Source of the DNA: Phycisphaeraceae bacterium | GTDB lineage: Bacteria; Planctomycetota; Phycisphaerae; Phycisphaerales; SM1A02 | Assembly: GCA_004213555.1 (NCBI GenBank) | Contig: SHAP01000005.1 | Coordinates: 1 to 64,000 of the forward strand | Direction: 5' to 3' | DNA: 64,000 bases | Shown: one piece after another, positions 1 through 64,000 of the stretch | How the letters are laid out: each line of letters opens with the position of its first letter | How positions within the stretch are numbered: position 1 is the stretch's first letter | Made by a program: the position numbers and the translations under genes | Notes under the pieces: model-generated | The model's input: the letters and a program-made list of their open reading frames with translations, nothing else | What the model was told of the DNA's origin: nothing | The model's database searches: none

Positions 1-492
1 GATCTTGGCCAACGTGGTTTCGACCGTGGTGCGGAACCGTTCCAGATCGAAGTAGGCGAATTCGCGGGCGACTTGGTCGCCTTCCCACTGGTACATAATG
101 TGCAGGGGAAGTGTGAAATCTTCGCCGGTGGCTCGGTTCTTACCGCTCCAGATGGTCCAAACATATGTCCAGATGCCATACTCCTCGTAATCGCTGGTGG
201 TGACCACTCGGTTGAGCATTTCAATATTTTCGAAAGCGGCATGGTGGCCCGCGACGGCTTCGTTCCACTCTTCGATGCCATATGGGTCGCTGAAATCGGC
301 CCAGAGGAATCGAACGCCTTCTTGGAAGATGTCTTCGGACGCTTCAAATTTGCCCGCGACGTACGCGTCAAGAAAAGTGCCAATGCGCTTTGACTTTTCG
401 TCGTCCATGCTCGTGCTGACGCTTACATCCTGGGCTTGGACTTGCGGGACAAAGAGAGTGGCGATCAAGAGAACAGCTGCAGTTCGAATCAC
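1..492 (-). CDS. Secreted NTF2/SnoaL-like protein, C-terminus cut by the window edge
   Basis: The visible 164 codons begin with a typical signal peptide (MIRTAAVLLIATLFVPQVQA, cleavage expected after QA) and continue as a small alpha+beta domain with the pattern of SnoaL/NTF2-like proteins: an N-terminal helix (KRIGTFLDAYVAGKFEASED), a WNEAVAGHHAAF helix and a run of beta strands (YGIWTYVWTIWSG, HIMYQWEGDQVAREFAYFD). The GTG start at 492 is chosen because AAGGAG lies at 500-505, seven bases upstream, and the signal peptide begins exactly there. The protein is probably periplasmic. NTF2-like folds bind many small ligands, so no reaction can be assigned. The last residues lie beyond base 1. Confidence 0.75.
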   Translation of the reverse strand, partial: MIRTAAVLLIATLFVPQVQAQDVSVSTSMDDEKSKRIGTFLDAYVAGKFEASEDIFQEGVRFLWADFSDPYGIEEWNEAVAGHHAAFENIEMLNRVVTTSDYEEYGIWTYVWTIWSGKNRATGEDFTLPLHIMYQWEGDQVAREFAYFDLERFRTTVETTLAKI

Positions 493-550
493 GTGAAAAC
501 TCCTTCATTTTGGACATGGATGTCCGGGTTGCATGAGTCAACAAAGTAGG

Positions 551-973
551 TCAATTTTTCGGCTCGTGCTTTCGCCGGAAAGGATGAAATTGCGCCATCC
601 ACGCCAGCGTGAGGAGCAACACAATCTGAACACACCACCGGATCACATGCCCTTGGGTGGAGAGTCTGGTGCCGTTGAAAGGCAGGTCGTTGATCCACAT
701 GTTGAGGTTGGCCAGCGACATGGCCATCACCAGAAAGCAGAGCAACATGGCGGCCCGTTTTCTGGTGCGAGGGATCACAAGGCCGACGCCAAAGAGCATC
801 TCGAGGCTGCCACTCAGCAGGTTCCAAAAGGATGGAGCGCCAAGGTATGCCGGCACAATTGCTTCGAATGGCTCGGGGTTGGTCCAGTGGAGCAGCCCGA
901 TGCGGCAGAAGGCCAACCCGAGCACAATGGCAAGGCCATGGAAACATACGGAAGCAAGCCAACGTGGGATCAT
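551..973 (-). CDS. DoxX-family inner-membrane protein
   Basis: A 140-residue protein with four hydrophobic helices. The arrangement matches the DoxX/DoxD-like family: a first helix running into FCRIGLLHW, a second helix after a Gly-Ser loop (LLSGSLEMLFGVGLVI), a third after RTRKRAAM and a fourth near the end (VQIVLLLTLAWMAQF), with a basic C-terminus facing the cytoplasm. The start is supported by GAGGAGA just upstream. DoxX-like proteins are often linked to respiratory or redox functions, but nothing here fixes the substrate. It lies in the same direction as the NTF2-like gene after a 58-base gap. Confidence is good for the family and low for function. Confidence 0.75.
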   Translation of the reverse strand: MIPRWLASVCFHGLAIVLGLAFCRIGLLHWTNPEPFEAIVPAYLGAPSFWNLLSGSLEMLFGVGLVIPRTRKRAAMLLCFLVMAMSLANLNMWINDLPFNGTRLSTQGHVIRWCVQIVLLLTLAWMAQFHPFRRKHEPKN

Positions 974-1060
974 GTCGCCATTCTCCTCGATCTGGGCTGG
1001 AATTGCGGGTGATCAGGGGGTGCCCAAGTGGCAAAGTTCTTCCGTAAAGGCAAAACAACG

Positions 1061-1066
1061 TAGTCT
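1061..1066 (+). promoter_or_regulatory. -10 element (TAGTCT) for a predicted leaderless small gene
   Basis: TAGTCT is followed by exactly six bases and then the GTG at 1073. Transcription starting about seven bases after the hexamer would begin at the start codon itself. No clear -35 is seen. Confidence 0.45.
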
Positions 1067-1072
1067 CTCGAC

Positions 1073-1249
1073 GTGGATGAGACGCTTCTCTCAGCAGTGC
1101 CGTACCTGATGATCGGATGCGGCATCCGACTTGGGTTCCTCAGTCGAACCTCCAAGCAGCACCCCAGTCAGGCCGAGTTGCGTTGGCTCGCGACGCTTTT
1201 GGTGGTTGGCGGCTCGCTGGTGTACCGGATGACTACCGCTTCAACGTAG
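1073..1249 (+). CDS. Small two-helix membrane protein, hypothetical
   Basis: A 58-codon frame from GTG 1073 to TAG 1249. An in-frame stop lies just upstream at 1061, so the start is bounded. Third codon positions are strongly G/C rich, as in neighbouring real genes. The product has two hydrophobic segments (LLSAVPYLMIGCGIRLGF and WLATLLVVGGSLVY) separated by a polar loop. There is no Shine-Dalgarno, but a TANNNT hexamer sits six bases before the start, the arrangement seen at six other starts in this window. It converges on the 1254-1511 gene. No family is recognised. It may be too small for automatic callers, so it remains a prediction. Confidence 0.4.
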   Translation: MDETLLSAVPYLMIGCGIRLGFLSRTSKQHPSQAELRWLATLLVVGGSLVYRMTTAST

Positions 1250-1253
1250 CTGA

Positions 1254-1511
1254 TCAACGTCCTTTGGGCGGCTTCGGGTAATCCTCATCTTCTCGCCAAG
1301 GCGTCCAGTCGTAATCTTGGTACTTCTCGCGTCGCATGACGGTGCCGTCGGAGAAGAACAAGCGGTGGTACTTCGTGTCGGTTGAATTTGGGGCCCACAC
1401 GATTTCGTTGGCGATGACGGTGGGTTGCTTGAGCAGCAAGATCGTGTAGGCCAGGCCTCCGATCAGGACAACCATCAGTGCCATGAGTACATTCGCTTGC
1501 GTCTTGGACAT
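1254..1511 (-). CDS. Small membrane-anchored protein, hypothetical
   Basis: An 85-residue protein with one N-terminal membrane segment (VLMALMVVLIGGLAYTILLL) after a short positive leader, then a polar, tyrosine- and acid-rich domain (YHRLFFSDGTVMRREKYQDY...). The N-in orientation places the domain outside the cytoplasmic membrane. ATG at 1511 is preferred over the adjacent TTG at 1514. There is no Shine-Dalgarno, but TACGTT at 1518-1523 lies exactly six bases upstream, which suggests a leaderless message. The family is not recognised. Confidence 0.6.
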   Translation of the reverse strand: MSKTQANVLMALMVVLIGGLAYTILLLKQPTVIANEIVWAPNSTDTKYHRLFFSDGTVMRREKYQDYDWTPWREDEDYPKPPKGR

Positions 1512-1551
1512 CAACTCAACGTATCAGCTGCACGGGGCAAAGAATCACCAA

Positions 1552-1626
1552 TCGGGCTGAGAGGATTCGAACCTCCGACCTCTTGACCCCCAGTCAAGCG
1601 CGCTAACCAAACTGCGCTACAGCCCG
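1552..1626 (-). tRNA. tRNA-Pro (anticodon GGG)
   Basis: On the minus strand the acceptor CGGGCTG pairs with CAGCCCG at the 3' end. The anticodon stem CTTGA/TCAAG encloses the loop CTGGGGG, giving anticodon GGG (reads CCC/CCU). The T arm contains GGTTCGAATCC. The 3' CCA is not encoded, and the discriminator is A. It lies about 60 bases downstream of tRNA-Ser in the same direction, so the two may be co-transcribed. Confidence 0.95.
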
Positions 1627-1685
1627 TCAATCAAATTGTCGTCCACCAGAGGCGGACGTGGGCAATGTTTCCATCACCCGTTGAG

Positions 1686-1772
1686 CGGACAGGGGGGGAT
1701 TCGAACCCCCGATACGATTACTCGTATACAGCATTTCCAATGCTGCTCCTTCAGCCGCTCGGACACCTGTCC
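1686..1772 (-). tRNA. tRNA-Ser (anticodon GGA)
   Basis: A class II tRNA of 87 bases: acceptor GGACAGG/CCTGTCC, anticodon stem-loop with TTGGAAA (anticodon GGA, reads UCC/UCU), a long variable arm (TATACGAGTAATCGTATC) and a T arm GGGGGTTCGAATCCCCC. Discriminator G is as expected for serine. Its 5' end is 24 bases from the divergent truB start. Confidence 0.95.
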
Positions 1773-1784
1773 ATTGAAGCGTCG

Positions 1785-1791
1785 TAGTCTA
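1785..1791. promoter_or_regulatory. Symmetric TAGTCTA element: shared -10 for truB and tRNA-Ser
   Basis: Read to the right, TAGTCT (1785-1790) is six bases before the truB ATG. Read to the left, TAGACT (1791-1786) is 13 bases before the tRNA-Ser 5' end. The same seven bases can therefore serve as the -10 element in both directions. Confidence 0.5.
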
Positions 1792-1796
1792 CACGT

Positions 1797-2531
1797 ATGC
1801 CGGATGCAGGCCAACCATCCCCCGGAATCCTGGTGCTGAACAAGCCCGTGGGCCCCAGCTCCATGCGGGCGGTTTCAATTGTCCGTCGCGCACTGGATGG
1901 CATCAAAACCGGGCATGCGGGCACCCTTGACCCTCTGGCCGATGGTGTTTTGGTGTTGGCCTGCGGGAAAGCGGCAACCAAATCCATTCCCCACTTCATG
2001 GGGACGGACAAACGCTATCGGACTCAAATCGATTTGCGGGCGTTCACCGCCACGGACGACACCCAGGCCGACCCCGAGCCGGTGGAAGTGTCCACGCCTC
2101 CGACCGATGCTGAGATCAACGCGCTCTTGGCCACGTACCAAGGCACCATCATGCAAACGCCGCCCGTGTTCAGTGCGATTCGCGTGAACGGCAAACGGGC
2201 CTACGCCGAAGCCCGAGCGGGGCGACCTCCCGAAATGGAAGCTCGCCCCGTGCAGGTGCATCGCATCCACCGAGTCGGCGGATCTTGGCCGGTGGTGGAA
2301 CTCGAGATTCACTGTGAGAAGGGCTTTTATGTTCGGTCACTCGCTCGTGAAATCGGCGAAAAGCTGGGCACCGGGGGCCATTGTTTGACCATCACTCGAA
2401 CTGCGGTGGGCCCGTTCGTCTTGGACGAAGCGGTGACACTGGATCCGTTGCCGGAAGACCTCGCTTCGGAGTTGATACCCCTCGATATCGCGCTGCAGCG
2501 GGTCGGAGTGAACCTCGACCAGGCGGAGTGA
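1797..2531 (+). CDS. truB: tRNA pseudouridine(55) synthase TruB
   Basis: 244 residues. Isomerises U55 to pseudouridine in the T loop of tRNAs. The catalytic motif GHAGTLDPLADGVLVL (with the catalytic Asp) follows the N-terminal GILVLNKPVGPSS motif, and the later motifs QTPPVFSAIRVNGKRAYAEAR and EIHCEKGFYVRSLAREIG are typical of TruB. The length is near the short end of the family, with little or no C-terminal PUA-like extension. There is no Shine-Dalgarno before ATG 1797, but a TAGTCT hexamer lies six bases upstream, so the message is probably leaderless. It sits head to head with tRNA-Ser, one of its likely substrates. In many bacteria truB lies in the rbfA/rpsO cluster; here it stands alone. 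Confidence 0.95.
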   Translation: MPDAGQPSPGILVLNKPVGPSSMRAVSIVRRALDGIKTGHAGTLDPLADGVLVLACGKAATKSIPHFMGTDKRYRTQIDLRAFTATDDTQADPEPVEVSTPPTDAEINALLATYQGTIMQTPPVFSAIRVNGKRAYAEARAGRPPEMEARPVQVHRIHRVGGSWPVVELEIHCEKGFYVRSLAREIGEKLGTGGHCLTITRTAVGPFVLDEAVTLDPLPEDLASELIPLDIALQRVGVNLDQAE

Positions 2532-2563
2532 TCTCGACTTGGGGGGCAAAGCCAAAGCTGGGT

Positions 2564-3469
2564 TCAAAGCCCAAGGACGTTGGCGGCTTCGATGGTGTAC
2601 CGGGCCCACGGCTTGGCGTTGAGTCGCTTTTTGGGAATGGCTTTGCCGGTGTGCTCGCAGATGCCGTACGACTTTTCCTTGATACGCATCAGTGCCGAAT
2701 CAATCTCGGCCAGACGGGATTGCATCCCTTCGGCCAAGTTGAGGTCGAGGTCTTGGGCGTAGGCGTCCGAACCAACGTCCGCCATGTGCAAAGGCAGTTT
2801 GGACGTGTCGCTGTCGCCAAGGGCCGAAGCTTCCTTCGCCTCAATAGAGCCTGCGAGCTGGGCTCGGGCCTGCAACAGAATGGCTTGGTATTCCCGAAGT
2901 TCAGCGGCTTTCAGCGGGGTCTTCTTGAGGCGGTTGGCTTCGGGGGCTGGTGTGGCCACCGCGCGTGAACGGCGTGCCTTCTTGACCGGCAATTTCTTGG
3001 CTTGCACCACGCGAACTCGGCGTCCGTTCACGATGATGTACCCATCGTTCCCTTCTTCATTTTCACGGGAGCGTTGGGCGGCCACTTCCGCAACCGTGCG
3101 CAGGACGACTTGTCGACCCCGGGCGGCGGCGGCGAGTGCGGCCCCGCCGGTGGGACGCAAGGTGTCGTCGCCAGCTTTGGTCTGTTTTTTGGTCGCTTTC
3201 TTGGCTGAAGCTTTCTTGGCGGCCTTTTTGGTCACCTTCTTGGCGGCCTTTTTGGTCACCTTCTTGGCTGGAGCTTTCTTGGCGGCCTTTTTGGTCACCT
3301 TCTTGGCTGGAGCTTTCTTGGCAGCCTTTTTGGTCACCTTCTTGGCTGGAGCTTTCTTGGCGGCCTTTTTGGTCACCTTCTTGGCTGGAGCTTTCTTGGC
3401 GGCCTTTTTGGTCACCTTCTTGGCTGGAGCCTTTTTGGTGGTCTTCTTGGTGGTGGATCGTTTGGCCAA
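2564..3469 (-). CDS. Histone H1-like lysine/alanine repeat fused to a DksA/TraR-like domain
   Basis: 301 residues in two parts. Residues about 5-100 are a Lys/Ala/Pro-rich tail of 13-residue repeats (KKAAKKAPAKKVT), like eukaryotic H1 tails and bacterial H1-like proteins, expected to bind and compact DNA. After a linker, the C-terminal half has the coiled-coil plus C4 layout of DksA/TraR: REYQAILLQARAQLAGSIEA, a second helix LAEIDSALMRIKEKSYGIC, then the finger region EHTGKAIPKKRLNAKPWAR. In DksA this region carries four zinc cysteines; here only the first remains, so zinc is probably not bound. The start is uncertain. TTG 3469 has CGGAG nine bases upstream and lies downstream of a TACACT -10. 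A longer form from TTG 3511 is possible. Confidence 0.75.
   Translation of the reverse strand: MAKRSTTKKTTKKAPAKKVTKKAAKKAPAKKVTKKAAKKAPAKKVTKKAAKKAPAKKVTKKAAKKAPAKKVTKKAAKKVTKKAAKKASAKKATKKQTKAGDDTLRPTGGAALAAAARGRQVVLRTVAEVAAQRSRENEEGNDGYIIVNGRRVRVVQAKKLPVKKARRSRAVATPAPEANRLKKTPLKAAELREYQAILLQARAQLAGSIEAKEASALGDSDTSKLPLHMADVGSDAYAQDLDLNLAEGMQSRLAEIDSALMRIKEKSYGICEHTGKAIPKKRLNAKPWARYTIEAANVLGL
3217..3437 (-). repeat. 39-bp tandem repeat coding for the H1-like tail
   Basis: Copies of a 39-base unit (13 codons) recur at a constant spacing within the H1-like gene. One copy is shortened (3217-3241) and one differs by a single base (GCAGCC for GCGGCC near 3320). Such near-identical units can gain or lose copies by slippage. 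Confidence 0.85.
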
Positions 3470-3532
3470 AGGCGAGATCTCCGACGGCAATGGGGAGCGT
3501 CGTAAGGTCAAAGTGTAGCGAATTGTGGGGAA

Positions 3533-4528
3533 TCACGCCGATTCTGGGTCGTCCTGGACCGTTCCCACCCGGCCCATGGCCCGAAATTTGTCGTAGCGGT
3601 GCCGCCGGAGCGTGACCGGGGGGACATCCTCCAATTCACCCAGCGATCGGTCAATCCACGCGGCCAAAGCTTCGCCTGCCCGATCTGGAGCCCGGTGGGC
3701 GCCGCCGAGGGGCTCGGGAACCACGTCGTCGATCAAGCCGTTCTTGAGGTTTTGGGCCGCGGTGAGATGAAGGGCGTCGGCGGCCGAGCGGTTTGTTTCG
3801 TCGTTGGCGACTTTCCACAGGATGGCCGCGCAGCCCTCGGGCGAAATCACGGAGTACCAGCTGTACTCGAGCATGGCCACCCGGTCGGCGACCGCAATCC
3901 CCAAAGCTCCACCGGAGCCTCCTTCGCCGATGACGCAAGAGACAATGGGGGTCTCGAGGCGGCTCATTTCCCGAAGATTGAAGGCGATGGCTTCCGCCTG
4001 CCCGCGTTCTTCGGCTTTCATGCCAGGGTAAGCCCCCGGAGTGTCGACCAGGCAAACAATGGGCAGCCGAAATTTTTCCGCCAACTGCATCTTGTGCAGT
4101 GCTTTGCGATAGCCCTCGGGGTGGGCGCAGCCAAAATGACAGCGAATTTTCTCTTGGGTGGTGCTGCCTTTTTGATGCCCAACGATCATGACCTTGCGTT
4201 GGCCAATTCGCCCAAAACCGCACACGATGGCCGGGTCATCACCAAACTGGCGATCCCCATGCAGCTCGCGAAAGTCGCGGCAGATCATCTTGATGTAGTC
4301 CCGAGTTTGGGGACGCGAAGGGTGACGTGACACTCGAACCGTGTCCCACGCCGAGAGGCTGCTGTAGATCTTTCGCAGCATCGCGTCGCGTCCGGTTTCG
4401 AGTTGGGTCAGCTCTTCCCCCATCCGATCGGCATCGGGCAAGGCCCGAAGGGCAGCAATTTGGTCTTCAAGCTGTTCGACGGGTTCGTCGAAGGGCAGGG
4501 AGAATCGGTATCCGGCGGCGGTGGTCAC
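3533..4528 (-). CDS. accA: Acetyl-CoA carboxylase carboxyltransferase subunit alpha
   Basis: 331 residues, close to the usual 320. AccA with AccD transfers the carboxyl group from carboxybiotin to acetyl-CoA, giving malonyl-CoA for fatty-acid synthesis in the cytoplasm. Visible family motifs are RDFRELHGDRQFGDDPAIV, MIVGHQKG, the PEGYRKALHKMQLAEKF helix, VDTPGAYPG, EERGQAEAIA, IGEGGSGGALG and SVISPEGCAAILW. The zinc-binding AccD partner is not in the window. The GTG at 4528 has AGGA ten bases upstream. A TAGAAT -10 lies at 4555-4550 and overlaps the -10 of the divergent proC. The C-terminal 20 residues are less conserved. Confidence 0.95.
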   Translation of the reverse strand: MTTAAGYRFSLPFDEPVEQLEDQIAALRALPDADRMGEELTQLETGRDAMLRKIYSSLSAWDTVRVSRHPSRPQTRDYIKMICRDFRELHGDRQFGDDPAIVCGFGRIGQRKVMIVGHQKGSTTQEKIRCHFGCAHPEGYRKALHKMQLAEKFRLPIVCLVDTPGAYPGMKAEERGQAEAIAFNLREMSRLETPIVSCVIGEGGSGGALGIAVADRVAMLEYSWYSVISPEGCAAILWKVANDETNRSAADALHLTAAQNLKNGLIDDVVPEPLGGAHRAPDRAGEALAAWIDRSLGELEDVPPVTLRRHRYDKFRAMGRVGTVQDDPESA

Positions 4529-4548
4529 GACAAGGGGTTCCTGAACGA

Positions 4549-4555
4549 TATTCTA
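4549..4555. promoter_or_regulatory. Symmetric TATTCTA element: overlapping -10s of accA and proC
   Basis: TATTCT (4549-4554, plus) and TAGAAT (4555-4550, minus) overlap by five bases. Predicted leaders are about 20 bases for proC and about 16-22 for accA, both long enough to contain the visible ribosome binding sites. Confidence 0.5.
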
Positions 4556-4574
4556 ACCCAACGGAGGTGCTCCT

Positions 4575-5357
4575 TTGGAATTGGCCATGGTTGGTGTGGG
4601 AAACATGGGAAGCGCGGTCCTTTCTGGCGTCTTGGACGCTGGATTGGTTCCCGCCGCTGAGGTTGGTGTGGTGGATCTGGCCCCCGAAAGACGGGCCGAG
4701 TTTGCCAAACGGGGATGCCAAGTCTCCGAGGACTTGAAAACGATTGCCGGCGCCAAGACCACGGTCCTGGCGGTCAAGCCTTGGCTGGTGGCTGAGGTCG
4801 CCTCTGGCCTTGGTTCCACCCAAGAGCGGGTGGTGAGCGTCATGGCCGGTGTGTCCGCGTCAACGCTCCATCGTGTGTTTGGTGGGGGGTGCCGGGTGGT
4901 CCGCACCATGCCCAACACACCATGTTTGCTTCGGCAAGGAGTCACCGGCATTGCGGCGGGGCCAGGCTCCACCCCAGAAGACGTTGAATACGTCGCGAGG
5001 ATGTTCCGCGAGCTTGGGGGCGTGGTCGAGGTCGATGAGTCTTTGTTGGACGCGGTAACCGCGGTCTCAGGATCTGGTCCGGCTTGGTTCTTTCGCTTTG
5101 TCGAAGCTTTGGAAAAAGCCGCGGTCGATCTTGATTTGCCGCCAGTGGATGCGGCCACTCTGGTTCGATCAACCGCCGCGGGGGCCGGGCAAATGATGCG
5201 GAGCGAAATCACGCCGTCCACCTTGCGGGAACGGGTGACGACGCCCGGAGGCACCACCGCCGCGGGGCTGGATGTGTTTGATCGGGCGCTGGACGCGTTG
5301 GTACGAGAAGCTCTGACGGCCGCGAGAGATCGAGCCGCGGAACTCGGCCGTCAATAG
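4575..5357 (+). CDS. proC: Pyrroline-5-carboxylate reductase
   Basis: 260 residues. Reduces 1-pyrroline-5-carboxylate to L-proline with NAD(P)H, the last step of proline synthesis. The Rossmann motif GVGNMGSAVLSG is at residues 7-18. The C-terminal dimerisation and active-site region has the family signature (VSGSGPAWFFRFVEALEKAA, then TPGGTTAAGLDVF). The start is TTG 4575, set by GGAGG at 4563-4567 seven bases upstream. Using ATG 4587 would remove the first strand. Its stop overlaps by seven bases the stop of the convergent ABC permease gene. Confidence 0.95.
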   Translation: MELAMVGVGNMGSAVLSGVLDAGLVPAAEVGVVDLAPERRAEFAKRGCQVSEDLKTIAGAKTTVLAVKPWLVAEVASGLGSTQERVVSVMAGVSASTLHRVFGGGCRVVRTMPNTPCLLRQGVTGIAAGPGSTPEDVEYVARMFRELGGVVEVDESLLDAVTAVSGSGPAWFFRFVEALEKAAVDLDLPPVDAATLVRSTAAGAGQMMRSEITPSTLRERVTTPGGTTAAGLDVFDRALDALVREALTAARDRAAELGRQ

Positions 5358-6502
5358 TCCCGTCGGGTGAACCAACCGATGGCCAAGCCAAGGGTGATGG
5401 CTTGGAACAAGACCGTGGTCCCAATGACGTAGCGATTGCTTCGGCGAACTTTTCTGGCCGACAAGATGTTGTCGGTCACTTGATCCGCCAGAGAACCCAC
5501 CGTCTCGGCCAGCTCGATGGGTTGACCGCTCATCGTCATGCCAAAGGCAATGAAGAAGTTGGGGTCATCCTCCGGAGTAATGCGTTCACGCATCAGATCG
5601 ATGATCTCCACCCCCTTGGGCAAAGGCCAGCGAATTGCACTGGCGATGCGTTCGGTGAGGGCGGCGTTCGCCGCAAATTCTTCGAGCGACTCCAAACGGG
5701 CGGCCCGGTCAAACGCCGACTCTTCGAGGGAGGCTTGGTCGAAGTCGTCTTCTTCCATCTCGACCTGCACGGCCCGGGGAGGCCCACGGCGCCTTCGTTT
5801 GTTCTTGGGCACATCATCGCCGTTCTGCACCCGTTCAATGTCTTCTTGGATCTGGTCGTAGGCGAAGCCCGCGGTGCTTTCGACCGCGCTGGCGGCCAAG
5901 AACAGCCCCCAGATCACCACGGTGAGCAGCAAACTGGCCAATGCCGAGCGGGTGATGGTCCCCACCAGAACACAAACCGCGAAGAGGCTGCTGTAGAACA
6001 GAAGCACGTAAGGCAAGGCGGAGAGGATTTCAAATTCCCACACCCCAAGGGCCATCCGCATGGAAAGAAGCACGCCCAAACAAACCAAGGTCACAGGGAC
6101 AGCCGCGAAAAGCAAACTGGCCACGAACTTGGCCATGAAAATGCTCGCCCTTCGCCGGGGTTTGGCCAGCAGCATGTCGACCCCGCCGCCCGAAAGGAAA
6201 TCAGGAAACACCGAAGCGGTGCTGATCAGTCCCAGGAAGGTGGCCGCATACGTCAGCCAAAATCCAACCAGGACGTCAGAGAAAAAAGCCCGGTAGACCA
6301 CGTCGAGATTCCGTGTGCCGCGGCGAAGCAAATCATGCTCGGAGTGGGAAAGACCCCACCACAAACTGATTCCTGTTTCGTCAAAGCCCACACTGGTCAA
6401 CAAAAGAACAATGAAGGCGGAGATGGCCAGCACGATCCAAAAAAGAAAACGACTCGTGAGCTCACGCCAGGTGTCGATCAGCATTGCGATCAAGAGGCTC
6501 AC
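5351..6502 (-). CDS. ABC-2 type transporter permease
   Basis: 383 residues with six predicted membrane segments: one near residues 15-37, a second at about 80-100, then a cluster between 115 and 215 and a last one near 350-375. A soluble loop (about 220-345) rich in Arg and acidic residues lies between the last two. The organisation is that of ABC-2 membrane subunits. It follows the ATPase gene with a GTGA overlap (GTG 6502), and AAGGAG lies seven bases before the start, so the two are translationally coupled and form one transporter. The substrate is unknown. Location next to mltA suggests an envelope role, but this is inference. Confidence 0.85.
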   Translation of the reverse strand: MSLLIAMLIDTWRELTSRFLFWIVLAISAFIVLLLTSVGFDETGISLWWGLSHSEHDLLRRGTRNLDVVYRAFFSDVLVGFWLTYAATFLGLISTASVFPDFLSGGGVDMLLAKPRRRASIFMAKFVASLLFAAVPVTLVCLGVLLSMRMALGVWEFEILSALPYVLLFYSSLFAVCVLVGTITRSALASLLLTVVIWGLFLAASAVESTAGFAYDQIQEDIERVQNGDDVPKNKRRRRGPPRAVQVEMEEDDFDQASLEESAFDRAARLESLEEFAANAALTERIASAIRWPLPKGVEIIDLMRERITPEDDPNFFIAFGMTMSGQPIELAETVGSLADQVTDNILSARKVRRSNRYVIGTTVLFQAITLGLAIGWFTRRDY

Positions 6503-7377
6503 GGCTGGTCTCCTTTTTGGTCTCGGACTTCGGCCATAAACAACTCTTCCAGTGATACGGCTTCTCGTGCGAAGTGCGTGATTACTCGGCCTTGTTGGCG
6601 AGCAAGATCGAGTTGCCGCTGGGCCTCTTCGTCCTCGGCCTCAAAGCTCAAATCGTTGGAGGTGTGGGGGCCGACCGGGTCGCCTTGGTAGGTCAGACGC
6701 CACTTGGTCTTTCCCGCCAGCTCGGCAGGGGTGCCCTGCCGGCGAATTGTTCCTTCAAGCATGATGGCCACCCGGTCGCAAACGGTCTCCAACTCGGACA
6801 GAAGATGTGAGTTCAGAAAAATGGCCGTGCCACGTTCACGCATGCGAAGCAGGACTTCTCGGATTTCGACTCGGCCCACCGGGTCGACGCCGTCGGTGGG
6901 TTCATCAAGCACCACCAGTTCGGGTTCGTTTACGAAAGCCTGGGCCAACCCTATGCGCTGCTGCATGCCCTTGGAGTAGGTGCCCAGTTTTCGGTGGGCG
7001 GCCTGAGCCATGCCAACGATCTCAATCATTTCATCCGCGCGGCGTTCTCGTTCCCGTTTGGTCATGCCAAGCAGCCGTGCGTAGTAGAGCACCGCTTGCC
7101 GTCCGGTGAGATATCGGGGCATGCGATGGTGTTCGGGAAGGAATCCAATCTTCGCCAAGGTTGGTCGGTGCCCAACGGGTTGGCCGAGCAAACTGGCGGA
7201 TCCTGCCGTTCGCCGCACGATGGTCAACAACACCTTGACCAGCGTGCTTTTCCCCGCTCCATTGGGGCCAATGAGGCCAAAGATTTCGCCTCGCTCGACG
7301 TGCAGGTCAACCCCGCGCAACGCGTGGATGCCGCCCCGGTAGCTCTTTTCAAGAGCTTGGGTGCTGATGGCGGTCAA
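6499..7377 (-). CDS. ABC transporter ATP-binding protein (ABC-2 system)
   Basis: 292 residues. Walker A GLIGPNGAGKSTL, Q-loop region IGFLPEHHRMPRYLTGRQ, signature YSKGMQQRIGLAQAF, Walker B LVVLDEPTDGVDP and the switch HLLSE are all present. The C-terminal 70 residues form the extra domain common in NatA/CcmA-like ATPases. The start is TTG 7377, overlapping the mltA stop as TTGA, with AAGGA nine bases upstream. It is the middle gene of mltA - ATPase - permease, read leftwards. It drives export by the permease encoded next. Confidence 0.9.
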   Translation of the reverse strand: MTAISTQALEKSYRGGIHALRGVDLHVERGEIFGLIGPNGAGKSTLVKVLLTIVRRTAGSASLLGQPVGHRPTLAKIGFLPEHHRMPRYLTGRQAVLYYARLLGMTKRERERRADEMIEIVGMAQAAHRKLGTYSKGMQQRIGLAQAFVNEPELVVLDEPTDGVDPVGRVEIREVLLRMRERGTAIFLNSHLLSELETVCDRVAIMLEGTIRRQGTPAELAGKTKWRLTYQGDPVGPHTSNDLSFEAEDEEAQRQLDLARQQGRVITHFAREAVSLEELFMAEVRDQKGDQP

Positions 7378-8549
7378 CGAGGGGCATCCTTCAGGAAGAA
7401 GTAATACAACTGGCCTTCTTCGGCTTGTTCACCCGCAAGGGCGGTGGCTCGATTTCCTGCCCCGAGGTACAAATCGGCGCGGCCGGGGGCTCGAATGGCG
7501 CCGCCGGTGTCTTGGTCCAGCATCCACTGGGCAAAGGGTTCGCCGTTTACCAACGTCTCGACGAATACGAACCCACCACGAGGGAAAATGCTTTTGTCGG
7601 TCGCCAGAGATCGTTTGGGTTCCACCTGGAATCCCAGAGAGCCTGAGGGCCAACCTTCGGCATCGGTCTCGCGGAAAAAGACAAATCGTTCGTTTTGGCG
7701 CATCGCTCGAGTCACCGCGGCAGGGTTTCGGCGATACGCCTTGCGAATGGCCTCGATGGTGACTGGCCCACGAACCAAGCCTTGTGCTTTTATGGTTCGT
7801 CCGAGGGATGTGTACTCTCGTCCGTTGGTGCCTCCAAAGCCCAAGTACGTGATGGCGCCGTCTCCCAGTCTGAGTCTTGCCGAGCCGTTGACATGCACCA
7901 AAAAGGCTTCAAGAGGAGAATCGAAGTAGAACAGTTCGGTGCCGCGGAGCAAGCCATTTTCCAGCGCGGCTCGATCAGGCGCGGGCACCAAGTCTTGTCC
8001 CTCCAATTGCCAACCCAGCACTTCGCCGGTGATGCGGTTGGTCTTGAGCGCATCCGGCCGAGCGTAGACCGGGTATCGGAATGCCCCTGAAGGTTGGCGG
8101 CGGGCATCCAGTTCCAAAGAGCAGTACCCCGTGAACAAGACGGTCCCCTCGTCGTCGCAGCCAATACTCATGTAGCAGTCGAAGTCTCGTCGCAACGCGC
8201 GAGTGAACGCTTCGCCGCTTCTTGAGGTACGAAGAAGTTGCAGCAGCCGCTCCACGGAAGCTTTGGCATGGGCGTGGGAAATCCCTTCGATGGGGAAGTG
8301 GTTGGTGGTGCTTTTTTTGTCAAACCAGGCAAGTGAACGTTTGCCTGCTTTGACCAAGTCGGTGGGGTTGCGGCGAAAATTCGTATCCACCTTGGGCCAT
8401 TGGCTGGTGGGGACTTTTCGGAGGGCTGGAGCCCCCGCTGGCAGGGGCCGCTCGTATTTGCCCAAGAGATCTTCTTCTGGGGCCTTTTCGGCCGATTGGC
8501 AGCCCGAGAAGATCAAGGCGGAAAGCGCGATGAGAACGGTATGACGCAT
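7374..8549 (-). CDS. mltA: Lytic murein transglycosylase A (MltA), lipoprotein
   Basis: 391 residues. Cleaves the glycan strands of peptidoglycan to 1,6-anhydro products at the outer membrane. The N-terminus is a lipoprotein signal (MRHTVLIALSALIFSGCQS; lipobox FSGC). An MltA core follows (FTGYCSLELDARRQPSGAF, GREYTSLGRTIKAQG) and a C-terminal 3D domain (MLDQDTGGAIRAPGRADLYLG) carries the conserved Asp residues. ATG 8549 is chosen because CAGGAG lies upstream and the lipoprotein signal starts there; a longer frame to 8630 would bury it. It heads an operon with an ABC transporter. Confidence 0.9.
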   Translation of the reverse strand: MRHTVLIALSALIFSGCQSAEKAPEEDLLGKYERPLPAGAPALRKVPTSQWPKVDTNFRRNPTDLVKAGKRSLAWFDKKSTTNHFPIEGISHAHAKASVERLLQLLRTSRSGEAFTRALRRDFDCYMSIGCDDEGTVLFTGYCSLELDARRQPSGAFRYPVYARPDALKTNRITGEVLGWQLEGQDLVPAPDRAALENGLLRGTELFYFDSPLEAFLVHVNGSARLRLGDGAITYLGFGGTNGREYTSLGRTIKAQGLVRGPVTIEAIRKAYRRNPAAVTRAMRQNERFVFFRETDAEGWPSGSLGFQVEPKRSLATDKSIFPRGGFVFVETLVNGEPFAQWMLDQDTGGAIRAPGRADLYLGAGNRATALAGEQAEEGQLYYFFLKDAPR

Positions 8550-8588
8550 TGGTTTGAGACTCCTGACAACAGACGGATGCGTTCTGCG

Positions 8589-8595
8589 TACACTA
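8589..8595. promoter_or_regulatory. Symmetric TACACTA element: overlapping -10s of mltA and tatA
   Basis: TACACT (8589-8594, plus) would serve tatA. TAGTGT (8595-8590, minus) would serve the mltA operon. Predicted leaders include the visible ribosome binding sites on both sides. Confidence 0.5.
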
Positions 8596-8616
8596 GATCG
8601 TCCGAGAGGTATCGAC

Positions 8617-8868
8617 ATGTCCACCTTCACCCCCCTTCAACTCGCTTTTGGCATGCCCGGTCCGTTCGAATGGACCATCATTTTGGGTATCGGCTTGCTC
8701 ATTTTTGGTCGCCGCCTCCCTGAAGTCGGCAAGAGCCTTGGCAAGAGCATTTTTGAATTCAAGAAGGGGCTTTCCGAAGGCAAGCGTGAATACGAAGATG
8801 CCAAAGAGGAACTGCGGCAGGTCGAAGAGGATCTCCACGACAACGAGCAAAATTCTCCGTTGAACTGA
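8617..8868 (+). CDS. tatA: Sec-independent protein translocase protein TatA/TatB
   Basis: 83 residues. One N-terminal membrane helix (FEWTIILGIGLLIFG) is followed by the hinge and amphipathic helix RRLPEVGKSLGKSIFEFKKG and an acidic, helical C-terminus. The FG-RLPE-GKSLG motif is the TatA/TatE pattern. It forms the channel for folded, twin-arginine proteins, for which the DUF1501 protein at 20789-22225 is a possible substrate. The start at 8617 has GAGAGG just upstream; a longer frame from 8554 lacks support. tatC is not in the window. The choice of TatA over TatB rests on the short length. Confidence 0.9.
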   Translation: MSTFTPLQLAFGMPGPFEWTIILGIGLLIFGRRLPEVGKSLGKSIFEFKKGLSEGKREYEDAKEELRQVEEDLHDNEQNSPLN

Positions 8869-8901
8869 ATGCAGCGGAGTTCCCCTCTTCGCTTTGCCGG
8901 A

Positions 8902-8907
8902 TATATT
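8902..8907 (+). promoter_or_regulatory. -10 element of tRNA-Val (TATATT)
   Basis: TATATT ends nine bases before the tRNA-Val 5' end. No strong -35 is visible. Confidence 0.5.
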
Positions 8908-8916
8908 GATCGATTG

Positions 8917-8990
8917 GCCCGTTTAGCTCAGCTGGCTAGAGCGCACGGATCACACCCGTGAGGTCACTGGTTCGAGTCCAGTAACGGGCA
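8917..8990 (+). tRNA. tRNA-Val (anticodon CAC)
   Basis: 74 bases: acceptor GCCCGTT/AACGGGC, D arm with AGCTCAGCTGGCTAGAGC, anticodon stem CACGG/CCGTG around ATCACAC (anticodon CAC, reads GUG), T arm CTGGTTCGAGTCCAG. Discriminator A; CCA is not encoded. Confidence 0.95.
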
Positions 8991-8995
8991 TTTGA

Positions 8996-9029
8996 AGACC
9001 CTCCCCCTTTCGGGAGGGTCTTGTCTTTT
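8996..9029 (+). terminator. Rho-independent terminator after tRNA-Val
   Basis: A ten-base-pair stem (AGACCCTCCC at 8996-9005, GGGAGGGTCT at 9012-9021) with a six-base loop is followed by TGTCTTTT. It begins six bases after the tRNA. Confidence 0.9.
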
Positions 9030-9055
9030 GAGGGCTGGGTATATTCGGGAGCACC

Positions 9056-9559
9056 ATGAAGCAGGATCGCCATCCCATCGATTTCGATACGGCAGGTTCG
9101 GGCGAGATGGCCCTGTTGGCTCTGGTTCTTGGTTTGGAAGGTCCGTTGCTGACCACCATCATGCTGAAGCAGGGCGCATCCCTGGTGATGGCGCTGGGGA
9201 TACTGGTGCTGCCCGTGGCCATCATTGTCCCACTGGTTGGGGTGCTGTGGCGAGGTTGGTCAAGCCATTGGCCTTTTGAAGCTTTGCAAGAGGATGCCCA
9301 AGTGCAGACCATGCAGTCTTTGGCGGGGTTCAACCGCTGCGTCCGTTTGGCCACAGATTGCTATGGGGTGCACGCCACGTTGAACCGTCCCTTTCGCTGG
9401 TTGCTTGGCGAACCATTTTCGATTCCTTGGTCAGAAATCCAGTGGGAACCCCAGGGGGCTTTTGCCAAGTTCACCGACACCCGAAAGGCTTCTGTGGGGG
9501 GTCGGCCACTGACGTTCCCAAACTGGGTCCACGAAGCTGCACAACATCATTCTTCTTGA
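9056..9559 (+). CDS. Two-helix membrane protein, hypothetical
   Basis: 167 residues. Two closely spaced membrane helices (about residues 18-40 and 43-65) are followed by a soluble domain of about 100 residues rich in aromatic residues (WPFEALQED..., FRWLLGEPFSIPW). Two-helix N-termini with a small beta domain resemble PH-domain-like membrane proteins, but the match is only in layout. GGGAG lies just before ATG 9056, and a TATATT hexamer is ten bases upstream, so the leader would be very short. No family is assigned. Confidence 0.7.
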   Translation: MKQDRHPIDFDTAGSGEMALLALVLGLEGPLLTTIMLKQGASLVMALGILVLPVAIIVPLVGVLWRGWSSHWPFEALQEDAQVQTMQSLAGFNRCVRLATDCYGVHATLNRPFRWLLGEPFSIPWSEIQWEPQGAFAKFTDTRKASVGGRPLTFPNWVHEAAQHHSS

Positions 9560-9753
9560 TGGGCTTTTGACACAAGAAATCGCCCAAGAAGGCACTTTTT
9601 GCCCGTCTTGGTTCCATGCGTGAGGGATCGGAGCATGCAAGATCCTCAAAGTCCCTTGCACAAGCCTGAGAATCGATCAACATGCATGCATCCCGCAGGT
9701 GGTGTTCAGCCGATGCAGGTCTAGTATCCCTTTCCCATTCTTTGAGGAATCTC

Positions 9754-11262
9754 GTGTCGTCTACCACCGCTGCCAACATTCAACGAGTCGCATTTATCAG
9801 CTTGGGTTGCCCCAAGAACTTGGTGGACTCTGAACAAATGCTGGGCACGGTTCGCGAGGCTGGCTTTACGGTTGTCTCGTCGGATGATCCTGCTGACGCC
9901 ATTGTGGTCAACACCTGCGGTTTCTTGGAATCATCCAAAGAAGAATCGCTGCAGGTGATTCGCGAAGCCCTCGCGCGTCGTGACCGTGGCGAAGCCAAGC
10001 GGGTGGTGGTGGCAGGGTGCTTGGTGCAGCGGCATCGGGCCAAGATTTTGGATTGGGTTCCGGGCATCGATGCCATGGTTGGGGTTTTTGATCGTGATCG
10101 AGTCCTGGATGCAGTGGGTGGGGTGGATCGCGAGTCACTTCCCGATGGCGATGCCGCGCCTCCGTATTGGATCAGCGGCAACGCTCTGCAAGCCGCCGAG
10201 GCTCGAGGGCGTGACACGATTGGTTTGACCGTTCATGGCAAGGATGGTCAAGGCATTGGCTACTGGGAGGGTGACGACACTCGAGTTCGGTTGACTCCGC
10301 GTCACCGGGCCTATCTTCGCATCAGCGAAGGATGCAACCAACGCTGCGCTTTTTGCACCATTCCCTCCATCCGGGGCAAGATGCGTTCCAAGCCGCTGGA
10401 TCACATTGAGCATGAGGCTCGCGCTCTCGTGGCGGATGGGGCTTTCGAACTGGGGTTGATCGGCCAAGACACCACCAGCTGGGGCCGAGACATTGGTGAT
10501 GATCGCGGTTTGGTCGGGGTTCTTGAAACAATCGACCGGGTGCTTGGTGAATCAGGTGGAGGCTGGGGGCGTTTGATGTACGCCTATCCGACCGATTTCA
10601 CCGACGAAATGATCGACGCGATCGCGCGATTGCCGAACATTGTCAAGTACATCGATATTCCACTGCAGCACATGGCCACTCCGGTCTTAGAGCTGATGCG
10701 TCGCCGAACCACCGGAGAACAGCAGATGGAATTGCTGGAGAAGCTTCGAGAACGCATTCCTGGAGTGGCGATACGAACCACGTTTATTGTTGGCTTCCCC
10801 GGCGAGACCGATGCATATTTCGAGGAGCTCCGCGGCTTTGTAGACGCTTTCGGTTTTGACATGGTGGGGGCGTTCCAATTCTCCCCTGAACCAGGAACCC
10901 CTGCCGGAACACTGGATGCCGACCCCAAATTGCACGTCCCTGATGAAGTGAAAGCGGCACGCGAAGAAGCATTGATGTTGACCCAGCAAGCAGTTTGCTT
11001 TGACAACATGAATTACCTCGTCGAGCAAGCCGTCCAATTTGACGTACTGATTGACGGCCGTTCCGACGATGAAGGCTTGGCACTCGGCCGGGCGTATTTT
11101 CAAGCCCCAGAAGTTGATTCCGTGGTGCGGGTGAAGAGCGTGCAGCCATTGGTCCCAGGTGAACTGGTGCGTTGCACGGTTGTGGAAGCAGATGGGTACG
11201 ACTTGTTCGCGGTGCCTACCGCAGATCTCGACACTTCGATTTCTCTGCCCGTGGTCGGGTGA
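9754..11262 (+). CDS. rimO: Ribosomal protein S12 methylthiotransferase RimO
   Basis: 502 residues. A radical-SAM enzyme that adds a methylthio group to a conserved Asp of ribosomal protein S12. Order: an N-terminal MTTase domain (RVAFISLGCPKNLVDSEQM, VVNTCGFL, VVVAGCLVQR) holding the second iron-sulfur cluster, the radical-SAM core with SEGCNQRCAFCTIPSIRGK, ELGLIGQDTTSWG and IVKYIDIPLQH, and a C-terminal TRAM domain. KNLVDSEQM and CTIPSIRG separate RimO from MiaB. It exceeds the usual 440 residues mainly through an insert of about 50 residues before the SAM core (around LTVHGKDGQGIGYWEGDD). GTG 9754 is chosen for GAGG six bases upstream. Confidence 0.95.
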   Translation: MSSTTAANIQRVAFISLGCPKNLVDSEQMLGTVREAGFTVVSSDDPADAIVVNTCGFLESSKEESLQVIREALARRDRGEAKRVVVAGCLVQRHRAKILDWVPGIDAMVGVFDRDRVLDAVGGVDRESLPDGDAAPPYWISGNALQAAEARGRDTIGLTVHGKDGQGIGYWEGDDTRVRLTPRHRAYLRISEGCNQRCAFCTIPSIRGKMRSKPLDHIEHEARALVADGAFELGLIGQDTTSWGRDIGDDRGLVGVLETIDRVLGESGGGWGRLMYAYPTDFTDEMIDAIARLPNIVKYIDIPLQHMATPVLELMRRRTTGEQQMELLEKLRERIPGVAIRTTFIVGFPGETDAYFEELRGFVDAFGFDMVGAFQFSPEPGTPAGTLDADPKLHVPDEVKAAREEALMLTQQAVCFDNMNYLVEQAVQFDVLIDGRSDDEGLALGRAYFQAPEVDSVVRVKSVQPLVPGELVRCTVVEADGYDLFAVPTADLDTSISLPVVG

Positions 11263-11264
11263 AA

Positions 11265-13259
11265 TTACTCGTCGTCGTATTCGTCGTACTCGTCCTCATC
11301 AAAGTCATACTCGTCGGCAAAACCTGGCTGGGCGCCATTGGCCAGCCACGCGGCAATGGCATCAAATTGCGCGGTGGCGTTCCCATCCAAGATGTCGGGA
11401 CGGACTGCTTTGCCCGTGACTGGGTCGGCGTAGCGTGGCATTCGGGTTGATGGCGTGATTCGCAGGGGATCGTCCATCCAGCGGTGGTACCACCCAGGAC
11501 GAAGGCGTTCGGCAGACAGGGCAAAGTTCACCCCCACGGCTTCAAAGGCTGCCATTGGAGGTTCGTCGCCCACCCCATGGCACGTGATGCATCCATAGCC
11601 CTCGAGGCCAACCAGCATTCGGCCCACTGTGGCGTCGGCTTCTTCAGTTGCCGCGAAGGCCTCCTCTTGGGGCATGCCATGCTCAGCGACCAGTGAAGTG
11701 GTCAGCGGCTCCGCCCACGCTCCAAATCCTGGCATTCTGGCGTGCATCCAAGGCCGAACCTCTTGGGTGCGGTTGCCGGCCAAGGTCTTCAGCAAATGTG
11801 CTGTCCGCAACTTTTCTCCCGTGCCGTCAAGATGGGGCAGTGTTTGGTCCACTTCGGGAGCGTGGGGATCGGCGAGGAGGGCTGGATCCACATCAAGGCC
11901 TCGACCTTCGCCGAGGGAAGCTTGGCCGTCTCGCGCGTGGCAAGACGTACAGCGCAGACTGTTGACCGCACGGGCGGCAAAGCCAAAGTTGGTCGGTGCG
12001 GTGGTGGACGCGAGCGCCTCAAAGGTTTGATTGATCGCAGATTGCTCGGAAGGGCTCAGCCGGAAGTCTGGACTTGAGTTGGCAACGTTCGCCAAGCAGC
12101 CGTTCATTTCAATCTGTGGCGTGGTGGGCAGGGGCAAACTGGGAACGGGCGGCGCATCGGATTGATGGCAATTGCCACAGCGCAGGGTGGCCGCCAGGGC
12201 TTCGCCCCGGACCACATTTCCAGTGACTCCTGCACCTTGGCCGGGCACTGCTTCTCGCAGGAAGGCTTCCAAATCCGCGGCTTCTTGCTCGGACAAGCGG
12301 AAGTCTGGCATCTTGGACCATGGTGATCTGGCATGGGGAGCACGAAGGAAATCGGCCAACGCGCCGGGTTGGTACTTTTGGCTTACCCCGGCCAGGGAGA
12401 TGCCGTCGTAGTCTTCCTCAGGTTCGAGCACGTGGCAGTTCAGGCACTGCAGTTTCGCAGCCAAGACTTTGCCGTCTTGCGCGCGTCCTTCGATGGCTTT
12501 CATTGACCCTGAACCCATCGAGACCACCCATGCGGCGAGGTCTGCCGCATCTTGCTCTGCGTTGGGACCAGAAAGCAGGGCGGGCATGGGGGTGTCGGCT
12601 CGGTGGGCCGACGGATTCAGCAACCATTCTTGCACCCAACGCCCGTGCAAACGTTGCCCGGCATCCCGCAGCGAGCCGGCGGGGCGGTCAAGATCGGAGA
12701 CGAATGTCGACGCTTTGGACGCATGACAGGCGGTACAGCGGTGTTCTGCGATCAGCTCGAGGCCGAGTTCGATGTTGTCGTGGACGGTGTCGGGCGAAAG
12801 CTGTTGGGTTGGAATGGGCTCCAGGCTGAAGTCCCTCCCGTCCCAGAGCAGCCGAATCCAAGCCGGGCCTTCGCTTGGGGGCGTCCACTTCAGATTGATG
12901 GAGCGGCTCCCCTTGTTCAGGCGAAGCTGTTTGGTTTGCAACGTGGATTCCAAAGCACCATCTAGGACCGCTTCTCCGTCGATCGAGAGCACGGCTGACC
13001 CGGTGCCGCGAAGCGCCAGTTCGGCTCGGGTTCGGATTGGCAAGTTGAGGGTTCCAGAAAACACACCCGTCCAGCCAGTGGGGGCGATCCCGATTGCCGG
13101 TGACTCTCCCGCTTCCACTCTGGCGGCAAACAGGCGGGTTGGCATGTCCCGCTGGCTGGCTCCATCCGAAAAGGAGACCGTGACACCCGACGGAGCTTGG
13201 GGTTCCGAAATGTTGGAACCGAAGTTCAATCCGATGGCCAAGAGCAGGGTGGAAAACAT
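11265..13259 (-). CDS. Secreted pentaheme cytochrome c-like protein with PA14-like N-terminus
   Basis: 664 residues. A short signal peptide (MFSTLLLAIGLNFGSN) is followed by a beta-rich domain (about 25-155) of the PA14 type (GTGSAVLSIDGEAVL, RLLWDGRDF). Five CxxCH haem motifs follow: CTACH, CLNCH, CGNCH, CTSCH and CITCH. A sixth position reads CLANV and has lost its haem ligands, which suggests decay of one cytochrome unit. The tail is extremely acidic (DEYDFDEDEYDEYDDE). Probably a periplasmic or surface electron carrier; such proteins in planctomycetes occur with DUF1080/propeller proteins, as here. It starts seven bases after the 13266 gene ends, so they form one operon. Confidence 0.85.
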   Translation of the reverse strand: MFSTLLLAIGLNFGSNISEPQAPSGVTVSFSDGASQRDMPTRLFAARVEAGESPAIGIAPTGWTGVFSGTLNLPIRTRAELALRGTGSAVLSIDGEAVLDGALESTLQTKQLRLNKGSRSINLKWTPPSEGPAWIRLLWDGRDFSLEPIPTQQLSPDTVHDNIELGLELIAEHRCTACHASKASTFVSDLDRPAGSLRDAGQRLHGRWVQEWLLNPSAHRADTPMPALLSGPNAEQDAADLAAWVVSMGSGSMKAIEGRAQDGKVLAAKLQCLNCHVLEPEEDYDGISLAGVSQKYQPGALADFLRAPHARSPWSKMPDFRLSEQEAADLEAFLREAVPGQGAGVTGNVVRGEALAATLRCGNCHQSDAPPVPSLPLPTTPQIEMNGCLANVANSSPDFRLSPSEQSAINQTFEALASTTAPTNFGFAARAVNSLRCTSCHARDGQASLGEGRGLDVDPALLADPHAPEVDQTLPHLDGTGEKLRTAHLLKTLAGNRTQEVRPWMHARMPGFGAWAEPLTTSLVAEHGMPQEEAFAATEEADATVGRMLVGLEGYGCITCHGVGDEPPMAAFEAVGVNFALSAERLRPGWYHRWMDDPLRITPSTRMPRYADPVTGKAVRPDILDGNATAQFDAIAAWLANGAQPGFADEYDFDEDEYDEYDDE

Positions 13260-13265
13260 TGGGGG

Positions 13266-16196
13266 TTAATTTGTACCCAACTCGTGGACGGTGTTCCAGA
13301 TGTCGGTGATGATGACGTCCCCGTCGGTGCTTTCTAAGTCGCATTGCACGTGCATTTGCATGACTGGCTGCATGTTCTTGAGCTTCAGGTGCACGGTTTT
13401 TCCATCCTCAAGAAGCGTGGCGGACTCGACAACCATTTCGTCGTGCTCTTCAACTTGGATTTCTTTTTTCTTGGCCAGTTCAATTTGTCCAACATCGGGG
13501 TTGAGGGCAGAGACTTCTGGTGACCCATACATGGGGCCCCAGACGTAGTCCCAACAATTGACGGCCCATGAACCGGTGTCCTCGGCCAGTTCTCGATCGA
13601 GGTTCACGGAAAAGGAGATCTTGACCCCATCTTTCACCGCGGTGATTGAGGTTGGGTTCTTGGGGGTACGGCCCGTCCAACGCACCCGTTGGAACGCGGT
13701 GAGACGCGCGGCGTTGGTTTGCCAACCTTTCAGGCCGCACACCCAGAGCTGTCCATCGGTGGGGTGAAAGCGACCGCGCATGGCCGAGGAGCCAAGCTGG
13801 ACGGGGACTCGGAAGACGCCGCCCTGGACTTGCCCGTTGACTTCTTCTTTCATCACGCGGTAGATGGAACTTTGGCCGTATGACAGGTGAAGAAGTTCAC
13901 CGGTCCAAGGCCATTGGCTTGAGGTCACCCATGTTTGCCCACCGGAGGAGTTGTCGACGCTCATGGGGAACCAGCACAGCGGCTTGTTGTAGTCCGTTGG
14001 CGTTTCGGGTTGGTGGGCCAATGGCACCACACCCTGGAAGGATCCGGGGGACATCCAGTGCAATTTGCAGTGGGGGCACCACGTACCTTCGTTGTCACCC
14101 GCGGTGACAATTTTTCCGTCGGGGGAGATGCCGATGCCGTTCGGGGCTCGAAGTCCGGTGGAGAACACTTCAAGATCTCTGCCGCTCTTGTCCACTTTGA
14201 TCACGGTGCCGTGATGTTCGTTCAGGCTGTCTTCGAATCCACGTCCTCCATCACGAACGGGACCAGCTTTTCCAAACCAGAAGTTGCCCTCGCCATCCAC
14301 TTGCAGATCAAAAGCAAAGTCATGGAACGAAGGCGTGGTGTAGACAAGATTGCAGAAGTTGTCGTACAGGTCGGCTTCGCCGTCATTGTTGAAGTCGATC
14401 AAGCGAGTGATTTGGTCTTTGCCGTGCACGAAAATTTGGCCGTCACGAACCGCCAGGCCCAAGGTCTCAAAAAGGCCAGAGGCGAACCTCTTCCACCGGA
14501 TGTCTTTCATTTCTAGGAGACCTGTGACAAGCCAGACATCGCCATTCCACGTGCACACGGCCGCGGTGTTGTCATCGACAAAGTCGAATCCACCAATGCG
14601 CATGTACGAATTCCACGGGTTCTCAAAGGGCACCGGGATGTCGTCCACGACAAAAGTCTCGTTGCCGTTTTCTGCAACCTTGGCTTGGACGATGACCTCT
14701 TCGGGATAGATCGGCGGGAACAGGGCAGGATCCGGTTGGCTTCCCGCGAACATCCGAGTGAACAGACGCTTCGGGATGGGAGCAGATGCAAGGACGCTGG
14801 GTTTGATCTGCTCTCGGGTGGCGGCGATGCCGATCATGATCGAACCCGAAGGGCCGTCGACGGTGGGGTCGATGTTCATCACCAAGGACTTCCCCGAAAT
14901 TTCAAAGGTGGAGTTGGTGCTGCCACGGATGGCAAATCTCGTGTCACCGACCCGTGCTCCTCGTCCATCAGAAAGAACCTTGATGCGTTGTCTTCGGGTG
15001 GCGTCGGCCACACGGAGTTGCATGCTTTCGGGTTCCGCAGCGGGAAAGATTTCCAGCGTACGCACCAGCACATCGCCGCCCTCGGATTGCTCGACTCCGT
15101 GGTGTTCGAGCACTCGGGTTTGTCCCACGGTGTAGTTCAAGATGCACTCGTCACCCACTCGCATCAGTCCGCCCCACCGAGCCATCTCAGGAGGAAGTGG
15201 TCCCCAGGGCTTGCTGGGGCGGGGATCTTCCCAAGAGCCGTTCACTTTCCATCCTGGACCTTCCAAGCTGCCGTACATGGGGGTGCCAACCGCTCCGGGA
15301 TGGCCACCATGGCTTCCGTTGTAGGAGACCCCTTCCCAGTCCAAGCCGCCTTGCCACACAGCGCCTACCCGCAGCAGGCCGGTGTCGAAAGACGCGACCC
15401 ATCCGTCTTCGAGGAACATGTTCAGCCCCTTGTTGGCGGTGGCGTAGTCCATGGAGTAGGCCGTGGCACAGGAAACAAACGGACCGTGGTCCATTCGGTT
15501 CCACCATTCGCTCTCGGGGACGTCTTGGGTGGTGAGTCGGGCATCAAGACGTTCAGCCCGAGTCATGTCTTTGGGGTCAAGATGACGGGCTTTGATGAAT
15601 TTGTATTCGACCACGCTGTTGGGATCATGAGCTTGGATGGCAAAGGTGCCTTCCGAGAGTCGCTTTCTCCCCTTGCGGTTTTTGGGTTCCCACCAATCCA
15701 CCACGACTTGGTTGTCGATGCTGGTTTGGATATGCCGTCCGGCCACCCGGATGCGTAACTTGACCCAGTCGCCATCGACATGGGGGGGCATGTTGTTGTT
15801 CACGATTCCATACAAGGAACACGTCTTGATGCTGTCTCCGTGGGTCGCGTTGACTTGGCATTCGTATCCAACATCAGGCCAGCCAGATTTCTGGAACTTG
15901 GTGTGGAAAAAGACACCACTGTTCGCGCCAGGCTGGGTCCGCACCATGGCTTCAAATTCAAAGTCGTCCCACTTGCGACCTACGCCGTCTTTCCCAGACC
16001 AAAAAAGGTGGCCGCGTTCACCGTTGACCCTCAGGGTTTCGTCTTCCACTGTGAAGGCTTTCGGGTTTTCAGCGGCCCGCCAGCCGTCCAGGGAGCTGCC
16101 ATCAAAAAGAGTCACCCAATCGCCGGCCGTCGCGACGGTGGTCAGGAGCAGAACAGAAAGGAAGGCGTAATGCATGGGTTTACTACTCGGCGTCAT
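13266..16196 (-). CDS. Secreted DUF1080 and beta-propeller protein
   Basis: 976 residues. A signal peptide near the start (YAFLSVLLLTTVATAGDW) precedes a DUF1080 (3-keto-disaccharide hydrolase-like, jelly-roll) domain at about 27-210: WVTLFDGSSLDGWRA, GANSGVFFHTKF, VDWWEPKNRKG. The middle (about 215-480) resembles the DUF6797-type region seen with DUF1080 in planctomycetes (WWNRMDHGPFVSC). The last part is a six- or seven-bladed propeller like sorbosone dehydrogenases (LRAPNGIGISPDGKIVTAGD). Probably acts on oxidised sugars outside the cytoplasm. ATG 16196 overlaps the stop of the preceding gene as ATGA; ATG 16175 is an alternative start. Confidence 0.85.
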   Translation of the reverse strand: MTPSSKPMHYAFLSVLLLTTVATAGDWVTLFDGSSLDGWRAAENPKAFTVEDETLRVNGERGHLFWSGKDGVGRKWDDFEFEAMVRTQPGANSGVFFHTKFQKSGWPDVGYECQVNATHGDSIKTCSLYGIVNNNMPPHVDGDWVKLRIRVAGRHIQTSIDNQVVVDWWEPKNRKGRKRLSEGTFAIQAHDPNSVVEYKFIKARHLDPKDMTRAERLDARLTTQDVPESEWWNRMDHGPFVSCATAYSMDYATANKGLNMFLEDGWVASFDTGLLRVGAVWQGGLDWEGVSYNGSHGGHPGAVGTPMYGSLEGPGWKVNGSWEDPRPSKPWGPLPPEMARWGGLMRVGDECILNYTVGQTRVLEHHGVEQSEGGDVLVRTLEIFPAAEPESMQLRVADATRRQRIKVLSDGRGARVGDTRFAIRGSTNSTFEISGKSLVMNIDPTVDGPSGSIMIGIAATREQIKPSVLASAPIPKRLFTRMFAGSQPDPALFPPIYPEEVIVQAKVAENGNETFVVDDIPVPFENPWNSYMRIGGFDFVDDNTAAVCTWNGDVWLVTGLLEMKDIRWKRFASGLFETLGLAVRDGQIFVHGKDQITRLIDFNNDGEADLYDNFCNLVYTTPSFHDFAFDLQVDGEGNFWFGKAGPVRDGGRGFEDSLNEHHGTVIKVDKSGRDLEVFSTGLRAPNGIGISPDGKIVTAGDNEGTWCPHCKLHWMSPGSFQGVVPLAHQPETPTDYNKPLCWFPMSVDNSSGGQTWVTSSQWPWTGELLHLSYGQSSIYRVMKEEVNGQVQGGVFRVPVQLGSSAMRGRFHPTDGQLWVCGLKGWQTNAARLTAFQRVRWTGRTPKNPTSITAVKDGVKISFSVNLDRELAEDTGSWAVNCWDYVWGPMYGSPEVSALNPDVGQIELAKKKEIQVEEHDEMVVESATLLEDGKTVHLKLKNMQPVMQMHVQCDLESTDGDVIITDIWNTVHELGTN

Positions 16197-16531
16197 GGTT
16201 GTTGGTGGGTGTTGTTGAAGGCAGACGGTGGCGCAGTTTGGGTTCGGGCCAGTTCGATAATGCCAGTGATCTCGGGATCGGTCAGATTCACAGTGGTGGC
16301 TTCGACGGCCTCTTTTATGGCTTGATGAAGGTCGGCGTCACCTGCCGACATGAGGTCGGCGCGAATCAGCAATTCGCCAAGTGAATTGGCCTCTTGTTCA
16401 GAGCGCCCAAGCTTTTGTTCCAAAAGATCTCCAGCCGCTCGGGCCATTTGGGTGGCCTGCTGAAATCGCAGCGCATCTTCGTGGACGAACTTCTCATGGA
16501 AGCCTGTGCTTTGATGTTGTGCGTCCAGCAT
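16193..16531 (-). CDS. DUF1476 (ATPase inhibitor subunit zeta)-like protein
   Basis: 112 residues, almost all helix, no signal. The first part, FHEKFVHEDALRFQQATQMA, matches the pattern of the alphaproteobacterial F1Fo-ATPase inhibitor zeta (F-x-x-KF-x-H-x-x-x-LRF). It is followed by a conserved-looking LEQKLGRSEQEANSLGELLI helix and a third helix starting ADLHQAIKEAV, in the same order and length as DUF1476. In Paracoccus zeta blocks ATP hydrolysis by binding F1. Here it heads the operon with the DUF1080 and pentaheme genes, and no ATPase genes are near, so its target is unknown. CTGGAG lies eight bases before ATG 16531. Confidence 0.65.
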   Translation of the reverse strand: MLDAQHQSTGFHEKFVHEDALRFQQATQMARAAGDLLEQKLGRSEQEANSLGELLIRADLMSAGDADLHQAIKEAVEATTVNLTDPEITGIIELARTQTAPPSAFNNTHQQP

Positions 16532-16632
16532 TGATGCTTCTCCAGCCCCTCGGATTCGGGTTGTTGATCGTACTCGGATCCCGACGCCATGTGACGGAAT
16601 CGGTCAGGCAGTGAATGCTTCGTGGTGCGGGT

Positions 16633-16794
16633 TCAGCCCCAAGCGGCCAAGATGGCCACGAGATCGTTGAACTCGACGGCCCCGTCTCCGTTGACATCTC
16701 CAACATCACCGGTGCCCCAGTTGGAGAGGACAATCAACACGTCAAACAGACCGACCATGCCGTCCCCGTTCAAGTCTTCGGGCGGTCCAGGCGG
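16633..16794 (-). other. Out-of-frame dockerin-like module downstream of the GH13 gene
   Basis: A 53-codon stretch in a different frame from the GH13 gene reads GPPEDLNGDGMVGLFDVLIV and then DVNGDGAVEFNDLVAILAAW, ending G-stop at 16633. This is a two-motif dockerin-like calcium-binding module like those ending the 39408 and 52068 proteins. It has no start of its own. One added C (or two fewer) in the C10 tract at 16802-16793 would join it in frame to the GH13 enzyme. Confidence 0.85.
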
Positions 16795-18641
16795 GGGGGG
16801 GGAGGGGGTGGAGGATTGCCAACTTGTGAAAAAATCAAACAGGTGTAGGGCCCAATACCGATCTCCGCCGATTGTCCCAGACCGTCATAGGGGATGGCGT
16901 CGGTGGTGATGTCATACCCGGGATGGTTGCCGTAGTCCTCCCCGTAGTTGGTGCTGTCGGAATTGAAAATGACTTTCCATTCTCCCGAGCGCGGGAAGCC
17001 GATGCGGTAGTTGCTCCACGATTGGTCGCGAAAATTCATCACCACGAGCACATCGTCTCCAGGCCCACCGTCCTGAAAGCGGTGAAAACCGACCAGTTTG
17101 TCGTTGTTGTTGACATGGAAGAAGTTGATGTTTGGCCCAGTCAAACCACGACTGTTTCCATTGAGGTTGCGTCGCAAGGCGATGAGATCTCGGTGCAGCT
17201 CGAACACGCCTTGGAACGTTTCTTTCTTGGACCAATCCAAGGCGATTGAGTCGCGAAAATATTCATCCTCCAAGAATTCCTGTCCTTGGAAAATCATGGG
17301 TACGCCTGGAGCAGTCATAACCAAAGCTCCACCGAGCGTTGAGCGTTTCCTTGAGAAGTAACTGCCAGCATTTCCTGGCCAGATGGTTTCAGGCACCCGT
17401 GAACGGCCATTGGCCACTTCGTCATGGTTTTCGGTGAACAGCACCCGTTGGACGGGATCGCCGTTGTAGGCAAAGTTGACAGCGTCGTGCACCGCCCACA
17501 TGTTTCGGTCGTCGTCGTTCGCCGCTTCGATGGCGTTGCGGACGGGCCAATGGAAATTGGGGTCCCACTGGCTGTCAAAACCTGCACCACCTTGCGAGGT
17601 TGGTCGGGTCATGCCCCACTCGCTGTAGCCATCTTCGGCCACGATGATTTTTTCGGGGCTTTGTCCGTCAACACTGTTGTTGAGGTACTGAAGCCAGCTC
17701 CAGCCGTCAGGGTTGTCTTGGACATCTCCACCGCCGAGATCAGCGCCGGTTCTTCTGATCCAAGCGGTGCCGTCTACCCGAAGTCCATCGATGTGCATGC
17801 CGTTGAGAAAGTACATCGCGCTTTCGACGAGATACTCACGAACTTCGTTGCGGCCAAAGTCGGGACGCGTGTCCCCCCACGGGGTCGCGCCACGATCGTC
17901 GTTGTAGAAGTAAATGCCACCCCATTCACCTTGCGACCATCCATCAAACCTCCAGATGCCGAGATCAGATGGCCCCAGGTGGTTGTACACCACGTCGAGC
18001 AACACCGCGATCCCACGCTCGTGGCAAGCATTCACGAATCGCTGCAGCCCACGCATGCCCCCGTAGGACTCTTCTACCGCGAAAACATGTCCTGGGTTGT
18101 AGCCCCACGAAAGGCCGCCTGCAAATTCGTTGACAGGCATCAGCTCCACGGCATTGATGCCAAGCTCCACCAAATGGTCAAGACGAGCGATGGCTTGATC
18201 AAACGTGTTGGGGGGGCTGCCGCCAGGAAAGGTGCCGAGATGCATCTCGTAAATCACCAGTTCATTCCAGTTGTCTATTTGGAACGATTGATCGGTCCAA
18301 GCAAAATCGGAAGGATCCATCAGGATGGAGTTGCCCACACTGTTGACCATCTCCTTGGCCCAAGGATCAGGCCGCCAATTGACCCCGCTGTTGACCACCA
18401 CGAACTTGTATTGGTCTCCGGCTTCTGGACCCGAGATCCCCCCCTCCCACCAACCGTTGGCGCTGGAGGACAGCACGTTGGCGTTGAGGTTCCAACCGTT
18501 GAAGTCACCCACCACGCGGACTGAGCTGGCAAACGGAGCCCAGACCCGGGCGTACGCTCCTCCAGAGACCAGCTCGAGGCCATTGGCCGACAGCACGGAA
18601 GTGAGAGCCGATGCAACCAAGCAGCAGAGGGATCGCTTCAT
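16770..18641 (-). CDS. Secreted GH13 alpha-amylase/branching-enzyme-like protein, frameshifted at the C-terminus
   Basis: 623 residues as read. Signal peptide MKRSLCCLVASALTSVLSA; CBM48-like domain (about 28-105: ARVWAPFASSVRVVGDFNGW); then the GH13 (beta/alpha)8 barrel. Catalytic landmarks: GIAVLLDVVYNHLG (region I), DGLRVDGTAWI (nucleophile Asp), KIIVAEDGY (acid Glu), LFTENHDE (region IV His-Asp). A C-terminal beta domain follows. The layout is that of glycogen branching enzymes and trehalohydrolases, but secreted. The frame runs through PPPPPPPR and stops after RLDRPKT because of a C10 tract; one more C restores a dockerin. TATGGT lies six bases before ATG 18641. Confidence 0.85.
   Translation of the reverse strand: MKRSLCCLVASALTSVLSANGLELVSGGAYARVWAPFASSVRVVGDFNGWNLNANVLSSSANGWWEGGISGPEAGDQYKFVVVNSGVNWRPDPWAKEMVNSVGNSILMDPSDFAWTDQSFQIDNWNELVIYEMHLGTFPGGSPPNTFDQAIARLDHLVELGINAVELMPVNEFAGGLSWGYNPGHVFAVEESYGGMRGLQRFVNACHERGIAVLLDVVYNHLGPSDLGIWRFDGWSQGEWGGIYFYNDDRGATPWGDTRPDFGRNEVREYLVESAMYFLNGMHIDGLRVDGTAWIRRTGADLGGGDVQDNPDGWSWLQYLNNSVDGQSPEKIIVAEDGYSEWGMTRPTSQGGAGFDSQWDPNFHWPVRNAIEAANDDDRNMWAVHDAVNFAYNGDPVQRVLFTENHDEVANGRSRVPETIWPGNAGSYFSRKRSTLGGALVMTAPGVPMIFQGQEFLEDEYFRDSIALDWSKKETFQGVFELHRDLIALRRNLNGNSRGLTGPNINFFHVNNNDKLVGFHRFQDGGPGDDVLVVMNFRDQSWSNYRIGFPRSGEWKVIFNSDSTNYGEDYGNHPGYDITTDAIPYDGLGQSAEIGIGPYTCLIFSQVGNPPPPPPPRLDRPKT
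16793..16802 (-). repeat. C10 homopolymer at the GH13/dockerin junction
   Basis: Ten C in a row on the coding strand, with a C5 run next to it. The tract sits in a proline-rich linker, exactly where the frame is lost. It could be a sequencing or assembly error, or a slippage site. Confidence 0.95.
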
Positions 18642-18647
18642 GCTTCC

Positions 18648-18653
18648 ACCATA
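18648..18653 (-). promoter_or_regulatory. -10 element (TATGGT) six bases before the GH13 start
   Basis: TATGGT-N6-ATG, the predicted leaderless arrangement. GGTGG between the two could also act as a very close ribosome binding site. Confidence 0.4.
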
Positions 18654-18779
18654 AACCGGGGATGGCACTGGGCCTGCGATTCTTCACATTTCAGTCGGAA
18701 AAACGTCCATCGGTGTCGAATAACACATCCTTTACGTCGTATTTTCCAAACTCAGAGCGACTCCTGCATACTACATGGC

Positions 18780-20774
18780 ATGTTCATTGCCGCCGTACTG
18801 ATGTTGGGGTCCCTCGGGGATGCTTTGCTCCCTCAGAATCACCAAGTGGTCTTCGACGCCAGTCGATTCCATACCAATCGCGATGGTCGGGCCCTCGCTC
18901 TGCCTGCCGAAGGTGAGTCTTTTACATTTGCGGTCTACGGCGATCGCACTGGGGGCAACACAGGATTCCTCTCCGACCCCAGCGAAGAACGCAGCGGCCA
19001 TGACCAAGCCCAGCGTGTGCTGGCTCGTGCGGTACGAGACACCAACTTGGCGGGCCCGGACCTCGTCATGACCGTGGGTGATTTGATCCAAGGCTACAAC
19101 ACGACCGAGCCGTGGCTGGAACAGATGCATGAGTATCGAGAGACCATGAATGGGCTCTTGTGCCCATGGTTCCCGGTGGCCGGCAACCATGACATTTACT
19201 GGCGTGGTCCAGATCGTCCGGCGGAAGAACACGAGCAACGGTACGAGCAACATTTTGGCCCGCTTTGGTACGCCTTTGACCACAAAGGGTGTCGATTCAT
19301 TGTCCTTTATTCAGACGAGGGGAATCCCGAAACCGGAGAGCGGAATTTCAGCAAGCCTGATTGTCAAGTGATGAGCCCAGCGCAAAAAGCATGGCTCACG
19401 CAGATGGTGACCGAGGGCGCTTCGATGCGGCATCAATTTGTGTTCCTTCATCATCCTCGGTGGAGGAAGGGTTCCTACGGTGACGATTGGGACCAAGTCC
19501 ACAAGATCTTGGTGTCGGGCGGCAACGTGCGTGCGGTCTTTGCTGGCCACATCCATCAAGCCACCTACGCTGGGCCCCAAGATGGCATCGAGTATTTGTC
19601 ATTGGCGACCGTGGGCGGCGGGCAATCTTTCACGGTTCCGGAAGCCGGATGGCTGCACCACTGGAATTTGATCACGGTTCGTGATGATCAAATTCAAATG
19701 GCGATGTTCCCTGTGGGTGAAACGATGGATCCTCGCATGATGACCGATCAGAATCGGTCCGAAGCCCAGCGGCTCCGTGATGTCCGTCCGGAGTTCCTCT
19801 CTGAACTCCCGGTTCAGGAGGACGGGTCCGTGGATGCTGAAATCTTGGTTCGTCTCGCCAATCCCAACCCCGAGCGTGGGGTGCGATGGCACGTCACCCT
19901 TGAAGGAGATGATCGTTGGGAACTTGAACCCAACCATCGCCACGCCCAAGCTTCTGGCAACGCGCTTACTGAAATGACGTTCCGGGTCCGGCGAATTCCT
20001 GGCCCTGTGGATTCTCGATGGGGCACTCCAGAGTTGGTGCTTTCTTCGGAATGGATGGGACCCGGTGTGGGCATTCAAATTCCAGAGTCCCGCCATGCTT
20101 TCCCCTTGGACATTGATTTGGGTGACCTTCCTGAACCCGACTCTGACCAAGTGTTCAAGACCGGGGTGAAAGGGGCCCACGCCCGAGTGGCGAATTCAGC
20201 ACTTCCCCTTCCGGATGGGCCGATGACGCTTGAATGTTGGGTGCGGCCGGACCGCTTTTCCAATCGGGTTGGCGTGGTGACCAAAACCGAAGGCAGTGAG
20301 TACGGCATCTTCGCCAGCAACGGTCGACCCGAATTTTACATCCATGTTGGAGGCGGCTACCGCGTGGCTGCGGCCCCAGAAAAGTTCCGGTTGAAAACAC
20401 GTTCCTGGTCTCACCTGGCCGGGGTGTATGACGGGAAGGCTGTGCGATTGTTTGTCAACGGCAAAGAAGTGGGCCGATCGGCCGCCAGCGGCAGTCGATT
20501 GACCAACGCATTGCCATTGGTCGTCGGGGGGGACGTTGCTGCAGATGGCACGATGACTTCGCCATTTGAAGGTCGGCTTGAGGAGGTCCGCCTTTCAAAA
20601 GTGGCCCGGTACAGCCAAGATTTTTCGCCACCCGAGCGGCACAGTTCAGATCCAGAAACCATGCTCTTGCTCCCCTGCGATGTGGCTGTGGGGTCATTCT
20701 TGCCCGATCGCTCTGGTCAAAAGGCCCACGCTGCGGTGACTGGTTCAGTCAAACTCTCGGCTTCAGATCGCTGA
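18780..20774 (+). CDS. Secreted calcineurin-like phosphoesterase with C-terminal LamG domain
   Basis: 664 residues. A short signal region (MFIAAVLMLGSLGDALL) is followed by a metallophosphoesterase core (about 45-310): FAVYGDRTGG, MTVGDLIQG, VAGNHDIYW, FVFLHHPRW and FAGHIHQATY supply the two-metal ligands (Asp, His, Asn). After a beta-rich linker, residues about 455-640 form a LamG/concanavalin-type jelly roll (DGPMTLECWVRPDRFSNRVG, SWSHLAGVYDGKAVRLFVNG) likely to bind glycans. It could hydrolyse phosphate esters on extracellular substrates; which ones is unknown. Divergent from GH13. A CATACT hexamer ends eight bases before ATG, so a leaderless message is possible. Confidence 0.85.
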   Translation: MFIAAVLMLGSLGDALLPQNHQVVFDASRFHTNRDGRALALPAEGESFTFAVYGDRTGGNTGFLSDPSEERSGHDQAQRVLARAVRDTNLAGPDLVMTVGDLIQGYNTTEPWLEQMHEYRETMNGLLCPWFPVAGNHDIYWRGPDRPAEEHEQRYEQHFGPLWYAFDHKGCRFIVLYSDEGNPETGERNFSKPDCQVMSPAQKAWLTQMVTEGASMRHQFVFLHHPRWRKGSYGDDWDQVHKILVSGGNVRAVFAGHIHQATYAGPQDGIEYLSLATVGGGQSFTVPEAGWLHHWNLITVRDDQIQMAMFPVGETMDPRMMTDQNRSEAQRLRDVRPEFLSELPVQEDGSVDAEILVRLANPNPERGVRWHVTLEGDDRWELEPNHRHAQASGNALTEMTFRVRRIPGPVDSRWGTPELVLSSEWMGPGVGIQIPESRHAFPLDIDLGDLPEPDSDQVFKTGVKGAHARVANSALPLPDGPMTLECWVRPDRFSNRVGVVTKTEGSEYGIFASNGRPEFYIHVGGGYRVAAAPEKFRLKTRSWSHLAGVYDGKAVRLFVNGKEVGRSAASGSRLTNALPLVVGGDVAADGTMTSPFEGRLEEVRLSKVARYSQDFSPPERHSSDPETMLLLPCDVAVGSFLPDRSGQKAHAAVTGSVKLSASDR

Positions 20775-20788
20775 ATCCAGAGCGGCGG

Positions 20789-22225
20789 CTAGCCAAACAA
20801 CTCGCGAACCACTCGGCCTTCGACATCGGTCAGGCGGAAATCACGTCCAGCGTGTCGATAGGTCAGTCGTTCGTGGTTCAGTCCCAGCAAGGCCAAGATC
20901 GTGGCGTGCAGATCATGGACATGGACTTTGTTGTCCTGGGCGTAATAGCCCCACTCATCCGTCGCGCCAAATGAGAACCCAGGTTTGACACCGCCCCCGG
21001 CCATCCACATGGTGAAGGCATGGGGGTTGTGGTCGCGACCGTTGCCATCTTGCGCATCCGGCGTTCGGCCAAATTCGCCTCCCCACAGCACCAAGGTGTC
21101 ATCGAGCATGCCACGCTGCTTGAGATCGCGCAAAAGGCCAGCAATGGGACGGTCCACTTCACTCGCATTCTTGCGGTGGTCGCGTTCCAAGTTGCCGTGC
21201 TGGTCCCATTTGTATGAGTGGGTGCACTGGATGAAGCGAACACCTGCTTCAGCAAATCTGCGGGCCATCAAGCACTGACGTCCAAAGTGGTCGGTTTGGT
21301 CGTCTCCCACGCCGTACAGGTCAAACGTCGCTTGGGATTCTTGACTGATGTCGGTGACATCCGGGGCTTCGGATTGCATTCGGAAGGCCAATTCGAAGGA
21401 TTCGATCCGGCCTTCCAGTTGAGGATCGTGCCCGACCGCGCCCAATCGTTCTTGTTCTACCGCTTGCAGATAGTCCAGTTGGGCCCGTTGCAGGTCTTTG
21501 GGCAATCCTGCGGTCATGTGGGCAAACTGGGCTCGTGCGGCGGGAATGGCGGCGTTGCCCATGGGGACGCCGTGATGGGCCGCGGGAAGGAAAGCGCTGG
21601 ACCAGTTGACCACGCCGCCGTGTCCCAAGGTGGGACAGATGGTGACAAAGCCAGGAAGGTTTTCGTTTTCACTTCCAAGTCCATACGTAATCCATGAGCC
21701 CATCGATGGTCGCACAAAGGTGTCAGAACCCGTGTGAATTTTCATCAGGGCGGCGCCGTGGGCGGGGTTGGAGCCGTGCAGACTTTTGACCAAACACAGG
21801 TCGTCCACCATCTTGGCCACTTCGGGAAAGATTTCGCTGACCCATTGTCCACTTTCACCATGTTGAGCGAAGCGATACGGGCTTTCCATCAGGTTGCCGG
21901 TTTGCGCAAACTGAACACGGGGTTTTTGACCGGGATAGGGTTTGCCGTGATCACGTCGGAGTGCTGGTTTGTGGTCAAAGGTGTCGACCTGAGAGGGCCC
22001 GCCGTGCATGAACAAAAAGATCACGCGTTTTGCTCGGGGCGTGAACCCTGCCAGTCGAGGAGACAATGGGCTGCTCCCTTGACCAGTGAGGGGTGGGCGC
22101 TGGTCGGCCATCGCCCATTGGCCCAAGAGGCCGTGCAAGGCCAAAGCGCCAAAGCCAGCTGAGGTTTCTCGCAACGCCTCGCGTCGTGAGATGGGGCCGA
22201 TTTGGTGATTTCCGCACCACGTCAT
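20789..22225 (-). CDS. DUF1501 (sulfatase-like) protein with twin-arginine-type signal
   Basis: 478 residues. The N-terminus has a twin-arginine-like signal (SRREALRETSAGFGALALHG) consistent with Tat export. The rest is the DUF1501 fold, related to alkaline phosphatases and sulfatases: RVIFLFMHGGPSQVDTFDHKP, GWVDTF-type spacing, AEAGVRFIQCTHSYKWDQHG, VLWGGEFGRTPDAQ and NGRDHNPHAFTMWMAGGGVKPG. In planctomycetes DUF1501 genes almost always follow a PSCyt1/DUF1549/DUF1553 gene, as here, with only nine bases between. They are presumably co-translated and act together. The substrate is unknown, and no sulfatase formylglycine motif (CxPxR) is visible. Confidence 0.9.
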   Translation of the reverse strand: MTWCGNHQIGPISRREALRETSAGFGALALHGLLGQWAMADQRPPLTGQGSSPLSPRLAGFTPRAKRVIFLFMHGGPSQVDTFDHKPALRRDHGKPYPGQKPRVQFAQTGNLMESPYRFAQHGESGQWVSEIFPEVAKMVDDLCLVKSLHGSNPAHGAALMKIHTGSDTFVRPSMGSWITYGLGSENENLPGFVTICPTLGHGGVVNWSSAFLPAAHHGVPMGNAAIPAARAQFAHMTAGLPKDLQRAQLDYLQAVEQERLGAVGHDPQLEGRIESFELAFRMQSEAPDVTDISQESQATFDLYGVGDDQTDHFGRQCLMARRFAEAGVRFIQCTHSYKWDQHGNLERDHRKNASEVDRPIAGLLRDLKQRGMLDDTLVLWGGEFGRTPDAQDGNGRDHNPHAFTMWMAGGGVKPGFSFGATDEWGYYAQDNKVHVHDLHATILALLGLNHERLTYRHAGRDFRLTDVEGRVVRELFG

Positions 22226-22234
22226 GCTTTCACC

Positions 22235-25200
22235 TTAGTCCAAGTAAATGAATTCACTGCTGGCAAAGACGGATTGAATCAATCCCATCCATGCAGAACG
22301 TGCGGAATTGTCCACATCAAGGGTTCTGAGAAGGTGGCTCGCACGTTGGCGTTCTTCGGCCCGAGGCGATCTGGCGTAGGCCCGATTCCAGAGTTCCGTC
22401 AGGGCATCCTCGATGGGTGATGTGTGCAATACCCCCGCGAGACGTTCGGCTTCTTCAAGAACCAGGGGTGCATTCAAAAAGAACAAGGCTTGCGAGGATA
22501 CCACCGTGCTTGGACGCTTCCCAAAAGAGACCGACGCGTCCGGATAGTCAAAAATGGAATACAAGTCGTACATGTCGTTCCGGATGACCGGGAGGTATAT
22601 GGCGCGTCGCCGGTCCTCATAGCTCTCGTTGCTCGCAGATTGGTCGTTGTTGACGTAAGCAAAGTTGTCGGTCTCGAGCAGGCTTCCGCCCATGGTGGGG
22701 TCGATGCCGTCCGAGACCGTCAAGATGGCATCTCGGATCGCTTCGGCTTCGTAGCGTCTTCTGTGGCTTCGCCACAGCAGTGTGTTGTCAGGATCCAGCT
22801 GGGCCATATCTGGTCGGTGTTGTGACGATTGTTGCCACGTCTCGCTGGTCAAAATAAGACGGTGCAATCGTTTCAGGCTCCACCCGTCTTGGATAAACCA
22901 CCGCGCGAGCCAATCCAACAGTTCCGGGTGGGTGGGCTTCCCGCCCCGGGTCCCAAAGTCTGAGGGTGTATCGACCAGCCCTACCCCAAAGTGTCCTTGC
23001 CACACTCGGTTGACAATGACCCGTGCGGTGAGAGGGTGTTCTGGATGCAACATCCACAAGGCCAGATCAAGCCGTCCGGAATTCGACTCGATGGGGGGCG
23101 CCGGCACCAGATGGTCGCTGACTTGCAAGAAGCCTCGCGGAATGGCTTCACCAATGCGTTGGGTGTGGTCTCCACGGGCGTGTAATTTCACCGAGCGTGG
23201 TTCGGGCTCGTCTCGCACTGAGATTGTGTCCGGTGCGATGGGGACTTCCATGGCCTGAATCTGCTCAAGGTGTTGTTTGGCAAAAGTCCACGCTTCGAAA
23301 TCCACTTTGCTTGCCCCAGCCCGTTCAAGGTCGGTGGGGGAGAATGGGCCATCATCGAGCCACCGATTCCGGACTGTCTTTTGATTCGAATCTGTTTCAC
23401 CGTCAGACGATGTTCGGTCTTTCTGCAAGATCGATCGGATTTCAATTTGCGTGGCGTTTGGGTCTTGGGTCCATTCTGGAGTGAAGACGAGCTGTTCGTG
23501 AAGACGTGTCACAAAGCCAACGGGAAGATTGAGCGATTGGGCAACGGCAACAAATTGGTCCGTGGTGTGTGCTTCGAGAGTGGTGTGTCGAAGTGACATG
23601 CGGTCAATATGGGGAAAGCTGACCGGCCGCTCCAAACGAATGGTGACTGAACCTGCAGGCCAATCTCCGGTGTAGACATCGACCCAGCGCTGGGTGTCGG
23701 GATAGAAAGATCCTGTTGCCGCGGCCAAAGCATCATTGGACGTTTCGGTACCGTTGATGATCAGTTTTAGGGGCCTGGATTCTGCGCTCGCATAACGCAA
23801 CGCGAGTGTCCAGCGTCCAGATGCAGGGACTTCAACATCCCACTCCACGAACTGAAGTTCGTTGGGGCGGGTGGTGTGAATCACACCAATTCCAGGTCCC
23901 CAATGGTCAAAATCTTGGTTGAGGTTGGAGCGGTCAAATGCCTCAGCCTCCCGGCCGATTCGTGAAATTGGCATCTGGGCCACCGCTTCGATGGCTTGCG
24001 GAAGTTTGGTCAGCCAAGTGTCTTGCAAGCCAGCATCAACTTGTTTTTGGACTTGACCGATGGCTGATTCCGCAGCCTCCAGATCGCTTTCCCAAGCTTT
24101 TCGTTCTGCAATCACCTCAGGATGCGCGGCTGGGCGCTCCAGAACCCTGGCCACGGTGTTGAAGGTGGCCATGGTTTGTGTGGAATGCATGATTCCTGCC
24201 ATGGAGTAGTAATCCCTCGCGGGAATGGGATCAAATTTGTGGTCATGGCAACGGGCACAGCCAATGGTCTGGCCCAGAAAAGTCTTTCCGATGGTGTCGA
24301 GTTGCTCGTCGACAATGTCGGCCCGCATTTTGGCCTTGTCCGGCTCCGCCAATACTTTGGGGCCCAGTCCCAAAAATCCAGTGGCGATGATGCGGTCGCG
24401 GGCCAAGTCGCGGTTGTCCGTGGGCGGAAGCAGATCTCCTGCCAACTGCATCGTGACGAATTGGTCATACGGCAGATCGTCGTTCAAGGCTTGGATGACC
24501 CAGTCACGCCAGCGCCAGGCGTTGGCGAAGGCAGTGTTTTCATCGAGGCCATTGGAGTCGGAATACCGAGCCACGTCCATCCAGTGTCTGGCCCACCGTT
24601 CGCCATAGTGAGGGGAATCCAGCAACTTGTCCAACGTCAGATTGAATCGTTCGCTGGCATGGGATTCGTCAAAAGCACGGAGTTGCTCAAGGGTCGGGGG
24701 CAATCCAGTCAAAGACAGATGGAGTCGCCGCAGGAGTTGGCTTTCTTCGGCGGGGGGTGAGGGGGTGCCCCCGGCACGCGCAAGCTTGTCGCCAATAAAT
24801 CGATCAATGGGGTGTTGAGCAGAATGGATCGGGGGGGCCTCGTTCCCCATTGGTCGATACGCCCAATGCTGCAAGCGATCCTTCAGCTGAAGAGCGGATT
24901 CTTCAATGGCAGCTTCGCTTGACCTTGGAGGACGTGGGTCCGGAGCGCCGAGTTCAATCCAACGACGGACATCCGCGATGGTGGATTCTGGGAGCCGGCC
25001 GGAAGGAGGCATCCGAAAGTCGGGGTTGTGGTACTCAAGGGCTTCGAGGAGCCTTGAACTCGAGGCGTCACCGGGATGAATAACAGTTCCAGCATCGCCT
25101 CCTTTTGCCATGCCCTCCGGGGTTGACAAGACGAGACCGCCTCGGATTTTGTCGCCACCGTGGCAACTGATGCAGTGATCGACCAGCATGGGCCGCACGG

Positions 25201-25258
25201 TTCGCTCGAACAGTTCCAAACCAGGGTCTGTGGCCGTCAGCAGAAGGAGGCAAAGCAC
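22235..25258 (-). CDS. PSCyt1-DUF1549-DUF1553 secreted cytochrome protein
   Basis: 1007 residues. A very short leader (MLCLLLLTATD) precedes a cytochrome c domain with the haem motif CISCHGG and a distal Met in FRMPPSG. DUF1549 (PSCyt2) spans about 150-370 (PIDRFIGDKLARAG, WARHWMDVARYSDSNG) and ends with a second CxxCH (IGCARCHDHKFDPI). A beta-rich ligand-like domain lies at about 470-580 (GRWTLALRYASAESRPLKL). DUF1553 (PSD1) fills 690-975 (RVIVNRVWQGHFGVGLVDTP). It is a planctomycete-typical protein of unknown chemistry, paired with DUF1501. GTG 25258 has no Shine-Dalgarno but TAGATT lies six bases upstream, so the message is probably leaderless. Confidence 0.9.
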   Translation of the reverse strand: MLCLLLLTATDPGLELFERTVRPMLVDHCISCHGGDKIRGGLVLSTPEGMAKGGDAGTVIHPGDASSSRLLEALEYHNPDFRMPPSGRLPESTIADVRRWIELGAPDPRPPRSSEAAIEESALQLKDRLQHWAYRPMGNEAPPIHSAQHPIDRFIGDKLARAGGTPSPPAEESQLLRRLHLSLTGLPPTLEQLRAFDESHASERFNLTLDKLLDSPHYGERWARHWMDVARYSDSNGLDENTAFANAWRWRDWVIQALNDDLPYDQFVTMQLAGDLLPPTDNRDLARDRIIATGFLGLGPKVLAEPDKAKMRADIVDEQLDTIGKTFLGQTIGCARCHDHKFDPIPARDYYSMAGIMHSTQTMATFNTVARVLERPAAHPEVIAERKAWESDLEAAESAIGQVQKQVDAGLQDTWLTKLPQAIEAVAQMPISRIGREAEAFDRSNLNQDFDHWGPGIGVIHTTRPNELQFVEWDVEVPASGRWTLALRYASAESRPLKLIINGTETSNDALAAATGSFYPDTQRWVDVYTGDWPAGSVTIRLERPVSFPHIDRMSLRHTTLEAHTTDQFVAVAQSLNLPVGFVTRLHEQLVFTPEWTQDPNATQIEIRSILQKDRTSSDGETDSNQKTVRNRWLDDGPFSPTDLERAGASKVDFEAWTFAKQHLEQIQAMEVPIAPDTISVRDEPEPRSVKLHARGDHTQRIGEAIPRGFLQVSDHLVPAPPIESNSGRLDLALWMLHPEHPLTARVIVNRVWQGHFGVGLVDTPSDFGTRGGKPTHPELLDWLARWFIQDGWSLKRLHRLILTSETWQQSSQHRPDMAQLDPDNTLLWRSHRRRYEAEAIRDAILTVSDGIDPTMGGSLLETDNFAYVNNDQSASNESYEDRRRAIYLPVIRNDMYDLYSIFDYPDASVSFGKRPSTVVSSQALFFLNAPLVLEEAERLAGVLHTSPIEDALTELWNRAYARSPRAEERQRASHLLRTLDVDNSARSAWMGLIQSVFASSEFIYLD

Positions 25259-25264
25259 AGGAAC

Positions 25265-25280
25265 AATCTACGAATATTCG
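25265..25280 (-). promoter_or_regulatory. -10 element (TAGATT) with adjacent palindrome CGAATATTCG
   Basis: TAGATT at 25270-25265 lies six bases before the GTG of the PSCyt1 gene. Immediately upstream, 25271-25280 is the perfect palindrome CGAATATTCG, well placed to bind a dimeric regulator. Confidence 0.4.
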
Positions 25281-25373
25281 AGATCAAATTGGGGACGAAT
25301 CGCCGATTCGGTGTCGCGAATGGCCCTTTCTGGGTATTGTTTTGACTCGGGTCCAGCCCGGAGGAGCCTTTAA

Positions 25374-26501
25374 ATGACCAACACCTCCCGACGAAAAGCC
25401 TTCACGATTGTCGAACTGTTGGTGGTCATCGCCATCATTGCCTTGTTGGTTTCTATTTTGCTCCCAGCGATCGGGAAGGCCCGTGATCAGGCCAAGTTGA
25501 CCCAGTCGCTTTCCAATCTGAAAAATCTTGGTGTCGCACACGCCAGTTATGCCGCCGAGTGGAACGGTCGACAGTTCACCATGATCGACGACAACATCGG
25601 CCGTTACGGGGACAACGCTGACGTTGGCTTCCAAGGTTACGCCGCCGCCCGGAATGGTCGATTGCATCCGGGAATCAATTTCGGCACCGCGACCAATGCC
25701 GATGGCACCAGCAGCAGCTACATCTGGACCCATGAAGCGGGAGCCCTGCCCATCCACGGATGCGCTCAGCCTCTCGTGATGCAGGCCAGCAACGGATTTG
25801 AATACTGGGGCTCATTCCGGATTCCAAATGTTCGCAACTTCAATGTGTACGTGGGAAACAAGTTCTACGACCCCACTTTCTACGCCCCCAAAGACACCAT
25901 TGTTGTGGATGCCATCACAAGCCGGGGGCAGGACGGCACCAATTGTTTTGACGACCCGCAGGAATACTGCATTGCCAACTTCACGTACCCATGGGGATTT
26001 ATCCCCGCGTGGAGCAGCTACTGCCTCTCTCCGGCCGCCATGTTCGCCGCCCAAGTGATGGATGAAGACTTCACTGGCAGCCCATGGGATATGCCGGGGG
26101 GATTCCGTTCGCCAGCGATGGATCAGGCCAAATACAGCGCTCTGAAGACCCACATGCTCGAGCACCAGTGGCTTCAATCACGCCGTGCCGAATGCAACAC
26201 CAACATCCAGAACGACATTGGCTCTTTTTACGAGTCCTGTGAACCGTTCTACTTCAACCACTGCTGGGAATCGAACCCGGCCACCCTGTTCTACGACAGC
26301 CACGTGGAAACCGTTGGAGTTCGAAAGGCCGAGCGGGCTGATGGCCGAGTTCAAGCCCAGGACGGCGTTGGTCTGTGGAAGCGAAATACCCCCTTGGGCA
26401 CCGATGGATATCTCATCGATTACGGCTACGACTTTGCGGCCACCAGCTTCCACGTGCTGACCATCGATGGCATCAAAGGCCGCGATATCCTCGCGGACTG
26501 A
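25374..26501 (+). CDS. Type II pseudopilin-like protein
   Basis: 375 residues. A type IV prepilin-like leader (TNTSRRKA) precedes FTIVELLVVIAIIALLVSIL, with the conserved Glu at +5. Cleavage would fall between Ala and Phe; the usual Gly at -1 is replaced by Ala. The large remainder is a beta-rich domain with several conserved-looking Trp and Cys residues and a late HVETVG region, as in planctomycete secretion-system pseudopilins of the DUF1559 type. Exported through the type II or type IV pilus machinery, which is not encoded nearby. GGAGGAG lies just before ATG 25374 and a TATTGT -10 about 30 bases upstream. Confidence 0.85.
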   Translation: MTNTSRRKAFTIVELLVVIAIIALLVSILLPAIGKARDQAKLTQSLSNLKNLGVAHASYAAEWNGRQFTMIDDNIGRYGDNADVGFQGYAAARNGRLHPGINFGTATNADGTSSSYIWTHEAGALPIHGCAQPLVMQASNGFEYWGSFRIPNVRNFNVYVGNKFYDPTFYAPKDTIVVDAITSRGQDGTNCFDDPQEYCIANFTYPWGFIPAWSSYCLSPAAMFAAQVMDEDFTGSPWDMPGGFRSPAMDQAKYSALKTHMLEHQWLQSRRAECNTNIQNDIGSFYESCEPFYFNHCWESNPATLFYDSHVETVGVRKAERADGRVQAQDGVGLWKRNTPLGTDGYLIDYGYDFAATSFHVLTIDGIKGRDILAD

Positions 26502-26659
26502 TTTCACCCCCCTCATCCTCTGCTGACCCTCTTCCATACGTTCTTCCGTACGGAAAGGCCCGTCTTTTTCACGCCTGGCACCAACTTGGGGCCGCTTGGT
26601 CGACGATTCGTTGATCTGGAGGGGGTGTGGGCCGATGGCGAAAAATATGTGGATAACTT

Positions 26660-26688
26660 CATAAGTAACTGTTGACAAGTTGCTTATG
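26660..26688 (+). promoter_or_regulatory. Inverted-repeat operator overlapping the -35 of the 26772 gene
   Basis: CATAAGTAAC (26660-26669) and GTTGCTTATG (26679-26688) form an inverted repeat with nine of ten positions matching and a nine-base spacer. It covers the TTGACA at 26672-26677. Confidence 0.55.
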
Positions 26689-26702
26689 TCCGAGAATATA
26701 AG
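26672..26702 (+). promoter_or_regulatory. Sigma-70-type promoter of the 26772 gene
   Basis: Perfect TTGACA at 26672-26677, then AATATA at 26695-26700 with 17-base spacing (TATAAG at 26697 would give 19). It lies in the AT-rich gap 26502-26771. This is the best -35/-10 pair noticed in the window. Confidence 0.65.
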
Positions 26703-26771
26703 CCTCGAACTCGGGCGCCCGCATCGTGTGGATGGGGGGTGGTTGGACCCGGGAGTGTTCGGGGGTGTGGA

Positions 26772-29700
26772 ATGCATCGGATTTTGATGATGTTGGCCTT
26801 GTGGGCCTCGGTTGCTTTGCCTGTTGGCACGGCCATGGCACAAGAAGCAGGCTCAGAAGCCGGTCGGTTGCCCATGGCAGCCGGATTCGGTGGCGCGTGC
26901 TGCCTTTCAACAGGCCAGTGTGTCCAGCTGAACGCAGAACAATGCGAGATGTTTGACGGTCAATTTACTGAAGCAGTGCTCTGCGACGAATTTGTCTGCG
27001 TTCCGTTTGGAGCATGTTGCTTCCAAGATCTCACCTGCCAAAATGGGCTTGAAGAAGTCGAATGTCTCGGAATTGGTGGTCGGTACCAAGGGGACAGTGC
27101 GGAATGCGAAGCCGCTGTGGTTTGCGAAGTGCTTGGTGCCTGTTGCCTGGGCAGTGGGGACTGCACTGAACGCATGACCTATGAAGAGTGCGCGGACCTC
27201 GGGGGACGAGCCATGGGCTTTGAGTCTTCCTGCTCTGATGTTGTCTGCTTGGGGGCGTGTTGTGATCCTCAAACTGGTGCGTGCGATGAATCCCTCACCC
27301 GAGATGCCTGCATCGCCGCTGGCAGCAACTGGCAGCTTGAGGGATCGGCCTGCCCAAGTGAATCTTGCTTGGTGGAAACACGGTTCGCTCAGCAGACCGT
27401 GCCGCAGTCCAGCTTCGTCGATTTCAACATTGAGTCCTTTGACGACCGCGGCGGTCTTCGACCGCTTCTCGGGGTTGAAATCCTTCTTGATGGCCGTGCG
27501 GTGGCATACGCGACGTACACCAACAACGGCGGAACGGAAGTGAACCCGGTGATTGAATTCGATGAAAGCATCTGTATCAACAACGCCCCTGGTCTTGATC
27601 CGCTGCCTCTTTGCATCATCGAAGTTGAGGATGCTCCGTTCTCATGTTGCGAGGCTGGAGAGTCTTGCCTCCCGCCCCTTTCCACATGTGATTTTGGCGG
27701 TCGATTCCTGTTCTCTGATGAAATGTCTGGTTCTGTCCCTTCCGACAAATTCGGAGAATGGGTCGCGGACGGGCCGGTGGTTTTTGAAATCGCGTCGACC
27801 GGACGAGTGACTGGTGGAGGCAAAAACTTCGTGCTTCGAGTTGCACCGCACAAGGCGGAAATTGATCTTGCCGTTCGTTTGAATTACGGCGTCTTGGGCG
27901 CGTGTTGTGACCCTTGTGACGGCACATGCTTTGAAACGACGGAAGATGACTGTGTGAGTTCCGGGGGGGTCTACCAAGGTGATTTCGTCTCTTGCGAAGT
28001 TGCAGATTGCCAAGTCTCGGGCCGATGCTGCCTGGATTGCCCGGATGACTCCGGGGCGTTGTGTCTTGATGGCGCGACGCCCGAATCATGTGCTGCGGCT
28101 GGCGGATCGTTCTTGGTGTGTGGTGATTGCTCGATTGACGCGTGCCCGGGGTTTGAAGATTGCAACGCCAACGGTGTCCCCGATGGTTGTGACATATCCG
28201 GAGGCACCAGTGGAGACTGCGACACGAATGGCATTCCCGACGAATGTCAACCTGATTGTGATGGCGATGGCGTTCCTGATGATTGTGAACCTGATTGTGA
28301 CACCGACGGCATTCCTGATGATTGCGAAGTCGATTGCAACGCTGACGGAATCCCGGATGACTGTCAGTCGCTTTCAGATTGCGACGGAAATGGCGTGCCA
28401 GACGCTTGCGAACCCTTTGATGACTGCAACAGCAGTGGGATTCCTGACCGTTGTGAACTTGAAAGCAACGACTGTGATGGCAATGGCATTCCCGACGATT
28501 GTCAGCCCGACTGCGACAGCGACGGTGTTCCAGACGCATGTGAACTTGATTGCAACAACGATGGTGTTCCCGACGACTGCCAAGGTCTTCCAGATTGCAA
28601 CGGAAATGGCGTCTTTGATGAGTGCGACATCTTGAATGGAGACAGCGCTGACTGTGACGGGAACGGGGTTCCCGACGAATGCCAAGACGACTGCAACAAC
28701 AATGGCATCTTCGATCAGTGTGATCTTGACAACGGCACCAGTGCAGATTGCAACTCAAACACCATTCCTGATGAATGTGAGGGCCTCCCCGATTGCAACC
28801 TGAACGGGGTTCCCGACGAATGCGACTTGGCTGGTGGTGCTGACGACTGTGATGCCAATGACATCCCCGATGAGTGCCAAGAGGATTGCGACAGCAACGG
28901 TCAAACCGATGTGTGCGAAATCCTGATTGACCCAAGTCTTGATTGCAACGGCGACGGTCTGCTCAATGCTTGTGAACCCATCGGGGCATGCTGCCTTCCG
29001 GCCGGAGCTGGACCTGAATGTTTGGTCTTGGCTGAAGGGTGCTGTGAAGCCCAAGGCGGGACGTTCCGTGGTCCGGGCACCGACTGCGACGATCCCGTGG
29101 TGTGTCAGGCGGATTGCCGAGTCGGATGCGAACGCAAAGGTTCGTTGTTGAGCTTGGGGCATGTTGAACTGCGATGGGATACGAATGGCAATTTGGTCAC
29201 CGATTCCTTGGTTCAACTGTCCAACGACTGGAATGAGCCCGTCGTGGTCCGATTCTTCTTGGTCAATGGTGACGAACCCTTGGAGCTTGATCCATCCACG
29301 GGGGAGCGTGCGCACCCAGGTTGGAACTGGGTCGAGATGCGGGCCGAAATCCCAGCGAACGGCCCCTTCTGGTGGCGTGCTTCGGATGGTCTCAGCAGTT
29401 CTGGAAATCTTCCAAGTCTTGCCGTGATCGACGGTCCGGTACCTCTTGGTGACTTGCCCGGCCGACCTCTCCCGGCACCGGCCCAAGGTGAGCCGGGTGA
29501 GCGAACCGTTCGAGGCTTCCTCTACGCCTGGGCGGTGGATGCCGATGGATTTGAGATCCGTTGGAATCACCTCTCTGGTTCCGGCATGGTCATCCGCAGC
29601 GGCGAGGCTTGGGAACAACCCGCGTGTGCCTTTGCGGTTCCTGAGGTGGTTGCCGATCACGGCGACCGACTCGGGACACCAGGTGTTCTGTTGTTGGACG

Positions 29701-30257
29701 GTCGAGAATATTGCGCTCCAGGAGCCCGTTTGGTTGGTCAATTCCCCGCCGAGGGTGGGGCTGGTCTTCCCGCGTTTGACGGGGGCTCCTTGACCTTGCA
29801 ACTGTTGGATCTTGATTTGGTGGACAAAAATGGATTGCCGCCTGTATCCATGATGACCGTGGAGGTTTGGAATGAGAACGAGGTCAAATTCTCAGGTACC
29901 AAGCGTTGCGTGACCCGTTGGGAGGACGCACGGCTCACCAGTTGGGATGCACCGCGTCACTGGGACGCGGCCACCATCGGCACCAACATTGGATCGTTCC
30001 GTCTTGATGCGAAAGCACATCCCAGCTGTTCGGTCACCAGGGATGGTGAAACCCGAAACTCAAGCGACGAAGCGGTCCTTGGATTGATTCGACGGCATGT
30101 TGGTTCTGGTGCGGCCAACAGCACCATTCGTGTGATGGGGATGGAATCAGCTGCCATCACATTGCCTTTGGATGACCAGCCTGAGGAAGATGGTTGGAGA
30201 GAAGTAGAGCAACTGCTCCAAGAGTTTGGCGTGGAGTTGAATCTCTCAGGGCATTGA
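26772..30257 (+). CDS. Large secreted cysteine-rich protein with GACC and DCNxNGIPD repeats
   Basis: 1161 residues. A signal peptide (MMLALWASVALPVGTAMA) is followed by six or seven cysteine-rich repeats of about 35-45 residues (GACCLSTGQC, GACCFQDLTC, GACCLGSGDC, GACCDPQTGAC, GACCDPCDGTC, GRCCLDC; a late one is GACCLPAGAGPEC). Between about 460 and 735 lies a run of calcium-binding thrombospondin-3-like repeats (DCNGNGVPDECD). The final part is a beta-rich domain. No dockerin is present. Such proteins are found in Phycisphaerae and are probably outer-surface or secreted proteins. ATG 26772 is chosen because the signal peptide starts there; a longer frame to 26739 adds a basic leader. Confidence 0.8.
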   Translation: MHRILMMLALWASVALPVGTAMAQEAGSEAGRLPMAAGFGGACCLSTGQCVQLNAEQCEMFDGQFTEAVLCDEFVCVPFGACCFQDLTCQNGLEEVECLGIGGRYQGDSAECEAAVVCEVLGACCLGSGDCTERMTYEECADLGGRAMGFESSCSDVVCLGACCDPQTGACDESLTRDACIAAGSNWQLEGSACPSESCLVETRFAQQTVPQSSFVDFNIESFDDRGGLRPLLGVEILLDGRAVAYATYTNNGGTEVNPVIEFDESICINNAPGLDPLPLCIIEVEDAPFSCCEAGESCLPPLSTCDFGGRFLFSDEMSGSVPSDKFGEWVADGPVVFEIASTGRVTGGGKNFVLRVAPHKAEIDLAVRLNYGVLGACCDPCDGTCFETTEDDCVSSGGVYQGDFVSCEVADCQVSGRCCLDCPDDSGALCLDGATPESCAAAGGSFLVCGDCSIDACPGFEDCNANGVPDGCDISGGTSGDCDTNGIPDECQPDCDGDGVPDDCEPDCDTDGIPDDCEVDCNADGIPDDCQSLSDCDGNGVPDACEPFDDCNSSGIPDRCELESNDCDGNGIPDDCQPDCDSDGVPDACELDCNNDGVPDDCQGLPDCNGNGVFDECDILNGDSADCDGNGVPDECQDDCNNNGIFDQCDLDNGTSADCNSNTIPDECEGLPDCNLNGVPDECDLAGGADDCDANDIPDECQEDCDSNGQTDVCEILIDPSLDCNGDGLLNACEPIGACCLPAGAGPECLVLAEGCCEAQGGTFRGPGTDCDDPVVCQADCRVGCERKGSLLSLGHVELRWDTNGNLVTDSLVQLSNDWNEPVVVRFFLVNGDEPLELDPSTGERAHPGWNWVEMRAEIPANGPFWWRASDGLSSSGNLPSLAVIDGPVPLGDLPGRPLPAPAQGEPGERTVRGFLYAWAVDADGFEIRWNHLSGSGMVIRSGEAWEQPACAFAVPEVVADHGDRLGTPGVLLLDGREYCAPGARLVGQFPAEGGAGLPAFDGGSLTLQLLDLDLVDKNGLPPVSMMTVEVWNENEVKFSGTKRCVTRWEDARLTSWDAPRHWDAATIGTNIGSFRLDAKAHPSCSVTRDGETRNSSDEAVLGLIRRHVGSGAANSTIRVMGMESAAITLPLDDQPEEDGWREVEQLLQEFGVELNLSGH

Positions 30258-30283
30258 AAAGGCACCTGGGGGGGAGCCTTTTC
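30256..30283 (+). terminator. Terminator hairpin after the 26772 gene
   Basis: GAAAAGGC (30256-30263) and GCCTTTTC (30276-30283) form an eight-base-pair stem with a 12-base loop, starting at the stop codon. It has A runs on the left and T runs on the right but no T tail beyond. Confidence 0.6.
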
Positions 30284-30352
30284 GTGTCCTCGAAGGACGT
30301 GGGGTCGGTACACAGTTACACGATTTGTATGCAATACAGCCAACCCCGCGAG

Positions 30353-30380
30353 GGCCCGGCCGAAGCAATTCGGTCGGGCC
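30353..30380 (+). terminator. Second hairpin between the convergent 26772 and apt genes
   Basis: GGCCCGGCCGA (30353-30363) pairs with TCGGTCGGGCC (30370-30380), with one G-U pair and a six-base loop, followed by GTCCTTCGTTT. It may stop transcripts from the left; in the other direction it has one mismatch. Confidence 0.5.
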
Positions 30381-30389
30381 GTCCTTCGT

Positions 30390-30905
30390 TTAACAGAGGA
30401 CACTTTCGATACGCATGGGGGCGAGCAGTTCACGCCCTTGAAGGACAGGAATCTCGAGCAAAATGCTGGCACCTACCACCAATCCTTGCTGTTGAGCCAC
30501 CAGCTCTGCGGCTGCTCGGAGGGTGCCTCCGGTGGCCAGCACGTCATCAACCAACAGCACCTTTCTCTGAGTGAATGCGTTGGCCGCAGCTTCCAACTGG
30601 TCCTTTCCGTACTCCAAGGTGTACGAAACTCGGCTGACCGGGGGAGGCAACTTGCCAGGCTTGCGCAACGGCGCAAAACCGACACCGAGGGCCAACGCAA
30701 TCGCGGTGCCAAAGATGAACCCTCTCGACTCGGCACCGGCCACCACATCGATGGGTGTGTCACGCCAGGGATCCACCATGGCCTCAACCGCAGCCATCAA
30801 GGCTTTTGGATCATCAAGAAGCGGGCCAATGTCCCGGAAGGTGACTCCGGGGTTGGGCCAATCTGGGATGGGGCGAAGGAGGTTGTCCAGTTCTTTTGGA
30901 GTCAT
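30390..30905 (-). CDS. apt: Adenine phosphoribosyltransferase
   Basis: 171 residues. Makes AMP from adenine and PRPP (purine salvage, cytoplasm). Visible: PNPGVTFRDIGPLLDDPKAL at the N-terminus, the GAESRGFIFG and LRKPGKLP motifs and the PRPP-binding VLLVDDVLATGGTL. ATG 30905 overlaps the tatD stop as ATGA. It ends a three-gene operon with tatD and a small protein. Confidence 0.95.
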   Translation of the reverse strand: MTPKELDNLLRPIPDWPNPGVTFRDIGPLLDDPKALMAAVEAMVDPWRDTPIDVVAGAESRGFIFGTAIALALGVGFAPLRKPGKLPPPVSRVSYTLEYGKDQLEAAANAFTQRKVLLVDDVLATGGTLRAAAELVAQQQGLVVGASILLEIPVLQGRELLAPMRIESVLC

Positions 30906-31738
30906 TCCGGGGGGTGTCCGACATCGATGGCTTCGGCACGTTTGGCAAACGCCGGGGCCTGCTTCAGGAATGCCATTGGGTTCTTGAAGATCACATGATC
31001 GATTGCCTCGGGGTGGTGTCCTCGGGCTCGAAGCTCCAAGGCTGCCGTAGGAACGGAAAGAGGATTGGAGACCCCCCAGTCGCAGGCAGAGTTCATCCAG
31101 AGCCGTTCGGTTCCGCAGGTTTCAAGAATATCGGCCGCTCGTTTGGCGGTGCATTTGGTGTCTGGGTAAAGCGTCATGCCACCCCAAAACCCACCGTCCA
31201 GAACTTCCTTCACCGTGTGTTCTTCAACATGATCGATCAACACCCGCCCCGGGTCGATGCTTGGCTGGTTTCGCACCGCTTCCATGATCAATCGGGTTCC
31301 TTTTTGTTTGTCTTCAAGGTGTGGAGTGTGCACGAGGACCAGAGACTGATGTTGGGCGGCAATTTCAAGATGTTCTTCCAGAACCCGGAGTTCATTTTTG
31401 GAGTTCTTGTTCAGACCGATTTCTCCAATACCCAGAACATTGCCTTTGGCCAAGAATTCTGGAATCACTTGCATCACTTCTCGGGCAAAGCCAACATCTT
31501 CCGCTTCTTTTGGATTGATACACAGCCACGTGAAATGGTGGATGCCATAGGTGCGGGCTCGTGCCGGTTCTATCGACGTGAGTTGATTGAAATAATCTCG
31601 AAACCCTTCGGCTGAACATCGGTCGTAGCCGGCCCAAAACGCTGGTTCGGTCAACGCTCGGCACCCAGCCAGAGCCATTTTCTCGTAGTCGTCGGTCGTG
31701 CGACTCACCATATGGGCATGGGGGTCGATGTAACGCAT
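30902..31738 (-). CDS. TatD-family metal-dependent hydrolase
   Basis: 278 residues. A TIM-barrel amidohydrolase with the TatD layout: YIDPHAHMV (first metal His pair), GIGEIGLNK (Glu), LVLVHTPHLEDK (His), VLIDHVEEHTV (His) and LWMNSACDWGVSN (Asp). The opening RYIDPHAHMVSRTTDDYEKM resembles the TatD subgroup associated with EboA genes (EboB), but the other Ebo genes are absent. The start ATG 31738 shares its A with the preceding TGA (TGATG), so the pair is translationally coupled. Substrate unknown; nuclease or amidohydrolase activity is possible. Confidence 0.85.
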   Translation of the reverse strand: MRYIDPHAHMVSRTTDDYEKMALAGCRALTEPAFWAGYDRCSAEGFRDYFNQLTSIEPARARTYGIHHFTWLCINPKEAEDVGFAREVMQVIPEFLAKGNVLGIGEIGLNKNSKNELRVLEEHLEIAAQHQSLVLVHTPHLEDKQKGTRLIMEAVRNQPSIDPGRVLIDHVEEHTVKEVLDGGFWGGMTLYPDTKCTAKRAADILETCGTERLWMNSACDWGVSNPLSVPTAALELRARGHHPEAIDHVIFKNPMAFLKQAPAFAKRAEAIDVGHPPE

Positions 31739-32025
31739 CAGGAGGACCCTTCCCAAGCACCTGAGGCCCCTTTGCCGGGGGCTTCTGGAATCGGCTCGCT
31801 GGTGGGATCGCTGAACGATTCCAGTATCCGCCGGGCCCGCTCGGGTTGACCATCAATGAGCAAAGGAATCGCGGTTCGCAATGCCCTCAGTCGGAAATCA
31901 TCTGTCCCGTCGGCCCGTTCGCAGCGGTCCAAAAAAGCCGCGATATCGATGAGTTTGGCTCGGTGTTCAAGAAAATCTCGATCGATCACGTCGGATCGTG
32001 GCAGATTGGTGTCCAGACGATTCAT
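31738..32025 (-). CDS. Small conserved-looking protein upstream of tatD
   Basis: 95 residues, helical and charged (VIDRDFLEHRAKLIDIAAFL, then DFRLRALRTAIPLLIDGQPE), ending in a flexible Pro/Gly tail. No signal and no membrane segment. The start ATG 32025 is chosen for AGGA upstream; a longer frame from 32049 lacks support. It is the first gene of the tatD-apt operon and overlaps tatD as TGATG. Its strict coupling suggests it works with the TatD protein, but no family can be named. Confidence 0.65.
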   Translation of the reverse strand: MNRLDTNLPRSDVIDRDFLEHRAKLIDIAAFLDRCERADGTDDFRLRALRTAIPLLIDGQPERARRILESFSDPTSEPIPEAPGKGASGAWEGSS

Positions 32026-32094
32026 GAGGTGTGATCCTATGTCCATCATCGGCAGATCGGGCTACATTGCACCTCCGAAATGGAGGCACTTGAC

Positions 32095-33108
32095 ATGGGA
32101 CGACCTGTAACGCTCTTTACTGGACAGTGGGCGGATCTGCCGCTCGAGGAATTGGCGAAGAAAGCGGCTGGCTTTGGGTACGACGGTCTCGAATTGGCAT
32201 GTTGGGGGGACCATTTCGAAGTGGATCGGGCTCTTTCTGAAGATGGCTATGCCGAGGGTCGACATGAGCTTTTGGCCAAGTCGGGACTCAAGTGTTGGTC
32301 CATCTCCAACCACTTGGTGGGACAAGCTGTGTGCGACCGCATTGATGAACGCCACCAGTCCATTCTGCCCGCCTCTGTCTGGGGTGATGGTGAACCTGAG
32401 GGTGTTCGAGGACGAGCTGCGGCCGAAATGATCCAAACCGCGAAGGCCGCCGCCAAGCTGGGCGTGCCCGTGGTGAACGGCTTTACAGGGTCTTCCATCT
32501 GGGGGGATTGGTACTTCTTTCCGCCGACGTCACCTGCGATGGTGAAAGCTGGGTTTGATGACTTTGCAAATCGATGGGGACCCATTCTTGATGTTTTTCA
32601 ATCTGAAGGGGTCAAGTTCGCTTTGGAAGTGCACCCAGGTGAGATTGCCTACGACTATTACTCCACGGAATCCGCCTTGTCCGCAATTGGTCAACACGAG
32701 GCGTTTGGATTTAACTTTGACCCTTCCCATTTGCTGTGGCAGGGGATTGACCCGGTGAAATTCATCGAGCGGTTCGGAGACCGAATCTTCCACGTTCACA
32801 TGAAGGACGTCACGCTGAATACTGGTGACGGCATGAAGGGTATTTTGGGTTCCCATGTTCCGTTTGGTGATCCTCGTCGAGGATGGGAGTTCCGATCAGT
32901 TGGTCGAGGTGATGTTGATTTCGATGCCATCATCCGTGCCTTGAACAACATCGGCTACGAAGGCCCCCTGAGTGTCGAGTGGGAAGACACCGCAATGGAC
33001 CGGGAATTCGGGGCAAAAGAGTCCTGTGAAGTGGTTCGAGCCACCCAGTTCCCAGCTTCGGGAGTCATCTTTGACGACGCGTTTGCGAAGGAGAACCAGC
33101 ATGGTTGA
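32095..33108 (+). CDS. Sugar phosphate isomerase/epimerase-like protein (xylose isomerase-like TIM barrel)
   Basis: 337 residues. An AP-endonuclease-2/xylose-isomerase-like TIM barrel: [88 protein letters not shown] and GPLSVEWED supply the typical metal-ligand Glu, Asp and His residues. The start is ATG 32095, with GGAGG eight bases upstream; ATG 32080 lacks a ribosome site. It overlaps the oxidoreductase gene by eight bases, and such pairs usually oxidise and epimerise inositol-like or other cyclic sugars. The substrate is not known. Confidence 0.9.
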
Positions 33109-34258
33109 GTCACGAGCACAATCCTCAGGGCGACGTCTCCGTGCGGCCATGGTCGGGGGCGGCCAAGGGGCGTTTATTGGGGCGGTCCACCGCTTGGCCC
33201 AGCGTTTGGACGGTGACATCGAACTTATGGCCGGTGCCATGCACGCCGACCCCGAAATTGCGGTCGCTTCGGCCTTGGAATTGGGCATCGCCGAAGACCG
33301 AGCCCACCGCACTTGGATGGAACTGTTGGAGGACGAGAAGAAAAGGCCAGAAGATGAGCGAATTGATTTCGTCACCATCGTGACCCCCAACTTTTTGCAT
33401 GCCCCGATTGCCCTGGCTTTTGTGGAAGCTGGGATCAATGTGGTGTGCGACAAGCCGCTTTGTTTGACCGAAGCGGAAGCCGCGGAACTGGTGGCGGCCC
33501 GTGAGGAATCTGGGGTGGTGTTCGCGGTGACCTACAACTACACCGGATATCCCATGGTTCGTGAAGCACGTGCCCGAATTGCCAATGGAGAGATTGGTCA
33601 AGTCCGCCGGGTGTTTGTCGAATACCACCAAGGTTGGTTGGCGACACGCCTTGAGGACAGTGGTCAGCAGCAGGCTTCTTGGCGAACCGATCCCAGCAAA
33701 GCTGGGGTGGGCGGGGCCGTGGGTGACATCGGATCGCACGCGGAGAACCTGGTGAGCTTCGTCACCGGTCTCGAAATCGAGTCTGTTGTGGCCGAGTGTC
33801 ACTCTTTCTTGGGGCGAGCCATCGATGATGACACCCAAGTCATGTTCCGCATGAGTGGGGATGTTCGGGGCACCTTGACCGCGAGCCAAATCTGCATCGG
33901 CGACCTCAACGGTTTGGCGTTGCGGGTCCACGGTGATCGCGGCTCGTTGTACTGGGGTCAAGAAAACCCCAACCATCTCACGCTGAAGAGTCTGGACGGA
34001 CCGGATCAGATACTGCACCGCGGCGCCGACTATTTGTCACCTGCGGCGGCGGACGTCACCCGGATTCCTGCAGGCCACCCCGAGGCTTTCATTGAGGCTT
34101 TTGCCAACGTGTATCGCGGCGTGGTCCAAGCTGTCCGCGCTGGCGAGCACAACCCCGAAAAGTATGCGTATCCCGGAGTTGAAGCTGGTGCTGCTGGGGT
34201 GAAGTTCATTCACCGAGTGGTGCAGAGCTCATCCGAGGGCTGCCGAAAGAGCATCTGA
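33101..34258 (+). CDS. Gfo/Idh/MocA-family oxidoreductase
   Basis: 385 residues. An NAD(P)-dependent sugar dehydrogenase: Rossmann N-terminus [34 protein letters not shown], the family motif [12 protein letters not shown], and a C-terminal beta sheet domain with [19 protein letters not shown] 33101 has AAGGAG seven bases upstream, inside the end of the epimerase gene, so the two are translated together. The final residues are unlike the family and may be a variable tail. It probably handles the same sugar as its neighbour. Confidence 0.9.
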
Positions 34259-34274
34259 TCGGGCTGGCAGGTGC

Positions 34275-37094
34275 TTAGAAGCCTGGACCACCCATCATCA
34301 TCCCGCCCCCAAGCATTTGCTGGATTTCTGGGGGGAGTCGCTGGGGCTCAAGGAGACGCTGCAGGCCCCCCCGGGTGATTTGGGTTGGATCGAGGAACCC
34401 CTTGAGTTGTTCTCGGGTCTTCTGGTGAAGGTCTTTTCGTTCTGCCCGCAAACGATCGATTTGCTTTTGCAAATTCTGTTGCAGTTCAAATTGTTCCTGC
34501 ATTCTTTTGCCATCGCCTTCTTCGCCTTTGTCTCCAAATGGCATCATGGCCCCAAACATGCTGCCCATGTCGATGTTGGGCATTCGGCGGTGCATGCCAA
34601 GCATTTGCTGATTGACTTCACGAAGAGATGCGCGATAGTCGGCGGCGAGACCGGCGAGGGCCTCTCTTTGCTCCATTCGAAGGGAGTCAAGCGTGAGGGC
34701 TTTTTCAAAAGCGGGATCCAAGAGGTCGGGGTCGCGGCCAATGGATGGGACGGATGCGAGGCCGTAAAACAAATCAAAGGCATCGGACTCGTCCAGCGGA
34801 AGCAAAAGAGACAGTGAGCTCGCAGCGTCATCGGTAACCTCGTTGGCCGCGTCGATGAGCTCGGTTCGCTTTTGCTGGCGACCCATCATGTCTTTCATCA
34901 TTTTCATGGGATCAATATCGTCGTTCTTCTCACCATCGCCCATGCTCATTCCGATCATGTCGGTCATGCTCATGCCGGATTCGCGGTGTTCGGCCAGTTC
35001 TTCGAGCGGTTCCAAAATGACTTGCTCCCAGGCTTCGAGAGCATTCTGGAACGCCGCTGGATCTTCGGGGGTCCAACTGTTGCCGGTGACCAACTCTCGG
35101 AGATCGACTTTCCATCCTTCGTCGGTCCCGCCTCCCATGAACATCATGGCAATGCCCTCCATTCCACCGGAGCCGATGCGTGCCAGCAGCCAGGATCTTT
35201 GCCTCGTGATGTCAAATGTGGCAATGGCGGAAGCCCGTTCCGGGAACAGGGCCGACAACGTGCTGAACAGGAGTTCGTCGGCCGACCGAATGGCTTGGTT
35301 GCGTTCGCGACGCCGGTTCTCGCTGTCGGCCATCATGTTCATCATCGAGGCGGGATCGTCTTCAGTGAATTCGATGATTTCTCGCTCGGGCAGGTTGTCG
35401 GCGCATGACAGCCTGTAATCATCGATGATGGCGTCCAAGAGGCCTTGGTCATCTTCAGAGACGCCGGCCAGCTCGCGGATGCTGAGGGTGTCCAAAGGAA
35501 GCAGCACGCCTCGGCTTCCGAACATCTCCCCGGCAATATCCATACCGATCGCCATAGGGCCATCCATGGGCACTTCGTACTCTTGTCCATTTTCAACGAT
35601 CATCATGGCTCCGTCGGTGAACTGGATCGACTCCGGTCCATCGGCCCCCGACACACTGATCAAAATGTTGCCCGCACCGCCACTGCGGTCAATGACCATC
35701 TCGGCTCGGCCTTCAGCTCCTCCTTCTGGAAGGAGTTCGTCGGTGAATTTTCGGTCAAAGGCTCGGGCGTCGGCAAAGGCTTGATCCCGAGGAGATTTCT
35801 TTGGGGCTTTGCTGGCGTTCTTGCCACCCTTGCCACCTTTGCCCCCTTTGCTTCCCTTTTCCCCCTCGAAACCAGACAGCTTCATCATGTCCTGCATGTC
35901 GAAGTCTTCACCGTCGTCCAGCGCTTGGATGAGTCGGTCCCAGATGTTGTTCATACCCTCCCGAAAGGCCAGACGTTGCTCGGTCAATTCGGCGGCGAGA
36001 TCGCGGTTGCCTGTCTCTTCAGCGTCGTTGATTCGACGAGCAAAAAGTGGATCAGCAGATGGCTGGTTGACTCCTGGATACATTTGCCGAAGGACACGAA
36101 GTCGGAAGCGATATCCGTCGTTGATGCCAAGGTCTGAAAGGACGCTCTGCACGAACGATTGAAGCGATCTTGCAATGGTTTGATCGGCTTTCCTTCGGCC
36201 GTCTTCCCCTTTGCCAAAATCGCCAGCGATTTCAAATATTGATGCGTCTGCGGCTTCCATCTGGGCTTCAAATTCTTCCTGAAGCATCTCGAACTCGGCC
36301 TTCAAATCCTCAATGTCAGCATCGGTGAGATCTGGACGGGCTGATTTGCCTCCACCGCCTTTGCCCTCTCCTTTTCCGCCCAATTCTCTTTTGATCTGCC
36401 CAAGACGTCTGGTGATTGCCGGATCCACAATTTCATCAAAGTTGGGCTTGGCCTGTTCCCGTTCCAATCGGGCTTCAATGGCATCAAGACGTTCTTTTCG
36501 ATAGGTTCGGATGGCGCTGCTCTGGGTCTTGCCGTGTTGGGCCGCGGCGGTGTTCATTGCCTCGGTGATCTCGATGTCGGAGAAAAGAAGGAGATCCTGG
36601 GCTTCAATACTCATCGCGCCGCCGAAATTCCATTCGAACCCAGGCCAGGTCTGGGCGCGAAGACGTTCTCTTTCTCGACGTCCTCGCACATCCTCCAGTT
36701 GCATGCGTTGGCTTTCGGTGAGGTAGGAATAGGCCAGACTGAAGAGTTCATCTTCGGCTTCTTCAAGCTCATCGCACAGGTTCCTGTACTTGGAGCGTCG
36801 AGTTCGGAAAGAGGCCGCGAGTTCTGGATCAGCACTCGACCACTGGTATTTTCCATCGTCGTCATCGTTCTCAACAAAGTCTGCGAAGTCATCTTCGATG
36901 ATTTCACGGAAAGCTTTGACGTAGGTGTCGTGGGCTGGAAGAAGGCCGTTGACTTGGGCCTGGCTCAGTCCGAGTTGTTCGGTGAGGGTGCGGAAGCGAT
37001 CCCAATTCATGACCTCAGGAAACCCATCGTTTCCCCAAAACTGTCCTGACGCCATGGTGGTGAGGAGCAAAACACTTGCAACGAATTGATTCAT
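34275..37094 (-). CDS. Large secreted helical protein of unknown function
   Basis: 939 residues after the start at ATG 37094, which has GGAGG seven bases upstream. Signal peptide MNQFVASVLLLTTMASGQ. The rest is mostly helical and rich in Glu, Asp, Met and Gln. Several stretches resemble the LTxxQ pattern of Spy/CpxP-type periplasmic chaperones (LGLSQAQVNGLLPAH, LTESQRMQLEDV), but the match is weak. Two Gly/Lys-rich linkers (GGKGEGKGGGGK and GSKGGKGGKGGKNASK) separate domains. A Pro/Met/Gly-rich end (MLGGGMMMGGPGF) closes it. The last helices carry heptad repeats (LNLRQ-type). A TACCAT -10 lies upstream. The protein cannot be assigned to a family. Confidence 0.75.
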   Translation of the reverse strand: MNQFVASVLLLTTMASGQFWGNDGFPEVMNWDRFRTLTEQLGLSQAQVNGLLPAHDTYVKAFREIIEDDFADFVENDDDDGKYQWSSADPELAASFRTRRSKYRNLCDELEEAEDELFSLAYSYLTESQRMQLEDVRGRRERERLRAQTWPGFEWNFGGAMSIEAQDLLLFSDIEITEAMNTAAAQHGKTQSSAIRTYRKERLDAIEARLEREQAKPNFDEIVDPAITRRLGQIKRELGGKGEGKGGGGKSARPDLTDADIEDLKAEFEMLQEEFEAQMEAADASIFEIAGDFGKGEDGRRKADQTIARSLQSFVQSVLSDLGINDGYRFRLRVLRQMYPGVNQPSADPLFARRINDAEETGNRDLAAELTEQRLAFREGMNNIWDRLIQALDDGEDFDMQDMMKLSGFEGEKGSKGGKGGKGGKNASKAPKKSPRDQAFADARAFDRKFTDELLPEGGAEGRAEMVIDRSGGAGNILISVSGADGPESIQFTDGAMMIVENGQEYEVPMDGPMAIGMDIAGEMFGSRGVLLPLDTLSIRELAGVSEDDQGLLDAIIDDYRLSCADNLPEREIIEFTEDDPASMMNMMADSENRRRERNQAIRSADELLFSTLSALFPERASAIATFDITRQRSWLLARIGSGGMEGIAMMFMGGGTDEGWKVDLRELVTGNSWTPEDPAAFQNALEAWEQVILEPLEELAEHRESGMSMTDMIGMSMGDGEKNDDIDPMKMMKDMMGRQQKRTELIDAANEVTDDAASSLSLLLPLDESDAFDLFYGLASVPSIGRDPDLLDPAFEKALTLDSLRMEQREALAGLAADYRASLREVNQQMLGMHRRMPNIDMGSMFGAMMPFGDKGEEGDGKRMQEQFELQQNLQKQIDRLRAERKDLHQKTREQLKGFLDPTQITRGGLQRLLEPQRLPPEIQQMLGGGMMMGGPGF

Positions 37095-37153
37095 GGGAAA
37101 GCCTCCGTAGTGCAAATGGTACGGGCGAGACTCTCTTTTGGTTCTGGGTAGGT

Positions 37154-38122
37154 TTAAGAATCGTGCTTGGACGGCGTTTGAGGCTGATCCAGACGGCCGA
37201 TGGCCAATGCCGTTCCAAACCCGAGGGCGGCCGCCATGCCTGCCAAGAGGACGTCCTGAAGATCTGGGCTGAACGCTTCGGTGCGCCAGTACTGGGGCTT
37301 CACTTGGTCGCGTTGCTCGATGCTGGAGATGATTTGCCCTCGGATCACATCGCCGACCTTTGGCTGAACCCCGACCCGAAACGGCCAGAGGCCAAGCACC
37401 GCGCCCAGAAGCAGGCCGAGCAGGACGCCGGTGGTCGCGGATTCGTGATTTTTCAAGAGCGAGCGCATGACGAGCGTCGTTGCGGCAACCCCGACAGCGA
37501 AGCCCATCCCAAAAGGCATCAGGGTTTGCAACGGAATCATCACTGCTTCGACGCTTCCCAGTTTGATGCCATCTTTGAACCCATCAATTGCGCTGAGGAT
37601 CACCACGTACTGCCCCAAAAGCAGCAGAACAAAGCCTCCCGAAAGACCAGGCAAGATCATGGAAGCGCCGCCGAGAGCGCCAGCCAACGTCGCCATGATC
37701 CAACCACTGGTGGTGGCAAAGCCTCCCATGCTCTCCAACATGGCCAAACTGGCCATGGCGATGATTCCGCAGATCATGCCGAGCTTTGCTCCCAGGGTCC
37801 ACTCGGGCAACTGACGACGGAGAACGGGAACGCCCCCAAGGGTGAGCCCAATGAAGGTTGCGTACGCGAGAGACCGGTGGTTGAGGACCAAATCGCTGAC
37901 CGTTCCTGCAAGAACCACGATGGTCAAGGCCGCGGGAACGGCAACCCACACGACCGGTGCCACGCTTTGTTTGGTGATCTTGAACCGGCACAATTGCCCT
38001 ACTGCCTCAATCAGTGACCGGTATACGCCCGCCGCGAGCAACATGGTGCCGCCGGAAATACCTGGGATCAAGTTGGCCAAGCCCATAAGCACGCCGCCGG
38101 CAATGTGGTTGAACATGCTCAC
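37154..38122 (-). CDS. DUF368 polytopic membrane protein
   Basis: 322 residues with about nine membrane helices. The signature GLANLIPGISGGTMLLAAG at the start and the related GGASMILPGLSGGFVLLLLG in the middle (an internal duplication) identify the DUF368 family. Members of this family have been implicated in moving undecaprenyl phosphate across the cytoplasmic membrane, to recycle the lipid carrier for cell-wall and surface-glycan synthesis. GTG 38122 and ATG 38116 are both possible starts and neither has a clear ribosome site. It lies 33 bases downstream of ychF in the same direction. Confidence 0.85.
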   Translation of the reverse strand: MSMFNHIAGGVLMGLANLIPGISGGTMLLAAGVYRSLIEAVGQLCRFKITKQSVAPVVWVAVPAALTIVVLAGTVSDLVLNHRSLAYATFIGLTLGGVPVLRRQLPEWTLGAKLGMICGIIAMASLAMLESMGGFATTSGWIMATLAGALGGASMILPGLSGGFVLLLLGQYVVILSAIDGFKDGIKLGSVEAVMIPLQTLMPFGMGFAVGVAATTLVMRSLLKNHESATTGVLLGLLLGAVLGLWPFRVGVQPKVGDVIRGQIISSIEQRDQVKPQYWRTEAFSPDLQDVLLAGMAAALGFGTALAIGRLDQPQTPSKHDS

Positions 38123-38155
38123 TGTGTTTGCATCGGATGTCTGGCGTGGGGATCT

Positions 38156-39244
38156 TCAGACATTGAAGAGGAAGTGGATGATGTCGCCGTCGGCAACCAC
38201 ATACGTCTTGCCTTCGCTTCGGAGCTTGCCAGCTTCCCGGATGCCTTTTTCGTGGTTGTGGAGTTCCAGATCCTCCAGGCTGAAGCATTCGGCACGGATA
38301 AATCCGCGTTCGAAGTCGGTGTGGATGACGCCGGCGGCTTGGGGAGCGGTGGCTCCAATCGGAATGGTCCATGCCCTGATTTCTTTCTCCCCGGCGGTGA
38401 AGTAACTCTGGAGGCCCAGCAGGGCGTAGGCCGCTCGCGTGACCTTGTGAAGAGCAGGTTCATCCATGCCAAGATCAGCAAGCATCTGTGTCTTGGTCTC
38501 GTCGTCGAGCTCCGCGAGTTCGCTTTCAATTTTCGCGCAAACTTTGACCATCCCAGCGCCGGTGTTGGCGGCGTGATTTCGAAGGGCCGCGGCGGAAGGC
38601 GAATCTTCGGCAAGGCCAGACTCATCAACGTTGGCGATGAAGATGACCCGTTTGGCTGTGATGAAGCCATAACCGCGAAGGGTGCGTTCTTCGTCTGCAG
38701 AGAGTTCCATGCCTCGAATGGGATGGGCTGATTCCAAATGCCTTTGGCAGCGCTGCAAAAGTTCCAATCGGGCGGCCCATTCTTTGTCTCCGGTTCTTGC
38801 TTGGCGTCGAGCTTTGTCGACCCCATTTTCACAAACCGAAAGGTCCGCCAAGATGAGTTCGGTTTCAATGACATCGGCATCGCGGACTGGGTCCACGCTT
38901 CCGTCCACATGGGTGATGTCAGCATCTTCAAAGCATCGGACCACATGCAAGATGGCGTCGACCTCCCGAATGTGGGACAGAAATTTGTTTCCGAGTCCCT
39001 CGCCTTCACTTGCCCCTTTGACGATCCCGGCAATGTCAACCAATCGGACGGCGGCGGGGATGACCTTTTGGGTGGGAATCTTGGCTTCAATACGCGTCAG
39101 CCGTGTATCGGGTACTTCAACAATGCCGACGTTTGGTTCGATGGTGCAAAACGGATAGTTCGCGGCCTCGATACCAGCAGCAGTGAGCGCGTTGAAGAGA
39201 GTGCTTTTGCCTACGTTGGGCAGGCCGACAATGCCACATTCCAT
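38156..39244 (-). CDS. ychF: Redox-regulated ATPase YchF (OLA1 family)
   Basis: 362 residues. A TRAFAC-class P-loop protein that binds ATP rather than GTP. Motifs are G1 [14 protein letters not shown], switch-region [20 protein letters not shown] and the TGS domain in the last 85 residues, ending [16 protein letters not shown]. Associates with ribosomes and is linked to stress control. A Shine-Dalgarno GTGGAG lies eight bases before ATG 39244, with a TAAGAT -10 further upstream. Confidence 0.95.
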
Positions 39245-39288
39245 GATTCGTACTCCACAGGAAGGACAATCTTAAGGGGTAAGGCCGT

Positions 39289-39325
39289 AAAAAATGCCAC
39301 CCCGAGCGCAAGGCATCGGGGCGGC
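39289..39325 (-). terminator. Rho-independent terminator after the 39408 gene
   Basis: On the minus strand GCCGCCCCGA (39325-39316) pairs with TCGGGGTGGC (39305-39296), with one G-U pair, followed by a T6 run (39294-39289). It separates the repeat-protein gene from ychF. Confidence 0.85.
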
Positions 39326-39407
39326 GTGGGGGGGCAAAAAAGGAGGCGGCCATCTCATGAGGATCACGTCCGAAGAAGGCGGCCGTGCTGCATGTTGCAG
39401 CTTTTTG

Positions 39408-42400
39408 TTAGGGGCGACAGTCGTTGCCCCAGTTGGCCAAGACCAATGTTAGGTCTGAGAATCCTACCTCATTGTCCTCATTCAGGTCGCCAAGGCATCC
39501 AGAGCACGGACCGTATTGGCTCAGCACGAACAAAATGTCGGCGATGCTCACAAAAAGATCGCCGTTGGCATCACCAACGCAATCGCATTCGTCGGGGATG
39601 CCATCGAGGTCGAGGTCGACCGAAGTGCCATCGTTAATGTCACATAAGTCTGGTACACCGTTGGCGTTGCAATCTTCGTACCGCCCTTCATCAAGGTCGC
39701 AAGCGTCGATCACGCCGTTGCCATCGCAATCGGTTGCTCCCGTGTATTCCGGATCGCAGTCATTTTCAATTCCATCGCCATCCACATCGTTGTCACAGGC
39801 ATCGATGGTGCCGTCACCGTCTTGATCGGACTCGCAGACGTCGGGGACGCCATTGGTGTCACAGTCCTCTTCGATGCCCTCCGTGATGTCGCATTCGTCT
39901 GGAATGGCATTCCCGTTGCAATCTGGGCTGGTCATGTCGGCCAGATCGCAGGAGTCTGGAATGCCGTTCTCGTTGCAGTCGGTGGAGAAGCCGGATTCCA
40001 GGTCGCACACGTCAGGAATGCCATTGCCTTGGCAGTCTTGGGTGGGGTCAAACGCGACCTGACAGGTGTCAAGTTCTCCATTGCCATCGCAGTCGGAGAA
40101 GGGATCAAGTTCGCAGGCGTCTTCAACGCCGTTGCCATTGCAGTCCACGCCTTTGTAGCCGCAGGAATCGGCGTCGCAGTCATCGTGGATGTTGTCCCCG
40201 TCATCATCCTCGTCGCAAGCATCGGTAACGCCGTCTCCGTCACAGTCTTCCATGACCATGCCACAAGAGTCAGCATCGCATTCGTCTGGGATGCCATCGT
40301 TGTCGTCATCCGCATCGCAGGCGTCGGTGGTGCCATCTTGGTCGCAATCCGGTTCACAGCCATCGAAGATGCCATTGTTGTCGCAGTCTTCTTGGGTCAT
40401 GCCGCATGAATCGGCGTCGCATTCGTCGGAAATGCCATCTCCGTCGTCGTCAAGATCGCAGGCGTCGGGCACTCCGTCCTGGTCGCAATCGGGATCACAG
40501 CCATCGAAGACACCGTTGCCGTCGCAGTCTTCCATGTTCATGCCGCATGAATCGGCGTCGCATTCGTTGGAAATACCATCGCCGTCAACATCAGGATCGC
40601 AGGCGTCGGGAATGCCGTCCTGGTCGCAGTCGGGATCGCACCCGTCAAAGATGCCATTGTTGTTGCAATCTTCTTGGTTCATGCCACATGAATCAGCGTC
40701 GCATTCGTCGGAAATGCCATCTCCGTCGTCGTCGGTGTCGCACGCGTCAATGATTCCGTCTCCGTCGCAATCGGATTCACATTCGTCGGGGACTTCGTTG
40801 CTGTCGCAGTCTTCCGAAAGGCCGCTTTCCAAGTCGCATTCGTCGGGAATGCCATTGGCATTGCAGTCGATCGCGTCGTCAGAATTGATTTCGCAGATAT
40901 CAAGAATGCCGTTGCCGTTGCAGTCCCTCTCGTTGCCAGAGACGGTACCGAAGATCCTGAAGCTCCCAGGACAAGCGTCAACAGGCTCCGAAGGCATGAC
41001 CATGACCACAGCTGTGCCATCGGAGGCGATGTCGTTCCAGATCGTTTGCGGAACCACAAAAGAGTCAAGGTTCAGGCCGCAACCTGGGTTTCCACCTTCG
41101 AAGCGGATGGCGTATCCATCAAATTCGAAGTCGATGTATTCCGCCTCTGAATTGAGGTCAGCCACGGTTTCAATAGAAATCACTGCGTCCTGGCCGCTGA
41201 CGCTCAAGCCACCCAGCACCACCATGCTGGTTTCGCCGCCCATCGGTAGGGCGCGGATGGCGGAATTAAATTCGGTCACGGGGTTGCCAAGTTCACAGGA
41301 ATCGGGAACGCCGTTCTCGTCGCAGTCCATGATTGGGTCGGTGGCGTCACATTCGTCAGGGATCCCATTCCCGTTGCAGTCATCGGAGATACCGAATGCA
41401 ACATCGCATTCGTCTGGAATGAAATTGACGTTGCAGTCTTTCGAGTCACCGATGGTGATGTCGCACGAATCGGGGATCAAGTTGCCATTGCAATCGGTTG
41501 AGAATCCAGAGGCAATGTCACACACATCTGGGATGCCGTTTTCGTTGCAATCAGGAGAAATGCCTTCCTCAATTTCGCAGCTGTCTATCACGTTGTTGTC
41601 ATTGCAATCGAGTGCTGGATCTTCGATGTCACATTCATCTGGAATACCGTTGTTGTTGCAGTCGATGGACCCTTCGGGGCGAAGCTGCATGATCGCCGCC
41701 GCAATATCGAGTCCAACATCAGCGTCACCACGATCGATGAAGATACCCCCGGTCTGTTCCGCCAAAGTGGCCAAGAACTCTGACGGGTCGTCTTCACCCT
41801 CATAGAGCGAACCACGCACGGCAATGATGGACGCGTCCGCGGTTTGGGCCGCATTCACCATTTGCTCCAAAGCAACGGGGACTGGTTTTTGACCGTTGCA
41901 GCCACCGGGTAGGTTGTCGGTGAAGAGCACGACAATGCGGCGTGCATCACCAAATTCGCCAACATGGCCCTCCACGCAGGGTGCGTTGCCTCCGCAAGCA
42001 TGACGTACCGCAATATCCGAGGCCTCTCGGAACCCGGGAAGTCCAAATGGCCCATCGAGGCCCATCAGGGCAAGGGCGGTGTCTTCGGTTGAGCCCGACA
42101 GTTCGGCTTCTACCTTGACGTAGCCGTCGTTGAAGTTCAGGACGCCGGATCGGTCTTCGGGTTCATCGATCGCGGAGATGAGCTCATCGAGGTTGGCTTG
42201 GAGGAATGGAATGTCATCCTCAGTCATGGAGCGGGTGGTGTCGATGGCAAAGACAACTTCCACGGGACCATTTCCGGTACTGATGTCGCATTCGTCTGCG
42301 ATCCCGTTCCCGTTGCAGTCGGGCTCGCAGTTGTCATCGACGCCATTGTCGTTGCAGTCTGCGCCTCCAGTGCTGTCGATGTCGCATTCATCTGGGATGT

Positions 42401-44045
42401 CATCGTTGTCATCATCGGGGTCGGCGTTGTCGCAGATGCCGTCCATATCTGCATCGAAGCATTCGTTGGGATCAAGCGGGCAGGCGTCCGTTGAGTTGGG
42501 GCAGCCGTCACCGTCGATGTCACTGTCACAGGCGTCAGGGATCGTATCTTCGTCGAGATCAGGATCACACTCGTCGGGTGTCGCGTTGGCGTCACAGTCG
42601 CTTGAAGTGCCATCGGCCAACTGGCAGCTGTCCGGAATACCGTCGGTTTGGCAGTCTTGTTGGTCACCATTTTCGATGTCGCATTCATCCGGGACGTCAT
42701 TGCCATCGCAGTCGGCACTGATGCCTTCGAAGATGTCCCAGTAATCAAAGGTGCCGTTGTCGTTGCAGTCGACTTCGCAGGAGTCGAGGAAGGTGTTGCC
42801 ATTCTGATCGAGAGATGGATCCGCAAAGATTTGACAGTTGTCAGGCACGCCATTGCTGTCGCAGTCAGAAGCGGTTCCGAATTTGATTTCGAACCAGTCT
42901 GGGTACAAATCGCCGTCGCAGTCCGTATCGCATTCGTCGGGGATACCGTTGTTGTTGAAGTCTGGCGCGGTGCCATTGGCGACTTCAACATCGTCGGCGA
43001 CGCCGTTCATGTTGCAGTCGGTTTCGCACACGTCCAAGATGCCGTTCCCATTGGCATCTGCTTCGGGTGAGCTGGCAATTTGGTCGAGATCCAAAACGCC
43101 ATTGGCATCACAGTCGGATTCGCACTCGTCGGGCACGCCATTTGATCCCATATCCGGGTAGGGGTTTCCCGGGATCCAAGTGAAGTCATCTTGCAGAATG
43201 CCATCGGCAAAATCGCAGGAATCCGGGCGTCCATTTTGGTTGCAATCCTCCTCGGAACCATCGCTGATTTCGCAGGAATCGGGAATTCCGTTTTGATTGC
43301 AATCTTCTTCTCCGTTGTCAATTTGCACTGGATCGGTCACGCCGTCGTCGTCGCAGTCGTCTTCACATGAGTCCGGCAGCCCATCAAAGTCAACATCCGT
43401 GTCGATGCCTGAGGCAACGGCTTCGCAGTCCAAAATTCCGTCTTTGTCGCAGTCGTTGTCCTCGATTGGGAGGTATTCCCCATCGGCTTCAACCGTTGAC
43501 ACAAAAATATCCACCGTGCCATTGATGCCATCTGGCTTTTGGTAGTACACGGTGGCCGTGAACTCGAAATCGCCAGGCGTGGCCACTTGGGCCAAGATGA
43601 CACTGCCTCCATTGGCTGGAGTGCTGGGATCGCTGTCAAAGTAGCCGGAGTTTCCAGTGCACGAAGCGCCGCAGCCTTTGACAACTTCGTCGCCAGGTGA
43701 ACCCAGTTCGGGATCAAATTTCGTGTCGGCTTGTCCACCAATTCCGAACCAACTGTCGCCCACCCCGGCCCGTGCATCCGGGATGTCTGTCCAAATCCCT
43801 AACGGGTGGTTTTGGGCAAGCGGGGCATTTGTTCTGAGGATCAAGTCGGTGCCAGTGATTTCGTTTCCGCCGACAGCCAGCACAGCGTCTTGGCTGTCGT
43901 CAAAATTGACGATGACTTGGTACACCCGGATGCCATCTGGGTGAATTCCACCAAGATCGCTGACTTCTGCGGATATGAAATCGGCCCAAAGTGCTGGCGA
44001 AGCCGCCAAAGCAAAGGCCGCAGCCCATCGTGTTCCAAACAGCAT
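39408..44045 (-). CDS. Giant secreted repeat protein with vWA domain and C-terminal dockerin-like module
   Basis: 1545 residues. Signal peptide FALAASPALWA near the start; a first domain (about 20-210) with beta pattern; then more than 40 thrombospondin-3-like calcium-binding repeats (DCNxNGIPDSCD/DECD). At about 590-815 a von Willebrand A domain is inserted (VEVVFAIDTTRSMTEDD; MIDAS DxTxS, and VVLFTDN). A second non-repeat domain lies at about 915-1045. The end is a two-motif dockerin-like module: GDANGDLFVSIADILFVLSQ and GDLNEDNEVGFSDLTLVLAN. ATG 44045 is chosen because the signal peptide starts there and GAGGG is upstream; a longer frame to 44186 lacks support. Probably surface anchored. 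Confidence 0.8.
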   Translation of the reverse strand: MLFGTRWAAAFALAASPALWADFISAEVSDLGGIHPDGIRVYQVIVNFDDSQDAVLAVGGNEITGTDLILRTNAPLAQNHPLGIWTDIPDARAGVGDSWFGIGGQADTKFDPELGSPGDEVVKGCGASCTGNSGYFDSDPSTPANGGSVILAQVATPGDFEFTATVYYQKPDGINGTVDIFVSTVEADGEYLPIEDNDCDKDGILDCEAVASGIDTDVDFDGLPDSCEDDCDDDGVTDPVQIDNGEEDCNQNGIPDSCEISDGSEEDCNQNGRPDSCDFADGILQDDFTWIPGNPYPDMGSNGVPDECESDCDANGVLDLDQIASSPEADANGNGILDVCETDCNMNGVADDVEVANGTAPDFNNNGIPDECDTDCDGDLYPDWFEIKFGTASDCDSNGVPDNCQIFADPSLDQNGNTFLDSCEVDCNDNGTFDYWDIFEGISADCDGNDVPDECDIENGDQQDCQTDGIPDSCQLADGTSSDCDANATPDECDPDLDEDTIPDACDSDIDGDGCPNSTDACPLDPNECFDADMDGICDNADPDDDNDDIPDECDIDSTGGADCNDNGVDDNCEPDCNGNGIADECDISTGNGPVEVVFAIDTTRSMTEDDIPFLQANLDELISAIDEPEDRSGVLNFNDGYVKVEAELSGSTEDTALALMGLDGPFGLPGFREASDIAVRHACGGNAPCVEGHVGEFGDARRIVVLFTDNLPGGCNGQKPVPVALEQMVNAAQTADASIIAVRGSLYEGEDDPSEFLATLAEQTGGIFIDRGDADVGLDIAAAIMQLRPEGSIDCNNNGIPDECDIEDPALDCNDNNVIDSCEIEEGISPDCNENGIPDVCDIASGFSTDCNGNLIPDSCDITIGDSKDCNVNFIPDECDVAFGISDDCNGNGIPDECDATDPIMDCDENGVPDSCELGNPVTEFNSAIRALPMGGETSMVVLGGLSVSGQDAVISIETVADLNSEAEYIDFEFDGYAIRFEGGNPGCGLNLDSFVVPQTIWNDIASDGTAVVMVMPSEPVDACPGSFRIFGTVSGNERDCNGNGILDICEINSDDAIDCNANGIPDECDLESGLSEDCDSNEVPDECESDCDGDGIIDACDTDDDGDGISDECDADSCGMNQEDCNNNGIFDGCDPDCDQDGIPDACDPDVDGDGISNECDADSCGMNMEDCDGNGVFDGCDPDCDQDGVPDACDLDDDGDGISDECDADSCGMTQEDCDNNGIFDGCEPDCDQDGTTDACDADDDNDGIPDECDADSCGMVMEDCDGDGVTDACDEDDDGDNIHDDCDADSCGYKGVDCNGNGVEDACELDPFSDCDGNGELDTCQVAFDPTQDCQGNGIPDVCDLESGFSTDCNENGIPDSCDLADMTSPDCNGNAIPDECDITEGIEEDCDTNGVPDVCESDQDGDGTIDACDNDVDGDGIENDCDPEYTGATDCDGNGVIDACDLDEGRYEDCNANGVPDLCDINDGTSVDLDLDGIPDECDCVGDANGDLFVSIADILFVLSQYGPCSGCLGDLNEDNEVGFSDLTLVLANWGNDCRP
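40257..40820 (-). repeat. 141-bp tandem repeat within the giant repeat protein
   Basis: The motif coding for CDADSCGM recurs at 40257, 40398, 40539 and 40680, so the period is exactly 141 bases (47 residues). The units are much more alike than the surrounding short repeats, which points to recent duplication. Confidence 0.85.
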
Positions 44046-44072
44046 GTTTCCACCCTCAAAGTGACACCGGAA

Positions 44073-44104
44073 GGAACCCCCTTGGGTTCCGAAAAGGCAA
44101 TGTA
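44073..44104 (-). promoter_or_regulatory. -10 element (TACATT) and 5'-end stem-loop of the 39408 gene
   Basis: TACATT is at 44104-44099. About nine bases on, GGAACCC-AAGG-GGGTTCC (44090-44073) forms a perfect seven-base-pair stem with a four-base loop. If the start site is near 44092, the mRNA begins with this hairpin, about 28 bases before the start codon. Confidence 0.45.
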
Positions 44105-44243
44105 ATGCTCGTCTTTGCTTCGATTTGGCCCAAATGGTGGTCCAAATGCGGCCTTCCTTGGAGGACTTGTCGAAATCCAATGTCATCAGTGGTTTACATT
44201 TTCCGAGGGTTCAAAGGAGGTGTGTATCTCCTGTGGACAACTC

Positions 44244-45392
44244 TCACATGACCCAGCGGGCGGCGAAGATCGCCAAGCCAAACGTCAAGGCGGTCGTCAA
44301 CAGAATGCTGATGATCAGCGTGCCCATCAATTCCAAAGCAAATGATCCCACCAGCATCCATTGACTGGCACCAAGTCTCCGAAGTCCGGCATGTTCCGCC
44401 CGTCGTCTTTGCCAGTCGAGCCAAACCACGAGCAAAGCCAACAAGCTGACGCCCAGACCTGGCACCACCACGGCAAGTTGAATCAGTTTGGCTCGAGCGG
44501 CGAATGATTCTGCAAGCTCGTCCGCAACTTTTTCGGGGACCGCGGTCATGGCTCCATAAGCCAGCTTGAGGTTCGTTCGGACCATGGTGAGCGATCGTTG
44601 ATCCTGTGGCGTGATTCTGAGCAAATGAATTGGGAGCTCGCTTTTGGAAATGTGAGCGTGCAGTCCCGAGCCGTCTTGATCGTAGAGATTCCGTATCAAT
44701 GGGGTGTTTGGGGCCAAAATCTGTCGGTCTGCGGTTGCGTTGTTGGGTTGTCCTGAATCGGATTGATGGGCGTGGTAGAGACCATCCAAAACCCATGTGG
44801 TTGTCAAATTTGTCCAAGCCACTTGATCTGCAGGAGAACCGGTGGGGGCGCAGCGACCCACAACCCGGAGGCGTTGGGTGGGAGGTGCTTGCAAAGCAAA
44901 CTTCTGGGGAGCCTCCGATTCAACAATATTTCCAAGGGAAAAGCGATCCAGACTTGTGTTGGCTCCCGCCACAATCTCCCCGGGTCGAATGCACCAGCGA
45001 CCGGATGCCAATGTCAAGCCCAGAGTGGAAACAACGTCTGACTCTGTGCCGATCAACGTCACTCCGGAGGCTTGGTGCCCAAGGTGCATTGGCAGGACAC
45101 CATCTGGGACGTCTTGTCTAGCCGCTTCTACCAAGCCCCAAGTTGCGGTGGGAATACTTCGAGGATCGAAGTCAAGGGCGGCCAGCACCAAGTCGGTTTG
45201 ACCGGCACTGCCAGCCCCGGCGACGAGTGGAATGCCCTGCGTTTGTTGTCGAAGTTTTTGGACTTCACGTTGTACTGCTTGGTTGGTACCGGTGGGCACC
45301 GCGGCGGCCAAAGCGATTGCAAGTGAAAGCAACAGCAGTGTGCTTGGACGTTCACGCCACCGGGATTTTGCCAGGATCCATGCAACTCTCAC
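44244..45392 (-). CDS. MacB/FtsX-like ABC transporter permease, C-terminal end looks short
   Basis: 382 residues. MacB layout: one N-terminal helix (TLLLLSLAIALAAAVP), a long periplasmic domain (about 40-280), then C-terminal helices of the FtsX domain (LIQLAVVVPGLGVSLLALLVVW; the cytoplasmic RRRAEHAGLRRLGASQWMLV; a final hydrophobic segment ending FAARWVM). The usual FtsX domain has another helix after this, so the last one is missing or very short. GTG 45392 overlaps the ATPase stop as GTGA. With the ATPase it forms an exporter or lipoprotein/peptide-release complex; the partner membrane-fusion protein is not seen. Confidence 0.75.
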   Translation of the reverse strand: MRVAWILAKSRWRERPSTLLLLSLAIALAAAVPTGTNQAVQREVQKLRQQTQGIPLVAGAGSAGQTDLVLAALDFDPRSIPTATWGLVEAARQDVPDGVLPMHLGHQASGVTLIGTESDVVSTLGLTLASGRWCIRPGEIVAGANTSLDRFSLGNIVESEAPQKFALQAPPTQRLRVVGRCAPTGSPADQVAWTNLTTTWVLDGLYHAHQSDSGQPNNATADRQILAPNTPLIRNLYDQDGSGLHAHISKSELPIHLLRITPQDQRSLTMVRTNLKLAYGAMTAVPEKVADELAESFAARAKLIQLAVVVPGLGVSLLALLVVWLDWQRRRAEHAGLRRLGASQWMLVGSFALELMGTLIISILLTTALTFGLAIFAARWVM

Positions 45393-46027
45393 GGCGGGGA
45401 TCCTTCGGGGGAAATGATCCTGTCTGCGCGACCGATGAGCGTGGGGTCGTGGCTGGCGAAGCAAACAGTGACCGCATCGGACTCCCCAAGCAGCAAGTCG
45501 CTGCACACGTTGGACCAGCCTTTGTCCAATGAAGCCGTCGGCTCATCGGTCAAGCGAAGGGGGGCGGGGTGAAGAAGCACTCTGGCAAGGGCCACCCGCT
45601 GCTGCTGCCCAGTGGAGAGCGAAGCCATTGTCCGATTTTGAAAACCTGCGAGCCCCAGGCGGTTCAACACCTCATCTGTGATGTCTTGAGAGGGAATCGG
45701 ATGTTTCATGAGATGGGCAGCCAAGGTCACTTGTTCGTGAACCCGCAAATCGGTGGCCAGTTCCAATTCTGCACCCATCCAAGCCAACTGCTGGGCTCGC
45801 CATTGTGGCGGTTGCGAGACAGGGTCAACGCCACACACACAAACACGACCTTTGGTGGGAGCGATCAACCCGGCCAACAGCATGAGGAGGGTGCTTTTCC
45901 CTTGGCCACTTGGCGCGACAATGCCAACCCGTTCTCCGGTGAAAATTTGCAGTTTGGGAATCTCGAGACAGAAATTGCCCCGTTTCACCAAGACCTCTTC
46001 CAGAAAAATAATGGGTTCAGAGGACAT
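45389..46027 (-). CDS. ABC transporter ATP-binding protein (MacB/LolD-like)
   Basis: 212 residues. Walker A VGIVAPSGQGKSTLL, signature LSTGQQQRVALARVLL and Walker B RLTDEPTASLDK are present, with Thr in place of the usual Leu before the Walker B Asp. The CFASHDPTL switch follows. It is of the compact LolD/MacB type. ATG 46027 has GGAG seven bases upstream and overlaps the previous gene by 11 bases; a longer frame to 46069 is not supported. Confidence 0.85.
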   Translation of the reverse strand: MSSEPIIFLEEVLVKRGNFCLEIPKLQIFTGERVGIVAPSGQGKSTLLMLLAGLIAPTKGRVCVCGVDPVSQPPQWRAQQLAWMGAELELATDLRVHEQVTLAAHLMKHPIPSQDITDEVLNRLGLAGFQNRTMASLSTGQQQRVALARVLLHPAPLRLTDEPTASLDKGWSNVCSDLLLGESDAVTVCFASHDPTLIGRADRIISPEGSPP

Positions 46028-47225
46028 CGGGGATCTCCAGATCCTCAGGGATGCGTTCTTCAAAGACACCTTCGGTAAACCGCCAGCCGTCGGGGGTGTC
46101 CTGCAGAAGAAACGTGGCCGACCATCGGTCGGCTCGCTGATGGGAATGGCCCCAGTGCGTCACGCGTCCGCGTACCGTCCATTGCAATTGAACCATGGAA
46201 CTCCAACGTGGGATTCCCTCTTGCGTGAGGTAGGTAGGCGTTTGAGGTTCGACACCATGGTGGGTAATGCTGGTCACTCTTGCCACCGCTCCACCTTCGT
46301 CACGCATCACCAAGGATGCAAAAATTTCTTCGTATACCGAATCCAAAAGCTCTCCACTGACAGACAGGGCCAAACTGTCGTAGACCGTATCCCTGTCGGT
46401 GTAATCAAACGCCCGGTACATATTCAAATGCAACGCCCTGGCCGCGTTTGCCAACTCTTCAGCAGGGATTTCTCTCTGTGGTGTCTGGAGCAGGATCAAC
46501 GCGAGCCCAAAAGACAAGCTGAAACCTGCCGCCGATGGCCATCGTCGTGTTGACCATCGACACAGCAACAGGCTGGCCACAACGGATGTGCCCAAGCCAA
46601 CCTGAAGGGCGATCGAAGTCTTTTTGAGTACGGCGGTTGGTGCCGGGTAGGTTTCCAGACGATCTCCGAGGCCGCCTGACACCCTGGACCATGTGTATGC
46701 AGGCTCGGCTGGGGTAAGCATGAAGGGGTCCACCAGACCTTGGGCTTGGATTTCCCCCGTGACAGGCAGAGGTGGTGGATCAAAAGGATCAGTGATGCGA
46801 TCGGGTGCGAATCGAAACCAACGGAGCGTGACTTGGTTTGCGGGTTGCCCGAGCTTGGTGCGGAACTCAAAGCGCCATTTCCGCAGTCCACGCATGCCTG
46901 CGTTTGGAAACAAGGGCAGCAGAGCGGGGTCGGGATGATTGGCAATCGGTGATGTGCTGGTCCAGTTGGTGGCCCGTGCTCCGTCAACGACAACGGTCGC
47001 TTCTGAGAAGAGAAATTCCTGGACCGCCTCCACGGCCACATCTGTTTCAGAAGGGTGAAGATCGTCGGGAAGTTCGCGAGGAATCTCCATCAATTCGTCC
47101 AGCCATGCCAAGTTGGCCGTGACCACAAAGGCGATTTGACGGTCTTCGACGGTCAGATCAACCTCGGCATGTGGTCCATCCTGCGGATGCAGGGCAAAGT
47201 ACAGGCTTAGGACGTAAGTCAGCAC
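46017..47225 (-). CDS. Secreted or membrane-anchored protein in an ABC exporter operon, hypothetical
   Basis: 402 residues. A short hydrophobic start (MLTYVLSLYFALHP), a beta-rich domain (about 20-190), a membrane segment at about 205-220, a second at about 232-247, and a C-terminal alpha+beta domain (about 250-400) of unknown type. It is the first gene of the ABC operon and overlaps the ATPase gene by 11 bases, so it is likely an accessory component. GTG 47225 has no Shine-Dalgarno; TAGCCT lies six bases upstream. No family is recognised. Confidence 0.7.
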   Translation of the reverse strand: MLTYVLSLYFALHPQDGPHAEVDLTVEDRQIAFVVTANLAWLDELMEIPRELPDDLHPSETDVAVEAVQEFLFSEATVVVDGARATNWTSTSPIANHPDPALLPLFPNAGMRGLRKWRFEFRTKLGQPANQVTLRWFRFAPDRITDPFDPPPLPVTGEIQAQGLVDPFMLTPAEPAYTWSRVSGGLGDRLETYPAPTAVLKKTSIALQVGLGTSVVASLLLCRWSTRRWPSAAGFSLSFGLALILLQTPQREIPAEELANAARALHLNMYRAFDYTDRDTVYDSLALSVSGELLDSVYEEIFASLVMRDEGGAVARVTSITHHGVEPQTPTYLTQEGIPRWSSMVQLQWTVRGRVTHWGHSHQRADRWSATFLLQDTPDGWRFTEGVFEERIPEDLEIPDVL

Positions 47226-47231
47226 TGCTAC

Positions 47232-47241
47232 AGGCTATGCT
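47232..47241. promoter_or_regulatory. Back-to-back -10 elements TAGCCT (minus) and TATGCT (plus)
   Basis: TAGCCT (47237-47232) serves the exporter operon six bases before its GTG. TATGCT (47236-47241) serves the peptidase gene. The two hexamers share the TA at 47236-47237. Confidence 0.45.
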
Positions 47242-47287
47242 CGTACGTTCAGCCTTGGAAGATTGCTTCCTTGAGATGGAGTTTTTG

Positions 47288-49162
47288 ATGTCTTTATTGT
47301 CCGTGATCGCTTTTTCTCTCTTTGCGCAGGACGGTGCCATCCGTGATGCCCTCGCCACTGTCGACGATGAAACCCGAGAGTTCCATGAGCACATAGTGGT
47401 CTTGTCTTCGCAGTGGATGGATGGCCGACTTCCGGGCACCCCAGGTATGGAACGTGCCAAGGACTATTTCGAACACCACCTTCGTGCGGTCGGCCTGCAA
47501 CCTGCCGTCGAGCCACGCACCGGACATCCCGGCGGGTATCGACATCCATTTTCCTTGGGCACCGATTTCATCCGATCGGGGCAAGCTATGGCCACGGTTG
47601 TGAACGGCGAACTGGACGAATTTCGTGGAGAAACCGACTTTATGCTGACCGGTATGGGTTCCGGAACAGATGGGTTCGCCGGCCAGGCCGTTTTTGTCGG
47701 TTACGGCTTGGAGGTGGAAGGTCGCGATTACACCAACTTTTCGGAAGACACGGATCTGGCTGGGAAAGTGGCAGTGTTCTTTCGATTTGAGCCTATGGAC
47801 GAAAACGGAGAGAGCCAATGGTCCAACCGCCGTTGGTCACGAGATGCTTCTTTCGCCAACAAAATTGCCGCGGTCGGTTCTCGCAATCCTGCTGCCATTG
47901 TGATCCTCAACCCTCCAAATTGCAGCGATGATCGGGCGGGATCGATGATCGCAGCCACCCAGCGTCTGACTTCACGATTTCCGGTCTACATGTGTTCTAT
48001 TGATGCTGGAGATCGATTGCTTAGAGCATTGGATTCCGACGGCCGCACTGCCGCTGAATTCCGAACCCTGGCCGACCAAGGTTCAGGCCCCATCGAGCTG
48101 ACCAACGGAATGATTACCTTGGAAGGCACAATCGAAGAGCAGCAGCAATGGGGAGAGAACGTGGTGGGTTTGCTCCCCGGGCGTGGTGAACTCGCCGAAC
48201 AAGCCATTGTGGTTGGTGGGCACCTTGATCATTTGGGAAAAGGAGATTTTGGTTCTCGTCGTGGGGCCGGCCAGTTGCACCCCGGTGCCGACGACAATGC
48301 CTCCGGATCGGCGGGCATTCTCATGATTGCCAAGTCGATGGCCAAGGCCTACGAAGACCTGCCCGAAGACCAGCCCGCACGAAGCATCCTCTTTGTTGGC
48401 TTTAGCGCGGAGGAGTCAGGTTTGAATGGCTCCCGTGCTTTTGTTGACGACCCTATTTGGCCTTTGTCAGATGTCAGTCTGATGACCAATTTCGACATGA
48501 TTGGACGTGCCATCGATGGCAAGGTTCAAGTTGCCGGAGCGGATACTGGAGTCGGGCTGCGAGGGATCGTTGAAGCGTCGGTTGAAAACTGTCCCCTTGA
48601 GGTCACGCTTCCTTCGCGTTCTCCTGGCGCCAGCGATCACACTTCATTCCTGAGCCGTGAGATCCCTGCTCTGTTCGGAATCACCGAGAACTTCCATGAT
48701 GATTATCACACCCCGGACGACACTTCGGACAAGATCAACTTTGTCGCAGGAATGCAGATGACACGTCTTTTTGCAGACATCATCCAATCGGCGGCACTGC
48801 TCCCGGATCGAACCTCATGGGTTCCCAGGTCCGAACGTGGCAGTCGCCGCAGCGCCAACAACGACACCCCAAGCCGATCTTCGATTCGAGTCCGTTTTGG
48901 TATTCGTCCTGATTCCTACGATGACGATTTAACGGGCATCTTGGTCGGTGGTGTTACCGAAGGCGGCTCCGCTGAAGAAGCGGGGGTTCAAGCCGGTGAC
49001 CTCTTGGTGGGATGGAATGAAAATACCGTCGAGAACGTTCGTGGGTGGATGGAGCTGCTGCGAGAGCACGATCCCGGTGATGTGGTCGCCATTACGGTCG
49101 TCCGAGATGGGAAAACGATGCAACTGAAAGCCCGACTCCAAGGGCGGGACACTGAGGGATGA
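47288..49162 (+). CDS. Secreted M28-family metallopeptidase with PA and PDZ domains
   Basis: 624 residues. Signal peptide MSLLSVIAFSLFAQDG; a protease-associated (PA) domain in the middle (about 80-290); then the M28 core with two-zinc ligands in VVGGHLDHLG, GADDNASGSAG, VGFSAEESGLNGS, MTNFDMIGR and ASDHTSFLSREIPAL. The last 90 residues form a PDZ domain (GSAEEAGVQAGDLLVGWNEN). Probably an aminopeptidase acting in the periplasm or outside. ATG 47288 is chosen for GGAG six bases upstream; longer frames to 47171 run into the divergent gene. It ends three bases before the convergent ppk stop. Confidence 0.9.
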   Translation: MSLLSVIAFSLFAQDGAIRDALATVDDETREFHEHIVVLSSQWMDGRLPGTPGMERAKDYFEHHLRAVGLQPAVEPRTGHPGGYRHPFSLGTDFIRSGQAMATVVNGELDEFRGETDFMLTGMGSGTDGFAGQAVFVGYGLEVEGRDYTNFSEDTDLAGKVAVFFRFEPMDENGESQWSNRRWSRDASFANKIAAVGSRNPAAIVILNPPNCSDDRAGSMIAATQRLTSRFPVYMCSIDAGDRLLRALDSDGRTAAEFRTLADQGSGPIELTNGMITLEGTIEEQQQWGENVVGLLPGRGELAEQAIVVGGHLDHLGKGDFGSRRGAGQLHPGADDNASGSAGILMIAKSMAKAYEDLPEDQPARSILFVGFSAEESGLNGSRAFVDDPIWPLSDVSLMTNFDMIGRAIDGKVQVAGADTGVGLRGIVEASVENCPLEVTLPSRSPGASDHTSFLSREIPALFGITENFHDDYHTPDDTSDKINFVAGMQMTRLFADIIQSAALLPDRTSWVPRSERGSRRSANNDTPSRSSIRVRFGIRPDSYDDDLTGILVGGVTEGGSAEEAGVQAGDLLVGWNENTVENVRGWMELLREHDPGDVVAITVVRDGKTMQLKARLQGRDTEG

Positions 49163-49165
49163 TCT

Positions 49166-51985
49166 TTAAACAGGGTGCCCACCAATCAGCGTGGGGGGTG
49201 TCCCTTTGATGAGTTCATCAATGCTGAGCGATTGGATTCCACTTCGAGTCTGAGTTCGTTTGGCCTCACCGCGGGTGCGCAGAACGACAATGGAGTTGCC
49301 GTCACTTTCGGCATCCAACTTCGACAACGAAGAAATTGTCTTGGTGCTGGGCAAAATCAGCCAGCGGCACAGACTCCCATCAGGGACTACGGCTTCGATG
49401 GGTCCTGAAATTTTTTCGCTTTGACGGACCTCCGCGTTGCCCGCTTCCAACCAAGCGACCAAGCGGATTCGGAGCCATCTCTTTTCAAACGAGCCGCGGC
49501 CAGAAACAGCCGTAGCGCGGGCAGTGAGTTCCTTTGCAGCGGGGGGGCGTGCTTCCCAAACCACACTTCGGCCGATGCGGTGTACACGAATCCATCCTGC
49601 ATGTTTGGCCTTCTGTTGCAGGTTGGTGATGCCCCGAGCGTTCTGTCCGGTGGCCAGAGCCAACTCACGTTGATCAAGCCAGGGTTGGGCGAGCATGATC
49701 CGAGTCGCGCGTTCAGTTGCCTGGTCCCATTTTTTTCGGATTTGGGTTTGAGCTCGATTCGCTCCTGGAGGTTGCACCCGGCGGGGCGGCCAGGGCGATT
49801 GCTCAGTTTGCGTGCTGCCAACCAGAACCTGTCGAGCGCGGTCGCAGAGGGTGCCAAAGGTGCCTTTGTTGACTGCTTCCTTGTCAATCGGAGTTGGGAT
49901 GGATGAGATTGGTTCAGAATTTCCATCGGGGAGAATCAGGTGAGCGTTGCGAGCGTCGGAAAAGCCAACCTCCATGATCTCCCGCATCCGATTGATGCAA
50001 CTCTTGTCTCGGATGGGTGCCACCACCTCCACTCTGTTCTCGAGATTCCGCCGCATCCAATCTGCACTACCCAAATACCACCTTCCTTGGGAGGGGTCCG
50101 ATTCCCCTCCAGCGAAGTGGAAGATTCTGGAGTGTTCCAAGAACCGGCCAATCACACTGACGACTTTGATGTTGTCGCTGAGTCCAGAGATGCCAGGTCG
50201 CAACAGGCAGAACCCTCGAACAATCAGTTGAATTTGGACTCCGGCTCGAGAGGCCCGATAGAGGGCTTGGATGATCTCTGGGTCTTCCAATTGGTTCATC
50301 TTGGCCCAGATTCGGGCTGGTTTCCCGACAGTTGCATGTTCTGCTTCTTCGTTAATGAGACGAAGAAAAGTCGTCTTCATGGTCTGCGGAGCCAGCAAGA
50401 TGTCATTGAATTTCTTCTTGCGTGATCGTCCGGTCAGAACGTTGAAAACATCAGCGACGTCTTCGGTGAGATGAGGATCGCATGACAAAATGCCGCAATC
50501 GGTGTAGAGCTGGGCCGTACCCGGATGGTAGTTGCCAGTGCCGACATGGGCGTACCTGCGGAGACCATCGCCTTCACGTCGAATGACCAAGGAAAGTTTG
50601 CAGTGTGTCTTCAGCCCAACAACCCCATAAGCCACATGCACACCATGCTTCTCGAGAACCCGAGCCAATCCCACATTGTTGCGTTCGTCGAATCTGGCGC
50701 GGAGTTCCACCAAACACGCCACTTGCTTCCCAGCTTCCGCAGCGTGGATCAAACTCTCGATAAAAGGTGAGTCGCTGGTGGTCCGGTACAGCGTTTGTTT
50801 GATGGCGACAACTTTGTCATCGTGGGCAGCGTCGTTGACGAATCGCTCAACGGAATCGTGAAAGCTTTCGTAGGGGTGATGCACAAAAAGATCGCCGGCT
50901 CGGATAACCGAGAAGATGTCGTTGTTGTCTCTCAAGCGATGCGGAACGGTGGGGTGCCACTTCTTGCGTTGGAGGTCAGGCCTGGCCAAGTCTGCCAATT
51001 GGTGGTAGGCGGCGGGTTCAAAAGGACTTGTTCGCACCATGACTGCATTCTCGGGCAGTCCAAGTTCGTCAAGCAGCAAAGATCGAAGCTCCAGACTGGA
51101 CTCTGGCTCCATCTCAAGTCGTACTGCGCCAGCAAACCTTCTTCGGGCAAGCTCGGTCTCAACGGTTGACATCAAATCAGGTTCGTCGTCGTCATCCTCA
51201 CCGGTTTCCAAACCCGCCCCGCGGGTGAGACGGAACAGTGCGCTGTCCAAAATTTCCATTCCCGGGAAGAGCGCCCCAATGTTGGCTTCGACCAATTGCC
51301 AAAGCGGAACAAATCGAATGCGCTTGGGGTCCTGTGTGACCCCAACTCGGCCCGAGTGTGGGACCGGAACCATGCGTGGGAGACCATCAGGAAGTTTGAT
51401 TCGAGCGAACTGCTTGGTGTTCTCCCCCGGAACCCCAAGAAGGACCCCCAAGCTGGTGGACAGATTGCTGATGAACGGAAAGGGGTGCCCCTCGTCTACG
51501 GCAAGCGGGGTGAGCAACGGCTCCACTTCACGTTCGAACCACTGGTCGACTCGAAGCCGATCTGTAGGAGGAAGTTCCCCATACTCAAGGATCTCCACGC
51601 CGTGGGCCATAAGACTGGGTAGGAGATCTGTAAACCAGATGCGATCAAGCTCAGCTTGTTCTCGACTGATCAGTTCGGTGGATCTTTCAAGAACCTCTCG
51701 AACGGACAGGCCGTCCAAGGATGCGGTGACACGCCCTTCTTCGAGCCGCTCGAGCATGAGCGCGATTCGCTTCATGAAAAATTCATCGAGGATCGCGGTG
51801 GCAATTCCAGCGAATCGAACCCGGTCAAGCAGGGGGTGGCGGGTATCAGAGCTTTGCAGGCGAACTCGCGAGAAGAACCTGAGCCAAGACAAATCACGGT
51901 TGGCCAGCAGCCGGGGATCATCCTCCGTTGATTCGCCGGGGTGATCCGGCAGGTCTGGTCCGGTTGAGATTGCATTTTTGCTCAT
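49166..51985 (-). CDS. ppk: Polyphosphate kinase 1 with a winged-helix-like C-terminal extension
   Basis: 939 residues, against about 690 usually. Makes and degrades polyphosphate. The N and head domains open with LANRDLSWLRFFSRV. The catalytic phospholipase-D-like part has ARFDERNNVGLARVLEKHG and the phosphorylated His in VVGLKTHCKLSLV, and ends near residue 690 with RVEVVAPIRD and GSADWMRRNLENR. The extra 240 residues contain a winged-helix-like unit (QRELALATGQNARGITNLQQ, then KHAGWIRVHRIGRSVVWE) and a second small beta domain. A direct role in DNA or RNA binding is inference. A TAGGAT -10 ends nine bases before ATG 51985. Confidence 0.9.
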   Translation of the reverse strand: MSKNAISTGPDLPDHPGESTEDDPRLLANRDLSWLRFFSRVRLQSSDTRHPLLDRVRFAGIATAILDEFFMKRIALMLERLEEGRVTASLDGLSVREVLERSTELISREQAELDRIWFTDLLPSLMAHGVEILEYGELPPTDRLRVDQWFEREVEPLLTPLAVDEGHPFPFISNLSTSLGVLLGVPGENTKQFARIKLPDGLPRMVPVPHSGRVGVTQDPKRIRFVPLWQLVEANIGALFPGMEILDSALFRLTRGAGLETGEDDDDEPDLMSTVETELARRRFAGAVRLEMEPESSLELRSLLLDELGLPENAVMVRTSPFEPAAYHQLADLARPDLQRKKWHPTVPHRLRDNNDIFSVIRAGDLFVHHPYESFHDSVERFVNDAAHDDKVVAIKQTLYRTTSDSPFIESLIHAAEAGKQVACLVELRARFDERNNVGLARVLEKHGVHVAYGVVGLKTHCKLSLVIRREGDGLRRYAHVGTGNYHPGTAQLYTDCGILSCDPHLTEDVADVFNVLTGRSRKKKFNDILLAPQTMKTTFLRLINEEAEHATVGKPARIWAKMNQLEDPEIIQALYRASRAGVQIQLIVRGFCLLRPGISGLSDNIKVVSVIGRFLEHSRIFHFAGGESDPSQGRWYLGSADWMRRNLENRVEVVAPIRDKSCINRMREIMEVGFSDARNAHLILPDGNSEPISSIPTPIDKEAVNKGTFGTLCDRARQVLVGSTQTEQSPWPPRRVQPPGANRAQTQIRKKWDQATERATRIMLAQPWLDQRELALATGQNARGITNLQQKAKHAGWIRVHRIGRSVVWEARPPAAKELTARATAVSGRGSFEKRWLRIRLVAWLEAGNAEVRQSEKISGPIEAVVPDGSLCRWLILPSTKTISSLSKLDAESDGNSIVVLRTRGEAKRTQTRSGIQSLSIDELIKGTPPTLIGGHPV

Positions 51986-52067
51986 GCGAACCGAATCCTA
52001 TCCTTTGTGAGCCAAAAGACAGCAACTCTCCATGGGGAGAGAAGAACGCACTGCTTTGGCAAGGAAA

Positions 52068-52721
52068 TCACTCCCAGTTCGACAGCAGAGCGGTCAGGTC
52101 GGTGAAGCCAACAGAGCCATTGCCATCAAAGTCTTCAGGGCAACTGTTGCATGGTTGTCCCCAAGCGGAGAGCAATTGTGTCAAATCCACGAAGCCAACG
52201 ACCCCGTCGCCATTCAGGTCATACGGGTTTTGTTCTGCCTCACCACTGGCGGTGATGTTGGCCACCAGAGACACCCGAAGTCCGGTCAAGGCGTATCCGA
52301 GATAGCCTCCAAAGGTGAGATCTTGTGCGTAAAAGCGTCCCAGTCCATTTGGCATGATTTCGAGGCCAACGGTTCCGGTGATTTCAGGCTCTTCCGGTGG
52401 TTCGGGGTAGGTTGGATTGAGTTCCAGGATGGTGCACGGGGCGGGGCCCGCCACGGTGCCATCTCCGCCGAAATATTCGACCGGCAGATCACCAGAAATA
52501 TCTTCCCAAGGAAAAACGAACCCCGTCTCCTCGTTTGTGAGCTGGATTTCAAACGAGATCAGTGTCCAGAAATAGCTGTAGGTCTCGCCATTGGGACGGA
52601 TGGAGGTGGTGCTGAAAAATTCTGCAGTTTCGCCGTTGGTTTCCAAGTCGAAAAAGAACCATTCGACGGAATCGCTGCCCTGAGACAACGCGGCCGAAAC
52701 GATAAGGGTGGTCAGGGACAT
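52068..52721 (-). CDS. Secreted protein with C-terminal dockerin-like module
   Basis: 217 residues. Signal peptide MSLTTLIVSAALSQGSD; a beta-rich domain of about 140 residues (like the PEP-CTERM-type or other planctomycete surface domains); and a two-motif dockerin-like module at the end: YDLNGDGVVGFVDLTQLLSA and EDFDGNGSVGFTDLTALLSN. The start at ATG 52721 is taken from the signal peptide; a frame from 52751 is less likely. The dockerin module is the same type as in the 39408 protein and downstream of the GH13 gene. No function can be given. Confidence 0.75.
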   Translation of the reverse strand: MSLTTLIVSAALSQGSDSVEWFFFDLETNGETAEFFSTTSIRPNGETYSYFWTLISFEIQLTNEETGFVFPWEDISGDLPVEYFGGDGTVAGPAPCTILELNPTYPEPPEEPEITGTVGLEIMPNGLGRFYAQDLTFGGYLGYALTGLRVSLVANITASGEAEQNPYDLNGDGVVGFVDLTQLLSAWGQPCNSCPEDFDGNGSVGFTDLTALLSNWE

Positions 52722-52800
52722 GCAAACAGTTTGGTCCAACTTGGTGTCCAAGGCAACTCTGCCGTAGAAAACCCCCGCTTCGTCCGAAAAAAGCAGATTT

Positions 52801-52824
52801 CAGGAGAATCGGGGGTGTCTCCTG
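52801..52824 (+). promoter_or_regulatory. Inverted repeat upstream of the response regulator -10
   Basis: CAGGAGA (52801-52807) and TCTCCTG (52818-52824) are perfect seven-base arms with a ten-base spacer. They lie about 20 bases before the -10 at 52834, where a -35 would be. Confidence 0.45.
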
Positions 52825-52833
52825 GCAAAAACG

Positions 52834-52839
52834 TAGAAT
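52834..52839 (+). promoter_or_regulatory. -10 element (TAGAAT) of the response regulator gene
   Basis: TAGAAT-N6-ATG, the predicted leaderless arrangement. The predicted start site coincides with the A of ATG 52846. Confidence 0.5.
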
Positions 52840-52845
52840 TTGCTC

Positions 52846-54210
52846 ATGGAGCCAGCACAGGTCCTTTTGGTAGACGATGACGTTGAGCACGCCGAAACCA
52901 TGGTTGATGCGTTACGACGACCCGGCCATATTTGCACCATGGTTCACTCTGCGGCGGATGCCGTGGATGAACTTCGTCACGGCGCCTTCGATGTGGTGGT
53001 GACTGATTTGGTGATGGAGTCCGAAACAGCCGGACTGGATGTTCTCCGCTTGGCCCAAGAGCATCAGCCCGACGCCACCACCATCATGGTGACCGCTCAC
53101 GGTGAGGTGGCGACAGCGAAGGCAGCCCTGCAAGGGGGCGCGTACGACTTCATTGAAAAGCCTCTCGATCTGGATGTTTTTCGCAACTTGGTGCAGCGGG
53201 CCGCTGAGACGTCCCAGTTGCGACAACAAAATCAAGGGTTGAAGGATGATCTTGATGCGGTGGATGACTTTCACGGCATTGTCGGGCAGTCCCAAGGGAT
53301 CCGTGAAGTGGTTGGGTCAATTCGACGTGTGGCCGCATCAAACCTCCCAGTCTTGATTACTGGTGAATCTGGAACTGGAAAAGAGCTGGTCGCCGCGGCC
53401 ATTCATTTGATGTCCTCACGGTCCCCCCATCGGTACGTCACTTTCAACGCCGCTGGCCAGTCCGAAAGTCTGTTGGAGGATGAATTGTTTGGCCACGTAC
53501 GTGGTGCGTACACCGGAGCCGAACGTGATCGTGAAGGGGTCTTTGAATATGCGGACAAGGGCACCTTGTTTCTCGATGAAATTGGTGACATGCCCATGGG
53601 GATGCAATCCCGGTTGCTCCGTGTTCTCGAGTCAGGCGAAATTGTTCGTTTGGGTGCGAACGACTCTCGGGAAACCGACGTTCGATTTGTCAGCGCAACC
53701 AACCGTGATCTGAAGCAGGATATCCAAGACGGTCATTTCCGAGAGGATTTGTACTATCGAATCCGCGGTACTGAAATTCATATCCCAGCGTTGCGTCAGC
53801 GTCGTGAAGACATACCTCTGCTGGTCCGCCATTTTGTGAGGAAGTGGGCTTCCGAGATTGGCCGCGGAGTTCCTCGGGTCGAAGATGCGACCATGCTTCG
53901 CCTGGTGGCATGGGACTGGCCAGGCAACGTGCGTGAGCTGGCCAATGCTGTGCAGCGAATGGTGGTCATGGCCGAAGGGGATCTTGGACTGCAAAGCCTT
54001 CCCGAAGAGATTCAGACGGCTGACATCGACGACGACGGCGGCGATCTGCAGCCTGGTTCATTGGCTGGTGTTGGACTGGCCCGGCTCGAAAAAGAGGCGA
54101 TACGACAGACCCTCGCCCTGACCAAGGGAAATCGGGAGCAAACAGCCAAGTTGCTTGGTTTGGGCGAAAGAACGCTGTATCGCAAGCTGAAGGAATATGG
54201 ACTGCGATAG
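52846..54210 (+). CDS. Orphan sigma-54-dependent response regulator (NtrC type)
   Basis: 454 residues. Receiver domain (about 1-120) with the phosphorylatable Asp54 (VVVTDLVME) and the DDD acidic pocket at 10-12; an AAA+ domain with Walker A GESGTGKEL, the sigma-54 contact loop reading GAYTGAERD (Tyr for the usual Phe) and Walker B LFLDEIGDMP; and a C-terminal Fis-type helix-turn-helix (NREQTAKLLGLGERTLYRKL). When phosphorylated it should drive sigma-54 promoters. No histidine kinase lies nearby. A TTG at 52840 is possible, but the -10 (TAGAAT, 52834-52839) points to ATG 52846. Confidence 0.95.
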   Translation: MEPAQVLLVDDDVEHAETMVDALRRPGHICTMVHSAADAVDELRHGAFDVVVTDLVMESETAGLDVLRLAQEHQPDATTIMVTAHGEVATAKAALQGGAYDFIEKPLDLDVFRNLVQRAAETSQLRQQNQGLKDDLDAVDDFHGIVGQSQGIREVVGSIRRVAASNLPVLITGESGTGKELVAAAIHLMSSRSPHRYVTFNAAGQSESLLEDELFGHVRGAYTGAERDREGVFEYADKGTLFLDEIGDMPMGMQSRLLRVLESGEIVRLGANDSRETDVRFVSATNRDLKQDIQDGHFREDLYYRIRGTEIHIPALRQRREDIPLLVRHFVRKWASEIGRGVPRVEDATMLRLVAWDWPGNVRELANAVQRMVVMAEGDLGLQSLPEEIQTADIDDDGGDLQPGSLAGVGLARLEKEAIRQTLALTKGNREQTAKLLGLGERTLYRKLKEYGLR

Positions 54211-54221
54211 GCGGTCGCTGC

Positions 54222-54650
54222 TCAGTTGGGCATGCGGTAAAAAGCTGCTTCGTACTTCCACCAGTGGTTGGTTCTGGATTCAGGTATGTATTGGTAATCG
54301 GTTTGAGTGGTTGTGACTTGTGCGTTGACATCACCCACGATGGTGGTGGTCGTGTTGGAAGTGACGGGCTGCACGCGGGTGGTGAGATTGGTTGTTGAGT
54401 TCAGGTAGTTTTTGGACCAAACCACAGCGGTAGCGCCAATCTCTTTGGCTGCAGCGATCGCTTCGTTATCTCCGACCACTTGCGTCGCAATAAAACCACT
54501 TCGGCCAATCGGTGTTTGGCTTTTGGGGGCCTCCATCAAAACCACGGCTTGTGCAGTCGGTGAAAATCGAGCTCCGCTGTAGTTTTCTAGAAATGGATTG
54601 GCGCACCCCGAGAGAGCAGCCAATGTGCAAGCGGCCAGGAAAGTTCTCAT
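54222..54650 (-). CDS. Small lipoprotein of unknown function
   Basis: 142 residues. Lipoprotein signal MRTFLAACTLAALSGCANPF with lipobox LSGC. The rest is a small alpha+beta domain with a Thr-rich stretch (LNSTTNLTTRVQPVTSNTT). ATG 54650 overlaps the glyS stop as ATGA, so it ends the six-gene operon. It converges on the response regulator gene with an 11-base gap. The family is not recognised. Confidence 0.75.
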   Translation of the reverse strand: MRTFLAACTLAALSGCANPFLENYSGARFSPTAQAVVLMEAPKSQTPIGRSGFIATQVVGDNEAIAAAKEIGATAVVWSKNYLNSTTNLTTRVQPVTSNTTTTIVGDVNAQVTTTQTDYQYIPESRTNHWWKYEAAFYRMPN

Positions 54651-56164
54651 CCGAGTTGATCCTCCAAGAAGTTTCCGATCTGATCCTTATTGACCGTCTC
54701 TTGGGCGAGGGTGTCGCGGTGACGCACCGTGACGTTCCCTGTTTCTAAAGTGCCGGCGTCTACTGTGAAGCAGAACGGGGTGCCGGCTTCATCCATTCGA
54801 GCGTACCGCTTGCCGATGGACTGTTTTGGGTCGTATTCCATTCGGTATTTGCCACGCAGGTCACGGTGGATTGCGGATGCAATATCCGGAAGACCGTCCT
54901 TGTTCACCAAGGGGAAGATGCCTGCTTTGATTGGAGCCACCCGAGGATGAAACTTCATGAAGACGCCGGAGGGTCGATCAGAATCTTCGGTGTAAGCCTC
55001 GCAAAGGACAGCAAGCACGCCTCGGGAAAGTCCTGCCGAGGGCTCAATAACGTGGGGCAGATACCTTTCGTTTCGCTCTTGGTCGAAGTATTCCAGCTTC
55101 GCTCCAGCGTGTTGAGCATGCTGTGAAAGGTCAAAGTTTGATCGGTGGGCCACGCCCTCCAGTTCCCCGTAACCCGGAGCAGTGAAGGGGAACCGGTATT
55201 CAACATCGAAGGTTCCACATCCATCCTTGGCATAGTGGGCCAATTCATCAGCATCATGGGATCTGAGCAACAGGTTGTCGCTTTTCACCCCAATCGTGCC
55301 CCACCAGTTCTTTCGGGTCTCACACCAAAATTCATACCACTTCGGTGCGTCGTCGCCATGGCAGAAAAATTCGAGCTCCATTTGTTCAAACTCGCGAGAA
55401 CGGAAAATGAAGTTTCGCGGCGTGACTTCGTTTCGGAATGCTTTGCCAATCTGGGCAATACCAAATGGCACCCGTACCCTTGAGGTGTCACACACATTTT
55501 TAAAATTGAGGAAGATGCCTTGTGCTGTTTCGGGTCGGAGATAGGCCGCCGCGTCCTCGTCTTGAAGTGCACCGACGTAGGTCTTGAACATCAGGTTGAA
55601 TTGACGTGGCTCGGTCAAGGTTCCCGCTTCTTTGGCATCGGGTCCAACGGCGATGGCGAGTTGCGATGGTGACAGGGAGTCGATACTGCAGACTTCAAGA
55701 TCTTCGTCGCCGAGCTCGGCTTTGATGTACTTCTCCAACCTTTTTCGTGCCTTGCCCAGAGAGCTTTCGTCTCCGCTGACGAAGGCGAAAATTTGGCCGG
55801 TGGATTGTCCCTTTTGACTTAGGAAGCCAAGGTGGTCTGCTCGGTAGCGGGCTTTGGATTCCCGGCAGTCCACCATGGGATCGTTGAAGCCCCCAACGTG
55901 GCCAGATGCCTCCCACACGCGAGGGTTCTGAATGATTGAAGAATCGAGACCAACGATCGATACCGGATGTCCATCGGGGCCGTCCGGTGGGCATTCGACC
56001 ATGTCGTGCCACCACGCGTCGCGCACATTGTTCTTCAGGGCTGTCCCCAGAGGGCCGTAATCCCAGAATCCATTCAGGCCGCCGTAAATTTCACTGGCAG
56101 GAAAGATGAAGCCGCGTCTTTTGCAAAGACTGACGATGGCTTCCATGGTGGCGGTATCAGGCAT
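54647..56164 (-). CDS. glyS: Glycyl-tRNA synthetase, dimeric type
   Basis: 505 residues. Charges tRNA-Gly. This is the single-chain, alpha-2 class II form shared with archaea and eukaryotes, not the bacterial alpha/beta form. N-terminal CKRRGFIFPASEIYGGLNGFWDYGPLGTALKNN, the motif 2 region FRNEVTPRNFIFRSREFEQMELEFF, VEPSAGLSRGVLAVLCEAY for motif 3, and a C-terminal anticodon-binding domain (VAPIKAGIFPL). ATG 56164 has CTGGAG six bases upstream and overlaps the FMN reductase gene by eight bases. Confidence 0.95.
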   Translation of the reverse strand: MPDTATMEAIVSLCKRRGFIFPASEIYGGLNGFWDYGPLGTALKNNVRDAWWHDMVECPPDGPDGHPVSIVGLDSSIIQNPRVWEASGHVGGFNDPMVDCRESKARYRADHLGFLSQKGQSTGQIFAFVSGDESSLGKARKRLEKYIKAELGDEDLEVCSIDSLSPSQLAIAVGPDAKEAGTLTEPRQFNLMFKTYVGALQDEDAAAYLRPETAQGIFLNFKNVCDTSRVRVPFGIAQIGKAFRNEVTPRNFIFRSREFEQMELEFFCHGDDAPKWYEFWCETRKNWWGTIGVKSDNLLLRSHDADELAHYAKDGCGTFDVEYRFPFTAPGYGELEGVAHRSNFDLSQHAQHAGAKLEYFDQERNERYLPHVIEPSAGLSRGVLAVLCEAYTEDSDRPSGVFMKFHPRVAPIKAGIFPLVNKDGLPDIASAIHRDLRGKYRMEYDPKQSIGKRYARMDEAGTPFCFTVDAGTLETGNVTVRHRDTLAQETVNKDQIGNFLEDQLG

Positions 56165-56693
56165 GATGATCTCCAGCACGCACGCGTCGGGTCAGGGTGG
56201 TCCAAGCCGATATGAAATTGTCGAGCCGTTCTTGGACGTCCGAGTCGACGAGTGCATCATCGACGAAGCTGGCTCCCGTCGTGTAAACAAAATTTGGGCA
56301 AACCACAGCGCCAAAATCGAGAAGCATTGGCGTGGTCAAGCTCGCGACACAGGGGAGGGATCCTGGCCCGCCCCCTACGGCAGCGAAGGCCACCACTTTG
56401 CCTTCAAACGCGGCTCTGCCTGACCATTCCACGGCATTTTTGGTTGCCGCTGGTGCGAGATAGTTGTAAATCCCAAAAGTGATGAGGACCCCATCGGTTC
56501 CCATAACCGCTCTGCGAAGTCGATCCACACGCTCATCCGCGGCTGGTCCGCCGTCGCATAAAGGGAGTCCTTCGGTTTGCAAATCCATCCAACTTGACTC
56601 ATGAACGTCAGGAAGACGATCAAACGCTGCTCGTGCAAGGATTCTGGATCGACTGCTTGGAGACATCGAAGTGGACAGCACGAGTAATTTCAT
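56157..56693 (-). CDS. NADPH-dependent FMN reductase-family flavoprotein
   Basis: 178 residues with a flavodoxin-like fold: LVLSTSMSPSSRSRILARAA for the first FMN loop, LITFGIYNYLAPAATKNAVEW for the ring-stacking loop and VVAFAAVGGGPGSLPCVASL. Reduces FMN or other electron acceptors with NAD(P)H. ATG 56693 overlaps the pdxA stop as ATGA. In this operon it could support vitamin B6 or redox chemistry, but this is inference. Confidence 0.85.
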   Translation of the reverse strand: MKLLVLSTSMSPSSRSRILARAAFDRLPDVHESSWMDLQTEGLPLCDGGPAADERVDRLRRAVMGTDGVLITFGIYNYLAPAATKNAVEWSGRAAFEGKVVAFAAVGGGPGSLPCVASLTTPMLLDFGAVVCPNFVYTTGASFVDDALVDSDVQERLDNFISAWTTLTRRVRAGDHHA

Positions 56694-57724
56694 GGTGAGG
56701 TTCCAACAGGAATGAGATCAAGGGCCAGTTCGATGGCCCTCTTCATGCTTGAATCATCGGCCTTGCCAAGCCCAGCGATATCAAATGCAGTCCCGTGGTC
56801 GGGACTGGTTCGAACCACGGGAAGCCCGAGGGTGAGGTTGACCGCGCCCTCGGGGGCAACAAGTTTTGCGGGGATCAATCCTTGATCGTGATACATCGCT
56901 ACGACCACATCATGCCTGCCAGCAAGAGCACTCTTCCAAACCGTGTCTCCAGGCCAAGGGCCAGTGATTTGGGTGCCGCCGTCGTTGCCATATTGGCCTT
57001 GAGCCAGCTCGATCGCTGGTTGGATGATGCGTTCTTCTTCATCTCCGAGCACGCCGCCTTCCCCAGCATGGGGATTGATGCCACACACTGCAATTCGTGG
57101 TGCTGAGAGCCCAAATTGACGGGCAAACTGAACCCCAAGCCCAATGCAATCATGCACTCGACCAATGGAGAGCGTTTCGCAAACGGTTTCCAAGGGTTGG
57201 TGGCAGGTGGCCAAAACGATTTTCAGTCTTCCGGCCACAAAGCCCATGGCATGTGGCTTTGCTTGGCACCGATGGGCCAACAATTCTGTGTGTCCGGGCC
57301 ATTGGTATCCGGCCAGACGCCAACTCGATTTGGCGATCGGAGCGGTCACCATGGCGTCGGCGTGCCGAGCATGGTTGCTGGGTCGCAGGGTGTCTGCGAC
57401 TGCTCGTTCGACCCACTGCTTGCTGAGATGCCCCCCTGCTTCGCTGGGACCCGGCTGCCCGGTGACACCGTTTGGGAGGGGTTCATCAATAAGCACGGCG
57501 GGATGGGAAAAGCCGTGCTCTTGCCGTTCCCCATCAAAGTCAACGCGGTACCACCAGGGTTCAATGCCTCGATTTTCTGCGGCTTCCAGCATCGGCTGGC
57601 TGCTGCCATGAATGATCCACTGGGCCGCCCCGCGCAATGTTGGATCGGCCAACGCGGCGACCACCACCTCTGGACCTATCCCAAAGGGGTCGCCAAGACT
57701 GATGGCAATACGCGGCACTGGCAT
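56690..57724 (-). CDS. pdxA: 4-hydroxythreonine-4-phosphate dehydrogenase
   Basis: 344 residues. Oxidises 4-phospho-hydroxy-threonine in the DXP-dependent vitamin B6 pathway, using NAD and zinc. Motifs: ISLGDPFGIGPEVVVAAL, MVTAPIAKSSW, PGHTELLAHRC (His ligand), CGINPHAGEGGVLGDEE, VVVAMYHDQGLIPAKLV, and LTLGLPVVRTSPDHGTAFDI. The start is ATG 57724, sharing its A with the previous stop (TGATG). pdxJ, the partner gene, is not in the window. Confidence 0.95.
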   Translation of the reverse strand: MPVPRIAISLGDPFGIGPEVVVAALADPTLRGAAQWIIHGSSQPMLEAAENRGIEPWWYRVDFDGERQEHGFSHPAVLIDEPLPNGVTGQPGPSEAGGHLSKQWVERAVADTLRPSNHARHADAMVTAPIAKSSWRLAGYQWPGHTELLAHRCQAKPHAMGFVAGRLKIVLATCHQPLETVCETLSIGRVHDCIGLGVQFARQFGLSAPRIAVCGINPHAGEGGVLGDEEERIIQPAIELAQGQYGNDGGTQITGPWPGDTVWKSALAGRHDVVVAMYHDQGLIPAKLVAPEGAVNLTLGLPVVRTSPDHGTAFDIAGLGKADDSSMKRAIELALDLIPVGTSP

Positions 57725-58518
57725 CAGTTCATCTTAGGTTGGAGGAGGGGCAGACCTCCAAGCAGACGTTGGGCAATTGTCTGGGGGTTGTGTCGTTCGG
57801 TCAGCAAGGCAGACCATGCTTGAGCGTGGGACAGCCGCAGTGTGTGGTTTTCCAGCAGCTGACGACTCTTCGTCCGCCAATCATCGATGGCCCCATGGTC
57901 GAACGGCTCGTCGTTGCATACTCCAGGGCCGATGATTGCGACGCCGCACAAGGCGGCACGGAGGGCGGGCAGGTCATCGGCGGGTCGGTCGCTCAGGATC
58001 AGATCCAAGGCGTGCAGATGCGAACGACTTTCATGGGTCGAATGAAGTGTGATGTCGGCTTGGCACTTTTGGTCCGTGAGGTCTACGAGCAGCAAATCCA
58101 ACTCTTCGGCCACCAACTGCGCGGCTCTTTGCGTGGTCGTGTCAGAACTGCAGATCCCCAAGGCTTGGGGAGGATGCTGGGCGGCCCCGGGGGTCGGGAG
58201 GAGAGGTATTGGAATTCCGGGCTCCACTTCAGATTTGGGAGACCATGAACGAAAATCTCGTCTTGCTTGCTTCAGAAGGATGTGGGCACGGGGCCCGGCC
58301 GCAATGACGATGTCCGACGGCAAATCGATCAGTCGCTTGAGATTTCTTCGGGCGGGCAAGTCAAAGAATGACGGTTGAAAATCCATCGCTTTGGATTCTT
58401 GAACCAAGTCGGTTTGGCACCCTTCAGCCTCGAAAGCGACTTTGATGTGTTCGATGGCGAGGGGGGCGACATTGTGGAATGTGGCGTCTTCGACCAGAAG
58501 CACTCGCGGAGTGCTCAT
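57724..58518 (-). CDS. Cytoplasmic protein of unknown function in the pdxA operon
   Basis: 264 residues without a signal peptide. The Rossmann-like start PRVLLVEDATFHNVAPLAIEH suggests a nucleotide- or sugar-nucleotide-related fold, as in some glycosyltransferases, and the middle has DIVIAAGPRAHILLKQARRD. No catalytic motif can be named. ATG 58518 overlaps the DUF971 stop as ATGA. Its tight coupling to pdxA and DUF971 suggests it is a real part of the operon, but the function is unknown. Confidence 0.7.
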   Translation of the reverse strand: MSTPRVLLVEDATFHNVAPLAIEHIKVAFEAEGCQTDLVQESKAMDFQPSFFDLPARRNLKRLIDLPSDIVIAAGPRAHILLKQARRDFRSWSPKSEVEPGIPIPLLPTPGAAQHPPQALGICSSDTTTQRAAQLVAEELDLLLVDLTDQKCQADITLHSTHESRSHLHALDLILSDRPADDLPALRAALCGVAIIGPGVCNDEPFDHGAIDDWRTKSRQLLENHTLRLSHAQAWSALLTERHNPQTIAQRLLGGLPLLQPKMN

Positions 58519-58835
58519 GATGGTTCCTGAGCGGTTGGCTCGACCAAATGAAGCAGGTAGTCCCAGGTGTAAATCCCGGTGTCATGGCCATCCGAAAAGC
58601 GAATTCTTAGGGCGTAGTTTCCCACAAGTTCGGCATCTTCCGCCCGAAGTTCTCCCCCTCCAGAGTTTGGAAGCACGGCCAATGGGTTGCTTGCCATTTC
58701 TTCACGGAGCTTTTTGGTCTCGGCGGAGGGGCTCATCTTTCGCAAAAGAGCCACGGGGAGATAAGAAGTCCGCCCATCGCTCCATTCGATGCGAAGACCA
58801 CGATTGCGTTCCAGCTCCAAATGACGAGGCACCAT
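58515..58835 (-). CDS. DUF971-family protein
   Basis: 106 residues. The DUF971 domain is related to the N-terminal part of gamma-butyrobetaine hydroxylase: LRIEWSDGRTSYLPVALLRK, then ELVGNYALRIRFSDGHDTGIYTWDYL. DUF971 proteins are often linked to iron-sulfur cluster handling. It is the first gene of the six-gene operon. The start is uncertain: ATG 58835 or GTG 58832. A TAAGAT -10 ends eight bases before ATG 58835, and a GAGG lies very close to it. Confidence 0.8.
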   Translation of the reverse strand: MVPRHLELERNRGLRIEWSDGRTSYLPVALLRKMSPSAETKKLREEMASNPLAVLPNSGGGELRAEDAELVGNYALRIRFSDGHDTGIYTWDYLLHLVEPTAQEPS

Positions 58836-58876
58836 TGCCTCATATCTTACCGCGCTGGGGTAGCATCTATCCGTCC

Positions 58877-59686
58877 ATGTCAGAACCAGCCTCGCTTGAA
58901 CGTGCGGTGCGCCGCACCGGTGCCCCACTTTGTGTCGGGATTGATCCTGTTCGCAATCGCCTCCCTGCAGGAGACGATCTTCAGGTCATCCGGGACTTTG
59001 GCTTGCGGATCGTGGACCAATTGGCCCATCTGGTTCCGGCCGTCAAAATCCAGTCGGCCTGTTACGAGCGATTTGGCCCAGATGGCATCGCGGTGCGGGA
59101 CCAATTGGCCTTGCATGCCAGCCAAGCTGGGTTGATTGTCGTTCTTGATGCGAAACGGGGAGACATTGGAGTCTCCAGCGAACATTACGCCGCCTCCGCC
59201 TTCTCTCGACCGAACGCTCCGGCCGACTGGGTCACGATCAGCCCGTATCTCGGAGGTGATGGCATGCAACCGTTCCTCGAGCAGGGCGCTGCGTTCGCCT
59301 TGGTTCGGACAAGCAATCCGGGTGGGACGGCCTTGCAGACGCTTCCCCTTGAAGACGGGAGAACCGTGGCCCATGCGGTCGCGGACATGGTTCGGGAATT
59401 GGGCGAGGCATTCCTTGACACGGGATCCCAATGGAGCCGGTTGGGGGCCGTTGTGGGCGCGACCCATGCGGCAGAGATTGCCGAATTTCGTGCGCGAATG
59501 CCCAAGCAATGGTTTTTGATGCCCGGCGTCGGGGCACAAGGGGGCAGCGCTTCTGATGTGGCCGAGGCGTTTGTCGATGGCATGGGTGTCTTGGTGAATG
59601 CCAGCCGCAGCATTATCTATGCCAAAGATCCAGTTGAGGCCGCTCAAGAGCTGATTGAATCTTTGCGGGAAGTGGCATCCTCATGA
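58877..59686 (+). CDS. pyrF: Orotidine 5'-phosphate decarboxylase, subfamily 2
   Basis: 269 residues. Makes UMP from OMP, the last step of pyrimidine synthesis. The barrel has the family motifs VGIDPVRNRLP, VDQLAHLVPAVKIQSACYERF, the catalytic VLDAKRGDIG, and PWVTISPYLGGDGMQPF-type and FLMPGVGAQGG. The length and DAKRGD spacing fit subfamily 2. ATG 58877 lies 41 bases from the divergent DUF971 start and has no Shine-Dalgarno; a TAGCAT hexamer ends ten bases upstream. Its stop overlaps the next gene as ATGA. Confidence 0.95.
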   Translation: MSEPASLERAVRRTGAPLCVGIDPVRNRLPAGDDLQVIRDFGLRIVDQLAHLVPAVKIQSACYERFGPDGIAVRDQLALHASQAGLIVVLDAKRGDIGVSSEHYAASAFSRPNAPADWVTISPYLGGDGMQPFLEQGAAFALVRTSNPGGTALQTLPLEDGRTVAHAVADMVRELGEAFLDTGSQWSRLGAVVGATHAAEIAEFRARMPKQWFLMPGVGAQGGSASDVAEAFVDGMGVLVNASRSIIYAKDPVEAAQELIESLREVASS

Positions 59687-61188
59687 AGAGGTTCGGCACG
59701 ATTCTTCTTGTTGGCGCTGCCGTCTTGTTGCTGGTGCCTGCATTTTTGCGATCCAGCCCGATATCCCAACTCGGCCCAGGTGTGGTGGTGATGACACCTC
59801 ACAACGAACAAATTCGTTTTGAGCTTGGCTTGCGATTCAGCCAGTGGCACCAGCGTGAGTTCGGCACGGATGCCCATGTGGCTTGGAGTACCCCGGGAGG
59901 GACCAGCGAAATTCGCAAGTTGTTGCAAAGCCAATGGAAGGCGGCAGCGGGGGCCGGCATTCCATTCGGGGGTGACATCGATTTGGTGTTCGGCGGTGGG
60001 TCTTATGAGCATGGTGTCTTGGCCAAGCCCACCGAGGCCGATGATCCTGAGTCCACCATTTCTGTGCCCCACGGTTTTACGCAGGAGGAACTTTCGGCTT
60101 GGTTCCCCACCGACACCATTGCCGATGGACGTCTGTACGACGAAGAATCTTTTTGGATTGGTACGGCGCTGTCCAGCTTCGGGTTGATCTGGAATGAGGA
60201 TGAATTTGCTCAGCGAAAGCTCCCCCAACCAACCAACTGGTCCATGTTGGCCCATCCCCAACTTCGAGGCCGCGTGGCTTTTGTCAATCCAGCCATGAGC
60301 GGCTCAGTAACCACAGCGTTGCAGTCCATCCTCGAGCACCTTGGGTGGCAGGAGGGCTGGGCCCTCATCCGCAGGGCGTCGGCAAATGCCCGTTCGGTCA
60401 GTGGATCCTCCACTCGAGTTCCTGGCGATGTTGGGGCTGGGGAAGCCGCCATCGGTCCTTGTATTGATTTCTACGGTCGCGCACAGGTCGCTGCTTTGGA
60501 AGCCGCTGGTATCACAGGTCGTATTCGGTACCGAGATGCCACGGGGCAGACCGTCGTGGATGCCGACCCAATCTCATTGCTTCGAGGCGCACCAAACCCT
60601 GAATTGGCCAAACGGTTTATTCGATTTTGCTTAACGGTCGAAGCCCAGTCTCTTTGGCAACTGCCTCCCAGCGATCCTGATGGGCCTCAACGATTTGCAT
60701 TGCGTCGTCTGCCGATTCGAACCGAAGTGTACGAACACCTTGGCGACCGAATGCTGGATCGAGTTGACCCCTTTTCTGACGCAAAAGCAGCGGTGCATCC
60801 AAACCGCGCGGCCCGCGCGTTCATCGTCCCGTTGTTTGTTGCCATGGCCATGGACCATCGTGACGAACTGCGTGAAGCTTGGAACGCCATTGTTGAGCAT
60901 CCGTCCTACCCCTCCTCAGACGCGGTGGTGATGGCCGGGGATGTTCAAGACCCGGAGTTGCGTTTGATGCTTGAACGATTTGATGCGTTGCCATCGGTGC
61001 CCATGCCCAATGGCACTGTGGCCGATCTCAACGATTCCACCGTCCTGCCCGCCGTGAAGGCAGGCTGGCTTCGCGACGGGTTTCAATCGATGGACTGGTG
61101 GGACGTCGAATCGACGGGGACCCTTGCCTTGCAAGCCCGGGCATCTGCTTTTTTCCTGAATCAGTACCAAAAGGTGGTCGGCCCTTGA
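59683..61188 (+). CDS. Membrane-anchored ABC-type solute-binding protein without a partner
   Basis: 501 residues. An N-terminal membrane anchor or signal (TILLVGAAVLLLVPAFL), then the two-lobed fold of iron/phosphonate-like binding proteins (GPGVVVMTPHNEQIRFELG, DIDLVFGGGSYEHG, and FIRFCLTVEAQSLWQLPP). No permease or ATPase gene is near. It overlaps pyrF (ATGA) and pyk (TTGA) at its two ends, so all three are made from one message. Its ligand is unknown. Confidence 0.8.
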   Translation: MKRFGTILLVGAAVLLLVPAFLRSSPISQLGPGVVVMTPHNEQIRFELGLRFSQWHQREFGTDAHVAWSTPGGTSEIRKLLQSQWKAAAGAGIPFGGDIDLVFGGGSYEHGVLAKPTEADDPESTISVPHGFTQEELSAWFPTDTIADGRLYDEESFWIGTALSSFGLIWNEDEFAQRKLPQPTNWSMLAHPQLRGRVAFVNPAMSGSVTTALQSILEHLGWQEGWALIRRASANARSVSGSSTRVPGDVGAGEAAIGPCIDFYGRAQVAALEAAGITGRIRYRDATGQTVVDADPISLLRGAPNPELAKRFIRFCLTVEAQSLWQLPPSDPDGPQRFALRRLPIRTEVYEHLGDRMLDRVDPFSDAKAAVHPNRAARAFIVPLFVAMAMDHRDELREAWNAIVEHPSYPSSDAVVMAGDVQDPELRLMLERFDALPSVPMPNGTVADLNDSTVLPAVKAGWLRDGFQSMDWWDVESTGTLALQARASAFFLNQYQKVVGP

Positions 61189-62471
61189 GCAGACTGACTC
61201 GCATCTTGGCCACCATTGGTCCGGCCAGTGCTGAACTTTCTCGTGAACTCGTCGAGGCTGGAGCCGACTGCATTCGTGTGAACCTCTCGCATGGTGATGC
61301 CTCATGGCACCGTGAGGGAAGTCTTCGTGCATTGTCTGCTGGGGCCGCTTTGCTGCTTGATCTCCCCGGCCCCAAGATTCGATTGGGACCATTTGAGGGC
61401 GTGCGTTCTCTGGTCCGTCACGATCAGGTGGTGCTTCGCCCAGAATCTCTTGCCCAGGGAGATGAACTTCCCTTGCCCAAGGAGATTTTTTCCGGGTTGT
61501 GTGTGGGCAACGTGGTCGCCATGGTGGATGGTCGGGTGCGCTGCCACGTGCTTGAGGTGGAGACTGATCGTGCGGTTCTGGAGGTCCGTCGCTCTGGTGA
61601 AGTGCGTGGCCGTCAAGGGGTCAGTCTTCCTGGCGCCGACCTGTCTTTGCCTAGTTTCACTGAAGCTGATGCGCTTGGCTGTGCACTCGCTCGAGAAATC
61701 AAACCCCATTGGGTGGCGATTTCGTTTGTGTGTTCGGCTGCGGACGTGCAGAAGGTTCGTGCGGAAGTGCCTCCGGAAACCAGGCTCATTGCCAAAATTG
61801 AAACCGCCCGCGCGATGGATCGCCTCGATGAAATTGCGTCCGCTGCGGATGCTTTGATGATTGCTCGAGGAGATCTTGGGGCGGAACTTGATCTTCCTGA
61901 AGTTCCAGCAGCCCAGCACCGGATCGTGCAGTCTGCTCGGCGGGTCGGAAAGCCAGTGGTTCTCGCCACCCAAGTGTTCGAATCCATGCACGAGCATGCC
62001 GTGCCGACCCGCGCCGAGGTTTCTGACGCCGCGCATGGTGTAGCTGCCGGAATGGATGCGGTGATGCTGAGTGGCGAGTCGGCGGTTGGCGCGCACCCCA
62101 TCGCCGCGGTTGAAACCTTGGCACGGGTCCTTGCCGCGGCCGAGGAAGCGAATTTTGAGGCTGTTGCTCATCCCCCGACTTCACCGCAGGTGGCCTCGGT
62201 GCTGGTTGCCGCCCGTGATCACGCCTGGATTGGCCTGGGGCCGGGTGCGGTCAAGCTTGCAGCTCCGTTGGCCGCCGCTCGAACCGGAAAGCACATTTTG
62301 GTCCGTGTGGCCCGCCTGCCGGGTCGAGGGCTCATGCGAGGTGTTCATCGAAGCGTGGATCCACCTTCGGTCTTGGCCCAGCGTTTGGGCCTTGATCCCG
62401 CGGAGGGTCTTGAGGTCGAAATCGACGGAAACGGCCGGTTGGCCCTCATGGGCCGTCGATTTGATGCCTAA
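61185..62471 (+). CDS. pyk: Pyruvate kinase
   Basis: 428 residues. Converts phosphoenolpyruvate and ADP to pyruvate and ATP. Motifs are TRILATIGPAS, CIRVNLSHGD, LLDLPGPKIRLG, WVAISFVCSAADV, LIAKIETARAMDRLDEI, ALMIARGDLGAEL and AVMLSGESAVGAHPIAAVE. The canonical LSGETA reads LSGESA here. The C-terminal domain is short for the family (470-480 usual). The start is TTG 61185, overlapping the previous stop as TTGA, with AAGGTGG seven bases upstream. Confidence 0.95.
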   Translation: MSRLTRILATIGPASAELSRELVEAGADCIRVNLSHGDASWHREGSLRALSAGAALLLDLPGPKIRLGPFEGVRSLVRHDQVVLRPESLAQGDELPLPKEIFSGLCVGNVVAMVDGRVRCHVLEVETDRAVLEVRRSGEVRGRQGVSLPGADLSLPSFTEADALGCALAREIKPHWVAISFVCSAADVQKVRAEVPPETRLIAKIETARAMDRLDEIASAADALMIARGDLGAELDLPEVPAAQHRIVQSARRVGKPVVLATQVFESMHEHAVPTRAEVSDAAHGVAAGMDAVMLSGESAVGAHPIAAVETLARVLAAAEEANFEAVAHPPTSPQVASVLVAARDHAWIGLGPGAVKLAAPLAAARTGKHILVRVARLPGRGLMRGVHRSVDPPSVLAQRLGLDPAEGLEVEIDGNGRLALMGRRFDA

Positions 62472-62506
62472 TATTGGGTACATCGTCCAACCTTACGGAT
62501 TCCCCT

Positions 62507-63346
62507 ATGGCCACAACAACCACTGAGATCAATCTTCCAGACATCCAAGCCACACCAGACCAGAGGGCCACTGCGATTGCTGCAGTCGGTATCCGTGGTT
62601 TGGAACTGCCCCTGCAACTTGATGCCGGAGACGGTCGTCTGCAAACCACCTTGGGCACTTGGGATCTTGCCGTCGGTTTGGCCCAAGGGGTTCGGGGCAC
62701 CCATATGAGTCGATTCGTTGAATTGGCCTCACGATTCAGTGCCGATGACGCGCTGCCGGTTTCTCGTGAGACCCTCGAAGATTTTTCAGCTGACCTGCTG
62801 GACCGTTTGGAAGCGGAAGATGGTCGAGTTCGGATCAAGGGGAGATTTCTCCTCAGGCGATCCAGCCCAGTGACCGAGATTGACCTTCCAGTGCCATTTG
62901 ACTTTGCTTGGAAACTTCGTGCGCGGAGAGTTGAGAGAAAGATTCAAACCAAACTTGTGACTGAAGTTGGTGTGCTTGCCACCAGCCTTTGTCCCTGCAG
63001 TCGAGAAATCAGTACGTATGGCGCCCACAACCAGCGGGCTCGGGTTCGGATTGGAGTGACCGGTCCGGTTTCCCTGTCCGAACTCGTTGAGGTCGCTGAG
63101 TCTTCCGCGTCTTGCACCGTGTTCCCCTTGCTCAAACGTCCGGACGAAAAGGCGTTTACCGAGACCGCATACGAACGCCCTCGTTTTGTTGAAGACTTGG
63201 TCCGCGAGGTTGCCACTGGTCTCCGGGCCATTCCAGGGGTTGGCCGGTTCAAGATCAAGGCGGTGAATGAGGAGTCCATCCATGCCCACGATGCTTGGGC
63301 AATTGTCAAGGGATGCGGCGACGACCCCACATCGCAACTTGCCTGA
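62507..63346 (+). CDS. folE2: GTP cyclohydrolase FolE2 (type IB)
   Basis: 279 residues. Makes 7,8-dihydroneopterin triphosphate from GTP for folate (and possibly queuosine). The type IB motif SLCPCSREISTYGAHNQR holds the metal Cys and His residues. The tunnelling-fold domain has SRFVELASRF and the end has SIHAHDAWAI. ATG 62507 follows a weak CGGA; a longer frame from 62474 would add 11 residues and is less likely. The stop is close to the convergent hutI stop. Confidence 0.95.
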   Translation: MATTTTEINLPDIQATPDQRATAIAAVGIRGLELPLQLDAGDGRLQTTLGTWDLAVGLAQGVRGTHMSRFVELASRFSADDALPVSRETLEDFSADLLDRLEAEDGRVRIKGRFLLRRSSPVTEIDLPVPFDFAWKLRARRVERKIQTKLVTEVGVLATSLCPCSREISTYGAHNQRARVRIGVTGPVSLSELVEVAESSASCTVFPLLKRPDEKAFTETAYERPRFVEDLVREVATGLRAIPGVGRFKIKAVNEESIHAHDAWAIVKGCGDDPTSQLA

Positions 63347-63351
63347 TTTTT

Positions 63352-64000
63352 TTACGACTCGCCGCCAGAGGTGTCTTCCGAGTTGTCGTCGAATGGGTTT
63401 TCAATGTGTTGCATGGCCACTGCCCGTTGGTGAGCCACCTTGCCGCCAATGACAACAAGTCGAGGGCCTGCGCTGCCCAGTTCCCAACTTACGCATCCTT
63501 CTTGCTCCCCGTCCAGCAGCTGGAAATCAGCGGGTTGGCCTGGGGCAATCATGGCGGTTGCCTCATCACTCTGGGTGCCGAGCACGCACGCGGCATTCCA
63601 AGTGCCGGCGACGATGGCTTCATTGGGCGTCAAGCCATTTTTACGAACCGCCAATGCCACGGCCAGCGGCATTGAAGGGCTGGGGGCGCTTCCGGGATTG
63701 CAATTGGTGGCCACCGCAACGGAGCCTCCGCGGTCCACAATGCCACGCCCATCGGCGTACCGGTCGTCGATGTGCAGCCCACAAATCGGGAGCATGACCC
63801 CGACGGTGGGCGAGTTTGCCAGCACGTCCAGGGTTTCAGGCCGCGACGCTTCGAGGTGGTCCACGCTTCGCGCGCCCAATGCCACAGCTCGGGCGGTCAT
63901 GCCAAGATCGTTGAATTGATCGGCATGCACACGGATGGGGCAGCCTTGATCTTTCGCCGTGCGGAGCAGCCTTTCGGTGTCATCCGGAGACCAAGCCCCT
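63352..64000 (-). CDS. hutI: Imidazolonepropionase-like amidohydrolase, N-terminus cut by the window edge
   Basis: The visible 215 residues are the C-terminal half of an amidohydrolase. VHADQFNDLGMTARAVALGA, SVDHLEA and the later VALATNCNPGS-like and LTPNEAIVAGTWNAACVLG regions match HutI, which opens the imidazolone ring in histidine degradation. Metal ligands visible are the His pair in VHAD and SVDHLE. Other histidine-degradation genes may lie beyond base 64000. The start is outside the window. Confidence 0.75.
   Translation of the reverse strand, partial: GAWSPDDTERLLRTAKDQGCPIRVHADQFNDLGMTARAVALGARSVDHLEASRPETLDVLANSPTVGVMLPICGLHIDDRYADGRGIVDRGGSVAVATNCNPGSAPSPSMPLAVALAVRKNGLTPNEAIVAGTWNAACVLGTQSDEATAMIAPGQPADFQLLDGEQEGCVSWELGSAGPRLVVIGGKVAHQRAVAMQHIENPFDDNSEDTSGGES

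Follow-up and report, generated by a model that had tools for sequence, protein, structure and literature searches.

A divergent zeta-family (DUF1476) protein heads a DUF1080 and multihaem cytochrome operon in a planctomycete whose order also carries canonical zetas

The closest described systems are the zeta subunits of Paracoccus denitrificans (2ll0, 2mdz and 5dn6) and Sinorhizobium meliloti (7vkv), which are analogous to mitochondrial IF1, known from the literature as a unidirectional inhibitor of the F1-ATPase, although zeta and IF1 are reported to be non-homologous (PMC9317440). A continuous N-terminal helix is the shape associated with the inhibitory form of zeta (PMC10469736), and one study of Paracoccus reports that deletion of zeta was insufficient to activate ATP hydrolysis (PMC5795051). 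Alphaproteobacteria encode zeta away from their atp operons (PMC9317440), and the family has been called essentially exclusive to these bacteria, hits elsewhere being regarded as truncated pseudogenes (PMC9317440, PMC10469736).

We analysed a stretch of 64,000 nucleotides, here called the window (contig SHAP01000005.1, positions 1 to 64,000), from a Phycisphaeraceae bacterium with a genome of 2.01 Mb that is 91% complete (G000). On the minus strand, open reading frames and profile matches define a zeta-like (PF07345/DUF1476) coding sequence of 112 amino acids at 16193..16531, with its ATG at 16531, a TGA ending at 16193 and a GGAG 8 nt 5' of the start codon. The initial annotation had proposed a zeta homologue in a planctomycete and a search with the DUF1476 model as a check, and this search gave a significant match (Pfam PF07345, ATPase inhibitor subunit zeta; 36.8 bits, E 5.7e-9, against a curated cut-off of 25 bits). 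A model built from 60 alphaproteobacterial zetas only scored the three proteins of the window's genus at 34.9, 42.1 and 37.1 bits, and the highest score among 9000 shuffles was 14.1 bits; profile-profile alignment of the genus with alphaproteobacterial zetas (hhalign) returned 97.7% and E 2e-12. Reciprocal profiles agree: one made from the three genus proteins alone placed the three solved zeta proteins at the top of 177,635 PDB sequences (7vkv, E 1.8e-6; 2ll0, equivalent to 5dn6 and 2mdz, 1.1e-5; 2kzc, 0.0058) and, when run on 181 genomes of the family, matched 41 other genomes and hit the canonical zeta ORF in 40 of them. Searches of NCBIfam and PHROGs gave no useful match. The motif KF-x-H-x-x-x-LRF, on which the first identification had drawn, is seen as K14-F-V-H-E-D-A-L-R-F23 (KFVHEDALRF, residues 14-23), and the likeness in length and colinearity claimed at the same time also holds, the protein sharing with the Paracoccus and Sinorhizobium zetas its length, about 95 residues that align almost without gaps, the KFxHxxxLxF motif, the G/D signature and the predicted helix order. 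Two other species of the genus (G159 and G160) have the gene at the same place, before the same DUF1080 gene, and a fourth genome (G158, 78% complete) has neither gene. Since the locus is shared by these species and dN/dS is 0.22 for G000 and G160 and 0.17 and 0.31 for the other two pairs, the ORF is a real gene, and it is under purifying selection. A search of the G000 genome found no further copy, and the window ORF codes for a genuine zeta-family protein that is present once in this genome.

The predicted fold is compatible with the four-helix zeta fold (2ll0/7vkv) and is not decisive. A model from the genus sequences only has four helices (residues 10-41, 45-61, 65-78 and 85-99; pLDDT 72), and its comparison with the PDB returned no zeta among the matches listed. 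A model with 48 zetas in its alignment (pLDDT 80), which is not independent of the homology evidence, placed 7vkv, 2kzc and 2ll0 at ranks 1-3 of 350,542 chains, but with E-values of 0.18-1.2. This deep-alignment model also predicts a continuous N-terminal helix over residues 3-41.

A survey of planctomycete homologues and their neighbours, likewise proposed in the initial annotation, found PF07345 in 58 of the 181 genomes of the window's family. Of these, 55 lie outside the window's genus, with best matches per genome of 92-134 bits, and eight further genomes from two other families in the order sample also carry zeta, giving 66 genomes in the order. In a phylum sample of 392 genomes the carriers were members of this order only. 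The published restriction of zeta to alphaproteobacteria is contradicted by these genomes, and in the literature collection searched we found no paper joining zeta with planctomycetes. The gene is patchy in the family, even within genera. The canonical planctomycete proteins (for example those of G226, G142 and G177) share with the window protein their family and, as a rule, their presence as one copy per genome, but differ from it in their profile scores, in keeping the N-terminal inhibitory segment and W36, and in being encoded by scattered single genes with varied neighbours, which include an ECF sigma factor and kinase, an MFS transporter, and FtsH with a DUF4011 helicase. F23, W36, D59, D67 and V68 are kept in 52/52 canonical planctomycete zetas and R7 in 96%. 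Because the inhibitory N-terminal segment and the core residues are kept, these proteins would be expected to act as in Paracoccus, with the N-terminal helix inserted as a wedge at the alphaDP/betaDP/gamma interface, so that F1 rotation is blocked in the ATP-hydrolysis direction only.

Some individual loci deserve mention. The canonical gene lies within a one-contig genome of 4.6 Mb in G226 and inside a 4.1-Mb contig in G216. In G226 and G201 (another family of the order) it is flanked by an FtsH-like gene on one side and a DUF4011/MTES_1575 helicase-nuclease gene on the other, and in G111 (contig C458; 2870-3181 and 5917-6066) a second, truncated copy stands next to an intact one. A candidate synteny between the window's genus and G040, resting on a DUF1501 gene near zeta, was rejected: the DUF1501 copy adjacent to zeta in G040 is paralogous, about 43 kb separates zeta from the probable orthologue on that contig, and there is little other correspondence.

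In phylogenetic trees, which are based on about 107 columns and are poorly resolved, the planctomycete zetas form a few groups interspersed with the alphaproteobacterial sequences, with the window's genus on a very long branch, and a constraint placing all canonical planctomycete zetas in one clade was not rejected (p-AU 0.465). These placements suggest that alphaproteobacteria are the likely source of zeta in the order, through one or a few transfers followed by retention or loss. Both the number of transfers and, since no root was inferred, their direction are presumed. Of the two possibilities first offered, transfer or a wider family, each holds in part, the family being widespread but patchy in the order and entry from alphaproteobacteria being its most likely source.

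The three proteins of the window's genus diverge strongly. Among 31 near-invariant positions, each at least 90% conserved in alphaproteobacterial zetas, eight are kept in all three (M1, K14, F23, G34, G42, D59, G64 and D67); R7, E12, R29, N30, W36, Y51 and D75 are lost, and in the inhibitory segment formed by the first 14 residues F4, R7 and E12 are gone and K14 remains. Identity between the window protein and canonical zetas is about 14-26%. Unlike the Paracoccus and Sinorhizobium proteins, the window zeta belongs to a planctomycete host and lacks R7, R29, N30, W36, Y51 and D75, residues that are kept in most of the 52 canonical planctomycete zetas (W36 in all). Within the genus, zeta identity is 59%, as compared with 91% for epsilon, 95% for gamma, 98% for alpha and 98-99% for beta. 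Among other genomes zeta (47%) is better conserved than epsilon (39%), and between the genus and other genomes zeta falls to 23% with epsilon at 38%. Since the identities of epsilon, beta, alpha and gamma stay high, the F1 partner subunits did not change along with zeta, and these comparisons indicate that the acceleration in the genus is specific to zeta, with F1 alpha, beta, gamma and epsilon conserved.

All four of these F1 subunits are encoded in G000, on contigs C8 (alpha, near the a subunit), C11 (beta), C14 (gamma) and C2 (epsilon), with zeta on C10, and an F1 target is therefore available. As first reported, ATPase genes are absent among the genes examined around the zeta-like gene. 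The hint of another role drawn from this absence is weak: because alphaproteobacterial zetas also lie outside atp operons (PMC9317440), a likeness to the window gene, and because the F1 genes are dispersed, an ATPase role is not made less likely by the missing ATPase neighbours. A stronger pointer to a changed role is that the genus has lost most near-invariant zeta residues alongside a conserved F1. An epsilon lacking its C-terminal domain was also considered as an indicator of zeta and rejected; PF00401 above cut-off is absent in 181/181 family genomes, zeta present or not, most epsilons examined in full keep their C-terminal tail, and the trait does not discriminate.

On balance we lean towards the reading that the window protein is a zeta whose contact with F1 has been loosened or altered, a broad statement that overlaps with its rivals. 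Against it, the step from lost residues to a changed role is indirect, and new F1 contacts could keep inhibition; the Paracoccus deletion result (PMC5795051) likewise weighs against it.

The gene neighbourhood bears on a further reading. In line with the initial annotation, the zeta-like gene is the first of an operon with a DUF1080/propeller and a pentaheme protein. The second gene (13266..16196, minus strand) encodes a protein of 976 amino acids with DUF1080 (3keto-disac_hyd), DUF6797 and SMP-30/propeller-like regions, as defined by Pfam and ORF analysis, and with a hydrophobic N-terminal stretch resembling a signal peptide. The two genes share 4 bp (16193-16196, ATGA) where its start codon meets the stop codon of the zeta-like gene, an overlap present in G000 and G160 and replaced by a short gap in G159. 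After 6 bp follows a multihaem cytochrome c-like protein of 664 amino acids with five CxxCH motifs (11265..13259, minus strand). Upstream of the zeta-like ATG, a block kept in three species (16564..16605, minus strand; CCGATTCCGTCACA...CGGGATCCGAGTACGATC) is a probable promoter or operator. Further upstream, the reading frame of an alpha-amylase/CBM48 gene (16770-18668) stops at a tract of ten C (region 16770-16810), and the DxNGDG-type (dockerin-like) repeats of its C-terminal tail are encoded beyond it in a different frame; the tail is in frame in G159, and the break may reflect either a frameshift from an assembly error or a phase-variable tract. G160 has another gene upstream of the zeta-like gene, likewise ending in a dockerin-like tail.

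Its fixed place in an operon beside DUF1080 and haem genes sets the window zeta apart from the Paracoccus and Sinorhizobium systems, and the protein may have left F1 altogether, its scaffold serving the DUF1080/propeller and cytochrome operon, perhaps as a partner or regulator in the cytosol. The pair is fixed in all three genus genomes holding either gene, two of them with the 4-bp overlap, the DUF1080/DUF6797 partner in the operon's form is specific to the genus, other genomes matching mainly the propeller half, and zeta evolution is accelerated. We nevertheless hold this to be unlikely, if possible, since the partner proteins look exported and zeta shows no signal peptide, and no known zeta serves such an operon. 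The more specific version, in which zeta parted from the ATP synthase and was co-opted by these genes as a small regulator or partner, we regard as tentative and somewhat more doubtful still.

About equally doubtful to us is the reading that the protein is still a full unidirectional F1-ATPase inhibitor, its sequence having drifted and its F1 contacts having been re-made. The retention of KFxHxxxLxF, G34, D59, G64 and D67, the complete F1 of a genome with no second zeta copy, and the continuous helix 3-41 of the deep-alignment model, a shape tied to the inhibitory form (PMC10469736), would fit full inhibition; the seven lost residues named above, and alpha, beta and gamma subunits without matching divergence, argue against it.

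Decay towards loss is improbable. The gene is patchy in the family and within genera, and its dN/dS of 0.17-0.31 exceeds the 0.065 of the neighbouring gene, as would be seen in a gene on its way out, but it is intact in three species with conserved start and length, and third-position changes are in excess (22/21/52 differences by codon position between G000 and G160). Chance similarity or alphaproteobacterial contamination, conceivable for small helical proteins from many draft assemblies, deserves next to no credence and was ruled out by the shuffles and agreeing reciprocal profiles, by the shared locus in three species, and by canonical zetas in a one-contig genome and on other long contigs with planctomycete-type neighbours (ECF-sigma/kinase, DUF1501).

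Under the preferred reading of a loosened or altered contact with F1, the zeta of the window's genus would have come to head an operon with predicted-exported DUF1080/propeller and multihaem proteins and would be made together with them, acting as a brake that is no more than weak or is regulated in another way. Should recruitment to the DUF1080/cytochrome operon prove true, the family would gain its first known role outside the ATPase. That intact zetas are widespread in a planctomycete order overturns the alphaproteobacterial exclusivity on which published arguments about how mitochondrial ATPase regulation arose are built (PMC9317440, PMC10469736), and the occurrence of canonical and fast-diverging copies alongside F1 of similar conservation provides a natural experiment on the residues that the brake requires.
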